Of a stretch of DNA of 64,000 nucleotides, positions 1-64,000 are shown piece by piece. The stretch is from Pseudooceanicola pacificus. Its GTDB lineage: Bacteria > Pseudomonadota > Alphaproteobacteria > Rhodobacterales > Rhodobacteraceae. The position numbers were made by a program, and so were the translations under genes. Position 1 is the first letter of the stretch. The number at the start of each line of letters is the position of its first letter. The notes under the pieces are model-generated. The model was not told the DNA's origin. It ran no database searches and saw only the letters and a program-made list of their open reading frames with translations. The DNA lies in NCBI RefSeq assembly GCF_009789075.1, contig NZ_WNXQ01000003.1, positions 248,001-312,000 of the forward strand, in the 5' to 3' direction.

Positions 1-865
1 GGCTGCGGTCGTCGGTCAGGCCCCAGCCGGCATAGAACGGCTGGCCGAAGATGCGCGGACGGTGCCCGGCGAGGATCGCCTCGAACCCCAGTTGCGAGGT
101 CACCGCATAGACGGCCACCGCCCCCTCCATCAGCGCCCAGGGCGACACCGCGTCATCGCAGAGCGTGATCCGGCCCTGGGCGTCGTCGGGGCCGAAATAG
201 CCCGGGCGCAGGCTCTGGCGCGTTTCGGGATGGGTCTTGATGAGGATGCGCGCGCCGGGGTGATCCTCCTGCGCCCAGTACAGCATCTCACGAAAGGTAT
301 TCGCATCGGCCCCGCCCCATTTGACCGAGGCATCGCCGCGCGTCTGGTCGATCACCAGCACATAGCCGGGATCGGGCAGCGGGGTTTCGGGGTCGAAATC
401 GGAATATTTGCTCAGATGCGCCTCTTTCAGGCGGGCGATGCCGCCCCGGGCGCGGTTCAGCAGCGCCGAGTCATCCAGCGGGTGCCGCGCCAGCAGGGTC
501 TCTAGGTCCGAGGGCTGGCTGGCGTCGAAATGCACGCCGGTGCGGTCGATGGCCAGCCCGATCGGCGGCTCGCCCTTGCGGCCGGGATGCAGGGACCGCA
601 GGAATGCGTCCTCGATCCGGATCAGCCCGGCGCCGGTGGCCCGCGCGACCGCCTCGCCCCGGCTGGCATAGGGCGAGCGGCCCCAGACCGCGATCTCGTC
701 GCCCTTGCCCGGGCGGCCGATCACCAGGTCATAGCCCGCCAGCTTGAGGATGCGCCGGATGCGCCGCTGCCGCAGAAACCCCGCCGTCACATAGTAAAGC
801 CGCCGGGGAGAGTACCCCCCGGCGGCCCATTTGTCGTCCGGCAGTGCGTCGTCCGGACGTGTCAC
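1..865 (-). CDS. kpsC: Capsular polysaccharide beta-Kdo transferase KpsC (3' part missing)
   Basis: Open reading frame that enters from position 865 and runs off the left edge, so only the N-terminal ~288 residues are present. It carries family signatures: IDQTRGDAS with a following KWGGADA, then KTHPETR, then VTSQLGFEA and FGQPFYAGWGLT, the Capsule_synth pattern of KpsC/LipA. KpsC extends the poly-Kdo linker on lysophosphatidylglycerol that anchors group 2/3 capsules; it acts at the inner membrane. No in-frame ATG lies near the upstream stop, so I take the GTG at 865, which overlaps the stop region of the export lipoprotein gene (TGATGTG). It is the last readable gene of a kpsS-export-kpsC run. 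Function is inferred from family resemblance, which is strong. Confidence 0.85.
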   Translation of the reverse strand, partial: MTRPDDALPDDKWAAGGYSPRRLYYVTAGFLRQRRIRRILKLAGYDLVIGRPGKGDEIAVWGRSPYASRGEAVARATGAGLIRIEDAFLRSLHPGRKGEPPIGLAIDRTGVHFDASQPSDLETLLARHPLDDSALLNRARGGIARLKEAHLSKYSDFDPETPLPDPGYVLVIDQTRGDASVKWGGADANTFREMLYWAQEDHPGARILIKTHPETRQSLRPGYFGPDDAQGRITLCDDAVSPWALMEGAVAVYAVTSQLGFEAILAGHRPRIFGQPFYAGWGLTDDRS

Positions 866-866
866 A

Positions 867-2000
867 TCAGTTGCCGGCCAGCTGGTTCACGGCATTCACG
901 GTGCCAAGCGAACCGGTCAGGGCGGAAATCGTCTTGCTCCACTGGGTGAACGGCGCTTCGGTCACGTAGAGCGTATCGCCGTCGCGGATGACGAAATCGC
1001 GGGCCATGAACATGCCGTTCGGCTCGGTCAGGTTCAGCACGTAGACCAGGCGCTGATCGCCCACCAGATCGGTGCGGCCCAGCACGGAATTGGCGATCTC
1101 GGCCGGTTCGTTGCGGAAGACGAAGACGCCGGTCGGATCGGCCGAATTCGACTGCAGGCCGCCAACGGTGGCAATCGCCTCAAGCCCGCTGATCGTCTGG
1201 GATTCGAACTTCACGCGGGACTGGGCCCCGGTGGCGCCAAGCGCGGTGAAGGAGCGGGTGTCCTCTTCGATCAGGATCCGGTCGCCGCCGCGCAGGGCGA
1301 TGTCCATCTTGGGGTTCTCGTAGAGGTCCTGGAACCAGATCTTGGACCGGTGGCCGCCGCGGATCACGGTGATCTGGGCGATTTCCGGTTCGATGGTGAT
1401 GCCGCCGGCGCGGGCGATCATGGCCGAGAGCGTGCGCGTCGGGCGCTCGATGGCATAGACACCCTGGCCGCTGACCGACCCGATCAGCGAAACGGTCGAC
1501 CCGTCACCCGCCAGACGGCGCACCTGGACCTGCGGGTCCGGGGTCTGCTCTTCCAGCTTGTTCGAGATGATCCGGCGGATGGCCTCGGGCGAATTGCCCG
1601 CCGCCTTGATGCGGCCGGCATAGGGCACGAAGATGTAGCCCGACCCGTCGACCTGAACCTCGTCCAGCACGGTGGCATTGGTGCCCTCGGCGACCAGCAG
1701 GCCGTCATCGACGTTTTCCCAGATCGTCAGGCCCAGCGTGTCGCCCGGCGAGATCGTGTCGGAGCCAAGCTGCCCGGCATTGATGAAGCTGCTGGAAAAG
1801 CCGAGAGCGGGCACCACGGCGGTGGCCCGCGTCACACGGTCGTTCACGGACACGATGAATGCATCGCCTTCGCGCTGCACCGATCCGGCAAAGATTTCAC
1901 GCTTGTTGGGGCCCACGCGCGGCAATCCGCAAGAGGAAACCACGGCCACGATTGCCAATAGGGCGACGGATCTCGCCCACCCGGTTGCCTTGATTTTCAC
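867..2000 (-). CDS. Polysaccharide export outer-membrane lipoprotein (Wza/KpsD family)
   Basis: A 377-residue protein with a lipoprotein signal: basic start, hydrophobic stretch and VVSSC with Cys24 as the likely lipidated residue. A Poly_export domain follows (SPGDTLGLTIWENVDD, then DGSGYIFVPYAGRIKAAG) with SLBB-like segments after it. This family forms the outer-membrane channel through which capsule or exopolysaccharide leaves the cell. It lies between kpsS (98 bp upstream on the same strand) and kpsC, whose start overlaps its stop, so the three probably share one transcript. Location between two Kdo-transferase genes makes a KpsD/CtrA-like role in a group 2/3 capsule system more likely than a Wza-type one. 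The ABC exporter genes (kpsM/T/E) are not in view. Confidence 0.85.
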   Translation of the reverse strand: MKIKATGWARSVALLAIVAVVSSCGLPRVGPNKREIFAGSVQREGDAFIVSVNDRVTRATAVVPALGFSSSFINAGQLGSDTISPGDTLGLTIWENVDDGLLVAEGTNATVLDEVQVDGSGYIFVPYAGRIKAAGNSPEAIRRIISNKLEEQTPDPQVQVRRLAGDGSTVSLIGSVSGQGVYAIERPTRTLSAMIARAGGITIEPEIAQITVIRGGHRSKIWFQDLYENPKMDIALRGGDRILIEEDTRSFTALGATGAQSRVKFESQTISGLEAIATVGGLQSNSADPTGVFVFRNEPAEIANSVLGRTDLVGDQRLVYVLNLTEPNGMFMARDFVIRDGDTLYVTEAPFTQWSKTISALTGSLGTVNAVNQLAGN

Positions 2001-2097
2001 TGCTCGGTCTCCTCGACCTGTTATTGTTCTGCCTCGGAACTTTTCTGAAAACGTAGCGGAAACATGCTTTATTGGCCAGTCCCGCCGTCTGTCCGGG

Positions 2098-3390
2098 TCA
2101 GTTCACAAGCCGCAACTGTTGCCTTGGTGCCGCGGTTCCCGATTTCAAGGCGTCATAGGGATCCTCGGGGGCGAGCATCATGTCCACCACCAGCCGCAGC
2201 AGCTGACGCCGCGCGCGGGCCGAATAGAACCCCCCCGCGATCTGGCTGGTTTCCAGCAGGAAGCGCCGGTAATCCTGATAGGCCTTGCGGTCGGGCCGCG
2301 CCGCGCCCGAGAAGAATTCGGGCAGCGGCTGAGAGGAGACGAATTCCGGTTTGGCATAGACCGCATTGCCGAACACCTTGAGCGGAATGCCCCGGAACAG
2401 CACCTGCTGGGCGGCGGTGGAATTGACCGTCACCGCGCTGCGGGCATCGGAAAGCAGCTGTGCCAGCTTGCCGCCGCGCACGTAATGCACCCGGCCCGTC
2501 ACATTGTATTCGCGTGCGAGGCGCCGAATTTCGCGGCGCAGCGGGACGCGGCCGTCCTCCAGCGGATGGGCCTTGAACACCAGGTGGTGATGCTGCGGCG
2601 CGCCCTCGACAAAGCCGCGGATCACCAGTTCCAGGAATTCCGGCATGGTGTCGAAGGGCGAATGCATCTGGAACGAGCTGTCGTGTTCCAGCTGCAGCAG
2701 CGCCAGATGATAGGGAAAGCCGCCATAACGAATGCGCCAGGTCGACAGGTAGCGGTCGATGGCGGTCAGGGGCATCAGCAGCAGGCGCTTGATGTAGAGC
2801 TGGAATTCCTTGGTCACCGTCAGCGCCCGGTGCGGGCGGAAGTTGCGGTACTTGCCGTTCCTGAGCAGCACGAACCAGTGATAGAGCGCGCCGTAGAAGA
2901 TATGGTGCCGCATGTCGCCCCAGCGGGCCGGGGGCAGGGGCGTGTCCATGTCCGAATGTTCCAGCGCCGCGCGCATCTCGTCCACCGACATGGTCATCAG
3001 GCGCGAATTGCCGTTCGATCCGCCGCGTTCGTATGTCACCCAGTAGGGGCGCATATAGCCTTCCTCGAAGACATGCACGGTGATGCCGCGCCCCTTGGCG
3101 ATGGCCACGGCGATGGCATGGATGAACCGGGTGTCGCCATAGAGGACAAGGTCGGTGACCTTCTTGTCGCGCAGGATGGCGGAAAACGCCTCGGGCCAGT
3201 CCTCGGACCGGCCACGATAGGGAATGTAGCTGTCGCGGTCGAACCAGAAGGCCTGGTCGCCCGCATTGAAGCCGACGCGCCAGATATCCGCCCCAGCCAG
3301 CCGCAGCATGCGGCCCAGGCGGTGGAAGAACGGGCCATGCGGTCCCTGGAGGAACAGAAAGACCCGTTTTTTTCCTGCAACTGCTGACAT
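2098..3390 (-). CDS. kpsS: Capsular polysaccharide export protein KpsS (Kdo transferase)
   Basis: A 430-residue Capsule_synth family protein. The start FLFLQGPHGPFFHRLGRML is the typical KpsS/LipB opening; further on come VFKAHPLEDGR and TVNSTAAQQVLFRGIP, matching the second nucleotide-sugar-binding half of the fold. KpsS adds the first beta-Kdo to lysophosphatidylglycerol, giving the primer that KpsC extends. It is the first gene of the kps run and is divergent from the riboflavin synthase gene across a 157-bp gap. The bases ahead of the ATG at 3390 are AT-rich (GAATAAAGTATTGTC), without a clear Shine-Dalgarno. Kps transferases are known from group 2 capsules; that this strain makes such a capsule is inference. 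Confidence 0.85.
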   Translation of the reverse strand: MSAVAGKKRVFLFLQGPHGPFFHRLGRMLRLAGADIWRVGFNAGDQAFWFDRDSYIPYRGRSEDWPEAFSAILRDKKVTDLVLYGDTRFIHAIAVAIAKGRGITVHVFEEGYMRPYWVTYERGGSNGNSRLMTMSVDEMRAALEHSDMDTPLPPARWGDMRHHIFYGALYHWFVLLRNGKYRNFRPHRALTVTKEFQLYIKRLLLMPLTAIDRYLSTWRIRYGGFPYHLALLQLEHDSSFQMHSPFDTMPEFLELVIRGFVEGAPQHHHLVFKAHPLEDGRVPLRREIRRLAREYNVTGRVHYVRGGKLAQLLSDARSAVTVNSTAAQQVLFRGIPLKVFGNAVYAKPEFVSSQPLPEFFSGAARPDRKAYQDYRRFLLETSQIAGGFYSARARRQLLRLVVDMMLAPEDPYDALKSGTAAPRQQLRLVN

Positions 3391-3547
3391 GACAATACTT
3401 TATTCCATTGGGCTTGGCTCTGGAATAGCCTCGCGCGGGGGCAAAAATGTGTCCATTTCCGGGTCATTGTCGACGTCTGCCCCCTGCGTCCGGGCCTTGT
3501 CATGCCCTGGGGCAGCGGCTAGGTCGAAAGCTGAAGGAGACCTGCCC

Positions 3548-4138
3548 ATGTTCACCGGAATCATCACCGATGTCGGCACCATCCGCGAGACCGAGCAGCG
3601 CGGCGACCTGCGCGCCCGGATCGGCACGGCCTATGACACCGACGGTATCGACCTTGGCGCCTCGATCTGCTGCGACGGTGTCTGCCTGACGGTGATCGAG
3701 ACCGGCCCCGACTGGTTCGATGTCGAGATCTCGGCCGAGACGCTGAGCAAGACCAACCTCGACAGCTGGGCGCAGGGCCGGCGGGTGAACCTGGAACGCG
3801 CGCTCAGGGTCGGGGACGAACTGGGCGGGCATATCGTGTCGGGCCATGTCGACGGCATGGCCGAGCTGATCTCGCTCAGCGACGAGGGCGACAGCACCCG
3901 CGCCCTGTTCCGCGCGCCCGAGGATCTGGCGCGGTTCATCGCGCCCAAGGGCTCCATCGCGCTGAACGGCACCTCGCTGACGGTGAACGAGGTGCAGGGC
4001 GCGGTCTTTGGCGTGAACATGATCCCGCATACCAAGTCGGTGACGACCTGGGGCGGGGTCAAGGTCGGCGACATGATCAACCTCGAGGTCGACACCATGG
4101 CGCGCTACGTCGCCCGCCTGCAGGATTACCAGGGCTGA
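3548..4138 (+). CDS. ribE: Riboflavin synthase (alpha subunit)
   Basis: 196 residues beginning MFTGIITDVG, the invariant start of riboflavin synthase, followed by two tandem lumazine-binding barrels; the second starts near GHIVSGHVDGM. The enzyme dismutates two 6,7-dimethyl-8-ribityllumazine molecules into riboflavin plus the pyrimidinedione that ribB/ribH reuse. The frame is open further upstream, but the ATG at 3548 is fixed by the conserved N-terminus and by an AAGGAG ribosome-binding site 8 bases before it. I looked for an FMN riboswitch in the 157 bp upstream and did not see the conserved core. The next gene starts 3 bases after its stop. E. coli naming would call it ribC. Confidence 0.95.
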   Translation: MFTGIITDVGTIRETEQRGDLRARIGTAYDTDGIDLGASICCDGVCLTVIETGPDWFDVEISAETLSKTNLDSWAQGRRVNLERALRVGDELGGHIVSGHVDGMAELISLSDEGDSTRALFRAPEDLARFIAPKGSIALNGTSLTVNEVQGAVFGVNMIPHTKSVTTWGGVKVGDMINLEVDTMARYVARLQDYQG

Positions 4139-4141
4139 GCC

Positions 4142-4753
4142 ATGAGCGCCGACCGGGGTGACGCGCCGCCTCTGCCGGGGCCGGGCCACAACCTCGGGCC
4201 CTCGATGGACGATGGCCGCGCCTGGCGCGTGCACGCCTGGAGCAAGGCCAGAGCCGCCCGCCCCGAGGCCCGCCTGCCGGTGGAGATCGTGCGCATGCGC
4301 AAACGCCGGGCGGCCGAGCTGGGGCTGGATTACCGCACCTATGCCTCGGTCCGCAGCTATTCGGGGCGCGATATCTCGGGCCTGCTGTTCTCGTCCAACG
4401 CGCTTGGCCTCTTTGCCACGCACCAGCGCCTGCCCGATGCGGTGGCCGACCGGCTGCGCGCCCTGCACCAGTGCCGCCGCATCGCCCTGCTGCATCCGCC
4501 GCTCGACCCCGTCGCCCTGGCGGACCGGCTGGAGTCGCTGGACCGTCTCTACCGCGCGCCGCGCCTGCTGGGCAGCTGGCCCGCCATGCGCGACGCCATG
4601 GCCCGGGTGCAGGACGGGCTGCCCGCCGCCGCGCTGGTGCTGATCGGCGCCGCGCCGCTGGAACGGGACTGGGCCGGGGCGGGGCGGTTGGGCGGCTACC
4701 TGGACGCGGCGCGCTATTTCGGCGCGCATCCCGGCCTGCTCTCCGGCGCGTAA
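4142..4753 (+). CDS. Conserved hypothetical protein co-transcribed with riboflavin synthase
   Basis: 203 residues, not recognised. It starts three bases after the riboflavin synthase stop, so is almost certainly translated from the same mRNA. The N-terminal part carries PGPGHNLGP, a GHN-x-GP type motif I have seen near the start of various alphaproteobacterial hypothetical proteins. A basic stretch (VEIVRMRKRRAAELGLDYRTY) follows, then an alpha-helical, Leu/Arg/Ala-rich C-terminal half. No signal peptide or membrane segment is seen. The basic patch could mean nucleic-acid contact, but no catalytic motif is visible and no role in flavin metabolism can be claimed. Confidence 0.75.
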   Translation: MSADRGDAPPLPGPGHNLGPSMDDGRAWRVHAWSKARAARPEARLPVEIVRMRKRRAAELGLDYRTYASVRSYSGRDISGLLFSSNALGLFATHQRLPDAVADRLRALHQCRRIALLHPPLDPVALADRLESLDRLYRAPRLLGSWPAMRDAMARVQDGLPAAALVLIGAAPLERDWAGAGRLGGYLDAARYFGAHPGLLSGA

Positions 4754-4821
4754 CACATTCAATTTTCGTTTTGCGTTCGCCTGTCGCGGCCCCTAGTCTT
4801 GGTCCGACCACGGAGGAGCCA

Positions 4822-5805
4822 ATGCCCAGACCGACCCTCGCCCCGACGCGCCGCGACATCCTGCGCCTTGCTGCCGCCGCGCCCGCCTTTGCCCTGCCGG
4901 CGCTGACCCGCCCGGCGCGGGCCGAACTGGGCCCGCCCGCCGCGGCCAATCCCGCGCATTTCCGCTTCACGCTGGGGGAGGCGCGGGTGACAATCGTCTC
5001 AGACGGCTATTTCACCGTGCCCGCCGCGGGCCTGGGCGTGAATGCCGACCCGGCCGAGGTGCAGGCCTTTCTCACCCGGCATTTCCTGCCGGCGGATCAG
5101 AGCTACAACCACACCAACCACGTGCTGATAGACACCGGCGAGGCGGTGATCCTGGTCGACGTCGGCTCTGGCGCGCGCTTCTTCGACACCGCCGGGCGGC
5201 TGCTCGCCAACCTTGAAACCGCCGGATATGCGGCCGGTGACATCACCCATGTGGTGATCACCCATGCCCATCCAGATCACCTCTGGGGCATTCGCGACGA
5301 TTTCGACGAACCCCTGTTCCCCGAGGCGCGCTATACCATCGGCGGCCGGGAAAAGGACTATTGGGAGCAGCCCGGCCTGGTCGACAGGGTCCCGCCCGAG
5401 GCGCAGCAGTTCGTGGCCGGGGCCGTCAACTCGATGGCGATCGAGGGGGTGGACTGGCAGCTTGCGGCCGAGGGGCACCAGCTTGCCCCGGGCGTGACGC
5501 TGATCGACACGCCGGGCCATACGCCGGGCCATATGAGCCTGCGGATCGAAAGCGGCGGGCAGGTGCTCTATGCCCTGGGCGATGCGATGACCCATGCCTG
5601 GCTGAACTTCGCCCGGCCCGACTGGTACAACGGCGTCGATACCGACGGGCCGCAGACGGTCGCCACCCGCCGCCGCCTGCTGGAAACCGCCGCGGCCGAA
5701 CGCGCGGCGGTGGTGGGCTACCACTTCCCGTTCCCCGGCGTCGGTCATGTGATGGCCGAGGGCGCGGCCTACCGCTTCGTCCCCGCGCTCTGGCAGTTCG
5801 ACTGA
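4822..5805 (+). CDS. Tat-exported metallo-beta-lactamase-fold hydrolase
   Basis: 327 residues from the ATG at 4822, chosen because GGAGGAG lies 6 bases upstream and the N-terminus becomes a twin-arginine signal (TRRDILRLAAAAPAF, cleavage after ARA). The metal-binding motif THAHPDHLWG (HxHxDH) sits near residue 145, a later metal ligand is in DTPGHTPGHMS, and the final His is in GYHFPFPG. This is a periplasmic zinc-dependent hydrolase of the MBL superfamily, close to the quinoprotein-relay/lactonase-like group; the substrate is unknown. It sits between riboflavin synthase and ribB on the same strand, but with 68 and 196 bp spacers, so being a riboflavin gene is doubtful. Confidence 0.85.
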   Translation: MPRPTLAPTRRDILRLAAAAPAFALPALTRPARAELGPPAAANPAHFRFTLGEARVTIVSDGYFTVPAAGLGVNADPAEVQAFLTRHFLPADQSYNHTNHVLIDTGEAVILVDVGSGARFFDTAGRLLANLETAGYAAGDITHVVITHAHPDHLWGIRDDFDEPLFPEARYTIGGREKDYWEQPGLVDRVPPEAQQFVAGAVNSMAIEGVDWQLAAEGHQLAPGVTLIDTPGHTPGHMSLRIESGGQVLYALGDAMTHAWLNFARPDWYNGVDTDGPQTVATRRRLLETAAAERAAVVGYHFPFPGVGHVMAEGAAYRFVPALWQFD

Positions 5806-6001
5806 CAGGGCGCGGCGGGACCAGCCCGCTGTCAGCGCACCGGCCAGTCGCAGCCCCGCCCCGGCGCGCGCCCCGATGCCCGCAGCCGCGCACAGCGGCT
5901 GTGCCCCGTTTCGCCCCCACATACGTCACGACCTGCCCGCCGGCTCTGGCAAAACGTCCGGCCATGGTCTATCTGCCAGACAAAGGACAAGGGACCCCGC
6001 C

Positions 6002-7138
6002 ATGCCGGACACCGCAACCTACGAAACCCCCGGACCCGTCGAACAGGACTGGAGCGACGCGATCTCCTCGGTCGAGGAGATCATCAACGACGCGCGCAAC
6101 GGCCGGATGTTCATCCTCGTCGACCACGAGGACCGCGAGAACGAGGGCGATCTTGTCATCCCCGCCCAGATGGCGACCCCCGATGCGATCAACTTCATGG
6201 CCATGCACGGCCGCGGCCTGATCTGCCTGTCGATGACCGGCACGCGGGTCGACCAGCTGGGCCTGCCGCTGATGGCCTCGCAGAATTCCAGCCGCCACGA
6301 GACCGCATTCACCGTCTCGATCGAGGCGCGCGACGGCGTGTCGACCGGCATTTCCGCCCATGACCGCGCGCGCACCGTCTCGGTTGCCATCGACGCGTCC
6401 AAGGGCGCGGCGGATATCGCGACCCCGGGCCATGTCTTTCCGCTGCGCGCCCGCGACGGCGGCGTGCTGGTGCGCGCCGGCCATACCGAGGCGGCGGTGG
6501 ATATCGCGCGCCTCGCGGGGCTGAACCCCTCGGGCGTGATCTGCGAGATCATGAACGAGGACGGCACCATGTCGCGGCTGCCGGAACTGGTGGCCTTTGC
6601 CCAGAAACACGGGTTGAAGATCGGCACGATCTCCGACCTGATCTCCTATCGCCGGCGGCACGACAACCTGGTGCGCGTGCGCGCCGAAGAGGTCGTGCAG
6701 TCCGAGTTCGGCGGCGAGTGGACCATGCGGGTCTATGCCGACGAGACCCAGGGCGCCGAGCATATCGTGCTGATCAAGGGCGACGTGGCCGGGGACGATC
6801 CGGTGCTGGTGCGGATGCACGCGCTCGACCCGCTCAAGGATATCGCGGGCCTCGGGCCCGAGGGGCGCGCCCATGAGTTCGCCGATGCGATGCATGCCAT
6901 CGCGGCCGAAGGGCGCGGCGTGCTGGTCCTGCTGCGCGACACGCAGATGCGGCTGGCGACCGGGGCCGAGGTCTCGCCCCAGGTGCTCAAGCAATATGGG
7001 CTGGGGGCGCAGATCCTGTCGTCGCTGGGCCTGCACAAGCTGGAACTGCTGACCAATTCGCCCCGCCCCTCGGTTGTGGGGCTCGATGCCTACGGGCTGG
7101 AAATTGTCGGCACCCGCCGGATCGAAAGGGCAGACTGA
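6002..7138 (+). CDS. ribB: 3,4-dihydroxy-2-butanone-4-phosphate synthase fused to a degenerate GTP cyclohydrolase II domain
   Basis: 378 residues. The N-terminal ~200 residues are a full RibB domain: VDHEDRENEGDLV holds the acidic metal/substrate residues, and HTEAAVDIARLAG is typical. It makes the four-carbon precursor of lumazine from ribulose 5-phosphate. The C-terminal ~170 residues align with GTP cyclohydrolase II, but the zinc and catalytic cysteines of the usual VHSECLTGD...RCDCG segment are gone; here the sequence reads VLVRMHALDPLKDIAGLG. The second half is therefore probably not a cyclohydrolase, as in the described RibBX-type proteins. ribH starts on the same TGATG as its stop. The start is the ATG at 6002 after AAAGGACAAGGGA. 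Confidence 0.92.
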   Translation: MPDTATYETPGPVEQDWSDAISSVEEIINDARNGRMFILVDHEDRENEGDLVIPAQMATPDAINFMAMHGRGLICLSMTGTRVDQLGLPLMASQNSSRHETAFTVSIEARDGVSTGISAHDRARTVSVAIDASKGAADIATPGHVFPLRARDGGVLVRAGHTEAAVDIARLAGLNPSGVICEIMNEDGTMSRLPELVAFAQKHGLKIGTISDLISYRRRHDNLVRVRAEEVVQSEFGGEWTMRVYADETQGAEHIVLIKGDVAGDDPVLVRMHALDPLKDIAGLGPEGRAHEFADAMHAIAAEGRGVLVLLRDTQMRLATGAEVSPQVLKQYGLGAQILSSLGLHKLELLTNSPRPSVVGLDAYGLEIVGTRRIERAD

Positions 7139-7695
7139 TGGCCGGGAACGAGCTGCATTACACCATGCCGCGCGGGGGGTTCGACACGCCCGCCAAGGCG
7201 CTGATCGTCGTCGCGCCCTATTACCGCGATATCGCGGATGAGCTGATCGCCGGTGCCCGGGCCGAGATCGAGGCCTGGGGCGCAAGCCACGACCTGGTCG
7301 AGGTGCCCGGCGCGCTGGAGGTGCCGACCGCCATCGCCATGGCCGGGCGCATGTCGAATTTCGACGCCTATGTCGCGCTTGGCTGCGTCATCCGGGGCGA
7401 GACCACGCATTACGAGACCGTCTGCAACGATTCGAGCCGGGGCATCACCCTGCTGGGGCTGCAGGGCTTCTGTATCGGCAACGGCATCCTCACCGTCGAG
7501 AACCGCGACCAGGCCCTGGCCCGGGCCCGGGTGGCCGAGCAGAACAAGGGCGGCGGTGCCGCCGCTGCGGCCTTGCATCTTCTCGCGCTCTCGCGCAAAT
7601 GGGGCGCGCCGCGCAAGGGGGTGGGATTCCGCTCGCCCGCCTCTCTGGGAGAGGATACCGTGATCGCGGCGGCTGATATGGATCCCTGGACCTGA
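7138..7695 (+). CDS. ribH: 6,7-dimethyl-8-ribityllumazine synthase
   Basis: 185 residues. It condenses the ribB product with 5-amino-6-ribitylaminouracil to lumazine, the substrate of riboflavin synthase. Typical motifs: VEVPGALEVPTAI (phosphate-binding loop), LGCVIRGETTHYETV with the catalytic His, and ENRDQALARA near the C-terminus. The C-terminal ~25 residues (GVGFRSPASLGEDTV onward) extend beyond many homologues. It overlaps ribB by one base (TGATG) and is overlapped by nusB in the same way, so translation of the three genes is probably coupled. Confidence 0.95.
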   Translation: MAGNELHYTMPRGGFDTPAKALIVVAPYYRDIADELIAGARAEIEAWGASHDLVEVPGALEVPTAIAMAGRMSNFDAYVALGCVIRGETTHYETVCNDSSRGITLLGLQGFCIGNGILTVENRDQALARARVAEQNKGGGAAAAALHLLALSRKWGAPRKGVGFRSPASLGEDTVIAAADMDPWT

Positions 7696-8177
7696 TGACC
7701 TCTGCCCCCGCGCCCCTTTCCGGCAACCAGAAACGCAAGATGCGCAGCGCCGCGCGTCTTTATGCCGTGCAGGCGCTGTTCCAGATGGAGGCCGCCGGCC
7801 AGACTGTCGAGCGCGTGTGCAACGAGTTCGAGGATCACCGTTTCGGTGCCGTATACGATGGCGACGAGATGGCCGAGGGCGACGTGACCCTGTTCCGCAA
7901 GATCATGCGGGACGCGGTGAACTGGCAGGCCAAGATCGACCAGATGACCGACCGGGCGCTGGTGGCGAAATGGCCGATCGCCCGGATCGACCCGACCCTG
8001 CGCGCGCTGTTCCGCGCCGCCGGGGCCGAGATGGTCGAGGGTGACGCCCCGCCCAAGGTGGTGATCGTCGAATATGTCGATGTGGCCAAGGCCTTCTACC
8101 CTGAGGGCAAGGAATCGAAATTCGTCAACGCCGTGCTTGACCACATGGCCCGCGAGGCACGCCCCGAGGCGTTCTGA
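7695..8177 (+). CDS. nusB: Transcription antitermination factor NusB
   Basis: 160 residues of the all-helical NusB family: RSAARLYAVQALFQME at the start, the central AKWPIARIDPTLRALFRAA, and VVIVEYVDVAKAFYPEGKESKFVNAVLD at the end. NusB binds boxA RNA with NusE (S10) and supports antitermination at rRNA operons. It follows ribH through a TGATG overlap; the ribH-nusB pairing is a widespread bacterial arrangement. The stop at 8175-8177 is about 90 bp ahead of the 49-bp tandem repeat, and no classical terminator is seen in between. Confidence 0.95.
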   Translation: MTSAPAPLSGNQKRKMRSAARLYAVQALFQMEAAGQTVERVCNEFEDHRFGAVYDGDEMAEGDVTLFRKIMRDAVNWQAKIDQMTDRALVAKWPIARIDPTLRALFRAAGAEMVEGDAPPKVVIVEYVDVAKAFYPEGKESKFVNAVLDHMAREARPEAF

Positions 8178-8265
8178 GCGGTCGCGACGCCGGGCCGTCG
8201 CGCCGAAGTTGCCAGCCCCGGGCCAGTGGCTGTGAGGACAAGACCCGCCACCGCTGCCGCCCACG

Positions 8266-8547
8266 CCCGGAGGTCCCGCACCTGGCGGAGCGGCGACAGC
8301 CGCTCCCGCCCACGCCCGGAGGCCCTGCACCTGGCGGGTCGGTGACAGCCACTGCTGCCCACGCCTGGACGCCCTGCACCTGGCGGGTCGGCGAAAGCCA
8401 CTGCCGCCCGCGCCTGGACGCCCTGCACCTGGCGGATCGGGGACAGCCACTCCCTCCCGCGCCTGGACGCCCTGCACCCGGCGGCTCGGCGACAGCTACT
8501 GCCGCCCACGCCCGGAGGTCCCGCGCCTAGCGGATCGGGGACAGCAG
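8266..8547. repeat. 49-bp tandem repeat (five full units and a partial sixth)
   Basis: Units begin at 8266, 8315, 8364, 8413, 8462 and 8511, exactly 49 bp apart, each a variant of CCTGGACGCCCTGCACCTGG followed by CGG(G/A)TCGGNGACAGCCACT and a C-rich end. The sixth unit is cut short at about 8547 and contains the stop codon and last codons of the carbonic anhydrase gene on the minus strand. A weaker half-unit precedes 8266. Unit 1 contains the perfect hairpin GGAGCGGC-GACA-GCCGCTCC; other units have weaker versions, one with a GAAA loop. The period is not a multiple of three, so it is unlikely to be coding, although all minus-strand frames stay open. It fills most of the 8178-8526 gap; nothing else is seen there. 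Confidence 0.9.
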
Positions 8548-9345
8548 CGCCTCTGCCGTGACCAGATCCCGCACGCCGTGGGAATGGGTTTCGTTGAACA
8601 CGTTGCCCTCAGCCGCCCAGGCGTGCAGCGACGCGATGTCGAGCTTGGCGCAGTTGGGCCGCACGCTCCACGTCACCTGCATGGGAGAGCAGCTGCTGGC
8701 GTTGTAGCTGGTGCCCGTGGTCGAGCCGAGGAATTCCACCGGCGTGCCGGTGCCCGAGGGCAGGGTCCTGGGCTGATGCCGCCCCGAGGCTGCCGCCCCC
8801 GCATAGTCGAAATCCCGGAAATCCAGCGCCTGCGGATTGTTCACGACCAGGAAGACCTGCGATTCGACCCGCAATTCGGGATTGGCGCAGGTTTCCGACA
8901 GGCAGGCGCCCAGCCCTTCGCCCGGGGCGACGGGGCAGGAGGAATAGACCCAATGCACCTCGATCGTGTCGCCGGGGACCACCCCGTGATAGGCATCGTG
9001 CCCGCCGTGGGGCATCTCGGCCTCGGCCTCCGTCAGGTCCAGCGTCTCGTTGCAGCGATAGCCGCTGGTGTCGCCGGGCCAGTGGCTGATGGCAAAACCC
9101 GGTCCCGCATGTTCGGCATTGGTGTGGGTGTGGATGTTGCACAGGTTCATCTGCGTCGCCGGCGGGGCCTTGGCGAAGGTCACGGGGTTGGACCCCGACA
9201 CATTCCGGATGTCGCGCGGGGCCTGCGGCCCGAACCCGGTGCAGAGCTCGCCCGAAGGTGCGTGGGTTGCGGCCGAGGTGGTCGCACCGGCCGGAACGGC
9301 CAGCGAGAGCACCGCCAGAGCGGCGGCGGCAAGGGGCAGATGCAT
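8527..9345 (-). CDS. Delta-class carbonic anhydrase (secreted)
   Basis: 272 residues from the ATG at 9345 (AAAGGA seven bases upstream). A Sec signal peptide (LPLAAAALAVLSLAVPAGA) is followed by the delta-class body: MNLCNIHTHTNAEHAGPGF with the candidate zinc-binding histidines, HWVYSSCPV, GACLSETCANPELRVE, LDFRDFDYAG, CSPMQVTWSVRP and a C-terminal HSHGVRDLVTAEALL. Cysteines are many, fitting a periplasmic, disulfide-bonded protein. Carbonic anhydrases interconvert CO2 and bicarbonate; the delta class is known from diatoms and marine bacteria. The last codons and the TAG stop lie inside the final unit of the 49-bp tandem repeat. Class assignment is from recalled family sequence; zinc ligands would need an alignment. 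Confidence 0.75.
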   Translation of the reverse strand: MHLPLAAAALAVLSLAVPAGATTSAATHAPSGELCTGFGPQAPRDIRNVSGSNPVTFAKAPPATQMNLCNIHTHTNAEHAGPGFAISHWPGDTSGYRCNETLDLTEAEAEMPHGGHDAYHGVVPGDTIEVHWVYSSCPVAPGEGLGACLSETCANPELRVESQVFLVVNNPQALDFRDFDYAGAAASGRHQPRTLPSGTGTPVEFLGSTTGTSYNASSCSPMQVTWSVRPNCAKLDIASLHAWAAEGNVFNETHSHGVRDLVTAEALLSPIR

Positions 9346-9679
9346 GACAGAGGGTCCTTTCCAGCAGGCTGTGATCAGCCCCTGTCTGGCAGGAAATCCT
9401 TGCCCCCCGGTAAACCGGAGCGGGAAATGTGGCGGGCCCGCACGCGACCGTTTGGTTGACGCATTCCCGAGGACCTGTTCATACAGGTGGGCGCCAGGTA
9501 ACCGGACCAGGGCCCGGACAGAGCCAGCTCCCTCGGATTTGCTTAAGGCCACCGGAATGTAACCGTTCACGGGAAGGGCAGCACCCGCCACTCTCCGACT
9601 TAGGCCCGCGCCGGGCATCGGGCAAGGGGGATGCGCCCGCGGGCTGCAAATTTCCGCGACCGGGTGGCCCGGCAGCCGC
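9346..9679. other. 334-bp intergenic region upstream of the carbonic anhydrase gene
   Basis: No convincing gene. It separates two minus-strand genes and so should hold the carbonic anhydrase promoter. The only feature I can name is the palindrome at 9473-9488. A TTGACG at 9456-9461 with a weak CATACA 18 bases on would read on the plus strand, where no gene follows, so it is probably chance. Confidence 0.5.
9473..9488. promoter_or_regulatory. Perfect palindrome ACCTGT-N4-ACAGGT, candidate operator
   Basis: A 6+4+6 bp perfect dyad, about 130 bp upstream of the carbonic anhydrase start. The half-sites equal those of a lux box (ACCTGT...ACAGGT), but the spacing is 4 rather than 8 bp, so LuxR binding is not claimed. 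It could be an operator for another dimeric regulator or chance. Confidence 0.3.
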
Positions 9680-10498
9680 TCAGGGCGCGAATGTCAGCCG
9701 GTAGCGTTCCAGTTCCTCGGGCAGCAGCAGGTAGATCTCGTCGGGCGGGGTGACGAGGGCATGGGACATGACCATCGGGTCGACGCCCATCTCGTCCAGG
9801 TAGCGCATCACCTCGCCCTGGCCGCGCTGGATGCTGGAGACGGCGGTGAAGGCGGGCAGCAGGGTGTTTTCGCCAAAGTAATGCTGGTGCACGCCGACGC
9901 GGGCGCCCTCGGCCACATCGCGCGTCACGCCGCCGGCCAGGATGTAGGGGCAGGCCGAAAGGCAGATGTCGCTGGCGCGCATCGCGGTGTCCATGCCCGC
10001 CGCGCGGATGCCACGGCCCAGGGCCAGCGCATCGGCGACCGACCCGCCCGAGGAGTTCAGCACAACGCGGTCGGGCCGGTCCTCCAGCCCCGCGATGCGC
10101 CCGGCGATGCGTTCCGCGTCGCCCGGGGCGATCGTGCCGGTCAGCACGATGGCATCGCCCGTCACCTCCAGCGTCAGCCGGTCGGGCATCGGGCCCGAGG
10201 GCGCGACATCCGGCCCGCCGGGGCGCGTGGCGGGCAGCGCGCCGGGATCGTAGCGGCGGGTCTGGTCGCCGGGCCGGGCCGGCGTGTCGAACCGCGGGAC
10301 AGAGGTGCCGGGACGGGGCAGCGAGAAATCCCGCCCGATGTCGCCCAGGAACAGCAGCAGAGCCAGCCCCAGCTGGAAGATCAGGATGCCGGTCAGCGCC
10401 CGTTTCACCGGATGGCCACGGCGCGGCCTGGCGGAAGGGGCCGGGGCGGGCGCGCTGGCCCGGGCGGTGGCGGTGCGGCGGAACACGGCGGGCCTCAC
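9680..10498 (-). CDS. Membrane-anchored ClpP/SppA-like serine protease homologue
   Basis: 272 residues with an N-terminal transmembrane segment (about residues 34-52), then a Pro/Arg-rich linker, then a ClpP-like crotonase-fold domain from about residue 105. VVLNSSGGSVADALALG is the conserved strand-glycine loop, SDICLSACPYILAGG carries the nucleophile candidate Ser181, and GVHQHYF holds His candidates 204/206. This pattern fits the periplasmic or secreted Clp-like peptidases rather than true ClpP. The start is a GTG overlapping the upstream gene's stop (GTGA), so it is translationally coupled to the coiled-coil membrane protein and the two probably act together. Substrate unknown. Confidence 0.75.
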   Translation of the reverse strand: MRPAVFRRTATARASAPAPAPSARPRRGHPVKRALTGILIFQLGLALLLFLGDIGRDFSLPRPGTSVPRFDTPARPGDQTRRYDPGALPATRPGGPDVAPSGPMPDRLTLEVTGDAIVLTGTIAPGDAERIAGRIAGLEDRPDRVVLNSSGGSVADALALGRGIRAAGMDTAMRASDICLSACPYILAGGVTRDVAEGARVGVHQHYFGENTLLPAFTAVSSIQRGQGEVMRYLDEMGVDPMVMSHALVTPPDEIYLLLPEELERYRLTFAP

Positions 10499-11802
10499 GG
10501 CTTGCGGATGGGCATTTCGTGCAGGGTCGGGCGGCTTTCGCCCTCTTCCTGCGGCCTCTCCTCGGGCTCGGGCGGCTGCGGGGCGGGGGGATCGGGCCTG
10601 AGGTCGACCTCGCGCGCGGCGGCCAGGGCGGCGCGCAGTTCGGCCACGGTCATCCGGTCCTCGATCGGCACGCCGTCGCGCCCGGCGCGGATCGCGCTCT
10701 GGGTGACGGCGAGGATCAGGACCAGCACGGCGGGCAGCAGGTCGATGGCGATGGCCCCGGCCCAGGAGGGCACGAAGTTCCGCGCATAGAGGATCACGGC
10801 ATCGGCAGCGGAAATCGGCGTGTAGGTGGTGTCGGCGGGGGGCGGCATGGCGATGACCTCTTCGGCCGCCTGGCGCAGCGTCTCGGCCCGCTGGGCCAGC
10901 ACCTTGAGGACGGAGTCGATGGTCGCCCCCTGCGCCAGGCGCCCCTCGCTGGTCGATCCGTCCAGTTCCGGCAGCACGACCGAGGCCGACAGATCCTGCG
11001 CCGCGCGTTGCACCAGCGTGGCGACCGAAAGCTGCCGCAGCCGGGTGATCAGCCCCGCAAGCTCGACCGCCTGTTCCGAGAATTCGACCGAACGCGCCTC
11101 GACCGGCCCCGGCTCGACCGTCAGGGCGCGCATGCGCGACAGCAGCGCGTTGCCCTGGGCAAAGGCCTCGGCGATCAGCGGTTCCTGCGCGCCGATTTGG
11201 GCCTCCAGCGCCGACAGTTCGGCCGATTTCTGACGCAGCACGCGGAATACGGCGCCACGGCCCGCAAGGCCCGAGAGGGTGCCGGCGGCCTCCTGTTCCG
11301 AAAGATCCTCGAACCCCTGCCGGGTGCGGGCGATGTCGCGCTCCAGCCCCTGGGCCGACAGGGCGATCTCATGCGCGCGCTCCAGCGAGGCCTGGTAGTC
11401 CTGCACCGTCTCGGCCAGGTGCTGCTCGACCGCTGCCGCGCCGGCCAGGGCCGCCGCGTTCAGCCACGAGGACATGGCGACGATGGCGAGCGAGCCCAGC
11501 CCCATGGCCCCCAGCAGCCCGGTGCGCGAGCGCGCGGTGCGCATCGCGGGCAGGAGGCGGAGCATGTAGCTCCAGAACACGAAGATGCCGACCGAGACGG
11601 CCACCGAATAGGCGATGGCGGCAAAGGCGGTCATCGCCCCGTCGCCGTCCAGCAGGGACGAGACGCCGAGATAGGTGTAAATCCCCGAGGCCACCGCCAG
11701 CACGCCAAGCGCGGCACCGGTGAAGCTGTCGAGAACACTCAGATGCCCTTCGAGTTCGCGGGCTTCCTCGGCCCCGCGGCTGTCGCGTCGCGTCTGCGTC
11801 AT
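10495..11802 (-). CDS. Membrane protein with coiled-coil domain, partner of the ClpP-like protease
   Basis: 435 residues from the ATG at 11802 (GGAGGAA nine bases upstream); a longer frame exists but lacks this site. Transmembrane segments are visible near the N-terminus (VLDSFTGAALGVLAVASGIY, then AFAAIAYSVAVSVGIFVFW and LGSLAIVAMSSWLNAAALAG). A long Glu/Ala/Gln-rich coiled-coil region follows (from about 120 to 290), then a further membrane segment (AIAIDLLPAVLVLILAVTQ) and a Pro/Glu-rich cytoplasmic tail. I do not recognise the family. It is the first gene of a two-gene unit and diverges from mmcB across about 100 bp that contain a LexA-type box, so SOS control of this gene too is possible. 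Confidence 0.75.
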   Translation of the reverse strand: MTQTRRDSRGAEEARELEGHLSVLDSFTGAALGVLAVASGIYTYLGVSSLLDGDGAMTAFAAIAYSVAVSVGIFVFWSYMLRLLPAMRTARSRTGLLGAMGLGSLAIVAMSSWLNAAALAGAAAVEQHLAETVQDYQASLERAHEIALSAQGLERDIARTRQGFEDLSEQEAAGTLSGLAGRGAVFRVLRQKSAELSALEAQIGAQEPLIAEAFAQGNALLSRMRALTVEPGPVEARSVEFSEQAVELAGLITRLRQLSVATLVQRAAQDLSASVVLPELDGSTSEGRLAQGATIDSVLKVLAQRAETLRQAAEEVIAMPPPADTTYTPISAADAVILYARNFVPSWAGAIAIDLLPAVLVLILAVTQSAIRAGRDGVPIEDRMTVAELRAALAAAREVDLRPDPPAPQPPEPEERPQEEGESRPTLHEMPIRKP

Positions 11803-11885
11803 GGCCGTCCCGTTCCTCCGGTTGTCGTCATCAAGATAGGTGCCTTCGTCACCGGAGTCATGCCCGCGACCTCGCTCTTGCATTT

Positions 11886-11900
11886 GTTCACGAAATGTTC
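11886..11900. promoter_or_regulatory. Alphaproteobacterial SOS (LexA) box upstream of mmcB
   Basis: GTTC ACGAAAT GTTC: an exact match to the GTTC-N7-GTTC direct repeat bound by LexA in alphaproteobacteria. It ends one base before the ATG at 11901 and overlaps an upstream in-frame ATG at 11895. It also lies about 84 bp ahead of the divergent coiled-coil membrane-protein gene. Confidence 0.85.
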
Positions 11901-12368
11901 ATGACTTTGCCCATGCCCGATCTTCTGACACCGCCCCCGCCCGCGCCCCAGCCCGGCCAGCTTCTGGCCCGGGGCGTCTGCCGCTTTCTGACCGACAGCC
12001 TGGATTTCGCCTGTCTGGAGGAATTCGTGCCCGAACGGGGCAAGCGGGTCGACGTGATGGCCCTGGGGCCGAAGGGCGAGATCTGGGTGATCGAATGCAA
12101 GTCCAGCCGGGCCGATTACCTGTCCGATGCCAAATGGGACGGTTACCTGCAATGGTGCGACCGGTTCTTCTGGGCCGTCGACCTGGATTTCCCGACCGAA
12201 CTGCTGCCGCTGGAAACCGGGCTGATCGTCGCCGATGCCTATGGCGGCGAACTGCTGCGCGACGCGCCCGAGGACGCTTTGCCCGCCGCCCGGCGCAAGG
12301 CGATCACGCGCAAATTCGCGCGCGACGCGGCGCGGCGGCTGCAGGGATGGCGTGACCCGAGGGTCTAG
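11901..12368 (+). CDS. mmcB: MmcB-family DNA repair protein
   Basis: 155 residues from the ATG at 11901. Motifs are RGVCRFL, KRVDVMALGPKGEIWVIECK and SSRADYLSDAKWDGY. The D-x(n)-(E/V)xK arrangement in RVDVMALGPKGEIWVIECK is that of a PD-(D/E)XK nuclease-like fold, and this is the family named for Caulobacter MmcB (mitomycin-C related). The SOS box ends one base before this ATG. The ATG at 11895 lies inside the box and is an unlikely start; 11913 is another in-frame possibility and none has a clear Shine-Dalgarno. It converges with a small DUF gene six bases after its stop. DNA-damage induction is inferred from the box. Confidence 0.85.
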   Translation: MTLPMPDLLTPPPPAPQPGQLLARGVCRFLTDSLDFACLEEFVPERGKRVDVMALGPKGEIWVIECKSSRADYLSDAKWDGYLQWCDRFFWAVDLDFPTELLPLETGLIVADAYGGELLRDAPEDALPAARRKAITRKFARDAARRLQGWRDPRV

Positions 12369-12374
12369 GCGGGA

Positions 12375-12578
12375 TCAGCGGCGTTTCTTGCGCGACCCGG
12401 CCTTTCGGGCGGCTTCGGCGGCGGCGCGGATTTCCTCGGCGATCTCGATCGCCTCGTCGGGTTCGAAATCCATCGGGATCTCGATGGATCCGGCCTCGAT
12501 GAACAGGCGCACCATGCCCAGGTCGGTCGGCCCGATCTGCAGGTTCGCCTCGATGTCGCGTTCGGTGTCGATGCCCAT
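12375..12578 (-). CDS. Small conserved acidic protein (DUF6324-like)
   Basis: 67 residues beginning GIDTERDIEANLQIGPTDLG, with an acidic middle (FEPDEAIEIAEEIRAAAEAA) and a basic end (RKAGSRKKRR). Small proteins of this pattern are common in Rhodobacteraceae; I believe the family is DUF6324 but cannot check. Function unknown. It converges with mmcB, the two stops being six bases apart. The ATG at 12578 follows GGCGGGAACGAGC, with a weak ribosome-binding site. Confidence 0.75.
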   Translation of the reverse strand: MGIDTERDIEANLQIGPTDLGMVRLFIEAGSIEIPMDFEPDEAIEIAEEIRAAAEAARKAGSRKKRR

Positions 12579-12677
12579 GCTCGTTCCCGCCTGATACCCG
12601 CGGCCGCGTGCCGGGGTGGCAGGGGGCTACTCCGAAGCCGCTTGATTTGCAAGTCCGGGCGTCACAGGCTCGCCCCC

Positions 12678-13157
12678 ATGAGTGACCCGATCCTGCGCCC
12701 CTGGACCCCGGCCGACCGGCAATGGCTGACCGGATTGCACGCCCGCCTCTACCGCGAGGAGGCGGGATTTGACGACAGTTTCGCCACCGCCGTCGACGCG
12801 GTGCAGGAGGGCTATGCCGGCCGCGCCTCGCCCCGCGAGATGGCACTGGTGGTCGAGGAGGCCGGCCAGGGCAGGGGCAGCATCTTCTGCACCCGGCTGG
12901 ACGCCCAGACCGGCCAGGTGCGTCTGTTCCTGCTGGCGCCGCATCTGCGCGGCACCGGGCTGGCCGGGCGGATGCTGGAATCAGTCACCGATTTTGCCCG
13001 CCAGACCGGCTGCAGCCGCATGAAACTGTGGACTCACGAGAGCCACGAAGCCGCCTGCAGGCTCTATCGGCGGTGTGGCTGGATACCGGAAGACAGCAGA
13101 TCGGTCAGGAATTACGGGCAGGATCTGGTGGAATTGACCTGGATCCGGAGTCTTTGA
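12678..13157 (+). CDS. GNAT-family N-acetyltransferase
   Basis: 159 residues. The GNAT core is visible: GQVRLFLLAPHLRGTGLAGRML supplies strand 4 and the acetyl-CoA-binding loop (R/Q-x-x-G-x-G/A type: RGTGLAG), followed by MKLWTHESHEAACRLYRRCGW, the usual family C-terminal block with the Tyr of the active-site region. Proteins with this tail are often fused to MarR domains; here the domain stands alone. The substrate is unknown. The ATG at 12678 is preferred over the upstream GTG/ATG of the open frame because homologues start just before the RPWTPADRQW strand. Confidence 0.8.
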   Translation: MSDPILRPWTPADRQWLTGLHARLYREEAGFDDSFATAVDAVQEGYAGRASPREMALVVEEAGQGRGSIFCTRLDAQTGQVRLFLLAPHLRGTGLAGRMLESVTDFARQTGCSRMKLWTHESHEAACRLYRRCGWIPEDSRSVRNYGQDLVELTWIRSL

Positions 13158-13301
13158 TCCCGGACCGGAAACACCATCACCAATATCGCCGTTTGCCTGC
13201 CTTGTTTCCGCCACATTTCAAAGCGTAATCCTAGATGTGTGTAAAGAGTGCAGGCCAAGCGTCCAACGAAAAAGGCCTGTTTGTAATGAGTGAGAAATGC
13301 C

Positions 13302-13715
13302 ATGTCTTTCCTGCGTCAAAAGACCGGCGACAGAACCCGTGCGTTCATTCGCAACGAAGAGGGTTCGGTAACGCTTGAATTCCTTCTCTGGTTTCCTCTT
13401 GTCGTCTTCCTGTTCCTGGCGATCCTGGACTTTGCCTATGCGTTCACCCTGAACGCAAGCATGTGGCAACAGACCCGCGTCGCCGCCCGGGCCATGTCGA
13501 TGCATGAGTTGTCGAAGGTCGAAGCCGAGCAGTTCATCCGGGACGGGTTGAGCTGGTCTGGCAAGAACTTCGACGTCAATATCAGCGAGACCAAGCGGAC
13601 CGTGTCGGTCAGCATCAAGACACCGTATGAAAAGGCTGGCATCACCAACACCGCGCTTCGCATGATGAGCGGTGACTGGGAATCGCGTGTCACAATGCTG
13701 CGCGAACCGGTGTGA
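13302..13715 (+). CDS. TadE-like pilus assembly/pseudopilin protein
   Basis: 137 residues. The N-terminal segment RNEEGSVTLEFLLWFPLVVF followed by LFLAILDFAYAF is the TadE type: a short basic leader, a Glu five residues after the processing-site-like G/S, then one membrane helix. TadE and TadF/G are minor pseudopilins of tight-adherence (Flp) pili, processed by TadV. The next gene is TadG-like, five bases downstream. No tadA/B/C, rcpA or flp gene is in view, so this pair is either an outlying piece of a tad system or serves something else. An alternative GTG start lies at 13290. Confidence 0.8.
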   Translation: MSFLRQKTGDRTRAFIRNEEGSVTLEFLLWFPLVVFLFLAILDFAYAFTLNASMWQQTRVAARAMSMHELSKVEAEQFIRDGLSWSGKNFDVNISETKRTVSVSIKTPYEKAGITNTALRMMSGDWESRVTMLREPV

Positions 13716-13719
13716 TACG

Positions 13720-15123
13720 ATGACCCTCCGTATCACACCACCCGCATTCCTGCCCTCGACCGCCCTGCGTTTCCTGAAACGTTTCGGCCTGCGTGACGAA
13801 GGCTCCGTCAGCATCATGATGCTGTATTTCATCGCCTGCATGCTCATCATGGGCGGCGTGCTGGCCGACATCTCCAATCGCAACCGCGTCCACACCATCC
13901 TGCAGACGACCGCCGATATGGCCGCCGCCAGCGGCGCGACCCGCCTGTCCGAGCCGCGTTGGGGATCGAGCCCGCGCAGCGTGGCGCGGTGGACCGCGCA
14001 TTCCAGCCTCGACTCGACACATCTGGACGGCGCCTGGACCTCGCAGAGCTTCGACCTGGGCACCATCGACGAGAACGGTGCCTTCAAGACCTCGGGCGAC
14101 CAACCCGACGCGGTGCGCGTCACGCTGCGGCGCACCACCGGCAACGGCAATCCCGAACCGACCATGCTGCTGCGCATCATCGGCATCGACCATTGGGACA
14201 TCGAGGCCGAATCCGTGGCGCGGATCATCCCGCAGGACAGCCTGCCCTGCATCAATCCGCTGCTGTCGCTGAAGACCCGCGTCGACATCGGGGCAACCGA
14301 CCTTTTTGCCGGCGTCTGCCTCAAGGCCCAGGCCTCGGTCGCCTACGGGGCCGAGCCGGTCTGGCTGACCGCGCAGCTCAAGACGCTGATCGACGGGCTG
14401 CTGGCGCAGGCGCTTGGCCTGACCTCGCTGACCGGGGGCATCCTGGGCGATACGCTGGGCGGCGTTGTCGGGGGCACCCTCGACACGCTGGGCGGCGTAC
14501 TGGGCGGCAGCGATCCCGCGGATCACACCTGGGAGGTGCGCGACCTGGGCTCAGACCTGCGCAATGTCGTCGCCTCGGTCCCCAATATCCTCAACGCGGC
14601 CGTCTTTGACACCGCGACGCTGGAAGTGGGGCAGAGCTACCATGTCGAATGCGACGAGAACGAGGTGCTGAACATCGAAGGCCCGGTGACCCTGACGGGT
14701 ATCGCGATCTTCTCGGACTGCCCGGTGCGGATCGACGGCGACGTGAGCCTGGAACTCTCGGTCATCGTGTCCAACCTGATCAGCCTGCTGGGCGACCCGG
14801 AACTGGCGATCGAGCCGAACCTGTCGATCACCCGCGGCGGCAACTGCCAGCCGGGCGACGGGGTCAAGATCTTCGTCTTCCTGGACCTGAACGCCTCGCT
14901 CGGCATTCCCGCGATTGTCGATCCGGCCTCGCCCCTGGGCGGCTTCCTTCAGGATGTCGTCGACCTGGGCGGAGAGACCCTGGCCACCGTGCTGAACACG
15001 CTGGGCCCGGTGCTGTCGACCCTGACCGAGACGATCTCGACCACCACGGATGTGCTGGGGCTGGCCAAGGTCTGCCTGGGCGCCGACATGATGCTCACTT
15101 CGGAAACGGTGCAGCTGCAGTGA
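13720..15123 (+). CDS. TadG-like protein with extended Gly/Leu-rich region
   Basis: 467 residues. The N-terminus (LRDEGSVSIMMLYFIACMLI, then GGVLADISNRNRVHTILQTTADMAAASGATRLS) is the TadG pattern: one membrane anchor with a Glu-containing leader and the D-x-x-x-x-AAxxGA helix. The remainder is extracytoplasmic. It contains a Gly-rich hinge (GGILGDTLGGVVGGTLDTLG), several Cys, and strand-rich stretches, without the von Willebrand domain of many TadG proteins. The C-terminal third repeats LG/TL-rich short motifs. It starts five bases after the TadE-like gene, so the two are co-expressed. An inverted repeat 20 bp after the stop may end the transcript. Confidence 0.75.
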   Translation: MTLRITPPAFLPSTALRFLKRFGLRDEGSVSIMMLYFIACMLIMGGVLADISNRNRVHTILQTTADMAAASGATRLSEPRWGSSPRSVARWTAHSSLDSTHLDGAWTSQSFDLGTIDENGAFKTSGDQPDAVRVTLRRTTGNGNPEPTMLLRIIGIDHWDIEAESVARIIPQDSLPCINPLLSLKTRVDIGATDLFAGVCLKAQASVAYGAEPVWLTAQLKTLIDGLLAQALGLTSLTGGILGDTLGGVVGGTLDTLGGVLGGSDPADHTWEVRDLGSDLRNVVASVPNILNAAVFDTATLEVGQSYHVECDENEVLNIEGPVTLTGIAIFSDCPVRIDGDVSLELSVIVSNLISLLGDPELAIEPNLSITRGGNCQPGDGVKIFVFLDLNASLGIPAIVDPASPLGGFLQDVVDLGGETLATVLNTLGPVLSTLTETISTTTDVLGLAKVCLGADMMLTSETVQLQ

Positions 15124-15142
15124 CGCACGGCTGAACCGTCAA

Positions 15143-15175
15143 ACCGGCGGCGGGCAGTGCCCGCTCGCCGCCGGT
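15143..15175 (+). terminator. Terminator-like hairpin after the TadG-like gene
   Basis: ACCGGCGGC and GCCGCCGGT form a 9-bp stem around an inner GGGCAGTGCCCG-type loop, 20 bp after the TadG-like stop. There is no run of T after it, so termination efficiency is uncertain. Confidence 0.5.
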
Positions 15176-15190
15176 AGAGTCCAATTGAAC

Positions 15191-15230
15191 GGGGAAATCG
15201 GGGCAAATGCCCCGGTATTATTGTTTCCCC
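15191..15230. repeat. Nested inverted repeat
   Basis: An outer pair GGGGAAA/TTTCCCC (15191-15197 and 15224-15230) encloses a perfect inner hairpin GGGGCA-AA-TGCCCC (15200-15213). It lies between the TadG-like gene and the small-membrane-protein/sulfotransferase unit. It could be an operator or an RNA structure; no function is known to me. Confidence 0.6.
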
Positions 15231-15502
15231 GCCCAATTTTGGACACCTTCTTTGGCCAGCATTGTTCACGAAAAGGGATAAAAGCTTTCAGGGTAGAACC
15301 AAATGTCGGGCGGAATTGGCCAATGCGTGCTGCAATCGGGGGCACCCCTGTCTGCACCGCAGGGCAAATTCACCCCGCCGTCCCGCCCCGCAAGCCCTGC
15401 ACGGATCGCCGCCTTGGTGACATCCGGGCGTCCCGGTCCCGAAACATCCCCGGCCATGCCCCGCCTGGCACGACCGGACGCTTGCAACCCGACGGAGGCG
15501 AT

Positions 15503-15727
15503 ATGACCCGGCTCTACATCCTGCCGCTGATGGCGGCGTTCCTGATCCTGCAACCCAATCTGGCCGCGGCCTATGTCGGCCCCGGCCTGGGCGCCGGAGT
15601 GCTGGCCGCCGTGCTGGGCGTCTTTGCCGCCATCGCCATGGCCGTGGTGGCGCTGGTCTGGTACCCGGTCAAGAAACTGCTGCGCAAGCGCTCGGCCCCG
15701 GTGGCCAGGGCGGAGCAGGGACAATGA
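15503..15727 (+). CDS. Small membrane protein, first gene of a sulfotransferase unit
   Basis: 74 residues from the ATG at 15503 (GGAGG five bases upstream). A signal-like first helix (LYILPLMAAFLILQPNLAAA) is followed by YVGPGLGAGVLAAVLGVFAA and a second membrane helix ending in a basic tail (WYPVKKLLRKR). Small YVGPG-type membrane proteins occur beside polysaccharide and sulfotransferase genes in proteobacteria; function is unknown. The next gene overlaps it by four bases (ATGA), and that gene overlaps the sulfotransferase, so the three form one translationally coupled unit. Confidence 0.75.
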   Translation: MTRLYILPLMAAFLILQPNLAAAYVGPGLGAGVLAAVLGVFAAIAMAVVALVWYPVKKLLRKRSAPVARAEQGQ

Positions 15728-16110
15728 TCGGCTCGCTCATGTCGGTGCTTCTGGGCGCCGCCGTGCTGAGCATCCTGCTGGTCGAGGTGGCGCTGTCGAT
15801 GCCCTTCCCGACCATGCTGCGGATGATGGCGCAGCTGTCGCGCCGCTCGGTCACGATCCCGCGCCGCCATGCCTCGGACCACTGGAAACAACGGGCACTG
15901 CTGCTGTGCTCGCTGCGCATGGTGCGGGTGTCGATTGCCCTGCTGGCCTGCGTGGTCGTGCTGGGCGGGCTTGCTGCCTTCGGCATCATGATCCTGGGCG
16001 TGCTGATGCCGGGTTTCCAGACGGCTCTCCTCAGCGGCTTTGGTCTGGTGGCGATCACGCTGATCGCCCTGATGCATCTGGCCCTGCGCCGTCAGCTGGC
16101 CCATGTCTGA
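15724..16110 (+). CDS. Integral membrane protein of the sulfotransferase unit
   Basis: 128 residues, hydrophobic, with an N-terminal helix (SVLLGAAVLSILLVEVAL), a basic cytoplasmic loop (RRSVTIPRRHASDHWKQR), and two further helices (VSIALLACVVVLGGLAAFGI and LLSGFGLVAITLIALMHLAL). The family is not recognised. It overlaps the genes on both sides (four bases upstream, eight bases downstream), which ties it to the sulfotransferase. A scaffold or anchor role is possible but is only inference. Confidence 0.75.
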   Translation: MIGSLMSVLLGAAVLSILLVEVALSMPFPTMLRMMAQLSRRSVTIPRRHASDHWKQRALLLCSLRMVRVSIALLACVVVLGGLAAFGIMILGVLMPGFQTALLSGFGLVAITLIALMHLALRRQLAHV

Positions 16111-17149
16111 CTACGGCATCCTTGGCCGGGCCCTGCATCGCATGATGCTGGGCTCGACCGCCGTTGCCGAAACCGGCTTTTCCATCGACCAGGCGCTGAG
16201 CAAGGCGCGCCAGCCGGCGGATGTGGGGCAGGGGCGCCACGTCTTCGTCTCGGGCCTGGCCCGTGCGGGAACCACCGCGCTGATGCGGCGCATCCACGCG
16301 GGCGGCGCCTTCCGCTCGCTGACCTATGCCGACATGCCCTTCGTGCTGGCCCCGAACCTGTGGTCGATGATCCGGGGCGGCAGGGTCAAGCGGATCGAGG
16401 CGGGCGAACGCGCTCATGGCGACGGGGTCATCGTCGATGCCGAAAGCCCCGAAAGCCTGGACGAGGTCTTCTGGCGCATCTTCGACGGTGAAAGCTACAT
16501 CCGCCCCGACCGCCTGCTGCCGCATGATCCCGATACGGCCCTGACCGATCGGTTCACGGCCTATGTCGGCGCGATCCTCGCCTCGTCGGGCGACAGGCGT
16601 TACCTGAGCAAGAACAACAACAACGTGCTGCGCCTGCCCGCGCTGGCCCGGACCTTTCCCAATGCGGTGATCCTGGTGCCGTTCCGCGCGCCGCTGGATC
16701 ACGCCGGATCGCTGCTGTCGCAGCACCGCCGCTTTGGCGAACGCCACGCAAGCGATGCCTTTTCCGCCGATTACATGCGCTGGCTGGTGCATCACGAATT
16801 CGGCGGCGATCACCGCCCCTTTGCCACCCATGACCTGTCCGAACACGCGCCCGACACGCTGGCCTATTGGCTGGACCAGTGGATCGGCGTGCACACACAT
16901 CTGCTGCGTTCGGCCCCCGAGGCCGCGCAATTCGTCTGTTACGAGGATCTGTGCGACGATGCGGCCCTCTGGCCCGCCCTGGCCGCGCGGCTGGGGATCG
17001 ACGCCGGGGCCGGGTCCGACGCGCCCTTCGTGCGCGCCGCTGCCCGCCCGCCGGGCGATCCGCTGCCCGCCGCGCAGCTGGCCCGGGCCGAGGAGATCTA
17101 TGCCACCCTGCGCCAACGCGCCCGCGCACCGCTGCGCGCGGCGGCCTGA
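16103..17149 (+). CDS. Sulfotransferase family protein
   Basis: 348 residues. VFVSGLARAGTTALMRRIH near residue 48 matches the 5'-phosphosulfate loop of PAPS-dependent sulfotransferases (GxxRxGTT type); KNNNNVLRLPALARTFPNAVILVPFRAPLDHAGS provides the 3'-phosphate-binding strand with R/S residues. Such enzymes move sulfate from PAPS to a sugar or other hydroxyl. The overlap with two membrane-protein genes suggests action on a membrane-linked or exported glycan; the kps genes 13 kb away make a capsule a possible but unproven acceptor. A tRNA-His gene lies 75 bp after its stop. Confidence 0.8.
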   Translation: MSDYGILGRALHRMMLGSTAVAETGFSIDQALSKARQPADVGQGRHVFVSGLARAGTTALMRRIHAGGAFRSLTYADMPFVLAPNLWSMIRGGRVKRIEAGERAHGDGVIVDAESPESLDEVFWRIFDGESYIRPDRLLPHDPDTALTDRFTAYVGAILASSGDRRYLSKNNNNVLRLPALARTFPNAVILVPFRAPLDHAGSLLSQHRRFGERHASDAFSADYMRWLVHHEFGGDHRPFATHDLSEHAPDTLAYWLDQWIGVHTHLLRSAPEAAQFVCYEDLCDDAALWPALAARLGIDAGAGSDAPFVRAAARPPGDPLPAAQLARAEEIYATLRQRARAPLRAAA

Positions 17150-17223
17150 GCGGAAATTCCCGCCCGCCGGGGCCGTCTCGGTACTTGCAATCGTCAGGCG
17201 AGCCGGATAAATCGCCCGTCAGT

Positions 17224-17300
17224 GCCGCCTTAGCTCAGTTGGTTAGAGCGCTGGATTGTGGATCCAGAGGTCCCCTGTTCAAGCCAGGGAGGCGGTACCA
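17224..17300 (+). tRNA. tRNA-His (GTG anticodon), CCA encoded
   Basis: 77-nt cloverleaf: acceptor GCCGCCT/AGGCGGT with a G1-U72 wobble, D-stem TAGCTCAGTTGGTTAGAGC, anticodon stem CTGGA around TTGTGGA (GTG), T-stem CCCTG-TTCAAGC-CAGGG, then A73 and CCA. The base before G1 is T and the discriminator is A. The usual extra G-1 paired with C73 is therefore absent, as known for many alphaproteobacterial tRNA-His. Confidence 0.97.
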
Positions 17301-17371
17301 TCTTCCCCCGCCGCACATCCGATACCCCGGGTCCGGGCCATTCCGCCGCCCTGTGCCCTGCCGGACGGCGG

Positions 17372-17668
17372 CTAGTCCACCACCACCGTCTGGCGCAATT
17401 GCCCTGTCACCCGGTCGAAGATCAGGATGCGGTTGTCATCGGTCACCACGGCGTACCAGCCCTCGGCCGCCGTGACCGCCACGGCCTGCGCGCCATCCGG
17501 CAGGTCGATGCTGTCGGGCAGCACCGGCCCGGCGTCCCGGAAGCGGATGACAATCAGCACGATGATGAGTAAGACGCCTGCCATCATCACAGCCGTGAGC
17601 CCCGTCACCAGTCGTCGCAGAAAGCGCAGGTTGGCCGGTTCTTCCGGCCCGTCTTCGGAGTCCGTCAT
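17372..17668 (-). CDS. Small single-pass membrane protein (DUF6476-like)
   Basis: 98 residues from the ATG at 17668. A short acidic start (TDSEDGPEEPANLRFLRRLV) leads into one strong membrane helix (TGLTAVMMAGVLLIIVLIVI) and a compact C-terminal domain (AVAVTAAEGWYAVVTDDNRILIFD) that looks like one beta-propeller-type blade. I believe this is the DUF6476 family of Rhodobacteraceae; function unknown. Its start codon and that of the pseudouridine synthase share one CATG, the two genes running head to head, so its promoter must lie inside the other gene. Confidence 0.7.
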   Translation of the reverse strand: MTDSEDGPEEPANLRFLRRLVTGLTAVMMAGVLLIIVLIVIRFRDAGPVLPDSIDLPDGAQAVAVTAAEGWYAVVTDDNRILIFDRVTGQLRQTVVVD

Positions 17669-18683
17669 GACCACCACCCTGATGGTGAGGATCTCAGCCG
17701 ATCCCCCTGGGCGCCTTGATAAGGCGCTTGCGCGCGATGTGCCAGACGCGGCGTCGCTGTCGCGCTCGCGCCTGGCCCGGCTGATCGCCGGAGGCGCCGT
17801 GCTGCGCGGTGGAGAGGCGCTGACCGATCCGAAGCTCAAGGTAAAGGAGGGCGACGAGATCGAGATTCGCCTCGACGACCCGGCGCCCACGCATATCGCG
17901 CCGGAAACCATCCCGCTGGACATCACCTATGAGGACGACGACCTGATCGTCGTGAACAAGCCCGCCGGCATGGTGGTGCACCCGGCCCCCGGCACGCCCT
18001 ATGGCACGCTGGTGAACGCCCTGCTGGCCCATTGCGGCGACGATCTGTCGGGCGTCGGCGGCGAGCGGCGGCCCGGCATCGTGCACCGGATCGACAAGGA
18101 CACCACGGGTCTGCTGGTCGTGGCCAAGAGCGACCGCGCCCATCACGGCCTTGCGGCGCAGTTCGAGGCGCATACCGCCGAACGCGCCTATCTCGCGCTC
18201 TGCCACGGGGTGCCGGATGCGGGCGATCCGCGCCTGCGCGGCGTGCCCGGCGTCTCGTTCGAGCCGGGCAATGTGATGAAGATCACCACACAGCTGGCCC
18301 GCCACCGCACCGACCGGCAGAAACAGGCGGTCTGTTTCACCGGCGGCCGCCACGCGGTGACCCGGGTGCGGCTGCTGGAGGGCTTTGCCGGGGCCGCCGC
18401 GCTGGTCGAATGCCGTCTGGAAACCGGGCGCACGCATCAGATTCGCGTGCACATGGCTCATGCCGGGCACGGGCTGATCGGGGATCAGACCTATGGCGGG
18501 CAGCGGAAACTGTCGGAAAAGGCCGTTGGGGCAGGGGCCGTGGAGGCCGCGAAACGCTTTCCCCGGCAGGCGCTGCATGCCGCGATCCTGGGCTTTGAAC
18601 ACCCTGTCAGCGGGGAATTCCTCCGCTTCGAGGCGCCGATGCCGCAGGATATGTCCTTGTTACTGGACAGCTTTTCGCGCTAA
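17667..18683 (+). CDS. RluA-family pseudouridine synthase (RluD-like)
   Basis: 338 residues. An S4 RNA-binding domain (LSRSRLARLIAGGAVLRGGEAL) is followed by the catalytic domain: YEDDDLIVVNKPAGMVVHPA, GIVHRIDKDTTGLLVVAK with the catalytic Asp in HRIDKDT, and ETGRTHQIRVHMAHAGHGLIGD. This is the RluC/RluD branch that converts uridines to pseudouridine in 23S rRNA; RluD (helix 69) is the best guess from the S4 domain and length. The ATG at 17667 follows CGGAG by six bases, and its start overlaps that of the divergent small membrane protein. The next ATG at 17682 lacks such a site. rpoH lies 184 bp downstream. Confidence 0.88.
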   Translation: MTTTLMVRISADPPGRLDKALARDVPDAASLSRSRLARLIAGGAVLRGGEALTDPKLKVKEGDEIEIRLDDPAPTHIAPETIPLDITYEDDDLIVVNKPAGMVVHPAPGTPYGTLVNALLAHCGDDLSGVGGERRPGIVHRIDKDTTGLLVVAKSDRAHHGLAAQFEAHTAERAYLALCHGVPDAGDPRLRGVPGVSFEPGNVMKITTQLARHRTDRQKQAVCFTGGRHAVTRVRLLEGFAGAAALVECRLETGRTHQIRVHMAHAGHGLIGDQTYGGQRKLSEKAVGAGAVEAAKRFPRQALHAAILGFEHPVSGEFLRFEAPMPQDMSLLLDSFSR

Positions 18684-18775
18684 CGCGCCGACACAACCGC
18701 GTGAGGCAGCCGAAACAACCGGCGATTTTCGACGGATCCCCGTTCATCCTGCGTTAGGAATTCAAGTCCATCAGG

Positions 18776-18804
18776 CTTGAACGCCTGAACCGGGCCGCCT
18801 ATCT
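18776..18804 (+). promoter_or_regulatory. Candidate sigma-32 (RpoH) promoter of rpoH
   Basis: CTTG at 18776-18779, 18 bases, then CCTATCT at 18798-18804. This fits the alphaproteobacterial heat-shock consensus CTTG-N16-18-CYTATNT; the following G of the fuller consensus is not matched. The CTTG also lies in the dyad TCAGGC-TTGAAC-GCCTGA (18771-18788). It is 64 bp ahead of the rpoH start, suggesting autoregulation. Confidence 0.6.
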
Positions 18805-18867
18805 GAATGTTAAGACCCTAAACATCTTGCGCTGAAACAAGGTCAAAGAACGGGGAAGGACAGGACT

Positions 18868-19764
18868 GTGAGCAACTACGCAAATCTCCCGGCACCGACG
18901 CCAGAAGGCGGTTTGAACCGCTACATGCAGGAAATCCGGAAGTTTCCGCTTCTGGAACCTGAAGAGGAATACATGCTCGCCAAGCGGTGGGTGGAAGAGC
19001 AGGACACGGCGGCCGCGCACAAGATGGTCACCTCGCACCTGCGCCTGGCGGCCAAGATCGCCATGGGCTATCGCGGATACGGCCTGCCCCAGGCCGAGGT
19101 GATCTCGGAGGCGAATGTCGGCCTGATGCAGGCGGTCAAGCGCTTCGATCCCGAAAAGGGCTTTCGCCTGGCGACCTATGCCATGTGGTGGATCCGCGCC
19201 TCGATCCAGGAATATATCCTGCGCTCCTGGTCGCTGGTGAAGCTCGGCACCACCTCGGCGCAGAAGAAGCTGTTCTTCAACCTGCGCAAGGCCAAGGCCC
19301 GGATCGGCGCGCTGGAAGAGGGCGACCTGCACCCCGACAACGTCAAGCAGATCGCCCATGATCTGGGCGTGACCGAGGCCGAGGTGATTTCGATGAACCG
19401 CCGGATGTCCGGGGGCGACGCCTCGCTGAATGCGACGGTAGGTTCGGATGCCGACAGCACCATGCAGTGGCAGGACTGGCTGGAGGACGAAGACGCCAAC
19501 CAGGCCGCCGATTACGAGGAGCGCGACGAGATGGACGCGCGCCGCGAGATGTTGGTGGAGGCGATGAGCGTGCTGAACGAGCGCGAGCGGGACATCCTGA
19601 CCCAGCGGCGCCTCAGCGACGAGACGATCACGCTGGAGGACCTTTCGGCCCAGTACGATGTCAGCCGCGAACGCATCCGCCAGATCGAGGTCCGCGCCTT
19701 CGAGAAGCTGCAGAAACGGATGCGCGAACTGGCCTCGGAAAAAGGCATGATGGCCACGGCCTGA
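18868..19764 (+). CDS. rpoH: RNA polymerase sigma-32 factor RpoH
   Basis: 298 residues. Sigma-70 family regions are all present: region 2 (SHLRLAAKIAMGYRGYGLPQ, then ATYAMWWIRASIQEYILRSW), the diagnostic RpoH box QKKLFFNLR at residues 132-140, and a region 4 helix-turn-helix (LSAQYDVSRERIRQIEVRAF). It directs heat-shock gene transcription. The start is GTG at 18868, supported by GGGGAAGGA and by the usual SNYANLP-type N-terminus. A candidate heat-shock promoter lies upstream and a strong intrinsic terminator downstream, so it is a single-gene unit. Some Rhodobacteraceae carry two rpoH genes; which one this is cannot be told here. Confidence 0.95.
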   Translation: MSNYANLPAPTPEGGLNRYMQEIRKFPLLEPEEEYMLAKRWVEEQDTAAAHKMVTSHLRLAAKIAMGYRGYGLPQAEVISEANVGLMQAVKRFDPEKGFRLATYAMWWIRASIQEYILRSWSLVKLGTTSAQKKLFFNLRKAKARIGALEEGDLHPDNVKQIAHDLGVTEAEVISMNRRMSGGDASLNATVGSDADSTMQWQDWLEDEDANQAADYEERDEMDARREMLVEAMSVLNERERDILTQRRLSDETITLEDLSAQYDVSRERIRQIEVRAFEKLQKRMRELASEKGMMATA

Positions 19765-19790
19765 CCCGGCCGGACGCGCAAGAGGCACGC

Positions 19791-19822
19791 AACGGCGTCG
19801 CGAGGGTTCGCGGCGCCGTTTT
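19791..19822 (+). terminator. Intrinsic terminator of rpoH
   Basis: AACGGCGTCGCGA and TTCGCGGCGCCGTT form a 13-bp stem (one G-U pair) closed by a GG-containing loop and followed by TTTTC, 27 bp after the rpoH stop. Confidence 0.85.
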
Positions 19823-19999
19823 CATGTCCGGGTGGGCCGCGCCCCGGGCCCGCGATACCGATTGGTCACTGCGCAGTCCGGGGCATCCCTGCGCCGGGGG
19901 TGGTCCCCCGGCCTTGCGCCGGGGGCTGCAATCTGCGGCATCCGGGGCTAGAGTGACGGGATCGCGGGGCCGGTGGACCCCGGAGATCGGAGGTGAGAC

Positions 20000-20266
20000 A
20001 TGGCCGGAGGCTGGGCCCGCGACGGGGCCGTGAACGAACAGATCGAAGCCTCGATCCAGGACGAACTGGCGCGGCTGAAGGCGCGGCCCAAGGTCGGCGA
20101 AAGCCTGACCCATTGCGCCGAATGCGAGGAAGAGATCCCCGAGGCGCGGCGCGTGGCGATCCCCGGGGTCAAGCTCTGCATCGACTGCCAGCAGGACCGC
20201 GATGCACGGTTTGTGGCCCGGGGCGGGATCAACCGGCGCGGATCGAAGGATTCGCAGCTCAAGTGA
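20000..20266 (+). CDS. DksA/TraR-family C4 zinc-finger protein
   Basis: 88 residues. A helical start (DGAVNEQIEASIQDELARL) precedes one DksA-type zinc finger: HCAECEEEIPEARRVAIPG then KLCIDCQQ, the four cysteines of CxxC-x17-CxxC all present. It lacks the long coiled coil of true DksA, so is closer to the short TraR/YbiI type that can bind in the RNA polymerase secondary channel. The ATG at 20000 follows GGAGGTGAGAC. It faces the SHOCT-domain gene, with 57 bp between the stops. Confidence 0.85.
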   Translation: MAGGWARDGAVNEQIEASIQDELARLKARPKVGESLTHCAECEEEIPEARRVAIPGVKLCIDCQQDRDARFVARGGINRRGSKDSQLK

Positions 20267-20323
20267 GGTGCGGCGGTCCGGCGCTCGGCTGCGCCATCGC
20301 CCCGCCCGCCGTCCCGCAGCGCC

Positions 20324-21181
20324 TCAGAGGCGGGCGAGGAGCTCGGCCTTTTTGGTTTCGTATTCCGCCTGGGTCAGGATGCCCTTGTCGAAAAGACCGG
20401 CCAGCCGTTCGATGCGGCTGAAGATCTGGTCGTCGGACATGGCATCGGCGGTCTGGGCCTCGGCGGTCCGGGCCGGGGCGGTGGCCGGGGCCGGGGACGC
20501 GGTTGTCTCCGCCGGTGCCTGCGGCACTTCTGGCGCCGGGGCCGCCCGGTTCGGGGCGGGAACCGGTTCCGCGCCGGCGGGGGCGTTGCCGGCGCCATCG
20601 ACCACGCGCAGGTCGGACAGGTAGACAGTGCCCAGCTGGCTGGTGAAGGTCAGGCTCTGCCCGCCGCTCTGCGCCTGCGAGACGCCGCCGATCTGGTGCT
20701 CTCCGGTGTCGTAGATCGTCATCCGCCCGCCCGTGACGATACCCAGGCGGCGGGTCTGCGGGAACCAGGCATAGCGCATGTCGTTCTGGCTGCCCGCCGT
20801 GGCCGGCGCGCCGAGTTCTGCCGGCCAGTCGCCCGGCGCGGGCACGAAGAGGCTGATGCCCCCGGGCCCCGGCGATTGCGATTGCGATTGAGAGGAGGCG
20901 GGGACCTGAAAGGTGCTGTCGCCGCGCACCAGTTCGGCCAGGTCGGTGCAGAGCGCATCCACCCGGGCCTTGAGCGCAGTGTTGAACATGTCGCCGACCA
21001 TCGTCATGCCGCCCCGCGACCATTGCCCCATGCCGCCAAGCTCCTGGATGTTGAACTGCGCCTGCGTGCCATGCCCGGCGGCGACCGCCAGCAGCATCTG
21101 TTCCGCCGCCTCGGCCGAGACGCCGTGGCGGGCGGCAATGTCGGTCAGGGCCGCGCGGCCTGCGTCGGTCAGTCGGGTCAT
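20324..21181 (-). CDS. SHOCT-domain protein
   Basis: 285 residues from the ATG at 21181, preceded by AAGGAG at nine bases; a longer frame exists but without a site. The N-terminal two thirds (DIAARHGVSAEAAEQMLLAV onward, with MGQWSRGGMTMVGDM) form an unrecognised soluble domain. A Pro/Ala-rich linker (about 200-245) follows, then a C-terminal SHOCT motif (SDDQIFSRIERLAGLFDKGI, then LTQAEYETKKAELLARL). SHOCT is a short module found at the ends of many bacterial proteins, thought to mediate oligomerisation or membrane association. Function unknown. Confidence 0.8.
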   Translation of the reverse strand: MTRLTDAGRAALTDIAARHGVSAEAAEQMLLAVAAGHGTQAQFNIQELGGMGQWSRGGMTMVGDMFNTALKARVDALCTDLAELVRGDSTFQVPASSQSQSQSPGPGGISLFVPAPGDWPAELGAPATAGSQNDMRYAWFPQTRRLGIVTGGRMTIYDTGEHQIGGVSQAQSGGQSLTFTSQLGTVYLSDLRVVDGAGNAPAGAEPVPAPNRAAPAPEVPQAPAETTASPAPATAPARTAEAQTADAMSDDQIFSRIERLAGLFDKGILTQAEYETKKAELLARL

Positions 21182-21278
21182 GCTGGCACTCCTTCTCGCG
21201 GGGCCCTGTGTCATGGCCCGGATAGAGCGCATGGGGGCCGGGCACAACCTCGGGTCGTGAAATAACCCCGGGCGGGCC

Positions 21279-21524
21279 TCAGCGGTGCCGCTCGCGCGGG
21301 CGGGCGATGCGGGTGGTGAGGCGTTTCCACCCCGGCCCGAGGTCCAGCGCCAGCAGCGCCACGCCCAGGGGCAGCATCCAGAAACCGAGGATCGGCAGGA
21401 AGCCGAGGATCCCGCCGCAGATCAGCAGCAGACCCAGGACCGAGCGGACCCCGGGCGGCAGCGACCGCCGCGCCCGGACCTGGAACCGGCGCAGCCGGGT
21501 CCGCAGCCCGTGCGCGGTGGCCAT
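21279..21524 (-). CDS. Small membrane protein downstream of pepF
   Basis: 81 residues from the ATG at 21524, one base after the pepF stop, with GGAGG (inside the pepF end) six bases before it. The N-terminal third is basic (RTRLRRFQVRARRSLPPG); two closely spaced membrane segments follow (VLGLLLICGGILGFLPILGF and MLPLGVALLALDLGPGW) and then a basic tail. The LGPGW end resembles the PGPGW-type small transmembrane proteins. Function unknown; likely co-transcribed with pepF. Confidence 0.7.
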   Translation of the reverse strand: MATAHGLRTRLRRFQVRARRSLPPGVRSVLGLLLICGGILGFLPILGFWMLPLGVALLALDLGPGWKRLTTRIARPRERHR

Positions 21525-21525
21525 G

Positions 21526-23346
21526 TCAGTCCTCCATCGCCTCAAGCTCGTCGATCATGCCCGAGATCATCGACAGGCCCTTGTCCCAGAAGGCGGGGTC
21601 CGAGGCATCCAGCCCGAAGGGTTCGAGCAGCGCCTTGTGGTGCTTGGAGCCGCCCGCCCTGAGCATGTCGAAGTATTTCTCCTGAAAGCCTTCGGGCTGT
21701 TCGGTGTAGACGGCGTAAAGCGCGTTCACCAGCCCGTCGCCAAAGGCATAGGCATAGACGTAGAAGGGCGAGTGGATGAAATGCGGGATATAGGCCCAGA
21801 AGGTCTCGTATCCCTCCATGAAATCGAAGGCCGGGCCGAGGCTTTCGGCCTGGATCGACATCCAGATCGCGTTGATGTCCTCGGGCGTCAGCTCGCCATT
21901 GCGGCGCGCCGCGTGCAGCTTGCATTCGAAATCGTAAAAGGCGATCTGCCGGACAACCGTGTTGATCATGTCCTCGACCTTGCCGGCCAGCAGGGTCTTG
22001 CGTTCGGTCTGGTCCCTGGCGTTGTCGAGCAGCCGGCGGAAGGTCAGCATCTCGCCGAAGACGCTTGCGGTTTCGGCCAGGGTCAGCGGGGTGGAGGAAA
22101 GCATTTCGCCCTGGCCGGCGGCCAGCACCTGGTGCACGCCATGCCCCAGCTCATGCGCCAGGGTCATCACGTCGCGCGGCTTGCCCAGGTAGTTGAGCAT
22201 CACATAGGGATGCACATCCGTCACCGTGGGATGGGCAAAGGCGCCGGGGGCCTTGCCCGGCTTGACGCCCGCGTCGATCCAGCCCTTGTCAAAGAAGGGC
22301 TGTGCGATCTCGGCCATGCGGGGATCGAAGGCGGAATAGGCGTTCATCACCGTCTCGCGGGCCTGGGTCCAGTCGATGATGCGGGTTTCCTGCGCGGGCA
22401 GGGGTGCGTTGCGGTCCCAGACCTGCATCCGGTCGAGGCCAAGCCACTTGCGCTTCAGCTCGTAATAGCGGTGCGAGAGCTTGGGATAGGCGGCCACCAC
22501 GGCGTCGCGCAGCGCCTCGACCACCTCGGGTTCGACATCGTTGGACAGGTGCCGCCCGGTCTGGGCCGTGGGCATCTTGCGCCAGCGGTCGACGATCTCT
22601 TTCTCCTTGGCCTGGGTATTGTGGACCCGGGCAAAGGTGCGGATATTGGCTTCGAAGACGCGGGCGAGCTCATGCGCCGCCGCCTCGCGCTGGCTGCGGT
22701 CCTGTTCGGTCAGCAGGTTCAGCGTGCCCTCGATGTTCAGCTCTTCGTCGTTCACGGTGAAGGTCAGGCCCGCGATGGTCTCGTCGAACAGCTTTTCCCA
22801 GGCGTCGCCCACCACGCCGAGGTCGTGCAGGAATTTCTCCAGCTCGTCAGAGAGCTGATAGGGCTTCATCGCGCGGATGCGGTCGAAGACGGGCCTGTAG
22901 CGGGCGAGATCGGCATTGGCGGCGAAGAGACCGTCAAGGAAATCGTCGGGCAGGCGGTTCAGTTCGAGCGTGAAGAAGACCAGCGGCGTGGTGAAGGTGG
23001 TGATCCTGTCCTGCATGTCGGACATGAACTTGGCCCGCCCGCCATCGGTGGTCATCTGGTAATAGCGCAGGCCCGCGAAGGACATGATGCGCCCGGCGAT
23101 CGACTGGATCTTCTCGTTCCGGTGCACGCAGGCCAGGAAGCCGGCGGCGTCGAGCGTGCCCAGCTTGCCCTCGTAATCCGCGGCGAAGGCCGCGCATTCG
23201 GTTTCCAGCCAGGCGAGGTCGTCCTTGAGCTGCGGCGCCTCCTCGGAAGCGTAGAGATCCGTCAGGTCCCATTCGGGCAGCTTGCCGAGGCCCTTGCCCC
23301 CCTCGCTGGCATTGGCGTCGCGGACGGGGAAGGGAAGGGTGAACAT
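21526..23346 (-). CDS. pepF: M3-family oligoendopeptidase F
   Basis: 606 residues, the usual PepF length. Zinc-protease motif LAHELGHGVHQ (HExxH) near residue 395 with the downstream Glu ligand in ETASVFGEMLTF. N-terminal PepF domain from LPEWDLTDLYASEE onward; C-terminal PHFIHSPFYVYAYAFGDG is typical of the M3B subfamily. It is a cytoplasmic endopeptidase that cleaves oligopeptides of roughly 7-17 residues. The same strand continues with a small membrane protein one base later. Confidence 0.93.
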   Translation of the reverse strand: MFTLPFPVRDANASEGGKGLGKLPEWDLTDLYASEEAPQLKDDLAWLETECAAFAADYEGKLGTLDAAGFLACVHRNEKIQSIAGRIMSFAGLRYYQMTTDGGRAKFMSDMQDRITTFTTPLVFFTLELNRLPDDFLDGLFAANADLARYRPVFDRIRAMKPYQLSDELEKFLHDLGVVGDAWEKLFDETIAGLTFTVNDEELNIEGTLNLLTEQDRSQREAAAHELARVFEANIRTFARVHNTQAKEKEIVDRWRKMPTAQTGRHLSNDVEPEVVEALRDAVVAAYPKLSHRYYELKRKWLGLDRMQVWDRNAPLPAQETRIIDWTQARETVMNAYSAFDPRMAEIAQPFFDKGWIDAGVKPGKAPGAFAHPTVTDVHPYVMLNYLGKPRDVMTLAHELGHGVHQVLAAGQGEMLSSTPLTLAETASVFGEMLTFRRLLDNARDQTERKTLLAGKVEDMINTVVRQIAFYDFECKLHAARRNGELTPEDINAIWMSIQAESLGPAFDFMEGYETFWAYIPHFIHSPFYVYAYAFGDGLVNALYAVYTEQPEGFQEKYFDMLRAGGSKHHKALLEPFGLDASDPAFWDKGLSMISGMIDELEAMED

Positions 23347-23575
23347 GCGGAGGGCCTTTCGCTCGTTGCTTTGCTCAGAGATAGGCCGCGGGGGGGCGGG
23401 GGTTCAAGGGCCAGCGGCTGTGTTGCGCGGGGTGCGGTCCGTTGCGCCGGTTGGCGGGGGGCAAATCCGGTTGCTGCGCGATGCCGGCGGTGCGCGGGTT
23501 TCCGGTCGCAGGGCATCGGCGATATCTGCGGGCCGGGCCTGTCCGGGGCCATGTCGCGCGGGCTGCGGGGGCGGA

Positions 23576-23652
23576 GGGGGGCTGTCTGCCCCCCGCCGGC
23601 CCTGCCGGGCCGACTCCCCCCGAGGATATTTCCGGCCAGAGGAAGGCCGGGC
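23576..23652 (-). repeat. Composite intergenic repeat, copy 1
   Basis: Read on the minus strand: TTCCTCTGGCCGGAAATATC then CTCGGGGGG, followed about 20 bases later by the hairpin GGGGGG-CAGACAG-CCCCCC. Copies with the same two parts lie at 36903-37020 and 61642-61714. It sits in the 372-bp gap 23347-23718 between pepF and the FAH-family gene; the rest of that gap shows nothing else. Confidence 0.85.
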
Positions 23653-23718
23653 CGGGATTGCCCCTGCCGGTGGGCGATGTAGGGTCGCTTGGAACGGTTT
23701 TGACAGGGAGGACGCGCA

Positions 23719-24546
23719 ATGCGGTTCGTGCGATACGGCGAGATCGGGGCGGAAAAGCCCGGGGTGCTGGACGGGGACGGGAACATCCGCGACCTGTCGG
23801 GCCAGGTGGCGGACCTTGCGGGCGACGTGCTGGGCGCGCTGCCCGATGTCGATCCGGCAGGCCTGCCGCTGGTGGAGGGATCGCCCCGGCTGGGCGTGCC
23901 GGTGGCGGGCGTGGGCAAGCTGATCGCGATCGGGCTGAACTATTCCGACCATGCGGCCGAGGCCGGTATGGCCGAACCGTCCGAGCCCATCGTCTTCATG
24001 AAGGCCACGAGCTGCCTGAGCGGGCCGAACGATCCGGTGGAGTTGCTGCGCGGATCGGAAAAGACAGATTACGAGGTCGAGTTGGGCGTGGTGATCGGGC
24101 GGCACGCGAAATACGTGAGCGAGGCCGATGCCCTGAAACATGTGGCGGGCTATTGCATCGTGAACGATCTGAGCGAGCGGCATTTCCAGACCGAGCGCGG
24201 CGGCCAGTGGACCAAGGGCAAGAGCTGCGACACCTACGGGCCGGTCGGGCCCTGGCTGGTCACCCCGGACGAGGTGGGCGATCCGCAGGACCTGAACCTG
24301 TGGTGCAACGTGAACGGCGAGGTGCGCCAGAACGGGGCGACCTCCTCGATGATCTTCACTGTGGCGCATATCGTCAGCTACCTGAGCCAGATGATGAGCC
24401 TCCAGCCGGGCGACATCATCGCCACGGGCACGCCGCCGGGGGTGGGCATGGGGATGAAACCGCCGAGCTTCCTGAAGGTCGGCGACGTGATGGAGCTGGG
24501 GGTGGAACGGCTGGGCCGCCAGCGGCAGGAGATCGTTTCGGGCTGA
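23719..24546 (+). CDS. Fumarylacetoacetate hydrolase family protein
   Basis: 275 residues. The FAH C-terminal domain starts near residue 70 (GKLIAIGLNYSDHAAEAG). Metal ligands are expected in TDYEVELGVVIG and VNDLSER, and the family end GDIIATGTPPGVGMGM is clear. The family includes hydrolases and decarboxylases of beta-diketo or 2-oxo acids (for example acylpyruvases, 2-oxo-3-deoxy sugar acid dehydratases, ureidoglycolate lyase). GKSCDTYGPVGPWLV suggests the 2-hydroxyhepta-dienedioate isomerase/ureidoglycolate-lyase-like branch. Substrate not determined. AGGGAGG precedes the ATG by nine bases. Confidence 0.88.
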   Translation: MRFVRYGEIGAEKPGVLDGDGNIRDLSGQVADLAGDVLGALPDVDPAGLPLVEGSPRLGVPVAGVGKLIAIGLNYSDHAAEAGMAEPSEPIVFMKATSCLSGPNDPVELLRGSEKTDYEVELGVVIGRHAKYVSEADALKHVAGYCIVNDLSERHFQTERGGQWTKGKSCDTYGPVGPWLVTPDEVGDPQDLNLWCNVNGEVRQNGATSSMIFTVAHIVSYLSQMMSLQPGDIIATGTPPGVGMGMKPPSFLKVGDVMELGVERLGRQRQEIVSG

Positions 24547-24583
24547 TCGCAGACCGGGGGCCCGGGCGGCCCCCGCCGCGGGA

Positions 24584-25549
24584 TCAGGCCGAAACCCTGT
24601 CGGCCCGGGTCCCGGCGGCGTTGGCGTCGTAGAAGGCCGTGGCGGTGTCGAAGACATGGGCGCGGGTCTGCGGCCCCTCCATCATCACCTCGTGTTCGCC
24701 GCCCTCGACCTCGACCAGGCGGGCGCCGGGCCAGGCGGCGATGCGGGCGCGGATGCGCAGGACATCGACGATACGCTCCTGCGTGCCGACAAATGTGACG
24801 CAGGGCACGGCCGGGGAGGGCATGCGCGACAGGGTCAGCATCTCCCCCAGGCTCTTGTAGAGCCAGCGCATGGAGGGGCCGCCAAGGCCCAGCTCCGGAT
24901 GCGCCAGCGTCTGGCGGCGCATGTAGTCGTACATCTCCGCGTCGGTGGTCAGCTTGTTGTCCTCAAAGGCCTCGGCCAGAACGTAGCTTTCGCGCGCCGT
25001 CCCGGGCGAGAGCAGATGCCCCAGGCCCGTAGAGGAGGTGCCGAAGGCCAGCGCCCAGGCGACGGGGCGCAGGGCGCGGGGCAGTTCGATCCCCCACATC
25101 GGGCCGGTGAAGCAGGCCGAACGCACCGGCAGCCCCTCGTGCAGGGCGCGCAGGCCGATGCAGCCGCCCATGGAATGCGCCAGCAGGTGCCAGGGTTCGG
25201 GCAGGCCCATGTCCCGCGCCACGGCGAGCACGGCGCGCACATCGCGCTGGTAATCCGCGAATTCGCCCACATGGCCCGGCATCGGGTCGTCCATCAGCCG
25301 GTCGGCCAGACCCTGGCCGCGCCAGTCGACCGCCAGGGTGGCATAGCCGCGTGCCGCGAGATCGGCGGCGGCGCGGCCGTATTTCTCGACATATTCGGTG
25401 CGGCCGGGAAACAGCAGCACCGTGCCCTTCGCCCCGTCCAGCGGCCAGGCGCCCACGCGGATGCGCACCCCGTCGTCGCAGGTCGTCCAGACGGCATGGC
25501 CCCCGGCCGGGCCGTCATCGACATCCGAAAAGAAGGGCGCCTGGTCCAT
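24584..25549 (-). CDS. Alpha/beta hydrolase (lysophospholipase/monoacylglycerol-lipase type)
   Basis: 321 residues. Serine-hydrolase fold: oxyanion region VLLFPGRTEYVEKYGRAAAD, strand AVDWRGQGLADR, nucleophile elbow HLLAHSMGGCIGLRALHEG (GxSxG variant AHSMGG), and C-terminal His in EGGEHEVMME. The FPGRTEYVEKY and DWRGQG blocks are typical of PldB-type lysophospholipases and monoacylglycerol lipases. An SCP2 domain gene lies three bases upstream on the same strand, so the two may form an operon concerned with lipids. Confidence 0.85.
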   Translation of the reverse strand: MDQAPFFSDVDDGPAGGHAVWTTCDDGVRIRVGAWPLDGAKGTVLLFPGRTEYVEKYGRAAADLAARGYATLAVDWRGQGLADRLMDDPMPGHVGEFADYQRDVRAVLAVARDMGLPEPWHLLAHSMGGCIGLRALHEGLPVRSACFTGPMWGIELPRALRPVAWALAFGTSSTGLGHLLSPGTARESYVLAEAFEDNKLTTDAEMYDYMRRQTLAHPELGLGGPSMRWLYKSLGEMLTLSRMPSPAVPCVTFVGTQERIVDVLRIRARIAAWPGARLVEVEGGEHEVMMEGPQTRAHVFDTATAFYDANAAGTRADRVSA

Positions 25550-25552
25550 GGG

Positions 25553-25837
25553 TCAGGCCAGCGCCGAGCCGAGCGCCATGGCCTTGCCCATGTCGCCGTC
25601 CACCGACAGCTTGCCGGTCATGAAGGCCGATGTCGGGTCCAGATCGCCCGACAGCAGCGCCATGAAGGTGTCGCGGTCGGCGGTCAGGGTCACGTCGGCC
25701 TCTTCGTCGGCGACGCGGGCGCCGTCGGAATCGACCATGATCGCGCCTTCGCCTTCGACCACGAACTTGGCGATTCCGTCGAATCCGTCCAGTTTCTCGT
25801 TCAGGGCCGCAGCCGCCGCGTTCAAATCTTCGCTCAT
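25553..25837 (-). CDS. SCP2 sterol-carrier-domain protein
   Basis: 94 residues consisting of a single SCP2 domain: LNEKLDGFDGIAKFVVEGEG, then ADVTLTADRDTFMALLSGDL and a closing GKLSVDGDMGKAMALGSALA. SCP2 domains bind lipids or fatty acyl compounds in a hydrophobic tunnel. The stop is three bases before the lipase-like gene on the same strand. The divergent TPR gene starts about 85 bp away. Confidence 0.88.
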   Translation of the reverse strand: MSEDLNAAAAALNEKLDGFDGIAKFVVEGEGAIMVDSDGARVADEEADVTLTADRDTFMALLSGDLDPTSAFMTGKLSVDGDMGKAMALGSALA

Positions 25838-25922
25838 TCACGCCATCCTTCCTGAAATTGCCCCTTGCGGGGCTTACATGTGTCTCGCTGCACGCTACAC
25901 TCGAAATGTTATGGGCGCGTCT

Positions 25923-26477
25923 ATGATCAATCTCAAATATGTCGTTGCGGCACTGGCCGCCAGTCTGGCGCTGAGCGGACCCCTGCCTGCGCAGGATGTG
26001 GCCGAATCGGAACCCTCCCTATTAGAACAGCTTCGTACGGCCGATCCAGTCGATGCAAAACGCCTCGACCGGCAAATCCGCATGGAATGGTCGCGCTCGG
26101 GCTCTCCGACGATGGATCTGCTGCTCAAACGGGGCCGCGACGCGATGGAGGCAGGCAATATCGACATCGCCATCGGCCACCTTTCGGCGCTGACCGATCA
26201 TGCGCCGGATTTCGCCGAGGGCTGGCACAGCCGCGCGCAGGCGTTCTTCCGGGCCGAGGAATACGGCCTGGCGCTGCACGACCTGGAACAGACGCTTGCC
26301 CTGAACCCTGAGCATTTTGCCGCCATGTACGGCCTGGCCGTCGTCTTTGAAACGCTGGACAAGCCGCAGCAGGCCTATGCGCTCTACCAGCGGATCCTCG
26401 ATATCTATCCCAACCACGCCGAAGCGCGCGAAGGGCTGGAGCGTCTGGAAATCCGCGTGAACGGAACGGAAATCTGA
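25923..26477 (+). CDS. Periplasmic tetratricopeptide-repeat protein
   Basis: 184 residues. Sec signal peptide (KYVVAALAASLALSGPLPA) followed by TPR-like helices: NIDIAIGHLSALTDHAPDFA, AEGWHSRAQAFFRAEEYGLA, LHDLEQTLALNPEHFAAMYG, and QAYALYQRILDIYPNHAEAR. Such small TPR proteins mediate protein contacts in the periplasm; the partner is unknown. An in-frame ATG at 25911 gives four more residues. The helicase gene follows after seven bases, so co-transcription is likely. Confidence 0.85.
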   Translation: MINLKYVVAALAASLALSGPLPAQDVAESEPSLLEQLRTADPVDAKRLDRQIRMEWSRSGSPTMDLLLKRGRDAMEAGNIDIAIGHLSALTDHAPDFAEGWHSRAQAFFRAEEYGLALHDLEQTLALNPEHFAAMYGLAVVFETLDKPQQAYALYQRILDIYPNHAEAREGLERLEIRVNGTEI

Positions 26478-26484
26478 AAGCGGC

Positions 26485-29445
<2,961 letters not shown>

Positions 29446-29461
29446 CGGGGGCCTGAACTTC

Positions 29462-29854
29462 GTGCCGGAACCAGTTGGCGACAAGGCAAAAATCCGCGTC
29501 GACAAATGGCTCTGGCACGCCCGTTTCCTGAAATCCCGCAGCCTGGCCACCGCGCTGGTGGCCGGGGGGCATCTCAGGATCAACGGCACCCGCGCGGCCA
29601 AGCCCGCCCATACGGTGGTGCCAGGCGACGTGCTGACCTTTCCCCAGGGCGACCGCATCCGGGTGGTGCGCATCCTTGCCGTCGGCATCCGCCGGGGCCC
29701 CGCGCCCGAGGCACAGGCGCTTTACGCCGACCTCGACCAGGGCGAAAAGCCGGCGGAGGATCTCCCCGGTATTGCCCGGATCGAGGGCAATTCTCGTCCC
29801 ACGAAGAAAGACCGCAGGAAACTCGACCTTGATCGCCTTCGGGCGCTTGAATGA
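29462..29854 (+). CDS. S4-domain RNA-binding protein (Hsp15/HslR-like)
   Basis: 130 residues with one N-terminal S4 domain: IRVDKWLWHARFLKSRSLAT, ALVAGGHLRINGTRAAKPAH, TVVPGDVLTFPQGDRIRVVR. The RVDKWLWHARFLKSR start is the Hsp15 (HslR) signature; Hsp15 binds stalled 50S subunits carrying nascent chains. A basic C-terminal tail (RPTKKDRRKLDLDRLRALE) adds RNA affinity. The start is the GTG at 29462, 14 bases after the helicase stop. Pairing with the helicase suggests a shared RNA or ribosome-quality role, which is inference. Confidence 0.88.
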   Translation: MPEPVGDKAKIRVDKWLWHARFLKSRSLATALVAGGHLRINGTRAAKPAHTVVPGDVLTFPQGDRIRVVRILAVGIRRGPAPEAQALYADLDQGEKPAEDLPGIARIEGNSRPTKKDRRKLDLDRLRALE

Positions 29855-29906
29855 TCGCGACCCCCGCGTTAGCTAGCCCGAAGCACGACACGACCGGGGC
29901 CGGTAC

Positions 29907-30245
29907 ATGACCTATATCGTCAACGACAATTGCATCGCCTGCAAATACACCGACTGCGTGGAAGTCTGTCCGGTGGACTGCTTCTACGAGGGCGAGAACA
30001 TGCTGGTGATCCACCCGGACGAATGCATCGACTGCGGCGTCTGCGAGCCCGAATGCCCCGCCGACGCCATCCGCCCGGACACCGAACCGGACATGGAAAA
30101 GTGGGTCGAGTTCAACCGCAAGTACTCGGAACTCTGGCCGGTGATCATCACCCGCAAGGACCCGCTGCCCGAAGCCGAGGAACGCGACGGCGAGTCGGGG
30201 AAACTGGAGAAATATTTCTCCGAATCGCCGGGCGAGGGGGGCTGA
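29907..30245 (+). CDS. fdxA: Seven-iron ferredoxin FdxA
   Basis: 112 residues. [18 protein letters not shown] supplies the 3Fe-4S ligands plus one for the other cluster; [16 protein letters not shown] supplies the 4Fe-4S ligands, with the CxxCxxxxC insertion that marks the FdxA type. The C-terminal extension (about residues 60-112, with [15 protein letters not shown]) is the usual family tail. It is a low-potential cytoplasmic electron carrier. It starts 52 bp after the S4 gene; carD is 307 bp further on with its own likely promoter. Confidence 0.93.
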
Positions 30246-30552
30246 GGCCCGATTCGCACCGGCCATCGGCTGGAAATTGCCGAACACCATACAAACGCGA
30301 CACTGCTGCTGTAAGTTCGCGTCAGGTTTTACAGGCTTTGCAGCCGCAGCACGCGCGACGCACTTCCGCGAAGGCCGGAATTGTGCTATAAGGGTGTGTA
30401 CAAATGATCAAGACTGCCTGCTCCCCCGTATGCGGACGCTGCTGACCGCGAAACGGACATCCGAACCAGTCACTCATCCGGCGAAGTCGCAAAATGCGTC
30501 AGCGCTCGGTATTTGTGTCCGGAATGGGTAGGGACGCACGAGGAAGGACTGC
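30246..30552. other. 307-bp carD upstream region
   Basis: No gene. It is AT-richer than its surroundings between 30280 and 30420 and should hold the carD promoter; a candidate is given at 30364-30392. A long untranslated leader (about 150 bases) would follow. No riboswitch core is recognised. Confidence 0.5.
30364..30392 (+). promoter_or_regulatory. Candidate carD promoter
   Basis: TATAAG at 30387-30392 is a good -10; 17 bases before it TTCCGC is a poor -35. CarD itself stabilises open complexes at weak promoters, so a poor -35 is not disqualifying. Confidence 0.35.
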
Positions 30553-31062
30553 ATGACCAAAATGAAAAAGAACGAATTCCGTCCGAACGATTACGTCGTC
30601 TATCCCGCGCATGGCGTGGGTCAGATCGTGTCCATCGAAAGCCAGGAGATCGCCGGCATCCCGCTGGAACTCTTCGTGATCTCCTTCGAGAAGGACAAGA
30701 TGACCCTGCGCGTGCCGACGCACAAGGCGACCGAGATCGGAATGCGTTCGCTGTCGACCCCCGACGTGGTGTCGAAGGCCATGACCACGCTGAAAGGCAA
30801 GGCCAAGGTCAAGCGCGCGATGTGGTCGCGCCGCGCCCAGGAATACGAGCAAAAGATCAACTCGGGCGACCTGATCGCGATTGCCGAGGTGGTGCGTGAC
30901 CTGCACCGCAGCGACGACCAGCGCGAGCAGAGCTATTCCGAGCGTCAGCTTTACGAAGCCGCTCTGGAACGTCTGACCCGCGAAGTCGCCGCCGTCTCGG
31001 GCGGGGACGAGATCCTTGCCGCAAAGAAGGTGGATGAGGTTCTGGTCTCGCGCGCCGCATAA
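30553..31062 (+). CDS. carD: CarD/CdnL-family transcription regulator
   Basis: 169 residues. An N-terminal RNA-polymerase-interaction Tudor-like domain (FRPNDYVVYPAHGVGQIVSI, EIAGIPLELFVISFEKDKMT) is followed by an all-helical DNA-binding domain with the typical WSRRAQEYEQKINSGDL block. CarD binds the beta subunit and stabilises the open promoter complex; it is a global, often essential factor, especially for rRNA-type promoters. The ATG at 30553 follows GAGGAAGGACTGC. A strong terminator 28 bp downstream ends the unit. Confidence 0.95.
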   Translation: MTKMKKNEFRPNDYVVYPAHGVGQIVSIESQEIAGIPLELFVISFEKDKMTLRVPTHKATEIGMRSLSTPDVVSKAMTTLKGKAKVKRAMWSRRAQEYEQKINSGDLIAIAEVVRDLHRSDDQREQSYSERQLYEAALERLTREVAAVSGGDEILAAKKVDEVLVSRAA

Positions 31063-31089
31063 GCGACAGGCGAACGACCCCGTTTCTGG

Positions 31090-31117
31090 CCGCGTCCCCT
31101 TGGGGGCGCGGTTTTTT
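31090..31117 (+). terminator. Intrinsic terminator of carD
   Basis: CCGCGTCCCC and GGGGGCGCGG form a 10-bp stem with a TT loop, immediately followed by TTTTTT. It lies between carD and the converging arsC gene. Confidence 0.93.
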
Positions 31118-31140
31118 CTGTGCGTCCGGGCGGGGCCGGG

Positions 31141-31488
31141 TCAGAGGATGTCCAGCACCGCCTCGGGCGGGCGGCCCAGCCGGGCGCCCTTGGCCGTCAG
31201 CACCACGGGCCGTTCGATCAGCCTGGGGTGGGCGGCCATCGCGTCCAGCAGCGCGGCGTCCGATGCGCCGGCCAGGCCCAGGTCGCGATATTCGGCCTCG
31301 CCCCGCCGGATGAAGCCCGAGGGCGGCAGGTCCAGCGCCCTGGCCGTGGCCTCCAGCTCGGCCCGGGTCGGCGGGTCCTGCAGGTAGAGCCGCACCACCG
31401 GCGCGATCCCCCGCTCGGTCAGCAGGGCCAGCGTCTGGCGCGACTTGGTGCAGCGCGGGTTGTGCCAGATGGTGACGCTCACAGCCAT
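31141..31488 (-). CDS. arsC: ArsC-family reductase (glutaredoxin-dependent arsenate reductase type)
   Basis: 115 residues of the thioredoxin-fold ArsC/Spx family. [16 protein letters not shown] carries Cys13 with the CTKSR loop; [20 protein letters not shown] supplies the conserved Arg residues. The plasmid ArsC enzyme reduces arsenate to arsenite with glutaredoxin. No arsR, arsB or acr3 is nearby, so this could equally be a YffB-like paralogue of other function. The gene starts inside the last codons of pyrD (10-base overlap) and is thus translationally coupled to it. Confidence 0.85.
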
Positions 31489-32540
31489 TCCTCGCGCTGG
31501 CAGCCCACGGCCTGCGAGACATTCTCGAACCCGTCCCGTTCCAGCCGCCGGTCCAGCCCGCGTGCGATCTGCGCGCCCAGCGACAGCCCGTGGTAGACCA
31601 TCGCGGAATAGAGCTGCACCGCCGAGGCCCCGGCGCAGATCTTGGCATAGGCATCCGCGGCCGAGAAGATGCCCCCCACGCCGATCAACGGCACCTTGCC
31701 CCCGGTTTCCAGCGACAGCCGCGCCAGCACGCGGGTCGAGCGGTCAAACAGCGGCGCGCCCGACAGCCCGCCCTGCCGGTCACGGTCGGGCGAGGTCAGC
31801 CCCTCGCGCGAAAGGGTGGTGTTGGTCGCGATGATCGCGTCGATCCCCATCTCGACCGCCAGCCCGGCGATATCGGCCAGCTCGCCGTCGGTCAGGTCGG
31901 GCGCGATCTTCAGGAACAGCGGCAGGGGCTTGTGCAGCGCGTCGCGCGCGGCAGTCACCAGTTCCAGCAGCGCCGCCAGCGCCTCCTTGCCCTGCAGGTC
32001 GCGCAGACGTTCGGTGTTGGGGGACGAAACGTTGACGGTGGCAAAGTCGATATAGGTCGCGCAATAGGTCAGCACCTTTGCGAAATCCGCGCCCCGGTCC
32101 TCGCTGTCCTTGTTGGCGCCCAGGTTCAGCCCGATGACGGCCTGCCGGGGCCGTTCCGCCAGCCGGTCGCGCACCGCCTCCATGCCCTCGTTGTTGAAGC
32201 CGAAGCGGTTGATCACCGCGCGGTCCTCGGTCAGGCGGAAGAGGCGCGGCCGGGGATTGCCCTCCTGCGGGCGGGGGGTGACGGCGCCGGCCTCGATGAA
32301 GCCCAGCCCGGCGCGGGAGAGCGGGGCCAGCACCTCGGCATTCTTGTCGAACCCGGCGGCGACCCCCACGGGGTTGGCCAGATGCAGACCGGCCAGCGTG
32401 CAGCGCAACCGGGGCGAGGTGACGAGGCCGGGCAGGGGCACCAGCCCCATCTTCAGCCCCTTGAGCGCCAGCCCGTGGGCGGTTTCGGGATCCAGCCGGC
32501 GCAGCAGCGACAGGCCGGCCTGTTCCAGCGACGGGATCAC
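31479..32540 (-). CDS. pyrD: Dihydroorotate dehydrogenase (quinone), class 2
   Basis: 353 residues. Class 2 features: an N-terminal membrane-associating helix ([20 protein letters not shown]), then [68 protein letters not shown] with the catalytic Ser region, and the FMN phosphate site [18 protein letters not shown]. It oxidises dihydroorotate to orotate in pyrimidine synthesis, passing electrons to quinone. The start is GTG at 32540, overlapping the upstream DUF952 stop (GTGA). Confidence 0.95.
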
Positions 32541-32875
32541 AGCATGCCCCCGGGAAAGACATGCGCCCCGTCCACCAGCGGCAGGTCGCGGCACCACAGC
32601 ACGTCGGACAGGCTCAGCGCGCGGTAGAGATGCGGGAACAGCGCCCCGCCGCGCGAGGGCTCCCATTGCAGCGCCTCGCCCAAGCTGTCGGCCTCGACGG
32701 CCAGCAGAACCAGCCCCTCGGCCCCGGCGAAATGCTTGGCTGCGGTCTCGGCGGCCTGGGCGGCGGTCGAGAAATGAACATAGCCGTCGGCCAGGTCCAC
32801 CGGAGCCCCGAAGGTGCTTCCGTCGGCCTGCAAGGCGGCCCATTCTTCGGCACGAAAAATCTTGTAGATCAGCAT
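32537..32875 (-). CDS. DUF952-domain protein
   Basis: 112 residues covering one DUF952 domain: [60 protein letters not shown], and [20 protein letters not shown]952 is related in fold to ADP-ribosyltransferase-like/RNA 2'-phosphotransferase folds according to my recollection, but no activity is established. It leads a DUF952-pyrD-arsC run with overlapping stops and starts. Confidence 0.88.
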
Positions 32876-32995
32876 GGCCTCACTTGCCCCGCGCCTGCCC
32901 GAGGGTCAAGCGGCTTGTCGTCCAGTTGTGCTTTGACTCCGCACCGGTAACGGGGCAGCATTTCCGCATCAAGTCCAACACGAGGATCCTTCCCG

Positions 32996-34567
32996 ATGCT
33001 TCTGCGTCTTCTTTCCGGAGCCGCTGTCCTTGCCCTGACTTCGGGCACGGCAATGGCCGACTTCGACCTGACGGTACTGCACACCAACGACTTCCATTCG
33101 CGGTTCGAGCCGATCAGCAAGTACGACAGCGGCTGCTCGGCCGAGGACAACGGCGAGGGCAAGTGCTTTGGCGGCACCGCGCGCCTGGTCACCGCGATCA
33201 AGGATGCCCGCGCGCGCGCCGGCAACTCCATTCTCGTGGATGGCGGCGACCAGTTCCAGGGCACGCTGTTCTACACCTATTACAAGGGCAAGCTCGCCGC
33301 CGAGATGATGAACAAGCTCGGCTATGACGGGATGACCGTGGGCAACCATGAATTCGACGACGGCCCCGAGGTCCTGCGCGGCTTCATGGATGCCATCGAC
33401 TTCCCGATCCTGATGTCCAATGCCGATGTCTCGGGCGAGCCGCTGCTGGCCGACGTGCTGATGAAATCCACCGTGATCGAGGTCGGCGGCGAAAAGATCG
33501 GCCTGATCGGCCTGACGCCCCAGGACACCGACGAACTGGCCAGCCCCGGCCCCAACGTCATCTTCACCGAGCCGGCGGATGCCGTGCAGGGCGAGGTCGA
33601 CAAGCTGACCGCCGAGGGCGTGAACAAGATCGTCGTGCTCAGCCACTCGGGCTATAATGTCGACAAGATGGTGGCCGAGAACACCACCGGCGTCGACGTG
33701 ATCGTGGGCGGCCACACCAACACCCTGCTGGGCGACATGGAAGGGGCCGAAGGGCCTTATCCCACGATGGTCGGCTCCACCGCCATCGTTTCGTCCTATG
33801 CCTATGGCAAGTACCTGGGCGAGCTGAACGTGAAATTCGACGACGCGGGCAACGTGATCTCGGCCACCGGCGCGCCGATCCTGATGGACGCCGCGGTGAT
33901 GGAGGACAGCGGGACCGTCGACCGGATCAAGGAAGCCGCCGCACCGCTGGAAGAGATCCGCAACAAGGTTGTCGCCGAAACCGCCGAGGCGATCGACGGC
34001 GAGCGCGGATCCTGCCGGGCGCAGGAATGCACGATGGGCAACCTGGTGGCCGATGCCATGCTCGACCGGGTCAAGGATCAGGGCGTCGAGATCGCCATCG
34101 CCAATGGCGGCGGTCTGCGGGCCTCGATCGACGCGGGCGAGGTCACGATGGGCGAGGTCCTGACCGTTCTGCCCTTCCAGAACACGCTGTCGACCTTCCA
34201 GACCAAGGGTGCCACCGTCCTCGCGGCGCTGGAAAACGGTGTCAGCCAGGTCGAGGAAGGCGCAGGCCGCTTCCCGCAGGTCGCGGGCCTCAAGTTCACC
34301 TTCGACGCCGCGGCCGAGCCGGGCGCGCGTGTGTCGGACGTGATGGTGATGGAAGGCGGCGACTGGGTCCCGCTCGACCCGGAAAAGACCTATGGCGTGG
34401 TGACCAACAACTACGTCCGCAACGGCGGGGACGGCTACAAGATGTTCTCGACCGACGCGATGAACGCCTATGACTTCGGCCCCGACCTGGCCGATGTGAC
34501 GGCGGACTACCTCGCGGCACAGGGCCCCTACACGCCCTATACCGACGGGCGCATCACCAAGAAGTAA
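32996..34567 (+). CDS. Periplasmic 5'-nucleotidase/metallophosphatase (UshA family)
   Basis: 523 residues. Sec signal peptide (LLRLLSGAAVLALTSGTAMA), then the dimetal phosphoesterase domain: TVLHTNDFHSRFEPI, ILVDGGDQFQGT, MTVGNHEFDDG, VVLSHSGYNVD and VGGHTNTLLG. From about residue 330 comes the C-terminal nucleotide-binding domain (NLVADAMLDRVKD, IANGGGLRASIDAGEVTMGE, VVTNNYVRNGGDGYKMF). It dephosphorylates extracellular nucleotides so that nucleosides and phosphate can be taken up. CSAEDNGEGKC is a likely disulfide pair. A hairpin follows 34 bp after the stop. Confidence 0.92.
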   Translation: MLLRLLSGAAVLALTSGTAMADFDLTVLHTNDFHSRFEPISKYDSGCSAEDNGEGKCFGGTARLVTAIKDARARAGNSILVDGGDQFQGTLFYTYYKGKLAAEMMNKLGYDGMTVGNHEFDDGPEVLRGFMDAIDFPILMSNADVSGEPLLADVLMKSTVIEVGGEKIGLIGLTPQDTDELASPGPNVIFTEPADAVQGEVDKLTAEGVNKIVVLSHSGYNVDKMVAENTTGVDVIVGGHTNTLLGDMEGAEGPYPTMVGSTAIVSSYAYGKYLGELNVKFDDAGNVISATGAPILMDAAVMEDSGTVDRIKEAAAPLEEIRNKVVAETAEAIDGERGSCRAQECTMGNLVADAMLDRVKDQGVEIAIANGGGLRASIDAGEVTMGEVLTVLPFQNTLSTFQTKGATVLAALENGVSQVEEGAGRFPQVAGLKFTFDAAAEPGARVSDVMVMEGGDWVPLDPEKTYGVVTNNYVRNGGDGYKMFSTDAMNAYDFGPDLADVTADYLAAQGPYTPYTDGRITKK

Positions 34568-34907
34568 GCGCCTGATCCGTCGCGCTGCTGACAGATGCGG
34601 GGGCGTCGCCGGGGACCGGCGGCGCCCTCGTCGCGTTTCGGACGGAGGGTGACCTCGTGGCGCGCGCGACGCGCCATGCGGCTTTGCCGTGACGGGTGAC
34701 CTGCCGCACCCGTGCGGCCGGACAGGGACGGGGCAGGAGGGTTGCCGCCATGCCGGCTGGTCTACGTCACTGCAGGAAGCCACTCCGGGAACTGCTCACA
34801 GGCCAGGGCCGCCCGCTGCAACGCGACACCCATTGCGCAGCGCGGCGGACAGTGCCCGGACCGGTTCGACGACGCGATCCTGCCGGTCGCGGCACGGCGC
34901 CAGGGGC
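34568..34907. other. 340-bp intergenic region between convergent genes
   Basis: The 5'-nucleotidase and ABC exporter genes converge here. Apart from the hairpin at 34601-34627 I see no gene, RNA or repeat. Confidence 0.5.
34601..34627 (+). terminator. Terminator-like hairpin after the 5'-nucleotidase gene
   Basis: GGGCGTCGCCGG and CCGGCGGCGCCC form a 12-bp stem with one G-U pair and a GGA loop. There is no T run after it, so it may end transcription only partly. Confidence 0.55.
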
Positions 34908-36704
34908 CTATTCCGCCGCGATCCCGTCGGTGAACTGCAGCCGCGCCAGCCGGGCATAAAGCCCGTCCTGCGCCACCAGCGCGTCATGGCTGCCCTCGGC
35001 CACGATGCGGCCGTTCTCCATCACCACGATGCGGTCGGCCTTCTTCACCGTGGCCAGGCGGTGCGCGACGATGATCGTCGTGCGCCCCTCGGCCACGCGT
35101 TCCACGGCGGTCTGCACCAGCCGTTCGCTTTCGGCGTCCAGGGCCGAGGTCGCCTCGTCCAGCAGCAGCACCGGCGCATTGCGCAGGATCGCGCGGGCAA
35201 TGGCGATGCGCTGTTTCTGCCCGCCCGAAAGCATCACGCCGCGTTCGCCCAGCTGGCTGTCGTAGCCCTCGGGCAGGGCGGCGATGAAGCTGTCGGCGGC
35301 GGCGGCCTGTGCGGCGGCCTCGACCTCGGCATCGCTCGCGTCGGGGCGGCCAAAGCGGATGTTGTCCCGGGCCGAGGCGGCAAAGATCACCGGATCCTGC
35401 GGGACCAGCGCAACCGAGCGGCGGAACGCGCCCCGCTCCAGCGCGGCCAGGTCGATCCCGTCCAGGGTGACGCGCCCGGATTCGGGGTCGTAGAAGCGCA
35501 GGATCATCTGGATGATGGTCGATTTCCCGGCGCCCGAGGGGCCGACCAGCGCCACCGTCTCGCCCGCGCGGATGGTCAGGTCGATCCCGTCCAGCGCCGC
35601 CACGGCGGGGCGCGAGGGGTAGCGGAAATGCACGTTCTCGAAGGCGATGTCGCCGCGCACCACCGGGGGCAGAGCGGCAGGGCTGGCCGGATCCTGTACC
35701 GCGTCCTCGACGCTGAGCAGTTCGACCAGCCGCTCGGTCGCACCGGCGGCGCGCTGCAGCTCGCCCCAGATCTCGCTCAGCGCGGCCACGGCGCCGGCGA
35801 CCATCACCGAGAAGATCACGAACTGCACCAGCGCCCCGGTGGTCATCGCCCCGTCGCGCACGTCATGGGCGCCGATCCACAGAACGCCGACGACGCCCGA
35901 GAAGACGAGGAAGATCACGATCACCGTCATCAGCGCGCGGGTCGTGATGCGCCGCTTGGCGCTGTTGAAGCTCTCTTCGGTCACGCGGTCGAAGGCGGCC
36001 CGGCTCAGCGCCTCGTGGGTGAAGGCCTGCACGGTCTGCACCGACAGCAGCGCTTCGGAGGCATTGCCCGAGGAAGCGGCGATCCAGTCCTGGTTCTCGC
36101 GGCTCAGCTTGCGCAGGTGGCGGCCCAGGGTCAGGATCGGCACGACGACAAGCGGCACGATCAGCAGCACCAGCCCGGTCAGTTTGGCCGAGGTAAAGAG
36201 CATCAGCACCAGCCCGCCGGAAAAGATCAGCGCGTTGCGCAGGGCGATCGAGACCGAAGAGCCGATGACCGACTGGATCAGCGTGGTGTCGGTGGTGATC
36301 CGGCTCAGCACCTCGCCGGTCATGGTGCGTTCGTAAAAGGCCGGGCTCATCCCGATCACGCGGCCGAAGACAGCCATGCGGATGTCGGCCACCACGCGCT
36401 CGCCCAGCCGGGTGACCAGCGCGTAGCGCAGCCCGGTGCCCAGGGCCAGCAGGGCGGCAATGCAGATCGCCGCGGCGAAGTACTTGTCGAGCAGGCCGAC
36501 CTCTTCCATGCCGAAGTTGTCGACCACCCGGCGCACCGCCAGCGGCAGCACCAGAGAGACCGAGGCCGTGAGCACCAGCGCCAGGATCGCCAGCGCCAGC
36601 TGTCCGCGATAGGGCCGCATGAAGGGCCAGAGCCGTGCCAGCGCGCCGACATGGCGGGACGATGCCCGATCGTCGCTTCCGGTTGGGGTGGGCTGCCGCG
36701 CCAT
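34908..36704 (-). CDS. ABC exporter, transmembrane domain fused to ATPase (MsbA/multidrug type)
   Basis: 598 residues from the ATG at 36704 (GAGGA site); the longer frame has none. Six membrane helices in the first ~320 residues start with YRGQLALAILALVLTASVSL; the NBD follows: Walker A LVGPSGAGKSTI, Q-loop VALVPQDPVIF, signature LSGGQKQRIAIARAIL, Walker B VLLLDEATSALDAESE and H-loop IIVAHRLATVKKADRI. It is a half-transporter acting as a homodimer, of the class exporting lipids or drugs. No neighbouring gene hints at the substrate. It belongs to the ABC_6TM/MsbA-like group common in alphaproteobacteria. Confidence 0.92.
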   Translation of the reverse strand: MARQPTPTGSDDRASSRHVGALARLWPFMRPYRGQLALAILALVLTASVSLVLPLAVRRVVDNFGMEEVGLLDKYFAAAICIAALLALGTGLRYALVTRLGERVVADIRMAVFGRVIGMSPAFYERTMTGEVLSRITTDTTLIQSVIGSSVSIALRNALIFSGGLVLMLFTSAKLTGLVLLIVPLVVVPILTLGRHLRKLSRENQDWIAASSGNASEALLSVQTVQAFTHEALSRAAFDRVTEESFNSAKRRITTRALMTVIVIFLVFSGVVGVLWIGAHDVRDGAMTTGALVQFVIFSVMVAGAVAALSEIWGELQRAAGATERLVELLSVEDAVQDPASPAALPPVVRGDIAFENVHFRYPSRPAVAALDGIDLTIRAGETVALVGPSGAGKSTIIQMILRFYDPESGRVTLDGIDLAALERGAFRRSVALVPQDPVIFAASARDNIRFGRPDASDAEVEAAAQAAAADSFIAALPEGYDSQLGERGVMLSGGQKQRIAIARAILRNAPVLLLDEATSALDAESERLVQTAVERVAEGRTTIIVAHRLATVKKADRIVVMENGRIVAEGSHDALVAQDGLYARLARLQFTDGIAAE

Positions 36705-36902
36705 GGCTGGTCCTCGTCTTTGCTGCCCGCTACATGACGACCGCGATGCCACGGGTCAAGGCGTCAACCCGCCGCCCCCGTGGAGGCGTCGCGCCGCTCC
36801 CCGCGCGCCCCGCCCGATCCCCCCCCGATCCCTGTCGCGGCTGCGGCGTCTTCACCCGCATCGCATGGCCCGAGCGTGCCAGATGCTTCATGCGCGGGCA
36901 GG

Positions 36903-37020
36903 TCCGCCTCCGGCGGGAGTATTTTGGACGAGATGAAGCCTGGTGCCGGTTCCCCGGCTTCCTCTGGCCCGAAATATCCCGGGGGAGGCCGCGCGCAGCG
37001 CGGGCGGGGGCAGAGCCCCC
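36903..37020 (+). repeat. Composite intergenic repeat, copy 2 (with a related inverted copy)
   Basis: At 36955-36988 reads GGCTTCCTCTGGCCCGAAAT then ATCCCGGGGGAGGC, followed by the hairpin GGGGG-CAGAG-CCCCC at 37006-37020. Just before it, 36903-36940 holds an opposite-strand relative: read on the minus strand it is GGCTTCATCTCGTCCAAAAT then ACTCCCGCCGGAGGC. The pair therefore forms an imperfect inverted repeat. It lies in the 492-bp gap 36705-37196 (ABC exporter to DUF2948); no gene is supported in that gap. Confidence 0.85.
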
Positions 37021-37196
37021 TGCGAGGGCGCAACCGGCACAGGGCATCCGGAGCAGGGGAGACGGCAGATACCACCCGGGTCCGAGGGGTCGTGGGAGAC
37101 GGCGCACGTCCGGCCAGTCGCCCCGGTTCGCCCGGGTTCCCGGCTGTCCCGGGCCTTTGCCGGGGCTCTGACAGGGGCGTGCCGAAGGCGGGACCT

Positions 37197-37682
37197 TCAG
37201 CCCTCGTCCGGGATATCGTGCTCGGGCGCACGGCCGGCGGGCGCGATATAGGGCTTGGTCACGTCCTTGAGCACCGCATCGACCGCCTCGACCCGCAGCC
37301 GGATCGCGCCGTCGCCCGCCAGCGTCAGCAGCACCTGGCCCGAGGGCGGTTCCGCATCCGGCCGGAACTCGACCGAAAGCACCGAAAGCACCGTATCCGC
37401 ATCGTCGCGGTCGATCCCCTGGCTTGCCACGCTCTGGACGCCCGAGAAGACCAGCACCGACTGCACCCGCTCGGCCTCGTGGCGCGCGCGGCCCTCGTCC
37501 TCCCAGCGGAAGCGGTTCAGCAGCAGGGCAAAGCGCCGCTCGGCGGGGCGCCAGAGCATCTCGGTCGCCGGAAAGACCGCGTCCTGCACCAGGGCCGAGA
37601 TCACGCCCAGGTCCTCGCCATCCTGCGCCAGCAGGTTCAGCGGCTTCTCGGCCCCGTCCTCGAATCGTGCGTCCCCGGTCAT
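37197..37682 (-). CDS. DUF2948-family protein
   Basis: 161 residues. Family features: [72 protein letters not shown], and [20 protein letters not shown] near the end. DUF2948 proteins are alphaproteobacterial and typically follow murA; the ATG here overlaps the murA stop (ATGA), so it is translationally coupled to it. No function is established. The start at 37682 is fixed by this overlap; the frame is open much further upstream only because it lies opposite murA. Confidence 0.85.
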
Positions 37683-38947
37683 TGGCCGCTGACCCGCTCG
37701 ATCCGGGCGCCCACGGCCGAAAGCTTCTGTTCCACCTTCTCGTAGCCGCGATCCAGATGGTAGACGCGGTTCACCACGGTCTCGCCCTCGGCCGCCAGCC
37801 CGGCAAGGATCAGCGAGACGCTGGCCCGCAGATCCGTCGCCATCACCGGCGCGCCTTTCAGCCGGTCCACGCCGGTGACCTTTGCCGTGCCGCCATGCAC
37901 CTCGATCCGGGCGCCCATCCGTTGCAGTTCCGGGGCATGCATGAAGCGGTTCTCGAAGATCTTCTCCTCCAGCACCGAGACCCCGTCGGCGGTGCACAGC
38001 AGCGCCATCATCTGCGCCTGCAGGTCGGTGGGGAAGCCGGGGAAGGGCTCGGTCGCCACGTCCACCGCCTTGATGCGTCCGTTGCGGCGGGCGACCTTCA
38101 GACCTGCCTCGGTTTCGGTGACTTCGATCCCGGCGGCGTCGAGCTTTTCGCAGAAGGCCCCGACCAGGTCGATCCGGCCGCCCAGCAGTTCCACCTCGCC
38201 GCCGCAGATCGCGGGGGCCAGCATGTAGGTGCCCAGCTCGATCCGGTCGGCCACGACCGGGTGGGTCGCTCCGCCCAGGCGGTCGACGCCCTGCACGGTG
38301 ATCTCGCTTGTGCCCTCGCCCTCGATCTGCGCGCCCATGCGGCGCAGGCAGATGGCCAGGTCGACGATCTCGGGCTCGCGCGCCGCGTTGCGGATGACGG
38401 TTGTGCCCTTGGCCAGCGTGGCGGCCATCAGCGCGTTTTCCGTCGCCCCGACCGAGACGATGGGGAAATCGACGATCCCCCCCTTCAGCCCGCCCTTGGC
38501 TGTCGCGTGGACATAGCCGTCGCGCAGGTCCAGGTCCGCCCCCATGGCCTCGAAGGCCTTCAGGTGCAGGTCCACGGGCCGCGCGCCGATGGCGCAGCCG
38601 CCGGGCAGCGAGACCACGGCATGTCCCTCGCGCGCCAGCATCGGGCCCAGCACCAGGATCGAGGCGCGCATCTTGCGGACGATGTCGTAATCGGCCTTGT
38701 GATTGCTGATCGAGTGGCTGGACATGGCCAGCACTTTGCCGCGCTGCATCGAGGTGACCTCGGCCCCCAGCGACTGCAGCAGCGCCGTCATCGTGGCGAT
38801 GTCCGACAGGCGCGGCGCGTTGGTCAGCGTCAGCGGTTCCTCCGACAGGAGGGTTGCGGGCATGAGCGTCAGGCAGGCGTTCTTGGCGCCGGCGATCGGA
38901 ATCTGTCCGTTGAGCGGGCCGTTGCCCGTGACGAGGATGCTGTCCAT
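37679..38947 (-). CDS. murA: UDP-N-acetylglucosamine 1-carboxyvinyltransferase MurA
   Basis: 422 residues, normal length. The EPT fold shows [20 protein letters not shown] (the KN pair that binds UDP-GlcNAc), the catalytic Cys118 in [16 protein letters not shown], and [20 protein letters not shown] near the end. It transfers enolpyruvate from PEP to UDP-GlcNAc, the first committed step of peptidoglycan synthesis; Cys at 118 predicts fosfomycin sensitivity at this target. The start at 38947 follows GAGAGG. It sits between a 59-residue basic-protein gene (7 bp upstream) and DUF2948 (overlapping). Confidence 0.96.
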
Positions 38948-38954
38948 GTGCCTC

Positions 38955-39134
38955 TCAGCCTTTTTTGGTGTCGGTGTCCCGCTCTGCAGTGCTGCGCGCA
39001 CGGGCCTGGGCCTTGCGCCGGGCGAGGTTCGCCTTGAGCGCGGCCTTCAGCCGGTCTTCGCGCGCATCGTCCCGGGAACCGGCCCTTGATCCGGTCCCGC
39101 CAGCGGAGGTCTTGCGAGGGGGTTTCTGCTCCAT
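38955..39134 (-). CDS. 59-residue basic protein upstream of murA
   Basis: Read directly from the minus strand: ATG at 39134, GAGGGCGC just before it, stop at 38955-38957. The protein starts [20 protein letters not shown], continues with [20 protein letters not shown] and ends ERDTDTKKG. It is Arg/Lys/Ala-rich with one predicted helix ([20 protein letters not shown]). Small proteins with an [15 protein letters not shown] core upstream of murA are, as far as I recall, conserved in Rhodobacteraceae. The stop lies 7 bp before the murA start, so co-transcription is near certain. Function unknown; nucleic-acid or ribosome binding is a guess from charge. Confidence 0.75.
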
Positions 39135-39234
39135 GCGCCCTCTTTACTGCGGGGGGGACAAAGCGTCCAGATTGCGCTTGCACGGACCGTCGATTGCGTC
39201 TAATCACCCGCCACGGTCGAAACGGCCACCCGGC

Positions 39235-39309
39235 GCCGCAGTAGCTCAGTGGTAGAGCGCACCCTTGGTAAGGGTGAGGTCGGGAGTTCAATCCTCCCCT
39301 GCGGCACCA
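39235..39309 (+). tRNA. tRNA-Thr (GGT anticodon), CCA encoded
   Basis: 75-nt cloverleaf: acceptor GCCGCAG pairing with CTGCGGC, D arm TAGCTCAGTGGTAGAGC, anticodon stem CACCC/GGGTG around TTGGTAA (GGT), T arm GGGAGTTCAATCCTCCC, discriminator A with CCA encoded. Confidence 0.97.
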
Positions 39310-39409
39310 TCCGATCCCCTCGCATCATTCCGGGCCGCAGCGCCCCAACCCGCCACGCTTTCGCGGCATGCGGGGGCGCGCCGGCCCGGTGCCGGGCGCG
39401 GGGGCCCGT

Positions 39410-39697
39410 TCAGCCGCCGGTCAGGTAGTCCGCCGCCACATAGCCCGTGACCGAGGGCGCCTGCGCCAGCGAGACGCGGCACCAGAGCTGGCCGACCTCG
39501 GTCACGCAGTCGCGGCGCAGCAGCTCTGTCCCGTTCGGCAGCCCCAGAACGATGCGGAAGCCGAGGCCAGGGCCGGCGCGGAGTTTCAGGAATTCGTCGG
39601 ATTCGCTGACCCTGACGGTGGTCTTCTGGCCCCCGACCGCGGCGCAACCGCCCAGGAGGATCAGCAGGAGGATGGCTTTCGATGTCGTTCGCATCAT
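39410..39697 (-). CDS. SH3-domain lipoprotein
   Basis: 95 residues from the ATG at 39697 (a second ATG follows directly). Lipoprotein signal with lipobox LILLGGC; then a single bacterial SH3 module: TVRVSESDEFLKLRAGPGLG, FRIVLGLPNGTELLRRDCVT, LWCRVSLAQAPSVTGYVAAD and YL. Two cysteines (RDC and LWC) could form a disulfide. Such small SH3 lipoproteins bind peptidoglycan or other envelope parts; no specific role is known. The longer frame running back over the amidohydrolase gene is an antisense artefact. Confidence 0.82.
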   Translation of the reverse strand: MMRTTSKAILLLILLGGCAAVGGQKTTVRVSESDEFLKLRAGPGLGFRIVLGLPNGTELLRRDCVTEVGQLWCRVSLAQAPSVTGYVAADYLTGG

Positions 39698-40117
39698 GGT
39701 CCGTACCCGTTTCTTGATTTGCCCGATTCCGCCCGCGGTCGCGCGGCTGCCGCCTGTCGCGGCGCCAAGGGAAACCGCAGGCCGGAACCCGATGGCTACG
39801 CTGCCGGGGCATCGTTTTCCAGCATATTGTGCGTGCGGCCACGGGATGCCCCGTCGCGGTCCGGGGGGCTGCCCGTCCTGCAGGCGGGATGGCCGCACCA
39901 GGGGCAGGGCGGCAGGGGGCGACATCGGGCTGCGCGGCGGGGGAGCCGGGTCAGGACCGCGCAGTCCTGGTGGCCCGGGGCCGGTCCGGAGGGGGGCGGG
40001 CTTGGTCCAATCTGCCGCCTGCGCAGGGCCCCGGGTGCGCCCCGACAGGGCCCATGAGGGTTGAGCGATTGCCCAAAAGTTGGAATACTTGTGTATGGCT
40101 TCGAGGGAAGGGATGCC
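39698..40117. other. 420-bp intergenic region before the accessory block
   Basis: Divergent promoters for the SH3 lipoprotein (minus) and the amidohydrolase (plus) should lie here. GC-rich open frames cross it but have no ribosome-binding site. An AT-richer patch at 40063-40100 immediately precedes the amidohydrolase. No repeat or RNA is recognised. Confidence 0.45.
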
Positions 40118-41224
40118 ATGAGCTATTTTTTCGATCAATTTCATCAAGAACTTTCGCGGCTGGGTGGCGGGCATAATGCGCATCTGCATCTCGACCGGGC
40201 CCACACGCTGGAGGACGGTTATGTCGATGCCGGGCGCGTCCGGGTGCTCGAATCCTCGTCCATTTCGCTGAAGAGCAAGCATGCCCTGCTGGCCACCGTG
40301 CACGAGGGCCGGGCCTTTACCGATGACGACATGCGCGCCCGGCTCGACCGGGTGATACGGGAACTGTTGGCGGCCAACACCCGCTGCGCGGACACGATGG
40401 TCGACGTGACCAACGATTGCGTGCAGCTGAGCGCGCTGGACCGGGTGCAGGACGTCGCCAGGGCCTGGGCCGGGCAGATCACCATCCGCGCCGCCGCCTA
40501 TACGCCGCTGGGATTCCGCCGGGGGGACAATGCGACCTGGGACCTGTTCGAACGCGGTGTGGCCCAGGCGGAATTCATCGGCTCGCTGCCCGAGGCGGAC
40601 GACCTCGACGACTACCCCGACCATATCGGGTTCGAGGAACATTGCGCCCGGATGCTCGACCTGTCCCGGCGCAGCGGCAAGATGCTGCATGTCCACACCG
40701 ACCAGCGCAACGAACCCGGCGAACGCGGCACCGAGCGGCTGATCGAGACCATGCGCCGCGACGGCCCCCTGGCCGACGCCGATGGCGCGCCGCTGGTCTG
40801 GGCGGTGCATGCCGTTTCGCCCTCGACCTATGACGAAGAGCGGTTCCGCGCCTTCGTCGACGGGCTGCTGGAGTGCAACATCGGCATCATCTGCTGCCCC
40901 TCGGCCGCGATCGGGATGCGCCAGCTGCGCCCTGTGCAGACGCCCGCCTACAACTCGATCCCGCGGGTGCTGGAACTGGCCGAGGCCGGCGTGCATCTGC
41001 GGCTGGGGTCCGACAACATCGCCGACATCTGCTCGCCCAGCACCACCGCCGACCTGCGGGACGAGGTGCTCGTCCTGTCGGCGGCGGTGCGCTATTTCCA
41101 GCCGCGCATCCTGGCCAAGCTGGCCGCCGGGGTTCTGCTGGACCAGGCCGACCGGGCCGAGCTGGCCGAGCACCTGGCCGCCAATGGCAAGGAGATCGCA
41201 AAGGTCGTCGGTGCGTCTGTCTAG
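40118..41224 (+). CDS. Amidohydrolase of the cytosine-deaminase-like type
   Basis: 368 residues from the ATG at 40118, chosen for the strong AGGGAAGG six bases upstream; an in-frame ATG at 40061 has none. Amidohydrolase metal ligands are visible: NAHLHLDRA (HxH) near residue 26, LHVHTDQRNEPG, WAVHAVSPSTYDEERF and LGSDNIADICSP (Asp). HLHLDRA plus HTDQ is the pattern of cytosine deaminase, N-isopropylammelide hydrolase and relatives, so a deaminase or cyclic-amide hydrolase is likely. The barrel starts almost at once, without the beta-sandwich strands most relatives have at the N-terminus. The P450 gene overlaps its end by 14 bases, tying the two together. Confidence 0.82.
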   Translation: MSYFFDQFHQELSRLGGGHNAHLHLDRAHTLEDGYVDAGRVRVLESSSISLKSKHALLATVHEGRAFTDDDMRARLDRVIRELLAANTRCADTMVDVTNDCVQLSALDRVQDVARAWAGQITIRAAAYTPLGFRRGDNATWDLFERGVAQAEFIGSLPEADDLDDYPDHIGFEEHCARMLDLSRRSGKMLHVHTDQRNEPGERGTERLIETMRRDGPLADADGAPLVWAVHAVSPSTYDEERFRAFVDGLLECNIGIICCPSAAIGMRQLRPVQTPAYNSIPRVLELAEAGVHLRLGSDNIADICSPSTTADLRDEVLVLSAAVRYFQPRILAKLAAGVLLDQADRAELAEHLAANGKEIAKVVGASV

Positions 41225-42395
41225 GCTGTTCGCCCGGCCCCGCCCCGGGCTGGCCGATCCGCTGGACCTGGGGGCAGAGGCCTTTGCCGCCGACCTCGGG
41301 CCGCTCTGGGACCGGCTGCATGGCGAACGCCCCGTGGTGCGCTGCGCCGATGGGGCGCTGCTGCTGCTGCGCCACGCGGATGTCACTGCGGCCCTGTCGA
41401 ACCGGGCGCTTGGCAATGCGCCGTCGCGGTTTTCGCCGCTGAACGCGCGGAACCGGGGGAAATACCCCGCCGCCGACCTGGCCGCGAATATCCTGCCCTT
41501 TCAGGACGCGCCCGAGCATCTGGCCCTGCGCCCGGTGGCGAGCCGGGCGTTCCACAGCGCCTTTGCCGCGATGGCCGCGACATTGCCCGACCGCGCCGGA
41601 GCGGCGGTGGCGGCAGCGGACTGGCCGGGCGATGCGATTCCTGTGGCGCGCCGCTTTGGCCTGGATGCGATGCGCGCGTTCACCGGCCTGCCCGAAGGGC
41701 CGGATTACAAGCGGCTGACCGGGGCCTTCTTTCACCTTTTCGCGCCCCTCAGCGATGCGCAGGTCTTTGCCGGGGTCAACGCCACGCTGACCGAGTTCCG
41801 CCAGATGATCGCCGCCGCGATGCCCGACGCCGCGCCCGACAGCCTGCTGGGCGCGCTGCGCGACGCGGGTGCCGGGCCGGGGGTTAGTGTCGATCTCGCG
41901 ATCCTCTTTTTCGCCGACGGGGTCGAGAATATCGAGGCGGGCCTGGCCAATGTCATCGCCGCGATGGACAGCCCCGGCGACTGGCTGGACCGGCTGGCGC
42001 CGGGCGATGTCGCGCCCGATGCGCTGGTCGACGAGGGGCTGCGCCTGCGCAGTCCGGCGCAGCTGATCGCCCGTGTGGCGCGCGAGGCGAGCGAGGTGGC
42101 GGGCCAGCCGGTGGCCGAGGGCATGCCGGTCTACCTCGGCCTTGCCGCCGCCAACCGCGATCCCGCGGTCTTTGCCGCGCCGGGGCGGTTCGATCCGGCG
42201 CGCGCCGATCCGCCGCTGCTGGTCTTTGGCCGGGGGCGGCACTCCTGCATCGGGGCCGGGCTGGCCCGCGCGCTGATCGGGGCGCTGCTTGTGGCGGTGG
42301 CCGCCCGGGGGCTGCGGCCGGGGCTGACGGCGGCCGAGATGCGGTATCATCCCCGCTTTGGCCATCACTGGCCGCTCAGCTATCCGATGGGCTGA
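41211..42395 (+). CDS. Cytochrome P450 with atypical I-helix (Asn replacing the conserved Thr)
   Basis: 394 residues from a GTG at 41211. Heme-binding FGRGRHSCIGAG with Cys346; ExxR is E275-G-L-R278 in VDEGLRLRSP; I-helix reads FFADGVENIEAG, keeping the acid (Glu239) but with Asn240 where the oxygen-activating Thr usually stands. The same Thr-to-Asn change is known in P450cin. It is a soluble class I bacterial P450 and needs a ferredoxin partner, none of which lies beside it. The start overlaps the amidohydrolase end by 14 bases, which implies coupled translation. It converges with the A-PCP-TE gene (49 bp between stops). Substrate unknown. Confidence 0.88.
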   Translation: MRLSRLFARPRPGLADPLDLGAEAFAADLGPLWDRLHGERPVVRCADGALLLLRHADVTAALSNRALGNAPSRFSPLNARNRGKYPAADLAANILPFQDAPEHLALRPVASRAFHSAFAAMAATLPDRAGAAVAAADWPGDAIPVARRFGLDAMRAFTGLPEGPDYKRLTGAFFHLFAPLSDAQVFAGVNATLTEFRQMIAAAMPDAAPDSLLGALRDAGAGPGVSVDLAILFFADGVENIEAGLANVIAAMDSPGDWLDRLAPGDVAPDALVDEGLRLRSPAQLIARVAREASEVAGQPVAEGMPVYLGLAAANRDPAVFAAPGRFDPARADPPLLVFGRGRHSCIGAGLARALIGALLVAVAARGLRPGLTAAEMRYHPRFGHHWPLSYPMG

Positions 42396-42444
42396 CAGGC
42401 GCGCCGCCCGGCGTCCACACGGCCTGCCGCGCCCAACAGGCCGG

Positions 42445-45168
42445 TCACGAGATGAAGACGAGCCTGCGCCACGGCCTGCGCCCGGCGTCGGAGGCCCAGA
42501 AGAACCCGTCGACCATCACGTCGACCTCCAGGATCAGCGGCATCCGCACCTCGGGCACCGGAACCTCCAGCGCAAAGGCGCCGTCGCCGGGCAGGGGCAG
42601 GCTGGCCGCGTGGCTCATCCGGTGGTGGAAATCCAGGTTCTTCCAGCGCGCGCCGATCCGCAGCCCGCCCGACGGCCCGGTCAGCCCGCCAAGCCTGCCC
42701 TGCACCGTGACCCGGTCGCCGCCGCGCGCCCGCCGGGGGCCAGAGGCACGGATCCGCAGGCGGGGCGGGGCAGGCGTGCCGATGGGCGGGTCGGCCGGGC
42801 GGGGCGGATCGGCCATCAGCTCGTCCATGCGGGCCAGTATCCCGGTCATGGCCGCGTGCCGGAAAAGGTCGAGATGGGGCACCGGCATGCGCAGCCCCTC
42901 GGCCCCGCGCGGATAGAGCGCGGGCAGCGCGCCTTCCGGCCGGGCGAAGAGGTTGGCGGCGGAAAACGGGCTGGACTGGCTCCAGACGCAGAGGGCGGGC
43001 GCGGCGGTGAAAGGCCTGTCGAAATGCCGGTCGAGCGGGACGAACAAGGCCGGCGGACAGCCCCGGGCCGCCAGCCGTTCCGCCAGGGCCCGGGTCAGCA
43101 CGGCGCCCTGGCAGAACCCGCCGATGGCATAGCCGCCCGGTTCCAGCAGGTCGGCCAGCTCTGCCGCGTAGTGATCGGCCAGCAGCCCGGTGTTGCGGGC
43201 GGATTTCTGCGGCAGCCCGGTGAGGGACTGCACCTCGTAGAGCGGCCGCCCGTGACCTGTGATGTCGAGGATCGTGGCCATTTCCCCCCCGCTCCAGACC
43301 AGCGGCGCGCCCGGGGCGGCCCCGGCCCATCGGCTGATCAGCGAGGTCGGCCCCAGCTTCTGCCCCGGGCTGGCGGCCACACGGCGGCGCATGGCGCGAA
43401 AGATGCGGCGCGGCAGGGGGCCGTGGTAGGTGGTGCCCTGGAACCCTTCGATGGCCTGTTCCAGCCCCTCCAGCGTCGGCGCGCGGTAGAGCAGGTCCAC
43501 CGGCAGCTCTCGCCCCAATCGGGTTTCCAGCGCCGTGACAAAGGCGGTGGCGGACAGGCTGTCGCCGCCCATGTCAAAGAAATCGTCCGCCGGCCCGGGC
43601 CGGTCCGATTGCAGCACATCCGCCCAGATGGCGGCGATCCGGGCGCCGAGGGCCGAAAGCGGCTGCCGGTTGCCCGGCCGCCCGCCCGTCAGGGCCGCCG
43701 CCGCCGCGCGCCGGTCGACCTTGCCGCTGCGCAGGCGGGGCATCTCGTCCAGCACGGCGATCCGATGCGGGATCTTGTAGGGGGCCAGCTGTTCGGCCAG
43801 CGCGGCGCGCGCGGCCTGGGGGTCGAACCCCGGATCATCGGCGACCACCACCGCGGCCGGCACCTCGCCCAGGGTCGGATGGGGCTGGGCAAAGACCACC
43901 ACGTCGCGCAGGCCCGGCAGCGCGGTCAGGGCGCGTTCGACCTCGGTCGGGGCGATCTTTTCGCCGCCCCGGTTGATGATCTCCTTCAACCGCCCCTCAA
44001 GGAACAGGAAGCCGTCGCCGTCGAGATGGCCCAGATCCCCGGTGCGCAGCCATCGCCCGTGGAAATGCGCCGCGCGCGGGGCGTTCTCATAGCCCTCGCT
44101 CACCTGTGGCCCCGCGATGCAGATTTCGCCCGATGCGCCGGGCGGCAGCGGGTTGCCCAGGGGGTCCATCACCTGCAGCTCGGGGCCTGCCACCCGGCCC
44201 ACCGATCCGGCCCGCCCCCGGTCCGGCGGAGCGGGATTCGAGGCGATCTGCCCCGCCGCCTCGGTCATGCCGTACATCTGCACCACCGGGGCCGGGGCGA
44301 AGTGCTGTTCGAAGCGGGATTGCAGCTCGGGCGCCAGGTCGGCGGAGACCGAGCGGACGAACCGCAGCCGGGCGCCCATCTCGGCGGCCTGCTCGGGCGG
44401 GATCCCGGCGATCAACGCATGCATCATCGTCGGCACCGCCTGCAGCCAGGTCGCCCCCTGCTGCAGCACCGCCCGCGCCACGCTGTCGGCGGACATCGGA
44501 TGGGCCAGGCAGACCGACCCGCCCGCTTTGAGCGGCGCAAGGCAGAGGTCGACCAGCGCGCCGATATGGAACATCGGCAGCATGTGCACGGCCCGGTCCG
44601 AGGGGGTGAGGCGCAGGTGTGTCGCGATAGTGCCGGCCGAAAGGTCCAGCGCCTCCAGCCGCAGCGGCACGCGCTTGGGCTGGCTGGTGGTGCCCGAGGT
44701 GAAGAGCACCAGCCCCGGGCCGACATGGGCGGGCGGCAGTGCGCCCCCCGTGGCGATGGAGCCTGCCAGCCGGTCGATCCGGTCCAGCCCTCCCGGCTCT
44801 GCCGTCGCGGTGGCGGGGGCGAGGCCCTGCACCCCGCGCCCGGCGCCCGGCACGGTCAGGATCACATCGGCCCCGGCGCCGTCCAGCGTGGCGCGCAGTT
44901 CGGCATCCGTCAGCTCTGGCGACAGCGGCATGACCTGCGCCTGCCGCATCAGCGCCAGCAGCAGGACCAGCGTGCCGGGACAGTCGGGCAGCAGGGTGAC
45001 GATCCGCAGGCCGGCCAGACCCTGCGCGCCGATGGCAGCGCCAATGGCGTCGAGCGCCGACGACAGCGCCCCGTGGCTGACCTGCGCGCCGGTAACATCC
45101 ACCAGTGCGGCGGCGTCCGGCGCAACGGCTGGCGCGGAGATCAGGGACAACGGGTCGATTGCCGTCAT
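42445..45168 (-). CDS. Adenylation-carrier-thioesterase (A-PCP-TE) megaprotein with Cys thioesterase
   Basis: 907 residues. Residues 1-490: acyl-adenylating domain (LFTSGTTSQPK, YGMTEAAGQIASNP, WLRTGDLGHLDGDG, LKEIINRGGEKIAPTE, Lys483 in LRSGKVDRRA). The MLPMFHIGALVDLCLAPLKA and YGMTEAAGQIASNP blocks resemble oxalate/acyl-CoA ligases more than amino-acid-specific NRPS domains. Residues about 505-575: carrier domain with phosphopantetheine Ser537 (DMGGDSLSA). Residues about 620-785: type I thioesterase fold with GGFCQGA, Cys686 in place of Ser, and His765 in PVPHLDLF. Residues 800-907: a strand-rich unrecognised domain ending FFWASDAGRRPWRRL. It likely loads a carboxylic acid, holds it as a thioester and releases or condenses it. 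The cupin regulator gene lies 129 bp upstream on the same strand. Confidence 0.85.
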   Translation of the reverse strand: MTAIDPLSLISAPAVAPDAAALVDVTGAQVSHGALSSALDAIGAAIGAQGLAGLRIVTLLPDCPGTLVLLLALMRQAQVMPLSPELTDAELRATLDGAGADVILTVPGAGRGVQGLAPATATAEPGGLDRIDRLAGSIATGGALPPAHVGPGLVLFTSGTTSQPKRVPLRLEALDLSAGTIATHLRLTPSDRAVHMLPMFHIGALVDLCLAPLKAGGSVCLAHPMSADSVARAVLQQGATWLQAVPTMMHALIAGIPPEQAAEMGARLRFVRSVSADLAPELQSRFEQHFAPAPVVQMYGMTEAAGQIASNPAPPDRGRAGSVGRVAGPELQVMDPLGNPLPPGASGEICIAGPQVSEGYENAPRAAHFHGRWLRTGDLGHLDGDGFLFLEGRLKEIINRGGEKIAPTEVERALTALPGLRDVVVFAQPHPTLGEVPAAVVVADDPGFDPQAARAALAEQLAPYKIPHRIAVLDEMPRLRSGKVDRRAAAAALTGGRPGNRQPLSALGARIAAIWADVLQSDRPGPADDFFDMGGDSLSATAFVTALETRLGRELPVDLLYRAPTLEGLEQAIEGFQGTTYHGPLPRRIFRAMRRRVAASPGQKLGPTSLISRWAGAAPGAPLVWSGGEMATILDITGHGRPLYEVQSLTGLPQKSARNTGLLADHYAAELADLLEPGGYAIGGFCQGAVLTRALAERLAARGCPPALFVPLDRHFDRPFTAAPALCVWSQSSPFSAANLFARPEGALPALYPRGAEGLRMPVPHLDLFRHAAMTGILARMDELMADPPRPADPPIGTPAPPRLRIRASGPRRARGGDRVTVQGRLGGLTGPSGGLRIGARWKNLDFHHRMSHAASLPLPGDGAFALEVPVPEVRMPLILEVDVMVDGFFWASDAGRRPWRRLVFIS

Positions 45169-45297
45169 GGTCCGGCTCTGTCAGGTGGCTCTGTCCTGGC
45201 GAGCTTAGCCGCTCGGGGCCGCGCGGAATACCCTTTCAGGGACGCAAACCGCCGCCATTTCCCACGGAACCGGCCCCGGGGCTTGGCCCGCCGGGAT

Positions 45298-45903
45298 TCA
45301 GCGCCGGCGCGGAGCGGACTTTTCCGGGCCAAGCCTCAGGCTGTTCGCCGAGGAGGTGGAAATCGCCAGCACCTGCGCATGATCGTCGCTTTCCGAGATG
45401 ACGATATGTTTCATCCCGCTGTCGAAATAGGTGCTTTCGCCCTTGCCCAGCGAATAGGGTCGGTAATCGGCGAGGTAGACGGTCACGCGCCCGGCGAGGA
45501 CATAGATGAACTCGTCCCCCTCGTGCGAAATCCAGTCGTCGATCGGTGGCACGTCATGCTGGACGATCTCGGCCACGATCGGGTGCATGGCCTTGTCCAG
45601 CAGGTCGGCGGCGTGGATGTCAAAGATGTGATTCGTGGTCTCGTAGCGGATCGCCTCGCCGTCGCGGGTGATGGCGCGCCGCGCCGTGCTGCTGGTGCCC
45701 GAGGCCGAGGCCGAGCCCAGGAACTGCAACAGGCTGACAAAGCTGCGCACGCTGGGCGTGACCTTGCAGTTCTCGATCTTCGACAGGGTCGGCACCGAAA
45801 TCCCTGTGGATTGGCTGACATCCTGCAGGGTCAGGCCCTTCGCGCCGCGAAACGCCAGCAGTGCGGGTCCAATGGTTTCCGGTTGCAGGTCGTCTGAATT
45901 CAT
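45298..45903 (-). CDS. XRE-family regulator with C-terminal cupin domain
   Basis: 201 residues from the ATG at 45903 (a GTG at 45909 adds two). N-terminal helix-turn-helix: LTLQDVSQSTGISVPTLSKI, then ENCKVTPSVRSFVSLL. C-terminal cupin_2 domain: WISHEGDEFIYVLAGRVTVY, LGKGESTYFDSGMKHIVISE. Proteins of this build sense a small ligand in the cupin and repress or activate adjacent metabolic genes. It is immediately upstream of the A-PCP-TE gene, same strand, and is the obvious candidate controller of the 40-45 kb block. It diverges from the TbpB-like lipoprotein gene. Confidence 0.88.
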   Translation of the reverse strand: MNSDDLQPETIGPALLAFRGAKGLTLQDVSQSTGISVPTLSKIENCKVTPSVRSFVSLLQFLGSASASGTSSTARRAITRDGEAIRYETTNHIFDIHAADLLDKAMHPIVAEIVQHDVPPIDDWISHEGDEFIYVLAGRVTVYLADYRPYSLGKGESTYFDSGMKHIVISESDDHAQVLAISTSSANSLRLGPEKSAPRRR

Positions 45904-46180
45904 AGCCACGAAGCCATTACGTCGTTGTCCTTCGCCGGCGCATATGTCGTTCCACGGGTAAACGCCTCGTTACATGATCCACTCGACCGGGTTCGCGACC
46001 ATACGGTGCAGTTTGTCGTCGGATTTGCAAGCGGCAAGAGGGCGACGACGCGTTTCACGCTTTATCAAGGCGGCGCGGGTACAGTCATTCTGGCAACCAG
46101 GCAAAGGTTCGGCATCACGAATGCGGGTTAGGGCGACAGTCGGAACAGGGTGGCGGGCGTTCGCATCGCGGGCGATTCGG

Positions 46181-47113
46181 ATGGCCTGGGCGCGTATCGC
46201 GGCGCTGTGGCTGACGGCGCTGTGCCTCGCGGGCTGTGATCTGGGGGTGCCGACCGGCGCCGCGCCGCACCCGCTCGCCCCGCCGCACCCGCCCGCCCCG
46301 CCGGTCGGGGCTGATCCTTCTGCATTCACCGGCTTTGCGACGCTGCCGTCCACGGGCGCGGTCGTGCTGCAGGGGCAGGGGATCGCGGCGCCCTATGTGC
46401 TGGACGCCAATGGCGCGGTGACGGTCGCGGCCATCCCGCCCTCGGGCGCGGCGCGATTGATCCTCGACCGGGGTGGCGGGCAGACGCGGGCCATGACGCT
46501 GGAAACCGGCGGGCTCAGATCGGTGATCGACACGCGCAATGGCGGGCAGATGCTGCGCCAGGGCGGGATGGTGCGGGCCGCCGATGCCTCGGGCACCTCG
46601 CTGGCGTTGCTCGCGGACGAGGGGGCAAATGGCTACGGCTACCAGACACATGGCGTCTGGGTGACGGGCTATGGCACCGGGTCGGGGCAGGTCGCCGTCG
46701 CAAGCGTCGGGGCTCTTTCACCGGCGGATGCGGCCCGGGCGGTCCTGCCCCTGGGCGGCACGGCCAGCTATGCGGGCCAGTCCACCGGCGTCGCGCGGGA
46801 CGGGGCGGGCACGCCCTATTTCACCCGCTCCACCGTCACGGTCAGCACGGATTTCCGCAGCCTTGGCCTGACCAGCAGCGGCACCCTGGCCACCAATGCC
46901 AATAGCCTTGCCGAGGCGCCGATGCCGCAGCTGGATTTTGTCGCCTCGGCGCAGGTCGCAGGCAGCGGTTTCTCGGGGACGGTGGCGGGGGCCGGGATGA
47001 CCGGCGCGCTCAACGGTGCGTTTTACGGCGGCATGGCCGAGGAACTGGGCGGCGTCTTCAGCGCCAGCGGGGCGGGGATGGCATATGCCGGGGCCTTTGG
47101 CGCCCGCAGGTGA
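46181..47113 (+). CDS. TbpB/HphA-like surface lipoprotein (transferrin-binding-protein-like)
   Basis: 310 residues from the ATG at 46181, giving a compact lipoprotein signal with lipobox CLAGC; in-frame ATG at 46121 is an alternative. A Pro/His-rich spacer (APHPLAPPHPPAPPVG) follows the lipidated Cys. The C-terminal ~90 residues carry the eight-strand barrel signature of the TbpB family: LDFVASAQVAGSGFSGTVAG, MTGALNGAFYGGMAEELGGV, FSASGAGMAYAGAFGARR. Relatives are surface-exposed, Slam-exported lipoproteins that bind host proteins or haemophores. No TonB receptor or Slam gene is next to it, so its ligand is unknown. It stands alone between the cupin regulator and the CYP153 gene. Confidence 0.75.
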   Translation: MAWARIAALWLTALCLAGCDLGVPTGAAPHPLAPPHPPAPPVGADPSAFTGFATLPSTGAVVLQGQGIAAPYVLDANGAVTVAAIPPSGAARLILDRGGGQTRAMTLETGGLRSVIDTRNGGQMLRQGGMVRAADASGTSLALLADEGANGYGYQTHGVWVTGYGTGSGQVAVASVGALSPADAARAVLPLGGTASYAGQSTGVARDGAGTPYFTRSTVTVSTDFRSLGLTSSGTLATNANSLAEAPMPQLDFVASAQVAGSGFSGTVAGAGMTGALNGAFYGGMAEELGGVFSASGAGMAYAGAFGARR

Positions 47114-47281
47114 GGGAGGGGGCAGGCGCGACCGGGTTCATCAGGCGGCAGGCCGCACAGGCGGCGACGGGCGCGACCGGCGGGCACCGCGCTTGGGCAG
47201 GCGGGGCAAGGTCCTGCCGCGATGCCTGTCACGCGGCGCGCGATGGCCGGGATGCCCGGGCCGATCGCCCGGGCCGGCCCC

Positions 47282-48556
47282 TCAATGGCGCGCGGGGATG
47301 CGCACCGGCAGGGTTTCGTAGCCCTTGACGAAAACCGAATGCGTGCGCGTCGGCTCCTCCATCAGCTCGATGGTGGGGAAGCGTTTCAGGATTTCCTCCC
47401 ACAGGATGCGCAGCTGAAGCTCTGCCAGCCGGTTGCCAAGGCAGCGATGGATGCCAAAGCCGAAGGACAGATGCCCGCGCGGCCGGTCCCGGTCGATCAC
47501 ATAGTCGTTCGGCCGCTCGAACCGCTTTTCGTCACGATTGCCCGAGACGTACCACATCGCCACGCGGTCACCCGCGCGGATCGTCTGGCCGTGCATCTCG
47601 ATATCCTCGGTCGCCACGCGCGACATATGCGCCAGCGGGGTCTGCCAGCGGATCGTCTCGGACACCATCGAGGGGATCAGCGACTGATCGGCCTTGAGCT
47701 TGGCATATTCGCCGGGGAAGTGGTTCAGCGCATAGACCGAACCGGACAGCGTGTTGCGCGTGGTGTCGTTCCCGCCCACGATCAGCAGGATGACATTGCC
47801 GTGGAAAAGCTCGCGCGGCATGTCCCTGGTCGAGGGGCCCTGCGCCAGCATCGTCACCAGGTCGAACCCGCCTTCGCCATGGGCCCGGGCGTCCCAGAGC
47901 TCGTTGAAGGCGGCAAAGCATTCCTGCATCTCGGCATGCTTCTGCTCCCAGCTGGTCACCGGGCCAAATCCGGGCGTGTTGGTGATCACGTCGGACCAGT
48001 GGGTCAGCTTGCGGCGATGCTCGAAGGGGAAATCGAACAGGGTCGCAAGGGTCATCGCGGTGAATTCCTTGGACACCAGGTCGACCCAGTCGAAGGTCTC
48101 GCCGATCGGCAGGCTGTCGAGGATCATCCCCGCGCGTTCGCGCAGCAGGGGCGTCAGCTTCTCCAGCACCGGCGGGGCGACGCCGGGGCTGACGGATTTG
48201 CGCTGCGGGCCATGATCGGGCGGGTCCATGGTGATGAAACCCGCGCCGTCGGTCCCCTGCTTCTTGGCGAATTCCTTGGATTCCGGCGTGCGCAGCGTGA
48301 TCCCCCGGGCCGAGGAAAAGACGCGGTGGTTGGAATCCACCGCCACGATGTCCTCGTACCGGGTGATCGACCAATGCGGCTCGTAGGGGCCGCTGTCGCA
48401 GTAATGCACCGGCGCCTCGGCACGCAGGCGGTCGAACCAGGGCCACATGGTATCGTCGGCAAAGCGGTCCGCCTGCGCCACGGTGAAGCGGTCCAGCGGG
48501 GTGGCTTGGGCCGCCTCGCGGCTGGCCGCCAGCGGGTCGATGTGTTGATCTTTCAT
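47282..48556 (-). CDS. Cytochrome P450 of the CYP153 type (terminal alkane/fatty-acid hydroxylase)
   Basis: 424 residues. CYP153 hallmarks: FDRLRAEAPVHYCDSGPYEP, GFITMDPPDHGPQRKSVSPG, I-helix LIVGGNDTTRNTLSG with the usual Asp-Thr-Thr, ExxR in SETIRWQTPLAHMSR, MWYVSGNRDEKRF, and heme motif HLSFGFGIHRCLGNRLAELQ. CYP153 enzymes hydroxylate the terminal carbon of medium-chain alkanes or fatty acids. They need a [2Fe-2S] ferredoxin and reductase, usually encoded next to them, but absent here. It is divergent from an HxlR regulator across 300 bp, and an acyl-CoA synthetase gene lies just beyond, suggesting oxidation then activation of a fatty chain. Confidence 0.9.
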   Translation of the reverse strand: MKDQHIDPLAASREAAQATPLDRFTVAQADRFADDTMWPWFDRLRAEAPVHYCDSGPYEPHWSITRYEDIVAVDSNHRVFSSARGITLRTPESKEFAKKQGTDGAGFITMDPPDHGPQRKSVSPGVAPPVLEKLTPLLRERAGMILDSLPIGETFDWVDLVSKEFTAMTLATLFDFPFEHRRKLTHWSDVITNTPGFGPVTSWEQKHAEMQECFAAFNELWDARAHGEGGFDLVTMLAQGPSTRDMPRELFHGNVILLIVGGNDTTRNTLSGSVYALNHFPGEYAKLKADQSLIPSMVSETIRWQTPLAHMSRVATEDIEMHGQTIRAGDRVAMWYVSGNRDEKRFERPNDYVIDRDRPRGHLSFGFGIHRCLGNRLAELQLRILWEEILKRFPTIELMEEPTRTHSVFVKGYETLPVRIPARH

Positions 48557-48787
48557 GTCAGGCCTCCCTTCCCGACGCCCCGATGACGGGGCAATGACCC
48601 CATGGAACTACTCCGGCAGGAGTCTGGCAACCCCGAAGGCCACAACAGGCAGAAACGTGACGTGGGGTTCCCGGCCGGTCGGGGGCCTCAGGCCCGGGCG
48701 CGCGGCCGTTTGCTGTCCGGCACCGGCAGGGTCACGAAGATCATCGGGGCACATCGCCGGACAAGGGCCCGGTCCACGCTTCCCCGG

Positions 48788-48816
48788 TTGCGGGACGGGC
48801 CACAAAATCCTATAAT
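48788..48816 (+). promoter_or_regulatory. Sigma-70-type promoter of the HxlR regulator
   Basis: TTGCGG (48788-48793), 17 bases, TATAAT (48811-48816): a perfect -10 and half-matched -35 at ideal spacing. It places the transcript start near 48823, after the in-frame ATG at 48815, which supports 48857 as the true start. It lies in the 300-bp CYP153/HxlR divergent gap; no other feature is seen there. Confidence 0.7.
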
Positions 48817-48856
48817 GCAACCAGATAGTTTCAAGTTAGGACAAAGTGGCACGAGT

Positions 48857-49525
48857 ATGGCAGGAAAGCGCCGATATGAAGACGGTTGCGCCTTTGCGCA
48901 GTCCCTGGATCTGGTTGGCGAACGCTGGGCACTGCTGGTGGTGCGGGAACTGATCTTTGGCCCCAAGCGGTTCACCGACCTCAAGTCCGACCTGCCGGGC
49001 ATCGCCACCAACGTGCTGTCGCAGCGCATGGCCGATCTGGAAGAGGCGGCCATCGTGGTCAAGCGCGAGCTGCCGCCGCCGGGGCGGGCGACGGTCTACG
49101 AGCTGACCGACTGGGGCCGGGATCTGGCGCCGATCTTCAAGGTGATGGGCCGATGGGCCGCCCGCTCGCCGCATCTGAAACACGACTGGCCGATGTCGGT
49201 GAACGCCGCGCTGCTGAGCCTGGGGGCGATGTTCCGCCCCGGCCGCGCCAAGGGCTTCGAGGCGGTGATCGAGATGCACCTGTCCGACCGCCCGTTCACG
49301 GTGTCCGTCCTGGGCAAGCAGCTGGCGGTGGAACCCGGCGTCCCGCGCGCCCCAGACGTGACCCTGCGCTGCGACCAGAACCTGCTGCTGAGCGTGCTCC
49401 ACAGGGGCCACCCGCTGGACGCGGCCGAGGCGGAGGGGATGCAGGTCACCGGCGACCGGTCCGTGCTGGAACAGTTCGCCGGGTTCTTTCCGATGCCGAA
49501 ACCCGCGCCCGGGCGCGCGGCCTAG
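48857..49525 (+). CDS. HxlR-family transcription regulator with extra C-terminal domain
   Basis: 222 residues from the ATG at 48857, downstream of the promoter. The HxlR winged helix covers residues 1-100: CAFAQSLDLVGERWALLVVR, ELIFGPKRFTDLKSDLPGIA, TNVLSQRMADLEEAAIVVKR, TVYELTDWGRDLAPIFK. The further ~110 residues (FEAVIEMHLSDRPFTVSVLG onward, with EGMQVTGDRSVLEQFAGFFP) look like an SCP2-type lipid-binding domain, which would give the regulator a fatty ligand sensor. It is divergent from CYP153 and converges with the acyl-CoA synthetase gene (six bases between stops), so it probably controls one or both. Confidence 0.85.
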   Translation: MAGKRRYEDGCAFAQSLDLVGERWALLVVRELIFGPKRFTDLKSDLPGIATNVLSQRMADLEEAAIVVKRELPPPGRATVYELTDWGRDLAPIFKVMGRWAARSPHLKHDWPMSVNAALLSLGAMFRPGRAKGFEAVIEMHLSDRPFTVSVLGKQLAVEPGVPRAPDVTLRCDQNLLLSVLHRGHPLDAAEAEGMQVTGDRSVLEQFAGFFPMPKPAPGRAA

Positions 49526-49531
49526 CCGTCG

Positions 49532-51430
49532 TCAGGCGGCCCATTCCCAGGGCCGGGTGAAGGTGCCCAGCAGGGCGCCCACGGCGGCGTCATCCGCGTC
49601 CCCGGTGCGTTCCAGCCGGGCGGTCAGGCCGCGTTTCTTGTCGTCCACGACGTCCAGCACCCGGGCGGGCACGCCGGCCTCGGCCAGGGCGGCATCGTAG
49701 ATCCGCTTGATTGCCATCTTGCGCAGGTCGGGCTTGAAGATCTTGCCCACGGCGGTCTTCGGCAGTTCCGGCATGATCTCGACATGCTTGGGATAGGCCG
49801 CGCGTTCGTGGATATGAGAGCGGGCGTGCTCTGTCAGCTCTTCGGCCGTGACCTTGGCGCCTTCGACCAGTTCGACATAGACGCAGGGCACCTCGCCCGC
49901 ATGGGCGTCGGGCTGGCCGATGGCACCGGCAAAGGCCACCGCCGGGTGGGCCAGCATGGCATCCTCGATCTCGGCCGGGTCGATGTTGTGGCCGCCGCGG
50001 ATGATCAGGTCCTTGGCGCGCCCGGTGATCCAGAGATAGCCATCGCTGTCGATCCGGCCCAGGTCGCCGGTGCGCAGGTAAAGCCGGTTGGAGTCGGGCC
50101 GGGAGTGGTAGAGATCGCGGTTCTTGATTTCTTCGGTATAGGTCGAATTCTCGTTCACCCCGGGGTTCGAGACGCAGATTTCGCCCACCTCGTCAGGCGC
50201 ACATTCGCGCGGGCCGTCGGGCGTGTGGTCGAAAATGCGCACGTCGGTATAGGGGAAGGGCACCCCGACGGAGCCGATCTTCTTTTCCCCGTCGACCGGG
50301 TTGCACGAGACAAGGCAGGTCGCCTCGGTCAGCCCGTAGCCCTCGACAATGGTCACGCCGGTGGCGCGTTCGAAGCGGTGGAACAGCTCTTGCGGCAGGG
50401 GCGCCGAGCCCGAGAACGAGGTTTTCACCGTCGAGACATCGGCATCCACCGGCCGCTGCATCAGGGCCGAGATCGCCGTGGGCACGGTGATGATGAAGGT
50501 GATCTTCCACCGCTCGCAGAGCTTCCAGAAATTCGCGATCACCCCGTCGCCGCGATAGCCCGCCGGGGTCGGGAAGACCACATGCGCGCCCGAGGCCACC
50601 ATCGCCATCAGGATCACATGGCAGGCAAAGACATGGAACAGGGGCAGGGGGCAGATGACATTGTCATTCTCGGAAAACAGCAGCTCATGCCCCACCCAGG
50701 CATTGTAGATGATGCCGGAATATTTGTGCTGCGCGACCTTGGGCATGCCCGTGGTGCCGCCAGTGTGGAAATAGGCCGCCACCCGGTCGCCGGTGCTGTC
50801 GGCAAAGGCGAGCGTCTTGGGCTGGCGCGCGATCTCGGCGTCGAATTCCCGCACATCGGCGTGGTGCTTGACCGTGACCTTGGGCCGGACCAGCGGCACG
50901 ATCCAGCTTTTCGGCGGGGTGAGGTAGCGGTTCAGGTCGACCTCGAGCACGGTCTTGACACCGGGCGCATGGCGCACCGCCTCGGCCGTCTTCTGGGCCA
51001 CGTCGGTCTTGGGGAAACCGCGCAGGGTGACGACGACCTTGGCATTGGTCTCGCGCAGGATGGCGCCGATCTGTTCCGGCTCCAGCAGCGGGTTGATCGG
51101 GTTGACGATCCCCGCGATGGCCCCGCCCAGCAGGGTCAGCACGGTTTCGGTGGCATTGGGCATGATCATGGCGACCACATCGGTTTCGCCCACGCCCAGG
51201 CTGCGGAACAGGTTGGCGGTCTGGCAGACCTTGCCGTGCAGGTCGCCCCAGGTCAGCGTCTCGGCCTTGTCGGTCGCGCCGGACAGCAGTTGAAAGCTGC
51301 TGGCGTTATGCGCCGGGAACCGCTCGGCGGTCCGCGACAGGAGTCCGTAGAGCGTGGCGGGCAGGCCCCGATCCTCCCACGACATCTGTTGTTCCAAGGC
51401 AAGCGCGTCCTGTCGCCCGGCAAATGTCAT
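49532..51430 (-). CDS. Acyl-CoA synthetase (AMP-binding family, FadD-like)
   Basis: 632 residues from the ATG at 51430 (GGGGAGG upstream). Adenylate-forming motifs: YFHTGGTTGMPKVAQHKYSG, EGYGLTEATCLVSCNP, YLRTGDLGRIDSDGYLWITG, RAKDLIIRGGHNIDPAEIED and Lys in PKTAVGKIFKPDL. It joins a carboxylic acid, likely a fatty or aromatic one, to CoA. The C-terminal ~60 residues (LAEAGVPARVLDVVDDKKRG onward) extend past the usual end of the family. It lies next to the HxlR/CYP153 pair and diverges from a SnoaL-like gene 144 bp away. Confidence 0.9.
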   Translation of the reverse strand: MTFAGRQDALALEQQMSWEDRGLPATLYGLLSRTAERFPAHNASSFQLLSGATDKAETLTWGDLHGKVCQTANLFRSLGVGETDVVAMIMPNATETVLTLLGGAIAGIVNPINPLLEPEQIGAILRETNAKVVVTLRGFPKTDVAQKTAEAVRHAPGVKTVLEVDLNRYLTPPKSWIVPLVRPKVTVKHHADVREFDAEIARQPKTLAFADSTGDRVAAYFHTGGTTGMPKVAQHKYSGIIYNAWVGHELLFSENDNVICPLPLFHVFACHVILMAMVASGAHVVFPTPAGYRGDGVIANFWKLCERWKITFIITVPTAISALMQRPVDADVSTVKTSFSGSAPLPQELFHRFERATGVTIVEGYGLTEATCLVSCNPVDGEKKIGSVGVPFPYTDVRIFDHTPDGPRECAPDEVGEICVSNPGVNENSTYTEEIKNRDLYHSRPDSNRLYLRTGDLGRIDSDGYLWITGRAKDLIIRGGHNIDPAEIEDAMLAHPAVAFAGAIGQPDAHAGEVPCVYVELVEGAKVTAEELTEHARSHIHERAAYPKHVEIMPELPKTAVGKIFKPDLRKMAIKRIYDAALAEAGVPARVLDVVDDKKRGLTARLERTGDADDAAVGALLGTFTRPWEWAA

Positions 51431-51574
51431 GGTTTTTCCTCCCCTTGAACCATGCGGGATCGATGTCCCGGTCCCGGTCAGGATGGGCAGCATGGATCTG
51501 AAACGCAAGTGTTACGCGGCGTTGACACCCGGCGGGGCGGCCATAGCATGGCGCCGTGCAGGGGGGAGGGATCC

Positions 51575-51958
51575 ATGTCGGACACAGAGCGGAACAAGGC
51601 GCGGGTGATCGCCTTTTACGACATGATGTTCAACGACTGCCGCCCGCGCGAGGCCGTGGCCGCCTATGTCGGGGACAGCTACATCCAGCACAATCCGCAT
51701 GTCGAAACCGGACCGCAGGGGTTCATCGAGTATTTCGAGCGGATGGCGCGCGACTATCCGGGCAAACGTGTCGAGATCAAGCGCGCGGTGGCCGAGGGCG
51801 ATCTGGTTGTCCTGCACTGCCACCAGATCTGGCCCGGCAGCGACGATTATGCCGGAATGGATATCTTTCGCCTGGATGAGGCCGGGCGGATCGTCGAACA
51901 CTGGGATGTGCTGCAGGTCATGCCGGCGGACAGCCGCAATGCCAACGGCATGTTCTGA
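51575..51958 (+). CDS. SnoaL/NTF2-like fold protein
   Basis: 127 residues from the ATG at 51575, preceded by GGGGGAGGG. One NTF2-like cone fold: [100 protein letters not shown]. The IQHNPHV and [11 protein letters not shown] motifs are those of the SnoaL/ester-cyclase-like group. Members include polyketide cyclases and enzymes of unknown role. Position beside the acyl-CoA synthetase suggests the same pathway, which is unproven. Confidence 0.85.
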
Positions 51959-51988
51959 CGCGCGGTCGCGGAGGGGAAAGGGGGGCTC

Positions 51989-52062
51989 TGGAGCGGGTAG
52001 CGGGAATCGAACCCGCACGACTAGCTTGGAAGGCTAGGGCGCTACCATTACACCATACCCGC
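51989..52062 (-). tRNA. tRNA-Gly (TCC anticodon), CCA encoded
   Basis: 74-nt cloverleaf on the minus strand: GCGGGTA acceptor pairing with TACCCGC, D arm GGTGTAATGGTAGC, anticodon stem CTAGC/GCTAG around CTTCCAA (TCC), T arm GCGGG-TTCGATT-CCCGC, discriminator T and encoded CCA. Confidence 0.97.
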
Positions 52063-52099
52063 CCGAGTGCTCAGGGCATATGCGAAGCCCCGGTGGCGG

Positions 52100-53338
52100 T
52101 CAAGTGGATGCCCCGGCTTTCGCGATGTTCAACGCCATGTTCACCGCCAGCGCCATATCCTGCACGCTGACCCATTCCAGCGGCCCGTGGATCTCTTGCA
52201 TCCCGGTAAAGACATTTGGCGTGGGCACCCCCATCTCGGTCAGGCGCGAGCCGTCGGTGCCGCCGCGGATCGCGACGGAGTTCGGCTCCAGCCCCAGCTC
52301 GCGGCAGGCCGAGCGGGCGAGCTCCACCGGGGTCATGTCGTCTTCCAGCCAGTAGCGCATGTTGCGGTACTGGGGCGCGATCGTGCAGTCGATCCGCGCC
52401 TGCGGCTCGCCCGCCGCCACGACGGCGCAGACCCGTTCCAGCAGCGCGCCCTTGGCCGCCAGCCCGTCGCGTTCGAAATCGCGCAGGATGAAACGGATCT
52501 CGGCCTCGGCGGCGCTGCCGCGCATGTCGGTGACATGGATGAAGCCCTCGCGTCCCTCGGTGGTTTCTGGGGTCAAGGTCTGCTGGGGCAGGGTGTCGAT
52601 CACCTTGGCGGCCAGATGCAGGGCGTTGACCAGCTTGCCCTTGGCCCAGCCCGGATGGGCCGCGACGCCGGTGATCCTGACCACCGCGCCATCGGCCGAG
52701 AAGCTTTCGTATTCGATTTCGCCCGGTTTCGAACCGTCGAAGGTATAGGCGAAGTCGGCGCCGAAATCCTTGGGCAGGCGGGGGTCGACGCCGCGGCCGA
52801 TTTCCTCGTCCGGGGTAAAGGCGATGCGGATCGGCCCGTGCGGGATGTCGGGATTGGCCAGCAGGTGGCGGGCCGCCGTCATGATGATCGCCACGCCCGC
52901 CTTGTCGTCGGCGCCCAGCAGGGTGGTGCCGCTGGCGGTGATGATGTCCTCGCCCAGCTTCTCGCCCAGATAGGGCGAGGTCTCGGGCGACAGTCTCAGC
53001 TCGGGCGCGTCGGCAAAGGTGATGTCGCCGCCGTTGTAGCTGCGGTGCACCACCGGCTTGACCCCGGTGGCATTGTAGGCGGGCGCTGTGTCGACATGGG
53101 CCAGCATGCCGATGGTCGGGCCCTCGGCGGTGCCGGGCAGGGTGGCCAGCACGACGCCATAGTCGGTGATCCGCACGTCCGAGGCGCCGATCTCGGTCAG
53201 TTCGCTTTCCAGCATCCGCAGTAGGTCATACTGGATCTCGGTGCTGGGCGAGGTCGGGCTGTCGGGATCGCTCTGCGTGTCGACGGCGCAATAGCGCACC
53301 AGCCGCTGTTCCAATTCGGTGTCGAAATCGCTGCGCAT
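52100..53338 (-). CDS. pepT: Peptidase T (tripeptide aminopeptidase)
   Basis: 412 residues of M20B peptidase. Metal ligands: GMLAHVDTAPAYNATG (His, Asp), TLLGADDKAGVAIIMTAARH (bridging Asp), FTPDEEIGRGVD (catalytic Glu), with later ligands in YTFDGSKPGEIEYESF and the C-terminal PNVFTGMQEIHGPLEWV. It removes N-terminal residues from tripeptides in the cytoplasm. It starts 148 bp from the dctM stop, with a strong hairpin between. Confidence 0.95.
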   Translation of the reverse strand: MRSDFDTELEQRLVRYCAVDTQSDPDSPTSPSTEIQYDLLRMLESELTEIGASDVRITDYGVVLATLPGTAEGPTIGMLAHVDTAPAYNATGVKPVVHRSYNGGDITFADAPELRLSPETSPYLGEKLGEDIITASGTTLLGADDKAGVAIIMTAARHLLANPDIPHGPIRIAFTPDEEIGRGVDPRLPKDFGADFAYTFDGSKPGEIEYESFSADGAVVRITGVAAHPGWAKGKLVNALHLAAKVIDTLPQQTLTPETTEGREGFIHVTDMRGSAAEAEIRFILRDFERDGLAAKGALLERVCAVVAAGEPQARIDCTIAPQYRNMRYWLEDDMTPVELARSACRELGLEPNSVAIRGGTDGSRLTEMGVPTPNVFTGMQEIHGPLEWVSVQDMALAVNMALNIAKAGAST

Positions 53339-53434
53339 CGGGGCCTCCGTTCGGTTTGACCGGATCTGTCTGCCGCGCGGGCCGGGCTGTCAAGAGCCGG
53401 GCAGGGGCCGGGCCGGGCAGGGGCCCTGACATGA

Positions 53435-53460
53435 ACACGGCGCCCCGGGGGGCGCCGTGT
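53435..53460 (-). terminator. Perfect palindromic hairpin after dctM
   Basis: ACACGGCGCCCC-GG-GGGGCGCCGTGT, a perfect 12-bp inverted repeat 26 bases past the dctM stop and upstream of pepT. There is no T run on the minus strand, so it may act mainly as an mRNA 3'-end stabiliser. Confidence 0.7.
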
Positions 53461-53486
53461 CAGAACTCATCGGGTGTGCGGCCCCG

Positions 53487-54797
53487 TCAGTCCATCATCA
53501 GCGAGGGCAGCCAGAGCGACAGGCCCTGATTGTAGATCAACGCCCACATGATGAAGAATTCGCAGACCAGGAACCAGCCGACACCCTTGAAGATCGTGGC
53601 CAGGGGCACGGCGTCGCCCACCACGTTCTTCACGATGTACACGTTTAGCCCGACAGGGGGCGTAAGCAGGCCGATCTCGATCATCTTGACCACGATCACG
53701 CCGATCCAGATCAGGTTCACGTCCAGCGCCTCGAAGGCGGGCAGGAAAACCGGCAGCGTCAGCAGCATCACGCCCAGCGGGTCCAGGAACATGCCGAGGA
53801 TCAGGTAGATCACGGCCAGGGCGATCACCAGTTCGATTTCGCCCAGGTTCATGTCCGACACCAGGTTGGCGATATAGGTCGGCACCCCGGCCAGCGCCAG
53901 GAACCGGGTCAGCAGCACCGCGCCGATGGCCAGGAAGAACAGCGACGAGGTGGTCCGCAGCGCGTCCATCACCGATTCCTTGATCACCTCGAAGGTGGCG
54001 CGCCCCTGTGCCAGCCCGATGACCAGGGCGAAGAGGGCGCCTAGCGCGCCGGCCTCGGTCGGGGTGGCGATACCGGCGTAGATCGACCCGATGACACCAA
54101 GGACCAGCAGCGGCAGGGGCCAGACGTCGCGCAGCACAATCATCCGGTCGCGCCAGGTCACGGTCATCTGCACCCGGGGCGCCAGCTCGGGCCAGATCGT
54201 GCAGCGGCCGACGATCATGATCGTATAGGCGCCCGCGGTCAGAAGCCCGGGGATCAGGCCCGCCATCAGCAGGCGGCCCACCGATTGTTCGGTGAAGAAG
54301 CCGTAGATGACGAAGGCGATCGAGGGCGGGATCAGCGCGCCCAGCGTGCCCGACGCGGCCACCGTGCCCGTGGCCAGCGACTTGTCATAGCCGTATTTCA
54401 GCATCTCGGGGATGGCGAGGCGGCCAACCGCGGCCGAGGTCGCGACCGACGACCCCGAGGCCGCGGCAAAGCCCGCCGCGGTGAAGTTCGTCGCCACCGC
54501 CAGCCCGCCCGGCAATCCGTTCAGCCAGACCCGCGCCGCGGCGTAGAGGCTGGAGGTCAGCCCGGTCTTGTAGGCGATGGCGCCCATCAGCAGGAACATC
54601 GGAATGGCCGACAGTTCCCAGCTGGAGGCGAATTCATGCGGCAGCGAACCGACCATCGCGAAGGCCGCGCGCTCGTTGCGCACGATGATGATCCCGACCA
54701 GCGAGACCGAACCGAGCGCAAAGGCGATTGGCACCCGCGCGGCGAGCAGCACGAGGATCGCACCGACGCCCATGAAGCCGATAGTAAGAGAGTCCAT
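53487..54797 (-). CDS. dctM: TRAP transporter large permease subunit DctM
   Basis: 436 residues from the ATG at 54797. About twelve hydrophobic segments; conserved DctM blocks are IPMFLLMGAIAYKTGLTSSL, AASGSSVATSAAVGRLAIPE, AASGTLGALIPPSIAFVIYG, TPTEAGALGALFALV and VGLNVYIVKNVVGDAVPLAT. With DctQ it forms the Na+-driven channel that takes substrate from the periplasmic binding protein. It follows dctQ by 67 bp in a dctP-dctQ-dctM run; the extra binding-protein gene lies further upstream. Confidence 0.93.
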   Translation of the reverse strand: MDSLTIGFMGVGAILVLLAARVPIAFALGSVSLVGIIIVRNERAAFAMVGSLPHEFASSWELSAIPMFLLMGAIAYKTGLTSSLYAAARVWLNGLPGGLAVATNFTAAGFAAASGSSVATSAAVGRLAIPEMLKYGYDKSLATGTVAASGTLGALIPPSIAFVIYGFFTEQSVGRLLMAGLIPGLLTAGAYTIMIVGRCTIWPELAPRVQMTVTWRDRMIVLRDVWPLPLLVLGVIGSIYAGIATPTEAGALGALFALVIGLAQGRATFEVIKESVMDALRTTSSLFFLAIGAVLLTRFLALAGVPTYIANLVSDMNLGEIELVIALAVIYLILGMFLDPLGVMLLTLPVFLPAFEALDVNLIWIGVIVVKMIEIGLLTPPVGLNVYIVKNVVGDAVPLATIFKGVGWFLVCEFFIMWALIYNQGLSLWLPSLMMD

Positions 54798-54864
54798 CTT
54801 GTTTTTCCCTGTCCGTCGGGCGCTCTGGCGAGCGGACCCGCGACTTGTCAGTCTGGTTGTCGGG

Positions 54865-55494
54865 TCAGTCGGCCGAGCCGCCGCCCCTGCCCACGCCGAT
54901 GGCCCCGTCATCCGATTTCGGGGATCCCATGGCACGGTCCGCATCCGCGACAACCGTCTCGATCGCCGATTTCAGGCTGCGGTCCGGCAGGATGCGCTCG
55001 CCCTTCGACATGAAGACGAAGTTGTCGATGGCGTAGAGCGTCAGGTAGACCGTCGCGAGGAAGGTCCCCAGCGGGAAGAACCAGCGCGCGCCCCAGACCG
55101 GGATGTCGAAGGTGGCGGTTTCCCAGACTTCGCCGATCTCGGTCTGATGCAGGGCTTCCTCGAAGCCCTGAAAGCACAGGATCCCGGCATAGACGGCGCC
55201 CAGGACACAGCCGAACACCTTGACCCCGGCCAGCTTGCGCGGGGCGAGGTGCTGGGTGAACAGTTCGACCTCAAGGTGTTCGTGATCGCGGGTCACGGCC
55301 CCCAGGGGCAGCCAGACCAGGGCGACCATGTAATAGGCCGACACCAGCTCCAGGGTAGAGGGGATGGGTTTGTGAAGGATGTATTTCGCAGCAACGTCCA
55401 GCGAGACCTGGGTCATCATCAGCACGATGATGAGCCCCCCGATCATGGCGATGAAGCCGGAAATGCGACTGGCGACGGATTCGATCGCTCGCAT
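54865..55494 (-). CDS. dctQ: TRAP transporter small permease subunit DctQ
   Basis: 209 residues, four membrane helices (ISGFIAMIGGLIIVLMMTQV first), with the family block STLELVSAYYMVALVWLPLG and DHEHLEVELFTQHLAPRKLA. The C-terminus is acidic/Gly-rich (PKSDDGAIGVGRGGGSAD) and longer than usual. It pairs with DctM. A strong hairpin in the 70-bp gap to dctP would let the binding protein be made in excess. Confidence 0.9.
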   Translation of the reverse strand: MRAIESVASRISGFIAMIGGLIIVLMMTQVSLDVAAKYILHKPIPSTLELVSAYYMVALVWLPLGAVTRDHEHLEVELFTQHLAPRKLAGVKVFGCVLGAVYAGILCFQGFEEALHQTEIGEVWETATFDIPVWGARWFFPLGTFLATVYLTLYAIDNFVFMSKGERILPDRSLKSAIETVVADADRAMGSPKSDDGAIGVGRGGGSAD

Positions 55495-55522
55495 GGTCTT
55501 TGTCCTGTTCGATGAAGGGACC

Positions 55523-55555
55523 GGGGGCCGGCCTCGCCTGCGCGGACCGGCCCCC
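55523..55555 (-). promoter_or_regulatory. Hairpin between dctP and dctQ
   Basis: GGGGGCCGG and CCGGCCCCC form a perfect 9-bp stem with a 15-base loop, ten bases after the dctP stop. Without a T run it is more likely a partial terminator or processing/stabilising stem that raises binding-protein mRNA over permease mRNA. Confidence 0.65.
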
Positions 55556-55564
55556 CTGTAAGCA

Positions 55565-56668
55565 TCAGATCTTCGAGAAGATCTCGTCGTTCAGAGCCTT
55601 TTCATAGGCTGCCTTGTCGTTGCCCACCTTGGCCACGATGCCCGTCCACTTGTCGACCAGGCCCATGAAAGTGGTCACGACCTCTTCGGCGTCGTCGATG
55701 CCGTCGGCCTTGCCGGCCTCGATGGTTTCCTGAACGGTCAGGCTCTGCTGTTCCTTCCATGCGTCCTTGAACGCCTGGTCGGATTCCTCGACCGTGCCGC
55801 CGTTTGCGGCCAGCCATTCCATCGCCGTCTCGTTGTCGCTGACATAGGCCCACATGATCTCGGCCACGTTATGCGCCATGTTGTCCCGGAACGCGGCCCG
55901 CTCTTCGTCGGTCAGGTCGTTCCAGACGTCCAGGTTGACGGCAAAGTTCATCGTGCCGAAATACGACCCCACCGCGTTGGACCAGACGCCCTTGGCAAAG
56001 TCCTTGAGGTTGTAGGTGTTCAGCCAGGCGGTCGCGCCGACGACGCAGTCGATCTGGCCGCGCTGCATGGCCTCGTACATTTCGGCCGTGGTGATCGAAA
56101 CGGGCGATGCCCCGATGGCCAGCATCGACCGGCCCACGCCCGAGGTGGCGCGGATCTTGCGGCCCTGCAGATCGGCCAGGCCCTTGATCGGTTCCTTGCA
56201 GATCACGTGATAGGCGCCGGTGGCCGACCAGGACAGGCCGATCACGTTGTTCCTTTCGCGCTCGGCGATACAGTCGGGGCAATGCAGCAGCTGCATCTCG
56301 TTCATGGCGGCGGCCATGACCTTGGGGTCATCCCCAATGGCGATCATCGACGAAAGCAGGGACGACACCGGCAGCGAGGATTTCACGTAGATGTCGACAA
56401 CGCTGGCGGCATCGAGGATCCCGCTTTTCACGTTGCCCAGCAGTTCCTTGGGCCCGCCCATGGCGCCACCGGTGAAGGTCTCGAAGGTGAGCTCGCCCTT
56501 GGTCTGCTCGGTGATGCGTTTCATCGTCGGAACGACGCCGTTCACATAGGTCGTGTGGGTCGGCGAGGTGTAGCTGCCATAGGTCAGTTCGATGGCCGAG
56601 GCCCCGGTGGCGGCAAATGCAGTGGTTGTCGCAATGGCAAGTGCCAGCGGCGTGATGCGAGACTTCAT
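55565..56668 (-). CDS. dctP: TRAP transporter substrate-binding protein DctP (copy 1)
   Basis: 367 residues from the ATG at 56668 (GGGAGG site). Sec signal peptide (ITPLALAIATTTAFAATGAS), then the DctP fold: ELTYGSYTSPTHTTYVNGVV, FTGGAMGGPKELLGNVKSGI, KIRATSGVGRSMLAIGASPV (Arg of the carboxylate clamp), and TTAEMYEAMQRGQIDCVVGA. A CPDC motif sits in QLLHCPDCIAERERN, likely a periplasmic disulfide. It binds an organic acid or similar ligand. Copy 2 upstream has the same length and shares most motifs, so the two arose by duplication. It leads dctQ and dctM. Confidence 0.92.
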   Translation of the reverse strand: MKSRITPLALAIATTTAFAATGASAIELTYGSYTSPTHTTYVNGVVPTMKRITEQTKGELTFETFTGGAMGGPKELLGNVKSGILDAASVVDIYVKSSLPVSSLLSSMIAIGDDPKVMAAAMNEMQLLHCPDCIAERERNNVIGLSWSATGAYHVICKEPIKGLADLQGRKIRATSGVGRSMLAIGASPVSITTAEMYEAMQRGQIDCVVGATAWLNTYNLKDFAKGVWSNAVGSYFGTMNFAVNLDVWNDLTDEERAAFRDNMAHNVAEIMWAYVSDNETAMEWLAANGGTVEESDQAFKDAWKEQQSLTVQETIEAGKADGIDDAEEVVTTFMGLVDKWTGIVAKVGNDKAAYEKALNDEIFSKI

Positions 56669-56772
56669 CAGTTTCCTCCCTTGGAAGTCGTATGTGGCGA
56701 GAGCCCTTTGGCCGCTTCTGTCGGCGGCGCGGTGGCTCCAAGGCTCCATCTCCTTGAAACCTTAACGCCGAG

Positions 56773-56800
56773 ACTATGATTTGACCTGCCGGTAAGCAAG
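56773..56800 (-). promoter_or_regulatory. Candidate promoter of dctP copy 1
   Basis: On the minus strand CTTGCT, 16 bases, CATAGT, ending about 105 bp before the start codon. The other dctP has CTTGCC-N16-CATAGC at nearly the same distance (58088-58115). The match to the CTTGAC/CTATAT alphaproteobacterial consensus is partial. Confidence 0.35.
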
Positions 56801-56885
56801 AGATTTCATGAAGCATCCCATGCCTGTGATTCCGGCCTGGCAGGCCAGTGCGGACGGGCGGCAGCGCCCGCCCGCCGGCGCCCTG

Positions 56886-57989
56886 TCAGAGCTTGTCGAA
56901 GATCTCGCGATCCAGCGCCGCCTTGAACGCTTCCTTGTCGTTGCCGATCTCGGCCACGATATCGGTCCATTTGTCGACCAGCCCGTGGAAGGTGTCGATC
57001 AGCTCTTCGGCATTGTCGATGCCCTGGTCCTTGCCGGACTGGATGGTGAAGGCGTATTCTTCCTTCCGGGCGGTTTCGACCGCGTCCACAAAGGCCTGAT
57101 CGGCATGCAGAACCTCGCCGCCAAGCGCCTTCAGATCGCGGATGCCGGTCTCGTGGTCGTCGTCATAGGCAAACAGGGTATCGACCACGGATTGCGAGAT
57201 ATTGCTGCGGATCGCGGCCCGCTGGCTGTCGCTCAGATCGCCCCAGACATCCAGGTTGACCGCAAACAGCATGGTCCCGAAATACGACCCAAGGCTGTCC
57301 TCGACGATGTAGCGGGAAAAGTCCTTGAGGTTGTAGGTGGTCAGCCAGGCCGCGGCCCCGGCCACGCAGTCGACCTGTCCGCGCTGCATCGCCTCGTACA
57401 TCTCGGCGGTGGTGATGGACACGGCCGTGGCCCCCATCGACTGCATTGCCCGGCCCATGCCGGATGTCGCGCGGATCTTCAGGCCCTTGAGCTCGTCCAG
57501 CGTGTTGATCGGCTCCTTGCAGATCAGGTGATAGGTCCCTGTCGCCGTCCAGCCCAGGCCGATCACATTGGCCTTGGTGCGGTCTTCCTCGCAGCTGGGA
57601 CAGTGCAGCAGCTGCATCTCGTTCATCGCCGCCGACATCACCTTGGGGTTCTTGCCCAGGATCAGCATCGAGGACATCAGCGCCGAATGCGGCAGCTGCG
57701 CCTTGACGTAGATGTCCACGACGCTGGTGGTGTCGATGATCCCGCTGCCGGCATTGCCCAGCAGTTCCTTAGGCCCGCCCATCGAACCGCCGGTAAAGGC
57801 CTCGAAGGTGATTTCCCCGTTGGTGTCGCGCGTGATGCGGTCCAGCAGCGGCCCGGTCCCGGTCCGGAATGTCGTTTGGGTGGGTGAGGTATAGGTGCCG
57901 TAGGTCAGTTCCAGCGCCCGGGATGGCCCGGCCGCAACACCCAATAGCGAAAGGGCAGCGCCCAAGAGCGCGGCTGTATGGTATTTCAT
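56886..57989 (-). CDS. TRAP transporter substrate-binding protein DctP (copy 2)
   Basis: 367 residues from the ATG at 57989 (AAGGAGG site). Sec signal peptide (HTAALLGAALSLLGVAAGPS), then the same DctP fold as copy 1: ELTYGTYTSPTQTTFRTG, FTGGSMGGPKELLGNAGSGI, QLLHCPSCEEDRTKANVIGL with the same Cys pair, KIRATSGMGRAMQSMGATAV and TTAEMYEAMQRGQVDCVAGA. Residues that differ near the ligand site (RSMLAIGAS versus RAMQSMGAT) suggest a different but related ligand. It is separated from copy 1 by 217 bp with its own candidate promoter and may feed the same DctQM permease. Confidence 0.92.
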   Translation of the reverse strand: MKYHTAALLGAALSLLGVAAGPSRALELTYGTYTSPTQTTFRTGTGPLLDRITRDTNGEITFEAFTGGSMGGPKELLGNAGSGIIDTTSVVDIYVKAQLPHSALMSSMLILGKNPKVMSAAMNEMQLLHCPSCEEDRTKANVIGLGWTATGTYHLICKEPINTLDELKGLKIRATSGMGRAMQSMGATAVSITTAEMYEAMQRGQVDCVAGAAAWLTTYNLKDFSRYIVEDSLGSYFGTMLFAVNLDVWGDLSDSQRAAIRSNISQSVVDTLFAYDDDHETGIRDLKALGGEVLHADQAFVDAVETARKEEYAFTIQSGKDQGIDNAEELIDTFHGLVDKWTDIVAEIGNDKEAFKAALDREIFDKL

Positions 57990-58323
57990 CTTGTCCTCCT
58001 TCGGCTCCCTCCCGGAGCCGACATTGCAGCGCAAAAGGCGCCGCAACTCCCTGAAAACTCCGCTTTGTGCGGATGTTGTCATGAAAGGCTATGACGGCCC
58101 CCGGAGTCTGGCAAGCGATTCCACGGAGAAAGGGTATGCCATTTTACATACGGGTCGGAGCGCCCCCGCGCGGCCCTGCTGCACACAGGATGACAAAATG
58201 GGTGGTGCAGGCATTTCCCTTCTGGCAAGGTGGATTTCAGGGCATTAAGGTTTTCCTTGATTGATCCATAATATGGCCGGAATTGGCCGCTACCCCTGTC
58301 GCGTGAGCAGAGCGACCGAGTGA
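57990..58323. other. 334-bp divergent intergenic region
   Basis: It separates dctP copy 2 (minus) from the H-type lectin-like gene (plus). A candidate dctP promoter is at 58088-58115 (minus). The AT-rich patch 58245-58275 with CCATAATATGG may hold the plus-strand promoter. An open frame of ~55 codons from 58081 lacks a ribosome-binding site and is not called. Confidence 0.45.
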
Positions 58324-58674
58324 ATGAAAAGACTGAGAAATCACTGGATCGGTGTGGATCAGGGTGAAAACATCCTGTTCTCCGATTTCGAGGATGGCGG
58401 CCAGATGTGGACCGGCATTGGCCCGCGTGAGCGGCGCCAACGCGTCAAGTTCTCGGAATCCTTCCGCGCCCCGCCGTCCGTGCATTGCTCGCTGTCGATG
58501 TGGGACATGGACAGCGGCACCAATCTGCGTGCCGATGTGACCGCCGAAAAGATCGCCGATGACGGGTTCGACCTGGTGTTCAAGACCTGGGGCGACTCGC
58601 GTATCGCGCGTGCCCGCGTCCGGTGGATGGCCATCGGCGAGCTGCGCCACGCCGACGAATGGGATCTCTACTGA
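58324..58674 (+). CDS. Small H-type lectin-domain protein
   Basis: 116 residues. The pattern RRQRVKFSESFRAPPSVHCS, LSMWDMDSGTNLRADVTAEK, IADDGFDLVFKTWGDSRIAR, ARVRWMAIGE matches the H-type lectin fold (F-x(n)-PPxVxxxLS, D-x-D-x(n)-N-x-R, GFxxxxxTWxDTxI, WxA). Known H-type lectins (Helix pomatia agglutinin, discoidins) bind GalNAc as trimers; bacterial single-domain forms are uncharacterised. No signal peptide is seen, so it is cytoplasmic or uses another exit. It overlaps the 3' end of the converging monooxygenase-like gene by seven bases. Confidence 0.78.
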   Translation: MKRLRNHWIGVDQGENILFSDFEDGGQMWTGIGPRERRQRVKFSESFRAPPSVHCSLSMWDMDSGTNLRADVTAEKIADDGFDLVFKTWGDSRIARARVRWMAIGELRHADEWDLY

Positions 58675-59066
58675 TCAGCCGTGGGCAGGGGCCAGCCGGG
58701 CCGTGCCCGCGCCAGCGCCTCGTCCGGCGGTTCGGGCCAGTCCGGCGTCACGGTCGCGCCGTCCACCCGCACCTCGGCTGCCACATTGTCCAGAACGACA
58801 GGCACATCGAACAGCGTCAGCACCGGGCGCGCGCCGAACCGCCCCTGCATCCAGTCCGCCCAGCCACCATCGAACCAGGCCAGCGCATCCTCGCGCGTGG
58901 CGAATTCGTAGACCCCGCCGCCGCCCTGTTCGGAATTCAGGTAATACTTGCGCCGCAGCCCCGGAACCGCCCGAAAGAACCGGGCCGACACCAGCGATTG
59001 CGCCGCCACCGCGTCATGGTCGCGTTTGGGGCCGGACAGAGGGATCTGCACCAGCGCCAGGATCAT
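58668..59066 (-). CDS. YdhR-like putative mono-oxygenase (ABM-fold)
   Basis: 132 residues. A dimeric alpha-beta-barrel fold is suggested by [60 protein letters not shown] and [24 protein letters not shown] plus GGVYEF is the YdhR pattern. No cofactor motif is expected in this family and the substrate is unknown. The tail (from [14 protein letters not shown]) is longer than in E. coli YdhR. The gene starts four bases inside the prs stop region (ATGA-type overlap), so it is co-translated with prs. Confidence 0.75.
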
Positions 59067-60079
59067 CGCTTGAAGTAGCCCTCGTAGATCGGCTCCAGCG
59101 TCTCGGTCTCGAACAGGGACGACACCGACGTGCCGTTCCAGATGTTCAGGATCGCCTGGGCGAACATCGGCGCGGTCGGCACGATGCGGATGTTGGTTGC
59201 GGCCTTCACCGGATCGGTGGCCTCGATCGAGTCGGTGATCACCAGCGTCTTCATCACCGATTTGGTGATCCGCTCGACCGCCGGGCCCGACAGCACGCCA
59301 TGCGAGATATAGGAATGCACCTCGGTCGCGCCGTTTTCGATCAGCACCTCGGCCGCCTTGCAGAGCGTGCCGGCTGTGTCGCAGATGTCGTCCACGATGA
59401 TGCAGGTCTTGCCCGAGACATCGCCGATCACGGTCATCTCGGCCACTTCGCCCGGCTTCTCGCGCCGCTTGTCGACAATCGCGAGCGGCGCGTTGATCCG
59501 CTTGGCCAGTTCGCGCGCCCGCGCCACGCCGCCCACGTCGGGCGAGACGATCATCAGGTCGTCCATCCGCTCGGCGAACTGCTCGCGGATATCCAGCGCA
59601 AAGATCGGGCTGGCATAGAGGTTGTCCACCGGGATGTCGAAAAAGCCCTGAATCTGCGCCGCGTGCAGATCCATCGTCAGGACCCGGGCGATGCCGGCCT
59701 CGACCAGCATGTTGGCCACCAGCTTGGCGCTGATCGGGGTCCGCGCCTTGGTCCGCCGGTCCTGCCGGGCATAGCCGAAATAGGGGATCACCGCCGTGAC
59801 CCGCTGGGCCGAGGAGCGCCGCAGCCCGTCGGCCATGATCAGCAGCTCCATCAGGTTGTCATTCGCGGGGTTCGAGGTGCTCTGGATGATGAACATGTCC
59901 TCGCCGCGGACATTCTCGAACACTTCGACGAAGATTTCCCCGTCGTTGAACCGTTCGACCCGCGCGTCGACCAGCCCGACGTTCATGCCGCGATGCATGG
60001 ACATCCTGCGCGCAATGGCCGAGGCGAGCGGCAGGTTGGAATTCCCGGCGATAAGCTTGGGTTCGACGATCGTGGCCAT
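59063..60079 (-). CDS. prs: Ribose-phosphate pyrophosphokinase
   Basis: 338 residues from the ATG at 60079 (GGAGG site). Class I PRPP synthase features: [60 protein letters not shown] (ATP flexible loop), [20 protein letters not shown], and the PRPP-binding loop [13 protein letters not shown]. It makes PRPP for nucleotide, His and Trp synthesis. About 20 residues longer than E. coli Prs, as usual in alphaproteobacteria. The downstream YdhR-like gene overlaps its stop. Confidence 0.96.
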
Positions 60080-60176
60080 GCAGTGGCGCCTCCGACAGTG
60101 ACGGAATCGTGACGTTGACACCGCTTATCACCCCGATACGGTCTTGCAAACTCGCGAACCCAAGGGAATCCCGGTC

Positions 60177-60773
60177 ATGGCACATATCGACTACTACTTC
60201 GTGACGATTTCGCCCTGGGCCTATCTCGCAGGCAACCGGCTGGAGGAGATCGCCGCCCGCCACGGCGCCACCGTGACCTACAAGCCGGTCGATCTGGGCA
60301 AGGTCTTTGCCGCGACCGGCGGGCTGCCCCTGAACCAGCGCCCCGAGGCGCGCCGCGCCTACCGCCTGCAGGAGCTGGCCCGCGCCAGGGCCAAGACCGG
60401 CCTGCCGCTGACCATCCACCCGGCGCATTTTCCGACCAATCCCGCGCCCTCCGCCTATGCGATCATCGCGGCACAGGCGGCGGGAGGAGAGACCGGCAAG
60501 CTGGTGCAATCCTTCCTGGCCGCCTGCTGGGCCGAGGACAGGGACATCGCCGAGGATGCGGTGATCCGCGATTGCCTCGCCGCCGCCGGGTTCGATCCCG
60601 CGCTGGCCGACAGCGGCCTGCTGGCCGGGGCCGAAACCTATGCCGCCAATACGGAAGAGGCGATTGCACGCGGCGTCTTCGGCTCGCCCTTCTACGTGGT
60701 CGACACCGGCCAGATGTTCTGGGGCCAGGACCGGCTCGACGATCTCGACGCGCACCTGGCCGGAAGGCTCTGA
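60177..60773 (+). CDS. 2-hydroxychromene-2-carboxylate isomerase family (DsbA-like/kappa GST fold)
   Basis: 198 residues. The fold starts IDYYFVTISPWAYLAGNRLE, with the Ser/Pro of the kappa-GST active loop (ISPWAY); later blocks are YKPVDLGKVFAATGGLPLNQ, FPTNPAPSAYAIIAAQ and GVFGSPFYVVDTGQMFWGQD with the cis-Pro before FYV. Characterised members are glutathione-dependent isomerases of naphthalene catabolism, but most, as here, lie outside such clusters and act on unknown substrates. AAGGGA precedes the ATG. The alpha/beta hydrolase overlaps its stop (TGATG). Confidence 0.88.
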   Translation: MAHIDYYFVTISPWAYLAGNRLEEIAARHGATVTYKPVDLGKVFAATGGLPLNQRPEARRAYRLQELARARAKTGLPLTIHPAHFPTNPAPSAYAIIAAQAAGGETGKLVQSFLAACWAEDRDIAEDAVIRDCLAAAGFDPALADSGLLAGAETYAANTEEAIARGVFGSPFYVVDTGQMFWGQDRLDDLDAHLAGRL

Positions 60774-61594
60774 TGCCCGAGGACATGGCCGGGGGCCTGC
60801 GCTGCTGGTGGTCCGAAACCGGGCAGGGGCCCGAGCGCGCCCTGATGATCCATTGCTCGCTGGCCCATTCCGGCGTCTGGGCGGGCCTGGCGGACCGGCT
60901 GGGCGATCTGCTCACCATGCGCGCCTTCGACCTGCCGGGCCATGGCAGGTCGGGCGACTGGGACGGGGTCAGCCACTACCAGACCGTCGCGCGGGACATG
61001 GCGCTCGACCTGATGGATGCCGATGCACCGATGCACCTGATCGGCCATTCCTTCGGCGGCACCGTCGCCCTGCGCATCGCGGTGGAACAGCCGCAGCGGG
61101 TGAAAAGCCTCGTCCTGATCGAACCGGTCTGCTTCGGCGCCGCCTTCCTGGACGATCCCGATGCCCGGGACCGGGTCGCGGTGCAACGCCCGGAATATAC
61201 CGCCGCCCTTGCCGCGGGGGATTTCGAAACCGCCGCCCGCTGGTTTGTCGAGGACTGGGGCGTGGGGCGCAAATGGGACGAGCTGCGCCCCGGGCAGCGG
61301 GCCGAGATGGTGCGCAAGATGCCGATGATCTCGGGCATCCGCGACGTGAATTACGGCGATGCTGGCGGCATTCTCCGGCCCGGCGCGCTGGACGGCATTT
61401 CCGCGCCCGTGCTCCTGATCGAAGGGGCCGGCAGCCCCGCGATCATCGACAAGACCAACGCCGCCCTCGCGCGCCGCATCCCGGCCTGCGACCGCAGCGT
61501 CATCCCCGGCGCCAGCCACATGGCCCCGATCACCCATCCCGCCGAAACCGCCGCCGAAATCCGCGCCTTCCTCACCCGGCATGCCCGGGCCTGA
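60773..61594 (+). CDS. Alpha/beta hydrolase
   Basis: 273 residues. Hydrolase core: MIHCSLAHSGVWAGLADRLG (oxyanion region; HCSLAHS in place of HG), RAFDLPGHGRSGDWDGVSHY, nucleophile elbow HLIGHSFGGTVALRIAVEQ (GHSFGG, Ser), acid candidate in VLLIEGAGSPAI, and His in VIPGASHMAPITHPA. It belongs to the broad group of esterases and C-C hydrolases; substrate unknown. It is coupled to the preceding isomerase-like gene by a TGATG overlap. Confidence 0.87.
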   Translation: MPEDMAGGLRCWWSETGQGPERALMIHCSLAHSGVWAGLADRLGDLLTMRAFDLPGHGRSGDWDGVSHYQTVARDMALDLMDADAPMHLIGHSFGGTVALRIAVEQPQRVKSLVLIEPVCFGAAFLDDPDARDRVAVQRPEYTAALAAGDFETAARWFVEDWGVGRKWDELRPGQRAEMVRKMPMISGIRDVNYGDAGGILRPGALDGISAPVLLIEGAGSPAIIDKTNAALARRIPACDRSVIPGASHMAPITHPAETAAEIRAFLTRHARA

Positions 61595-61641
61595 CCCGGG
61601 CCCGCCTCAGCACAGACGCCCGCGACAGGGGCACCGCCCGG

Positions 61642-61714
61642 CCCCTTCCTCTGGCCTGAAATATCCTCGGGGGGTGAATTGGCCGCAGGCCAAGAGGGGG
61701 GCAGACAGCCCCCC
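61642..61714 (+). repeat. Composite intergenic repeat, copy 3
   Basis: CCCCTTCCTCTGGCCTGAAA then TATCCTCGGGGGG at 61642-61674, followed by the hairpin GGGGGG-CAGACAG-CCCCCC at 61696-61714. Same two parts and order as copies at 23576-23652 and 36955-37020. It lies between the hydrolase and the converging threonine aldolase gene. Confidence 0.85.
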
Positions 61715-61768
61715 TTGCCCCGCCCGCAGCCCGGGCTGCGGGCCCCGTTTCACCCCGGCCCGGCGGCC

Positions 61769-62818
61769 TCAGCCCCGGGCAATCCCGACAAACCGGTCCA
61801 CCGCGCTTTCGGGCAGCGACCAGTCGCAGACCATGCGCGACAGCAGCGGCCCGCCCTCGCGCTCCACCTCGCTGTCGGGCACGCCCCAGAGGTGGTATTC
61901 GGCGCCTGCGGCAAACAGGCGGCGGTGCATCTCGCGCGGCAGCCGCGCAAAGAGCGCATTGGCCTGCGGGTCATGCAGGAAGCTCACGCCGTCCAGCCCG
62001 CGCAGCCCGTCGGCGAGCCGTGCGCAGCGGCTGTTGGCTGTCCGCGCGCAGTCGAGCCACAGCCCGTCCTCCAGATAGGCCTCCATCTGCGCCGACAGGT
62101 AGCGGTGTTTCGAAAACAGATGCGCCCCCCGTTTGCGGCGCAGCTCGAACTCCCAGGCCCGGGCCGGGTCGAAGAAGATCACCGCCTCGACCCCCAGGCA
62201 GCCGTTCTTGGTCCCGCCCAGCGACAGGGCATCGACCCCCGCGCGCCAGGTCATGTCGGCGGGCGTGCAGTTGAGCGCGGCCAGCGCATTGGCAAAGCGC
62301 GCCCCGTCCAGATAGACCGGCAGGCCGTAGGATTTCGCCACCCCGCAGAGCGCCTCGACCTCGGCCACGGTATAGACCCGCCCCAGCTCGGTTGTCTGGG
62401 TCAACGCCACCGGGCCGCGCTGCGGCCCGTGTACGCCGCGCATCTCCTCCCCGGCGATCGAGGCCTCCAGCGCCTCGGGCGTCAGCTTGTCGCCGCTGCC
62501 CACCAGCGTCAGCTTGGCGCCGCCGGTGTAGAATTCCGGCGCGTTGCATTCGTCCTCGTGGATATGCGCCGCGGGCGCGCAAAAGATCGTCTGGAAGGGC
62601 TGCGTCAGCGTGGCCAGCGCCAGCACATTGGCGGCGGTGCCGGTGGCGACCAGGTAGACGGCGGCCTCGGGCGCCTCGAACAACTCGCGCACCGTGGCGG
62701 TGACCCGCGCCATCGCCGCATCCGCCCCGTAAGAGCCCTGCCAGCCCTCGTTCTCGCGCGTCACGGCGGCCATCACCTTGGGATGGGCCGGGCCCGCATT
62801 GTCGGAATTCATGAACAT
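61769..62818 (-). CDS. Low-specificity L-threonine aldolase family enzyme
   Basis: 349 residues of PLP fold type I. Features: FMNSDNAGPAHPKVMAAVTR, GTAANVLALATL, APAAHIHEDECNAPEF, VYLDGARFANALAAL (Asp-Gly-Ala-Arg), and the PLP lysine in ALSLGGTKNGCLG. It cleaves threonine or allo-threonine to glycine and acetaldehyde, or acts on related beta-hydroxy amino acids. The ATG at 62818 overlaps the upstream YcgN-type gene's stop (TGATG), so the long frame that continues upstream is not used. It is the last gene of a ribF-ycgN-aldolase run. Confidence 0.92.
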   Translation of the reverse strand: MFMNSDNAGPAHPKVMAAVTRENEGWQGSYGADAAMARVTATVRELFEAPEAAVYLVATGTAANVLALATLTQPFQTIFCAPAAHIHEDECNAPEFYTGGAKLTLVGSGDKLTPEALEASIAGEEMRGVHGPQRGPVALTQTTELGRVYTVAEVEALCGVAKSYGLPVYLDGARFANALAALNCTPADMTWRAGVDALSLGGTKNGCLGVEAVIFFDPARAWEFELRRKRGAHLFSKHRYLSAQMEAYLEDGLWLDCARTANSRCARLADGLRGLDGVSFLHDPQANALFARLPREMHRRLFAAGAEYHLWGVPDSEVEREGGPLLSRMVCDWSLPESAVDRFVGIARG

Positions 62819-63288
62819 CAGGTCGGCTCCTCTATGATGTGGTCCTCCCAGTCTTCCTCGTCGATCTCGAACTCGGGCACCGTGCGCAGCTGCATCGACA
62901 CCCCGGCCTCGTGCACCGACTCGGCGCTGCCCGAGATCAGCGGATGCCAGTCGAACAGCGGCTTGCCCTCCCACAGCAGACGGTAGGCGCAGGTGACCGG
63001 CATCCAGTACATGTGCTGGTCCAGGTTGCTGACCCTGAGCGTGATGCATTCCGGCACGAACTGGTGGCGGATCGGATATTGCGCGCAGCGGCAGGTGGTG
63101 TCGTCGAACAGGCGGCAGGCGACGCGGGTCAGGGCGACCTCGCCGGTTTCCTCGTCCTCCAGCTTGTTCAGGCAGCATTTTCCGCAGCCGTCGCAGAGGG
63201 CTTCCCATTCCTTCTGCGTCATCTTGGCAAGCGGCACGGTGTCCCAGTACCGCGGGCGCAGGCCGGTGCGGTCGATGGGATCGCTCAT
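62818..63288 (-). CDS. YcgN-family cysteine-cluster protein (UPF0260)
   Basis: 156 residues. Four N-terminal-half cysteines sit in ALCDGCGKCCLNKLEDEETG, followed by TRVACRLFDDTTCRCAQYPI and VPECITLR: the CxxCxxCC cluster and further Cys that define the family and probably bind metal. The family block DQHMYWMPVTCAYRLLWEGK is present. Function unknown. It overlaps ribF (start inside its stop, ATGA) and threonine aldolase (TGATG), so the three genes are translationally coupled. Confidence 0.9.
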   Translation of the reverse strand: MSDPIDRTGLRPRYWDTVPLAKMTQKEWEALCDGCGKCCLNKLEDEETGEVALTRVACRLFDDTTCRCAQYPIRHQFVPECITLRVSNLDQHMYWMPVTCAYRLLWEGKPLFDWHPLISGSAESVHEAGVSMQLRTVPEFEIDEEDWEDHIIEEPT

Positions 63289-64000
63289 GCCGCGGCCAGG
63301 ATCGCGCGGGCGCGCGCGCAATCGGCATCCATCTGCGCGATCAGCCCGTCCAGCCCGTCGAATGTCATCTCGGGGCGCAGATAATCGACCAGCGCCACCG
63401 ACAGCGGCGTGCCGTAGAGATCGCCGCTGAAATCGAACAGGAAGGTTTCCAGGTTCGGCACCTCGCCGTTGAACTGCGGCCGCATGCCCAGCGAGGCGGC
63501 GCCGTGATAGTGGCCCTTGAACTGCCCCTCCAGCACCTCGACCAGCACGGCATAGACGCCGAATTTCGGCTGATGCAGCCCCGCGATCGACATATTGGCC
63601 GTGGGAAAGCCCAGATCGCGCCCGCGCTGATCGCCGGTGACCACCGGCCCCTCGATCCGGTGCCAGTGGCCCAGCATGGCGGCGGCATCGCGGGGGCGGC
63701 CCTCGGACAGGGCCTCGCGGATCGCGGTGGATGAGACGCGGATGCCGTCCCCCTCCACCAGCCGGGCGACGGTGACGCCGAAGCCCAGTTCGGCGCCAAA
63801 GGCCTGCAGCGTGGCGGTGTTTCCGGCGCGGCCCTTGCCGAACTGGAAATCCTCGCCCACCACCACATGGCGCAGGCCCAGCCCGCCGACCAGCACGTCG
63901 CGGGCAAAGTCTTCGGGCGTCAGCGCCGCAAGCGCGCGGTTGAAGTTCAGCTCATAGAGCTTTTCGACACCGATCTTCTGCAGCCGGTGCGCCCGGGCGT
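63285..64000 (-). CDS. ribF: Bifunctional riboflavin kinase/FAD synthetase RibF (N-terminus missing)
   Basis: Partial: the C-terminal ~238 residues; the start lies beyond the right edge. The FAD-synthetase part ends with LRHVVVGEDFQFGKGRAGN and SSTAIREALSEGR; the flavokinase domain follows with GDQRGRDLGFPTANMSIAG, the substrate/metal motif GxPTAN, then FGVYAVLVEV, GAASLGMRPQFNGEVPNLET and FLFDFSGDLYG. It converts riboflavin to FMN and FAD, using the product of the rib genes at the left end of this window. The YcgN-type gene overlaps its stop. Confidence 0.95.
   Translation of the reverse strand, partial: ARAHRLQKIGVEKLYELNFNRALAALTPEDFARDVLVGGLGLRHVVVGEDFQFGKGRAGNTATLQAFGAELGFGVTVARLVEGDGIRVSSTAIREALSEGRPRDAAAMLGHWHRIEGPVVTGDQRGRDLGFPTANMSIAGLHQPKFGVYAVLVEVLEGQFKGHYHGAASLGMRPQFNGEVPNLETFLFDFSGDLYGTPLSVALVDYLRPEMTFDGLDGLIAQMDADCARARAILAAA

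Follow-up and report, generated by a model that had tools for sequence, protein, structure and literature searches.

A recurrent gene set for a cytosine deaminase-fold hydrolase, a P450 and an A-PCP-TE protein: a candidate NRPS-like cassette in Pseudooceanicola pacificus

A hydrolase, a P450, a carrier-protein-bearing synthetase and a regulator are encoded side by side in Pseudooceanicola pacificus, which raises the question of whether these genes form one small-molecule pathway and which of them are integral to it. In this work, we analyzed the locus within a window, that is, the whole stretch of 64,000 nucleotides comprising positions 248001-312000 of contig 16 of the host's own genome (G000, an assembly with a completeness of 66.85%). 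The features of the locus are as follows:

40118-41224, plus strand: hydrolase of the cytosine deaminase fold (AMH), 368 residues, ATG start at 40118
40703-40705, plus strand: Gln196 of AMH, replacing Glu217 of Escherichia coli cytosine deaminase in 36 of 36 aligned sequences
41211-42395, plus strand: P450, 394 residues, GTG start at 41211, with P450 BioI as best solved relative
41928-41930, plus strand: Asn240 of the P450, at the usual I-helix Thr position, Asn in 23 of 23 aligned sequences
42246-42248, plus strand: Cys346 of the P450, heme ligand in FGRGRHSCIG
42445-45168, minus strand: APT, 907 residues, with adenylation, peptidyl-carrier and thioesterase domains and a C-terminal beta-sandwich, Ig-like domain
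43111-43113, minus strand: Cys686 of APT, predicted thioesterase (TE) nucleophile in GGFCQG
43558-43560, minus strand: Ser537 of APT, predicted phosphopantetheine site in the carrier-protein motif GGDSL
45298-45903, minus strand: XRE-cupin regulator from an ATG start, or to 45909 from a GTG start

The first-pass annotation had described four genes, a 14-base overlap between AMH and the P450 and a 49-bp gap between the convergent stops of the P450 and APT; the genes, the overlap (41211-41224) and the gap (42396-42444) were all recovered at the same positions. The XRE-cupin gene is encoded on the strand of APT and 129 bp upstream of it, AMH has an alternative in-frame TTG start at 40061 that would add 19 residues, and the genes of AMH, the P450 and APT together span 5.1 kb. 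Scanning returned one promoter-like site (0.5 in shuffled sequences) and three terminator-like sites (3.0 in shuffled sequences). A TbpB-like beta-barrel gene (45974-47113, PF01298) adjoins the XRE-cupin gene in the same insert. An M20 peptidase gene with a TRAP transporter (DctM, DctQ and two DctP proteins; 52100-58082) is also present in the window, and likely represents a separate uptake operon.

Recurrence of the genes in other genomes

AMH was found at 1e-40 in four of 295 genomes of the family (G000, G198, G273 and G310), and a search for the window-type P450 at 1e-38 recovered exactly these four. The two genes lie less than 4 kb apart in each of these genomes, with no gene between them in three (the window, G198 and G273), while APT adjoins them in three of the four (the window, G198 and G310). 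Gene order and strands in G198 are the same as in the window, and in G310 the order is P450-APT-AMH, all on one strand. AMH, the P450 and an MFS gene form a contiguous run in G273, whose APT relative is found next to an M20 peptidase gene at a distance of 2.85 Mb on the same contig. Furthermore, G005 and G008, both of the same genus as the window, have a convergent P450/APT pair without AMH; the convergent P450/APT spacing is +49, -14, -20 and -20 bp in four genomes. Conversely, AMH and APT lie 3 bp apart on the Gemmobacter aquarius plasmid NZ_CP028919, where a different P450 is found about 6.6 kb from AMH, and AMH adjoins an A-PCP protein in metagenome-assembled genomes (MAGs) of Latescibacterota, Deltaproteobacteria and Marinosulfonomonas (loci L011, L040 and L076). 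The window-type P450 was not detected at 1e-25 in these three MAGs, nor in the Gemmobacter sequence searched, namely the plasmid, which indicates that the P450 is not always needed. Thus, any two of the three genes can be found together in the absence of the third next to them, a pattern that is hard to explain unless all three have a common purpose.

AMH is rare, being present in one of 22 genomes of the genus, one of 385 in a draw from the class and one of 398 in a draw from the phylum, in every case the window's own genome. For a wider view, we matched contigs of equal length, as a proxy for the same contig, among the best 120, 120 and 51 proteins of the three families. The listed relatives have 15 such contigs in common for APT/AMH, 13 for AMH/P450 and seven for APT/P450, the chance expectation obtained with jittered lengths being 0.46 for APT/AMH and 0.36 for AMH/P450. 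Two of the AMH/P450 contigs are shorter than 3.5 kb, so that both genes must be neighbors there, provided that contigs of equal length are identical. Pairwise distances co-vary as well (Mantel r of 0.86, 0.87 and 0.88; n = 16, 21 and 10), in a set that includes G273 although APT is not adjacent there; shared descent of the hosts may contribute to this correlation. Taken together, these comparisons give good support to the view that AMH, the P450 and APT belong together.

The distribution of APT is harder to delimit. A scan of genome contigs with the APT alignment gave at least 594 matches, mostly relatives of acyl- or oxalate-CoA ligases, of which 80 loci were kept; it is not a census, and AMH lies near the APT match in three of the 80. 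A search with the TE-Ig part found five of the 295 family genomes, G178 and G091 with weak matches (E of about 1e-11), and missed G310, in which the end domain differs. Among 60 near relatives, nine match APT at 1e-60, and only G000, G005 and G008 do so over its length.

The XRE-cupin gene behaves differently. Its product matches Cupin_2 (49.6 bits) and HTH_3 (33.1 bits) in Pfam, and no relative was detected by tblastn at 1e-4 in 11 fetched loci, that is, nine with two or three core genes within the fetched stretch, some of them short contigs, plus L114 and L116. Since none of the other copies examined had it nearby, we dropped the four-gene set and define the core as three genes. The initial proposal that all four form one set, to be checked by their co-location in other genomes, is therefore well supported for AMH, the P450 and APT, which recur close together and with matched divergence, and unsupported for the XRE-cupin gene, of which the loci searched contain no relative; the latter probably encodes a local regulator acquired together with this copy. 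Among the annotated genes, no redox-partner, acid-supply or export gene is common to the loci. The MFS gene of G273, the aminotransferase gene of G198, the ABC transporter and arginase-family genes of G310 and the sulfotransferase gene of Gemmobacter were each considered as pathway parts and rejected, as they are not shared among the annotated genes.

A variable slot beside tRNA-Thr

The position of the genes in the chromosome was compared with that in ten of the 20 relatives from the same genus in which MurA was matched, i.e. all seven with a second P450 nearby and three others. The two edges of the region are:

39235-39309, plus strand: tRNA-Thr (ggt), left edge of the variable slot
47282-48556, minus strand: SolI-like P450 (546 bits with the SolI model, cut-off 850), right edge of the slot in seven same-genus genomes

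MurA lies beside tRNA-Thr in all ten loci, and MurA, tRNA-Thr, the SolI-like P450 and an acyl-CoA synthetase make up the genus backbone. The distance from tRNA-Thr to the SolI-like P450 is 8.0 kb in the window versus 0.14-3.0 kb in the seven genomes, whose slots hold nothing (G002), an ABC transporter set (three genomes) or other genes (three genomes), and none of them AMH, the window-type P450 or APT. The cargo differs between species, a flavoprotein gene plus a glyoxalase-like gene being a further example. The slot of the window holds the three-gene cassette, the XRE-cupin gene and the TbpB-like gene. The cassette was likely gained in this slot; no stretch of tRNA-Thr of 10 bases or more recurs in 39310-47300 as a tRNA-fragment boundary would, and neither an integrase nor a long boundary repeat was found at the slot edges. 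The SolI-like P450 was also considered as a fifth member and rejected, because it belongs to the genus backbone in seven genomes that lack the cassette.

The corresponding tRNA-Thr/MurA slot of G091, from another genus, carries a different carrier-protein cluster without AMH (L116:9584-18690), with genes for a radical SAM protein, an AMP-binding protein, a P450, a free PCP, TylF- and CmcI-type methyltransferases and a free thioesterase, the last showing kinship to the TE-Ig region of APT (27% over 299 residues). The slot has therefore received biosynthetic cargo on more than one occasion; in this cluster, too, the TE-Ig family accompanies A, carrier and P450 genes.

Predicted properties of the three proteins

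AMH has no Pfam match at 0.001, and its NCBIfam matches are all below cut-off, the best being PRK06886, a "hypothetical protein" model (143 bits, cut-off 340), followed by cytosine deaminase models. The family comprises at least 779 database proteins at 1e-20, and most of the best 120 are nameless or "hypothetical". Compared with the cytosine deaminase CodA, AMH is shorter at both ends, lacking counterparts of roughly the N-terminal 50 residues of CodA and of its last residues. The metal ligands and base of CodA (His61, His63, His214, His246 and Asp313) are kept in all 36 aligned sequences, and the motif H-x-H-x-D-Q occurs in 119 of the 120 listed relatives, whereas the CodA substrate contacts Gln156, Glu217, Asp314 and Trp319 are replaced by Pro, Gln, Asn and Cys, again in 36 of 36. 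AtzC likewise has Asn at the Asp314 position but His at that of Glu217. With all four contact residues changed, cytosine-type deamination by AMH appears unlikely; the activity suggested in the first-pass annotation, amide hydrolysis or deamination, is partly supported, the metal site being kept.

The P450 (Pfam p450, 48.8 bits) has both the heme Cys loop and the ExxR motif (EGLR). It had been called atypical, which is borne out by its I helix, where Asn replaces the usual Thr: DG-x-EN is common to the 23 aligned sequences, while BioI and others have Thr there, and the listed relatives show DG[VIL]EN in 48 of 51 and DGVEH in two, with the motif not found in one. When the family profile was compared with solved P450s, P450BioI was the best match (238 bits) with a lead of 27 bits over the next (212 bits). 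BioI is among the P450s that oxidize carrier-bound substrates, according to PMC5238595, and in view of this resemblance the window P450 likely acts on a carrier-bound substrate. As with BioI (CYP107H1) and other carrier-protein P450s, its gene is linked to that of a carrier protein; it differs from BioI in the Asn and in that the carrier is part of an A-PCP-TE protein.

APT matches AMP-binding (190.8 bits), AMP-binding_C (53.1 bits) and PP-binding (57.5 bits) in Pfam. The Thioesterase match (24.4 bits) is below the cut-off of 26.4, the TE assignment being supported by the predicted structure and the alignment with EntF. The protein is thus A-PCP-TE in one chain, as had been proposed; it has no condensation domain, and the Ig-like domain at the C-terminus is an addition. 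The predicted model (pLDDT 88, pTM 0.81) matches oxalyl-CoA synthetases, EntF and AB3403, and the A domain is best matched by FadD7 and oxalate-CoA ligase models. At position 235, the amino-acid Asp position of A domains, the alignment places Ile202 in APT, Asp in EntF and Asn in EntE; the motif was found in 75 of the 120 listed APT relatives, with Ile in 48 and Val in 27. This residue makes an alpha-amino acid an unlikely substrate for the A domain of APT.

Cys686, Asp713 and His765 of APT line up with the catalytic triad of EntF. The Cys is invariant in the 30 aligned sequences; among 93 relatives of at least 800 residues with a carrier motif (25 shorter ones and two without the motif being left out), the nucleophile is Cys in 82 and Ser in two, and nine lack the motif. 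APT relatives end in an Ig-like domain, and the listed relative P0102 bears PF16158, presumably N_BRCA1_IG. The AMH-linked A-PCP proteins L040:1910-4945, L076:28-2517 and L096:10614-13352 have a different, apparently Ser-type (GTSxG) end hydrolase, and two kinds of release domain, Cys-TE and apparently Ser-type, thus share one AMH partner. A PF13469 domain, which we take to be a sulfotransferase, occurs in the A-PCP relatives P0094, P0116 and P0119 (listed with L100:5128-6153), and the Gemmobacter locus has a sulfotransferase gene beside a P450.

A proposed pathway and its alternatives

We propose, with a probability of about 0.6, that AMH, the P450 and APT are one NRPS-like cassette for the production of a single small molecule: a carboxylic acid tethered to the carrier would be oxidized by the P450 and released via the predicted TE Cys; that the three genes yield a single product is what we infer from their association. 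In this pathway, Ser537 would be loaded by the A domain with an acid that has no alpha-amine, the BioI-like P450 would oxidize the acyl group while it is tethered to the carrier, and Cys686 would take up the acyl group and then hydrolyze or cyclize it off. The loading and release steps are drawn from family chemistry and intact residues, and the oxidation from the resemblance to BioI. In what is the least certain step, AMH may hydrolyze, or in reverse close, a C-N bond in the precursor or product.

Other readings give the TE domain a more specific task. The Cys-TE might close a beta-lactone or similar small ring after beta-hydroxylation by the P450, with AMH opening or maturing the ring. The prevalence of the Cys nucleophile among the long relatives speaks for it, and the Cys-TEs of ObiF (obafluorin) and SulM (sulfazecin) make a beta-lactone and a beta-lactam, respectively (PMC6668435, PMC11298585). 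APT shares with these two and with AB3403 a Cys nucleophile with Asp and His; however, the same papers place the triad Asp at position II in ObiF and SulM and at position I in AB3403, an uncharacterized Cys-TE, and Asp713 of APT is found, by alignment only, at the EntF-like position I, in a single A-PCP-TE protein. We hold this ring closure to be unlikely. Slightly more doubtful is a synthetase of the RalA or fungal quinone type, which would build a furanone or quinone from two aromatic alpha-keto acids, the product then being tailored by the P450 and AMH. APT has in common with such non-reducing NRPS-like A-T-TE enzymes (quinone and furanone synthetases, RalA) the A, carrier and TE domains, the lack of a condensation domain and the lack of the amino-acid Asp; enzymes of this type use aromatic alpha-keto acids (PMC9047271), and the gene directly upstream of APT in G198 encodes a class-V aminotransferase. 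On the other hand, APT differs from them in its fatty-acid/oxalate CoA ligase-type A domain, closest to the FadD7 and oxalate-CoA ligase models, its Cys-TE, its extra Ig-like domain and its AMH and P450 partners, and no aminotransferase is found among the annotated genes of the other loci.

A reading without any biosynthesis, in which AMH and the P450 degrade an imported compound and APT is a neighbor by coincidence, would fit G273, where the AMH-P450 pair stands without APT, adjoins the MFS gene and lies near molybdopterin/2Fe-2S dehydrogenase and phenylacetate-type genes. The AMH+APT and P450+APT pairs that recur without the third gene argue against it, and there is no evident use for a carrier or a thioesterase domain in catabolism of this kind, so that we regard this reading as very improbable.

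Notwithstanding these alternatives, the gene set is real, recurrent and undescribed in the literature searched, a variant of NRPS-like A-T-TE clusters built from known families. No description of AMH, the P450 and APT together was found in titles and the beginnings of abstracts among the matches listed, subscription journals being mostly outside this search. It is tempting to speculate, quite tentatively, that the genes represent a new type of minimal, portable pathway: in several phyla, a cytosine deaminase fold stripped of its cytosine contacts may have come to serve A-PCP-(Cys)TE synthetases as their dedicated partner, some lineages having added an Asn-type P450 that acts on the carrier-bound acyl group, and the product may be a very small signal or antibiotic of a new class.

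The comparisons turn an isolated group of unusual genes into a set whose membership and recurrence are defined and which can therefore be searched for and tested, and its three genes in 5.1 kb are small enough for expression of the whole set in a laboratory strain. The proposed pathway would give a first role both to the AMH family, with its 779 or more proteins, and to the family of Cys-thioesterases with an Ig-like end domain.
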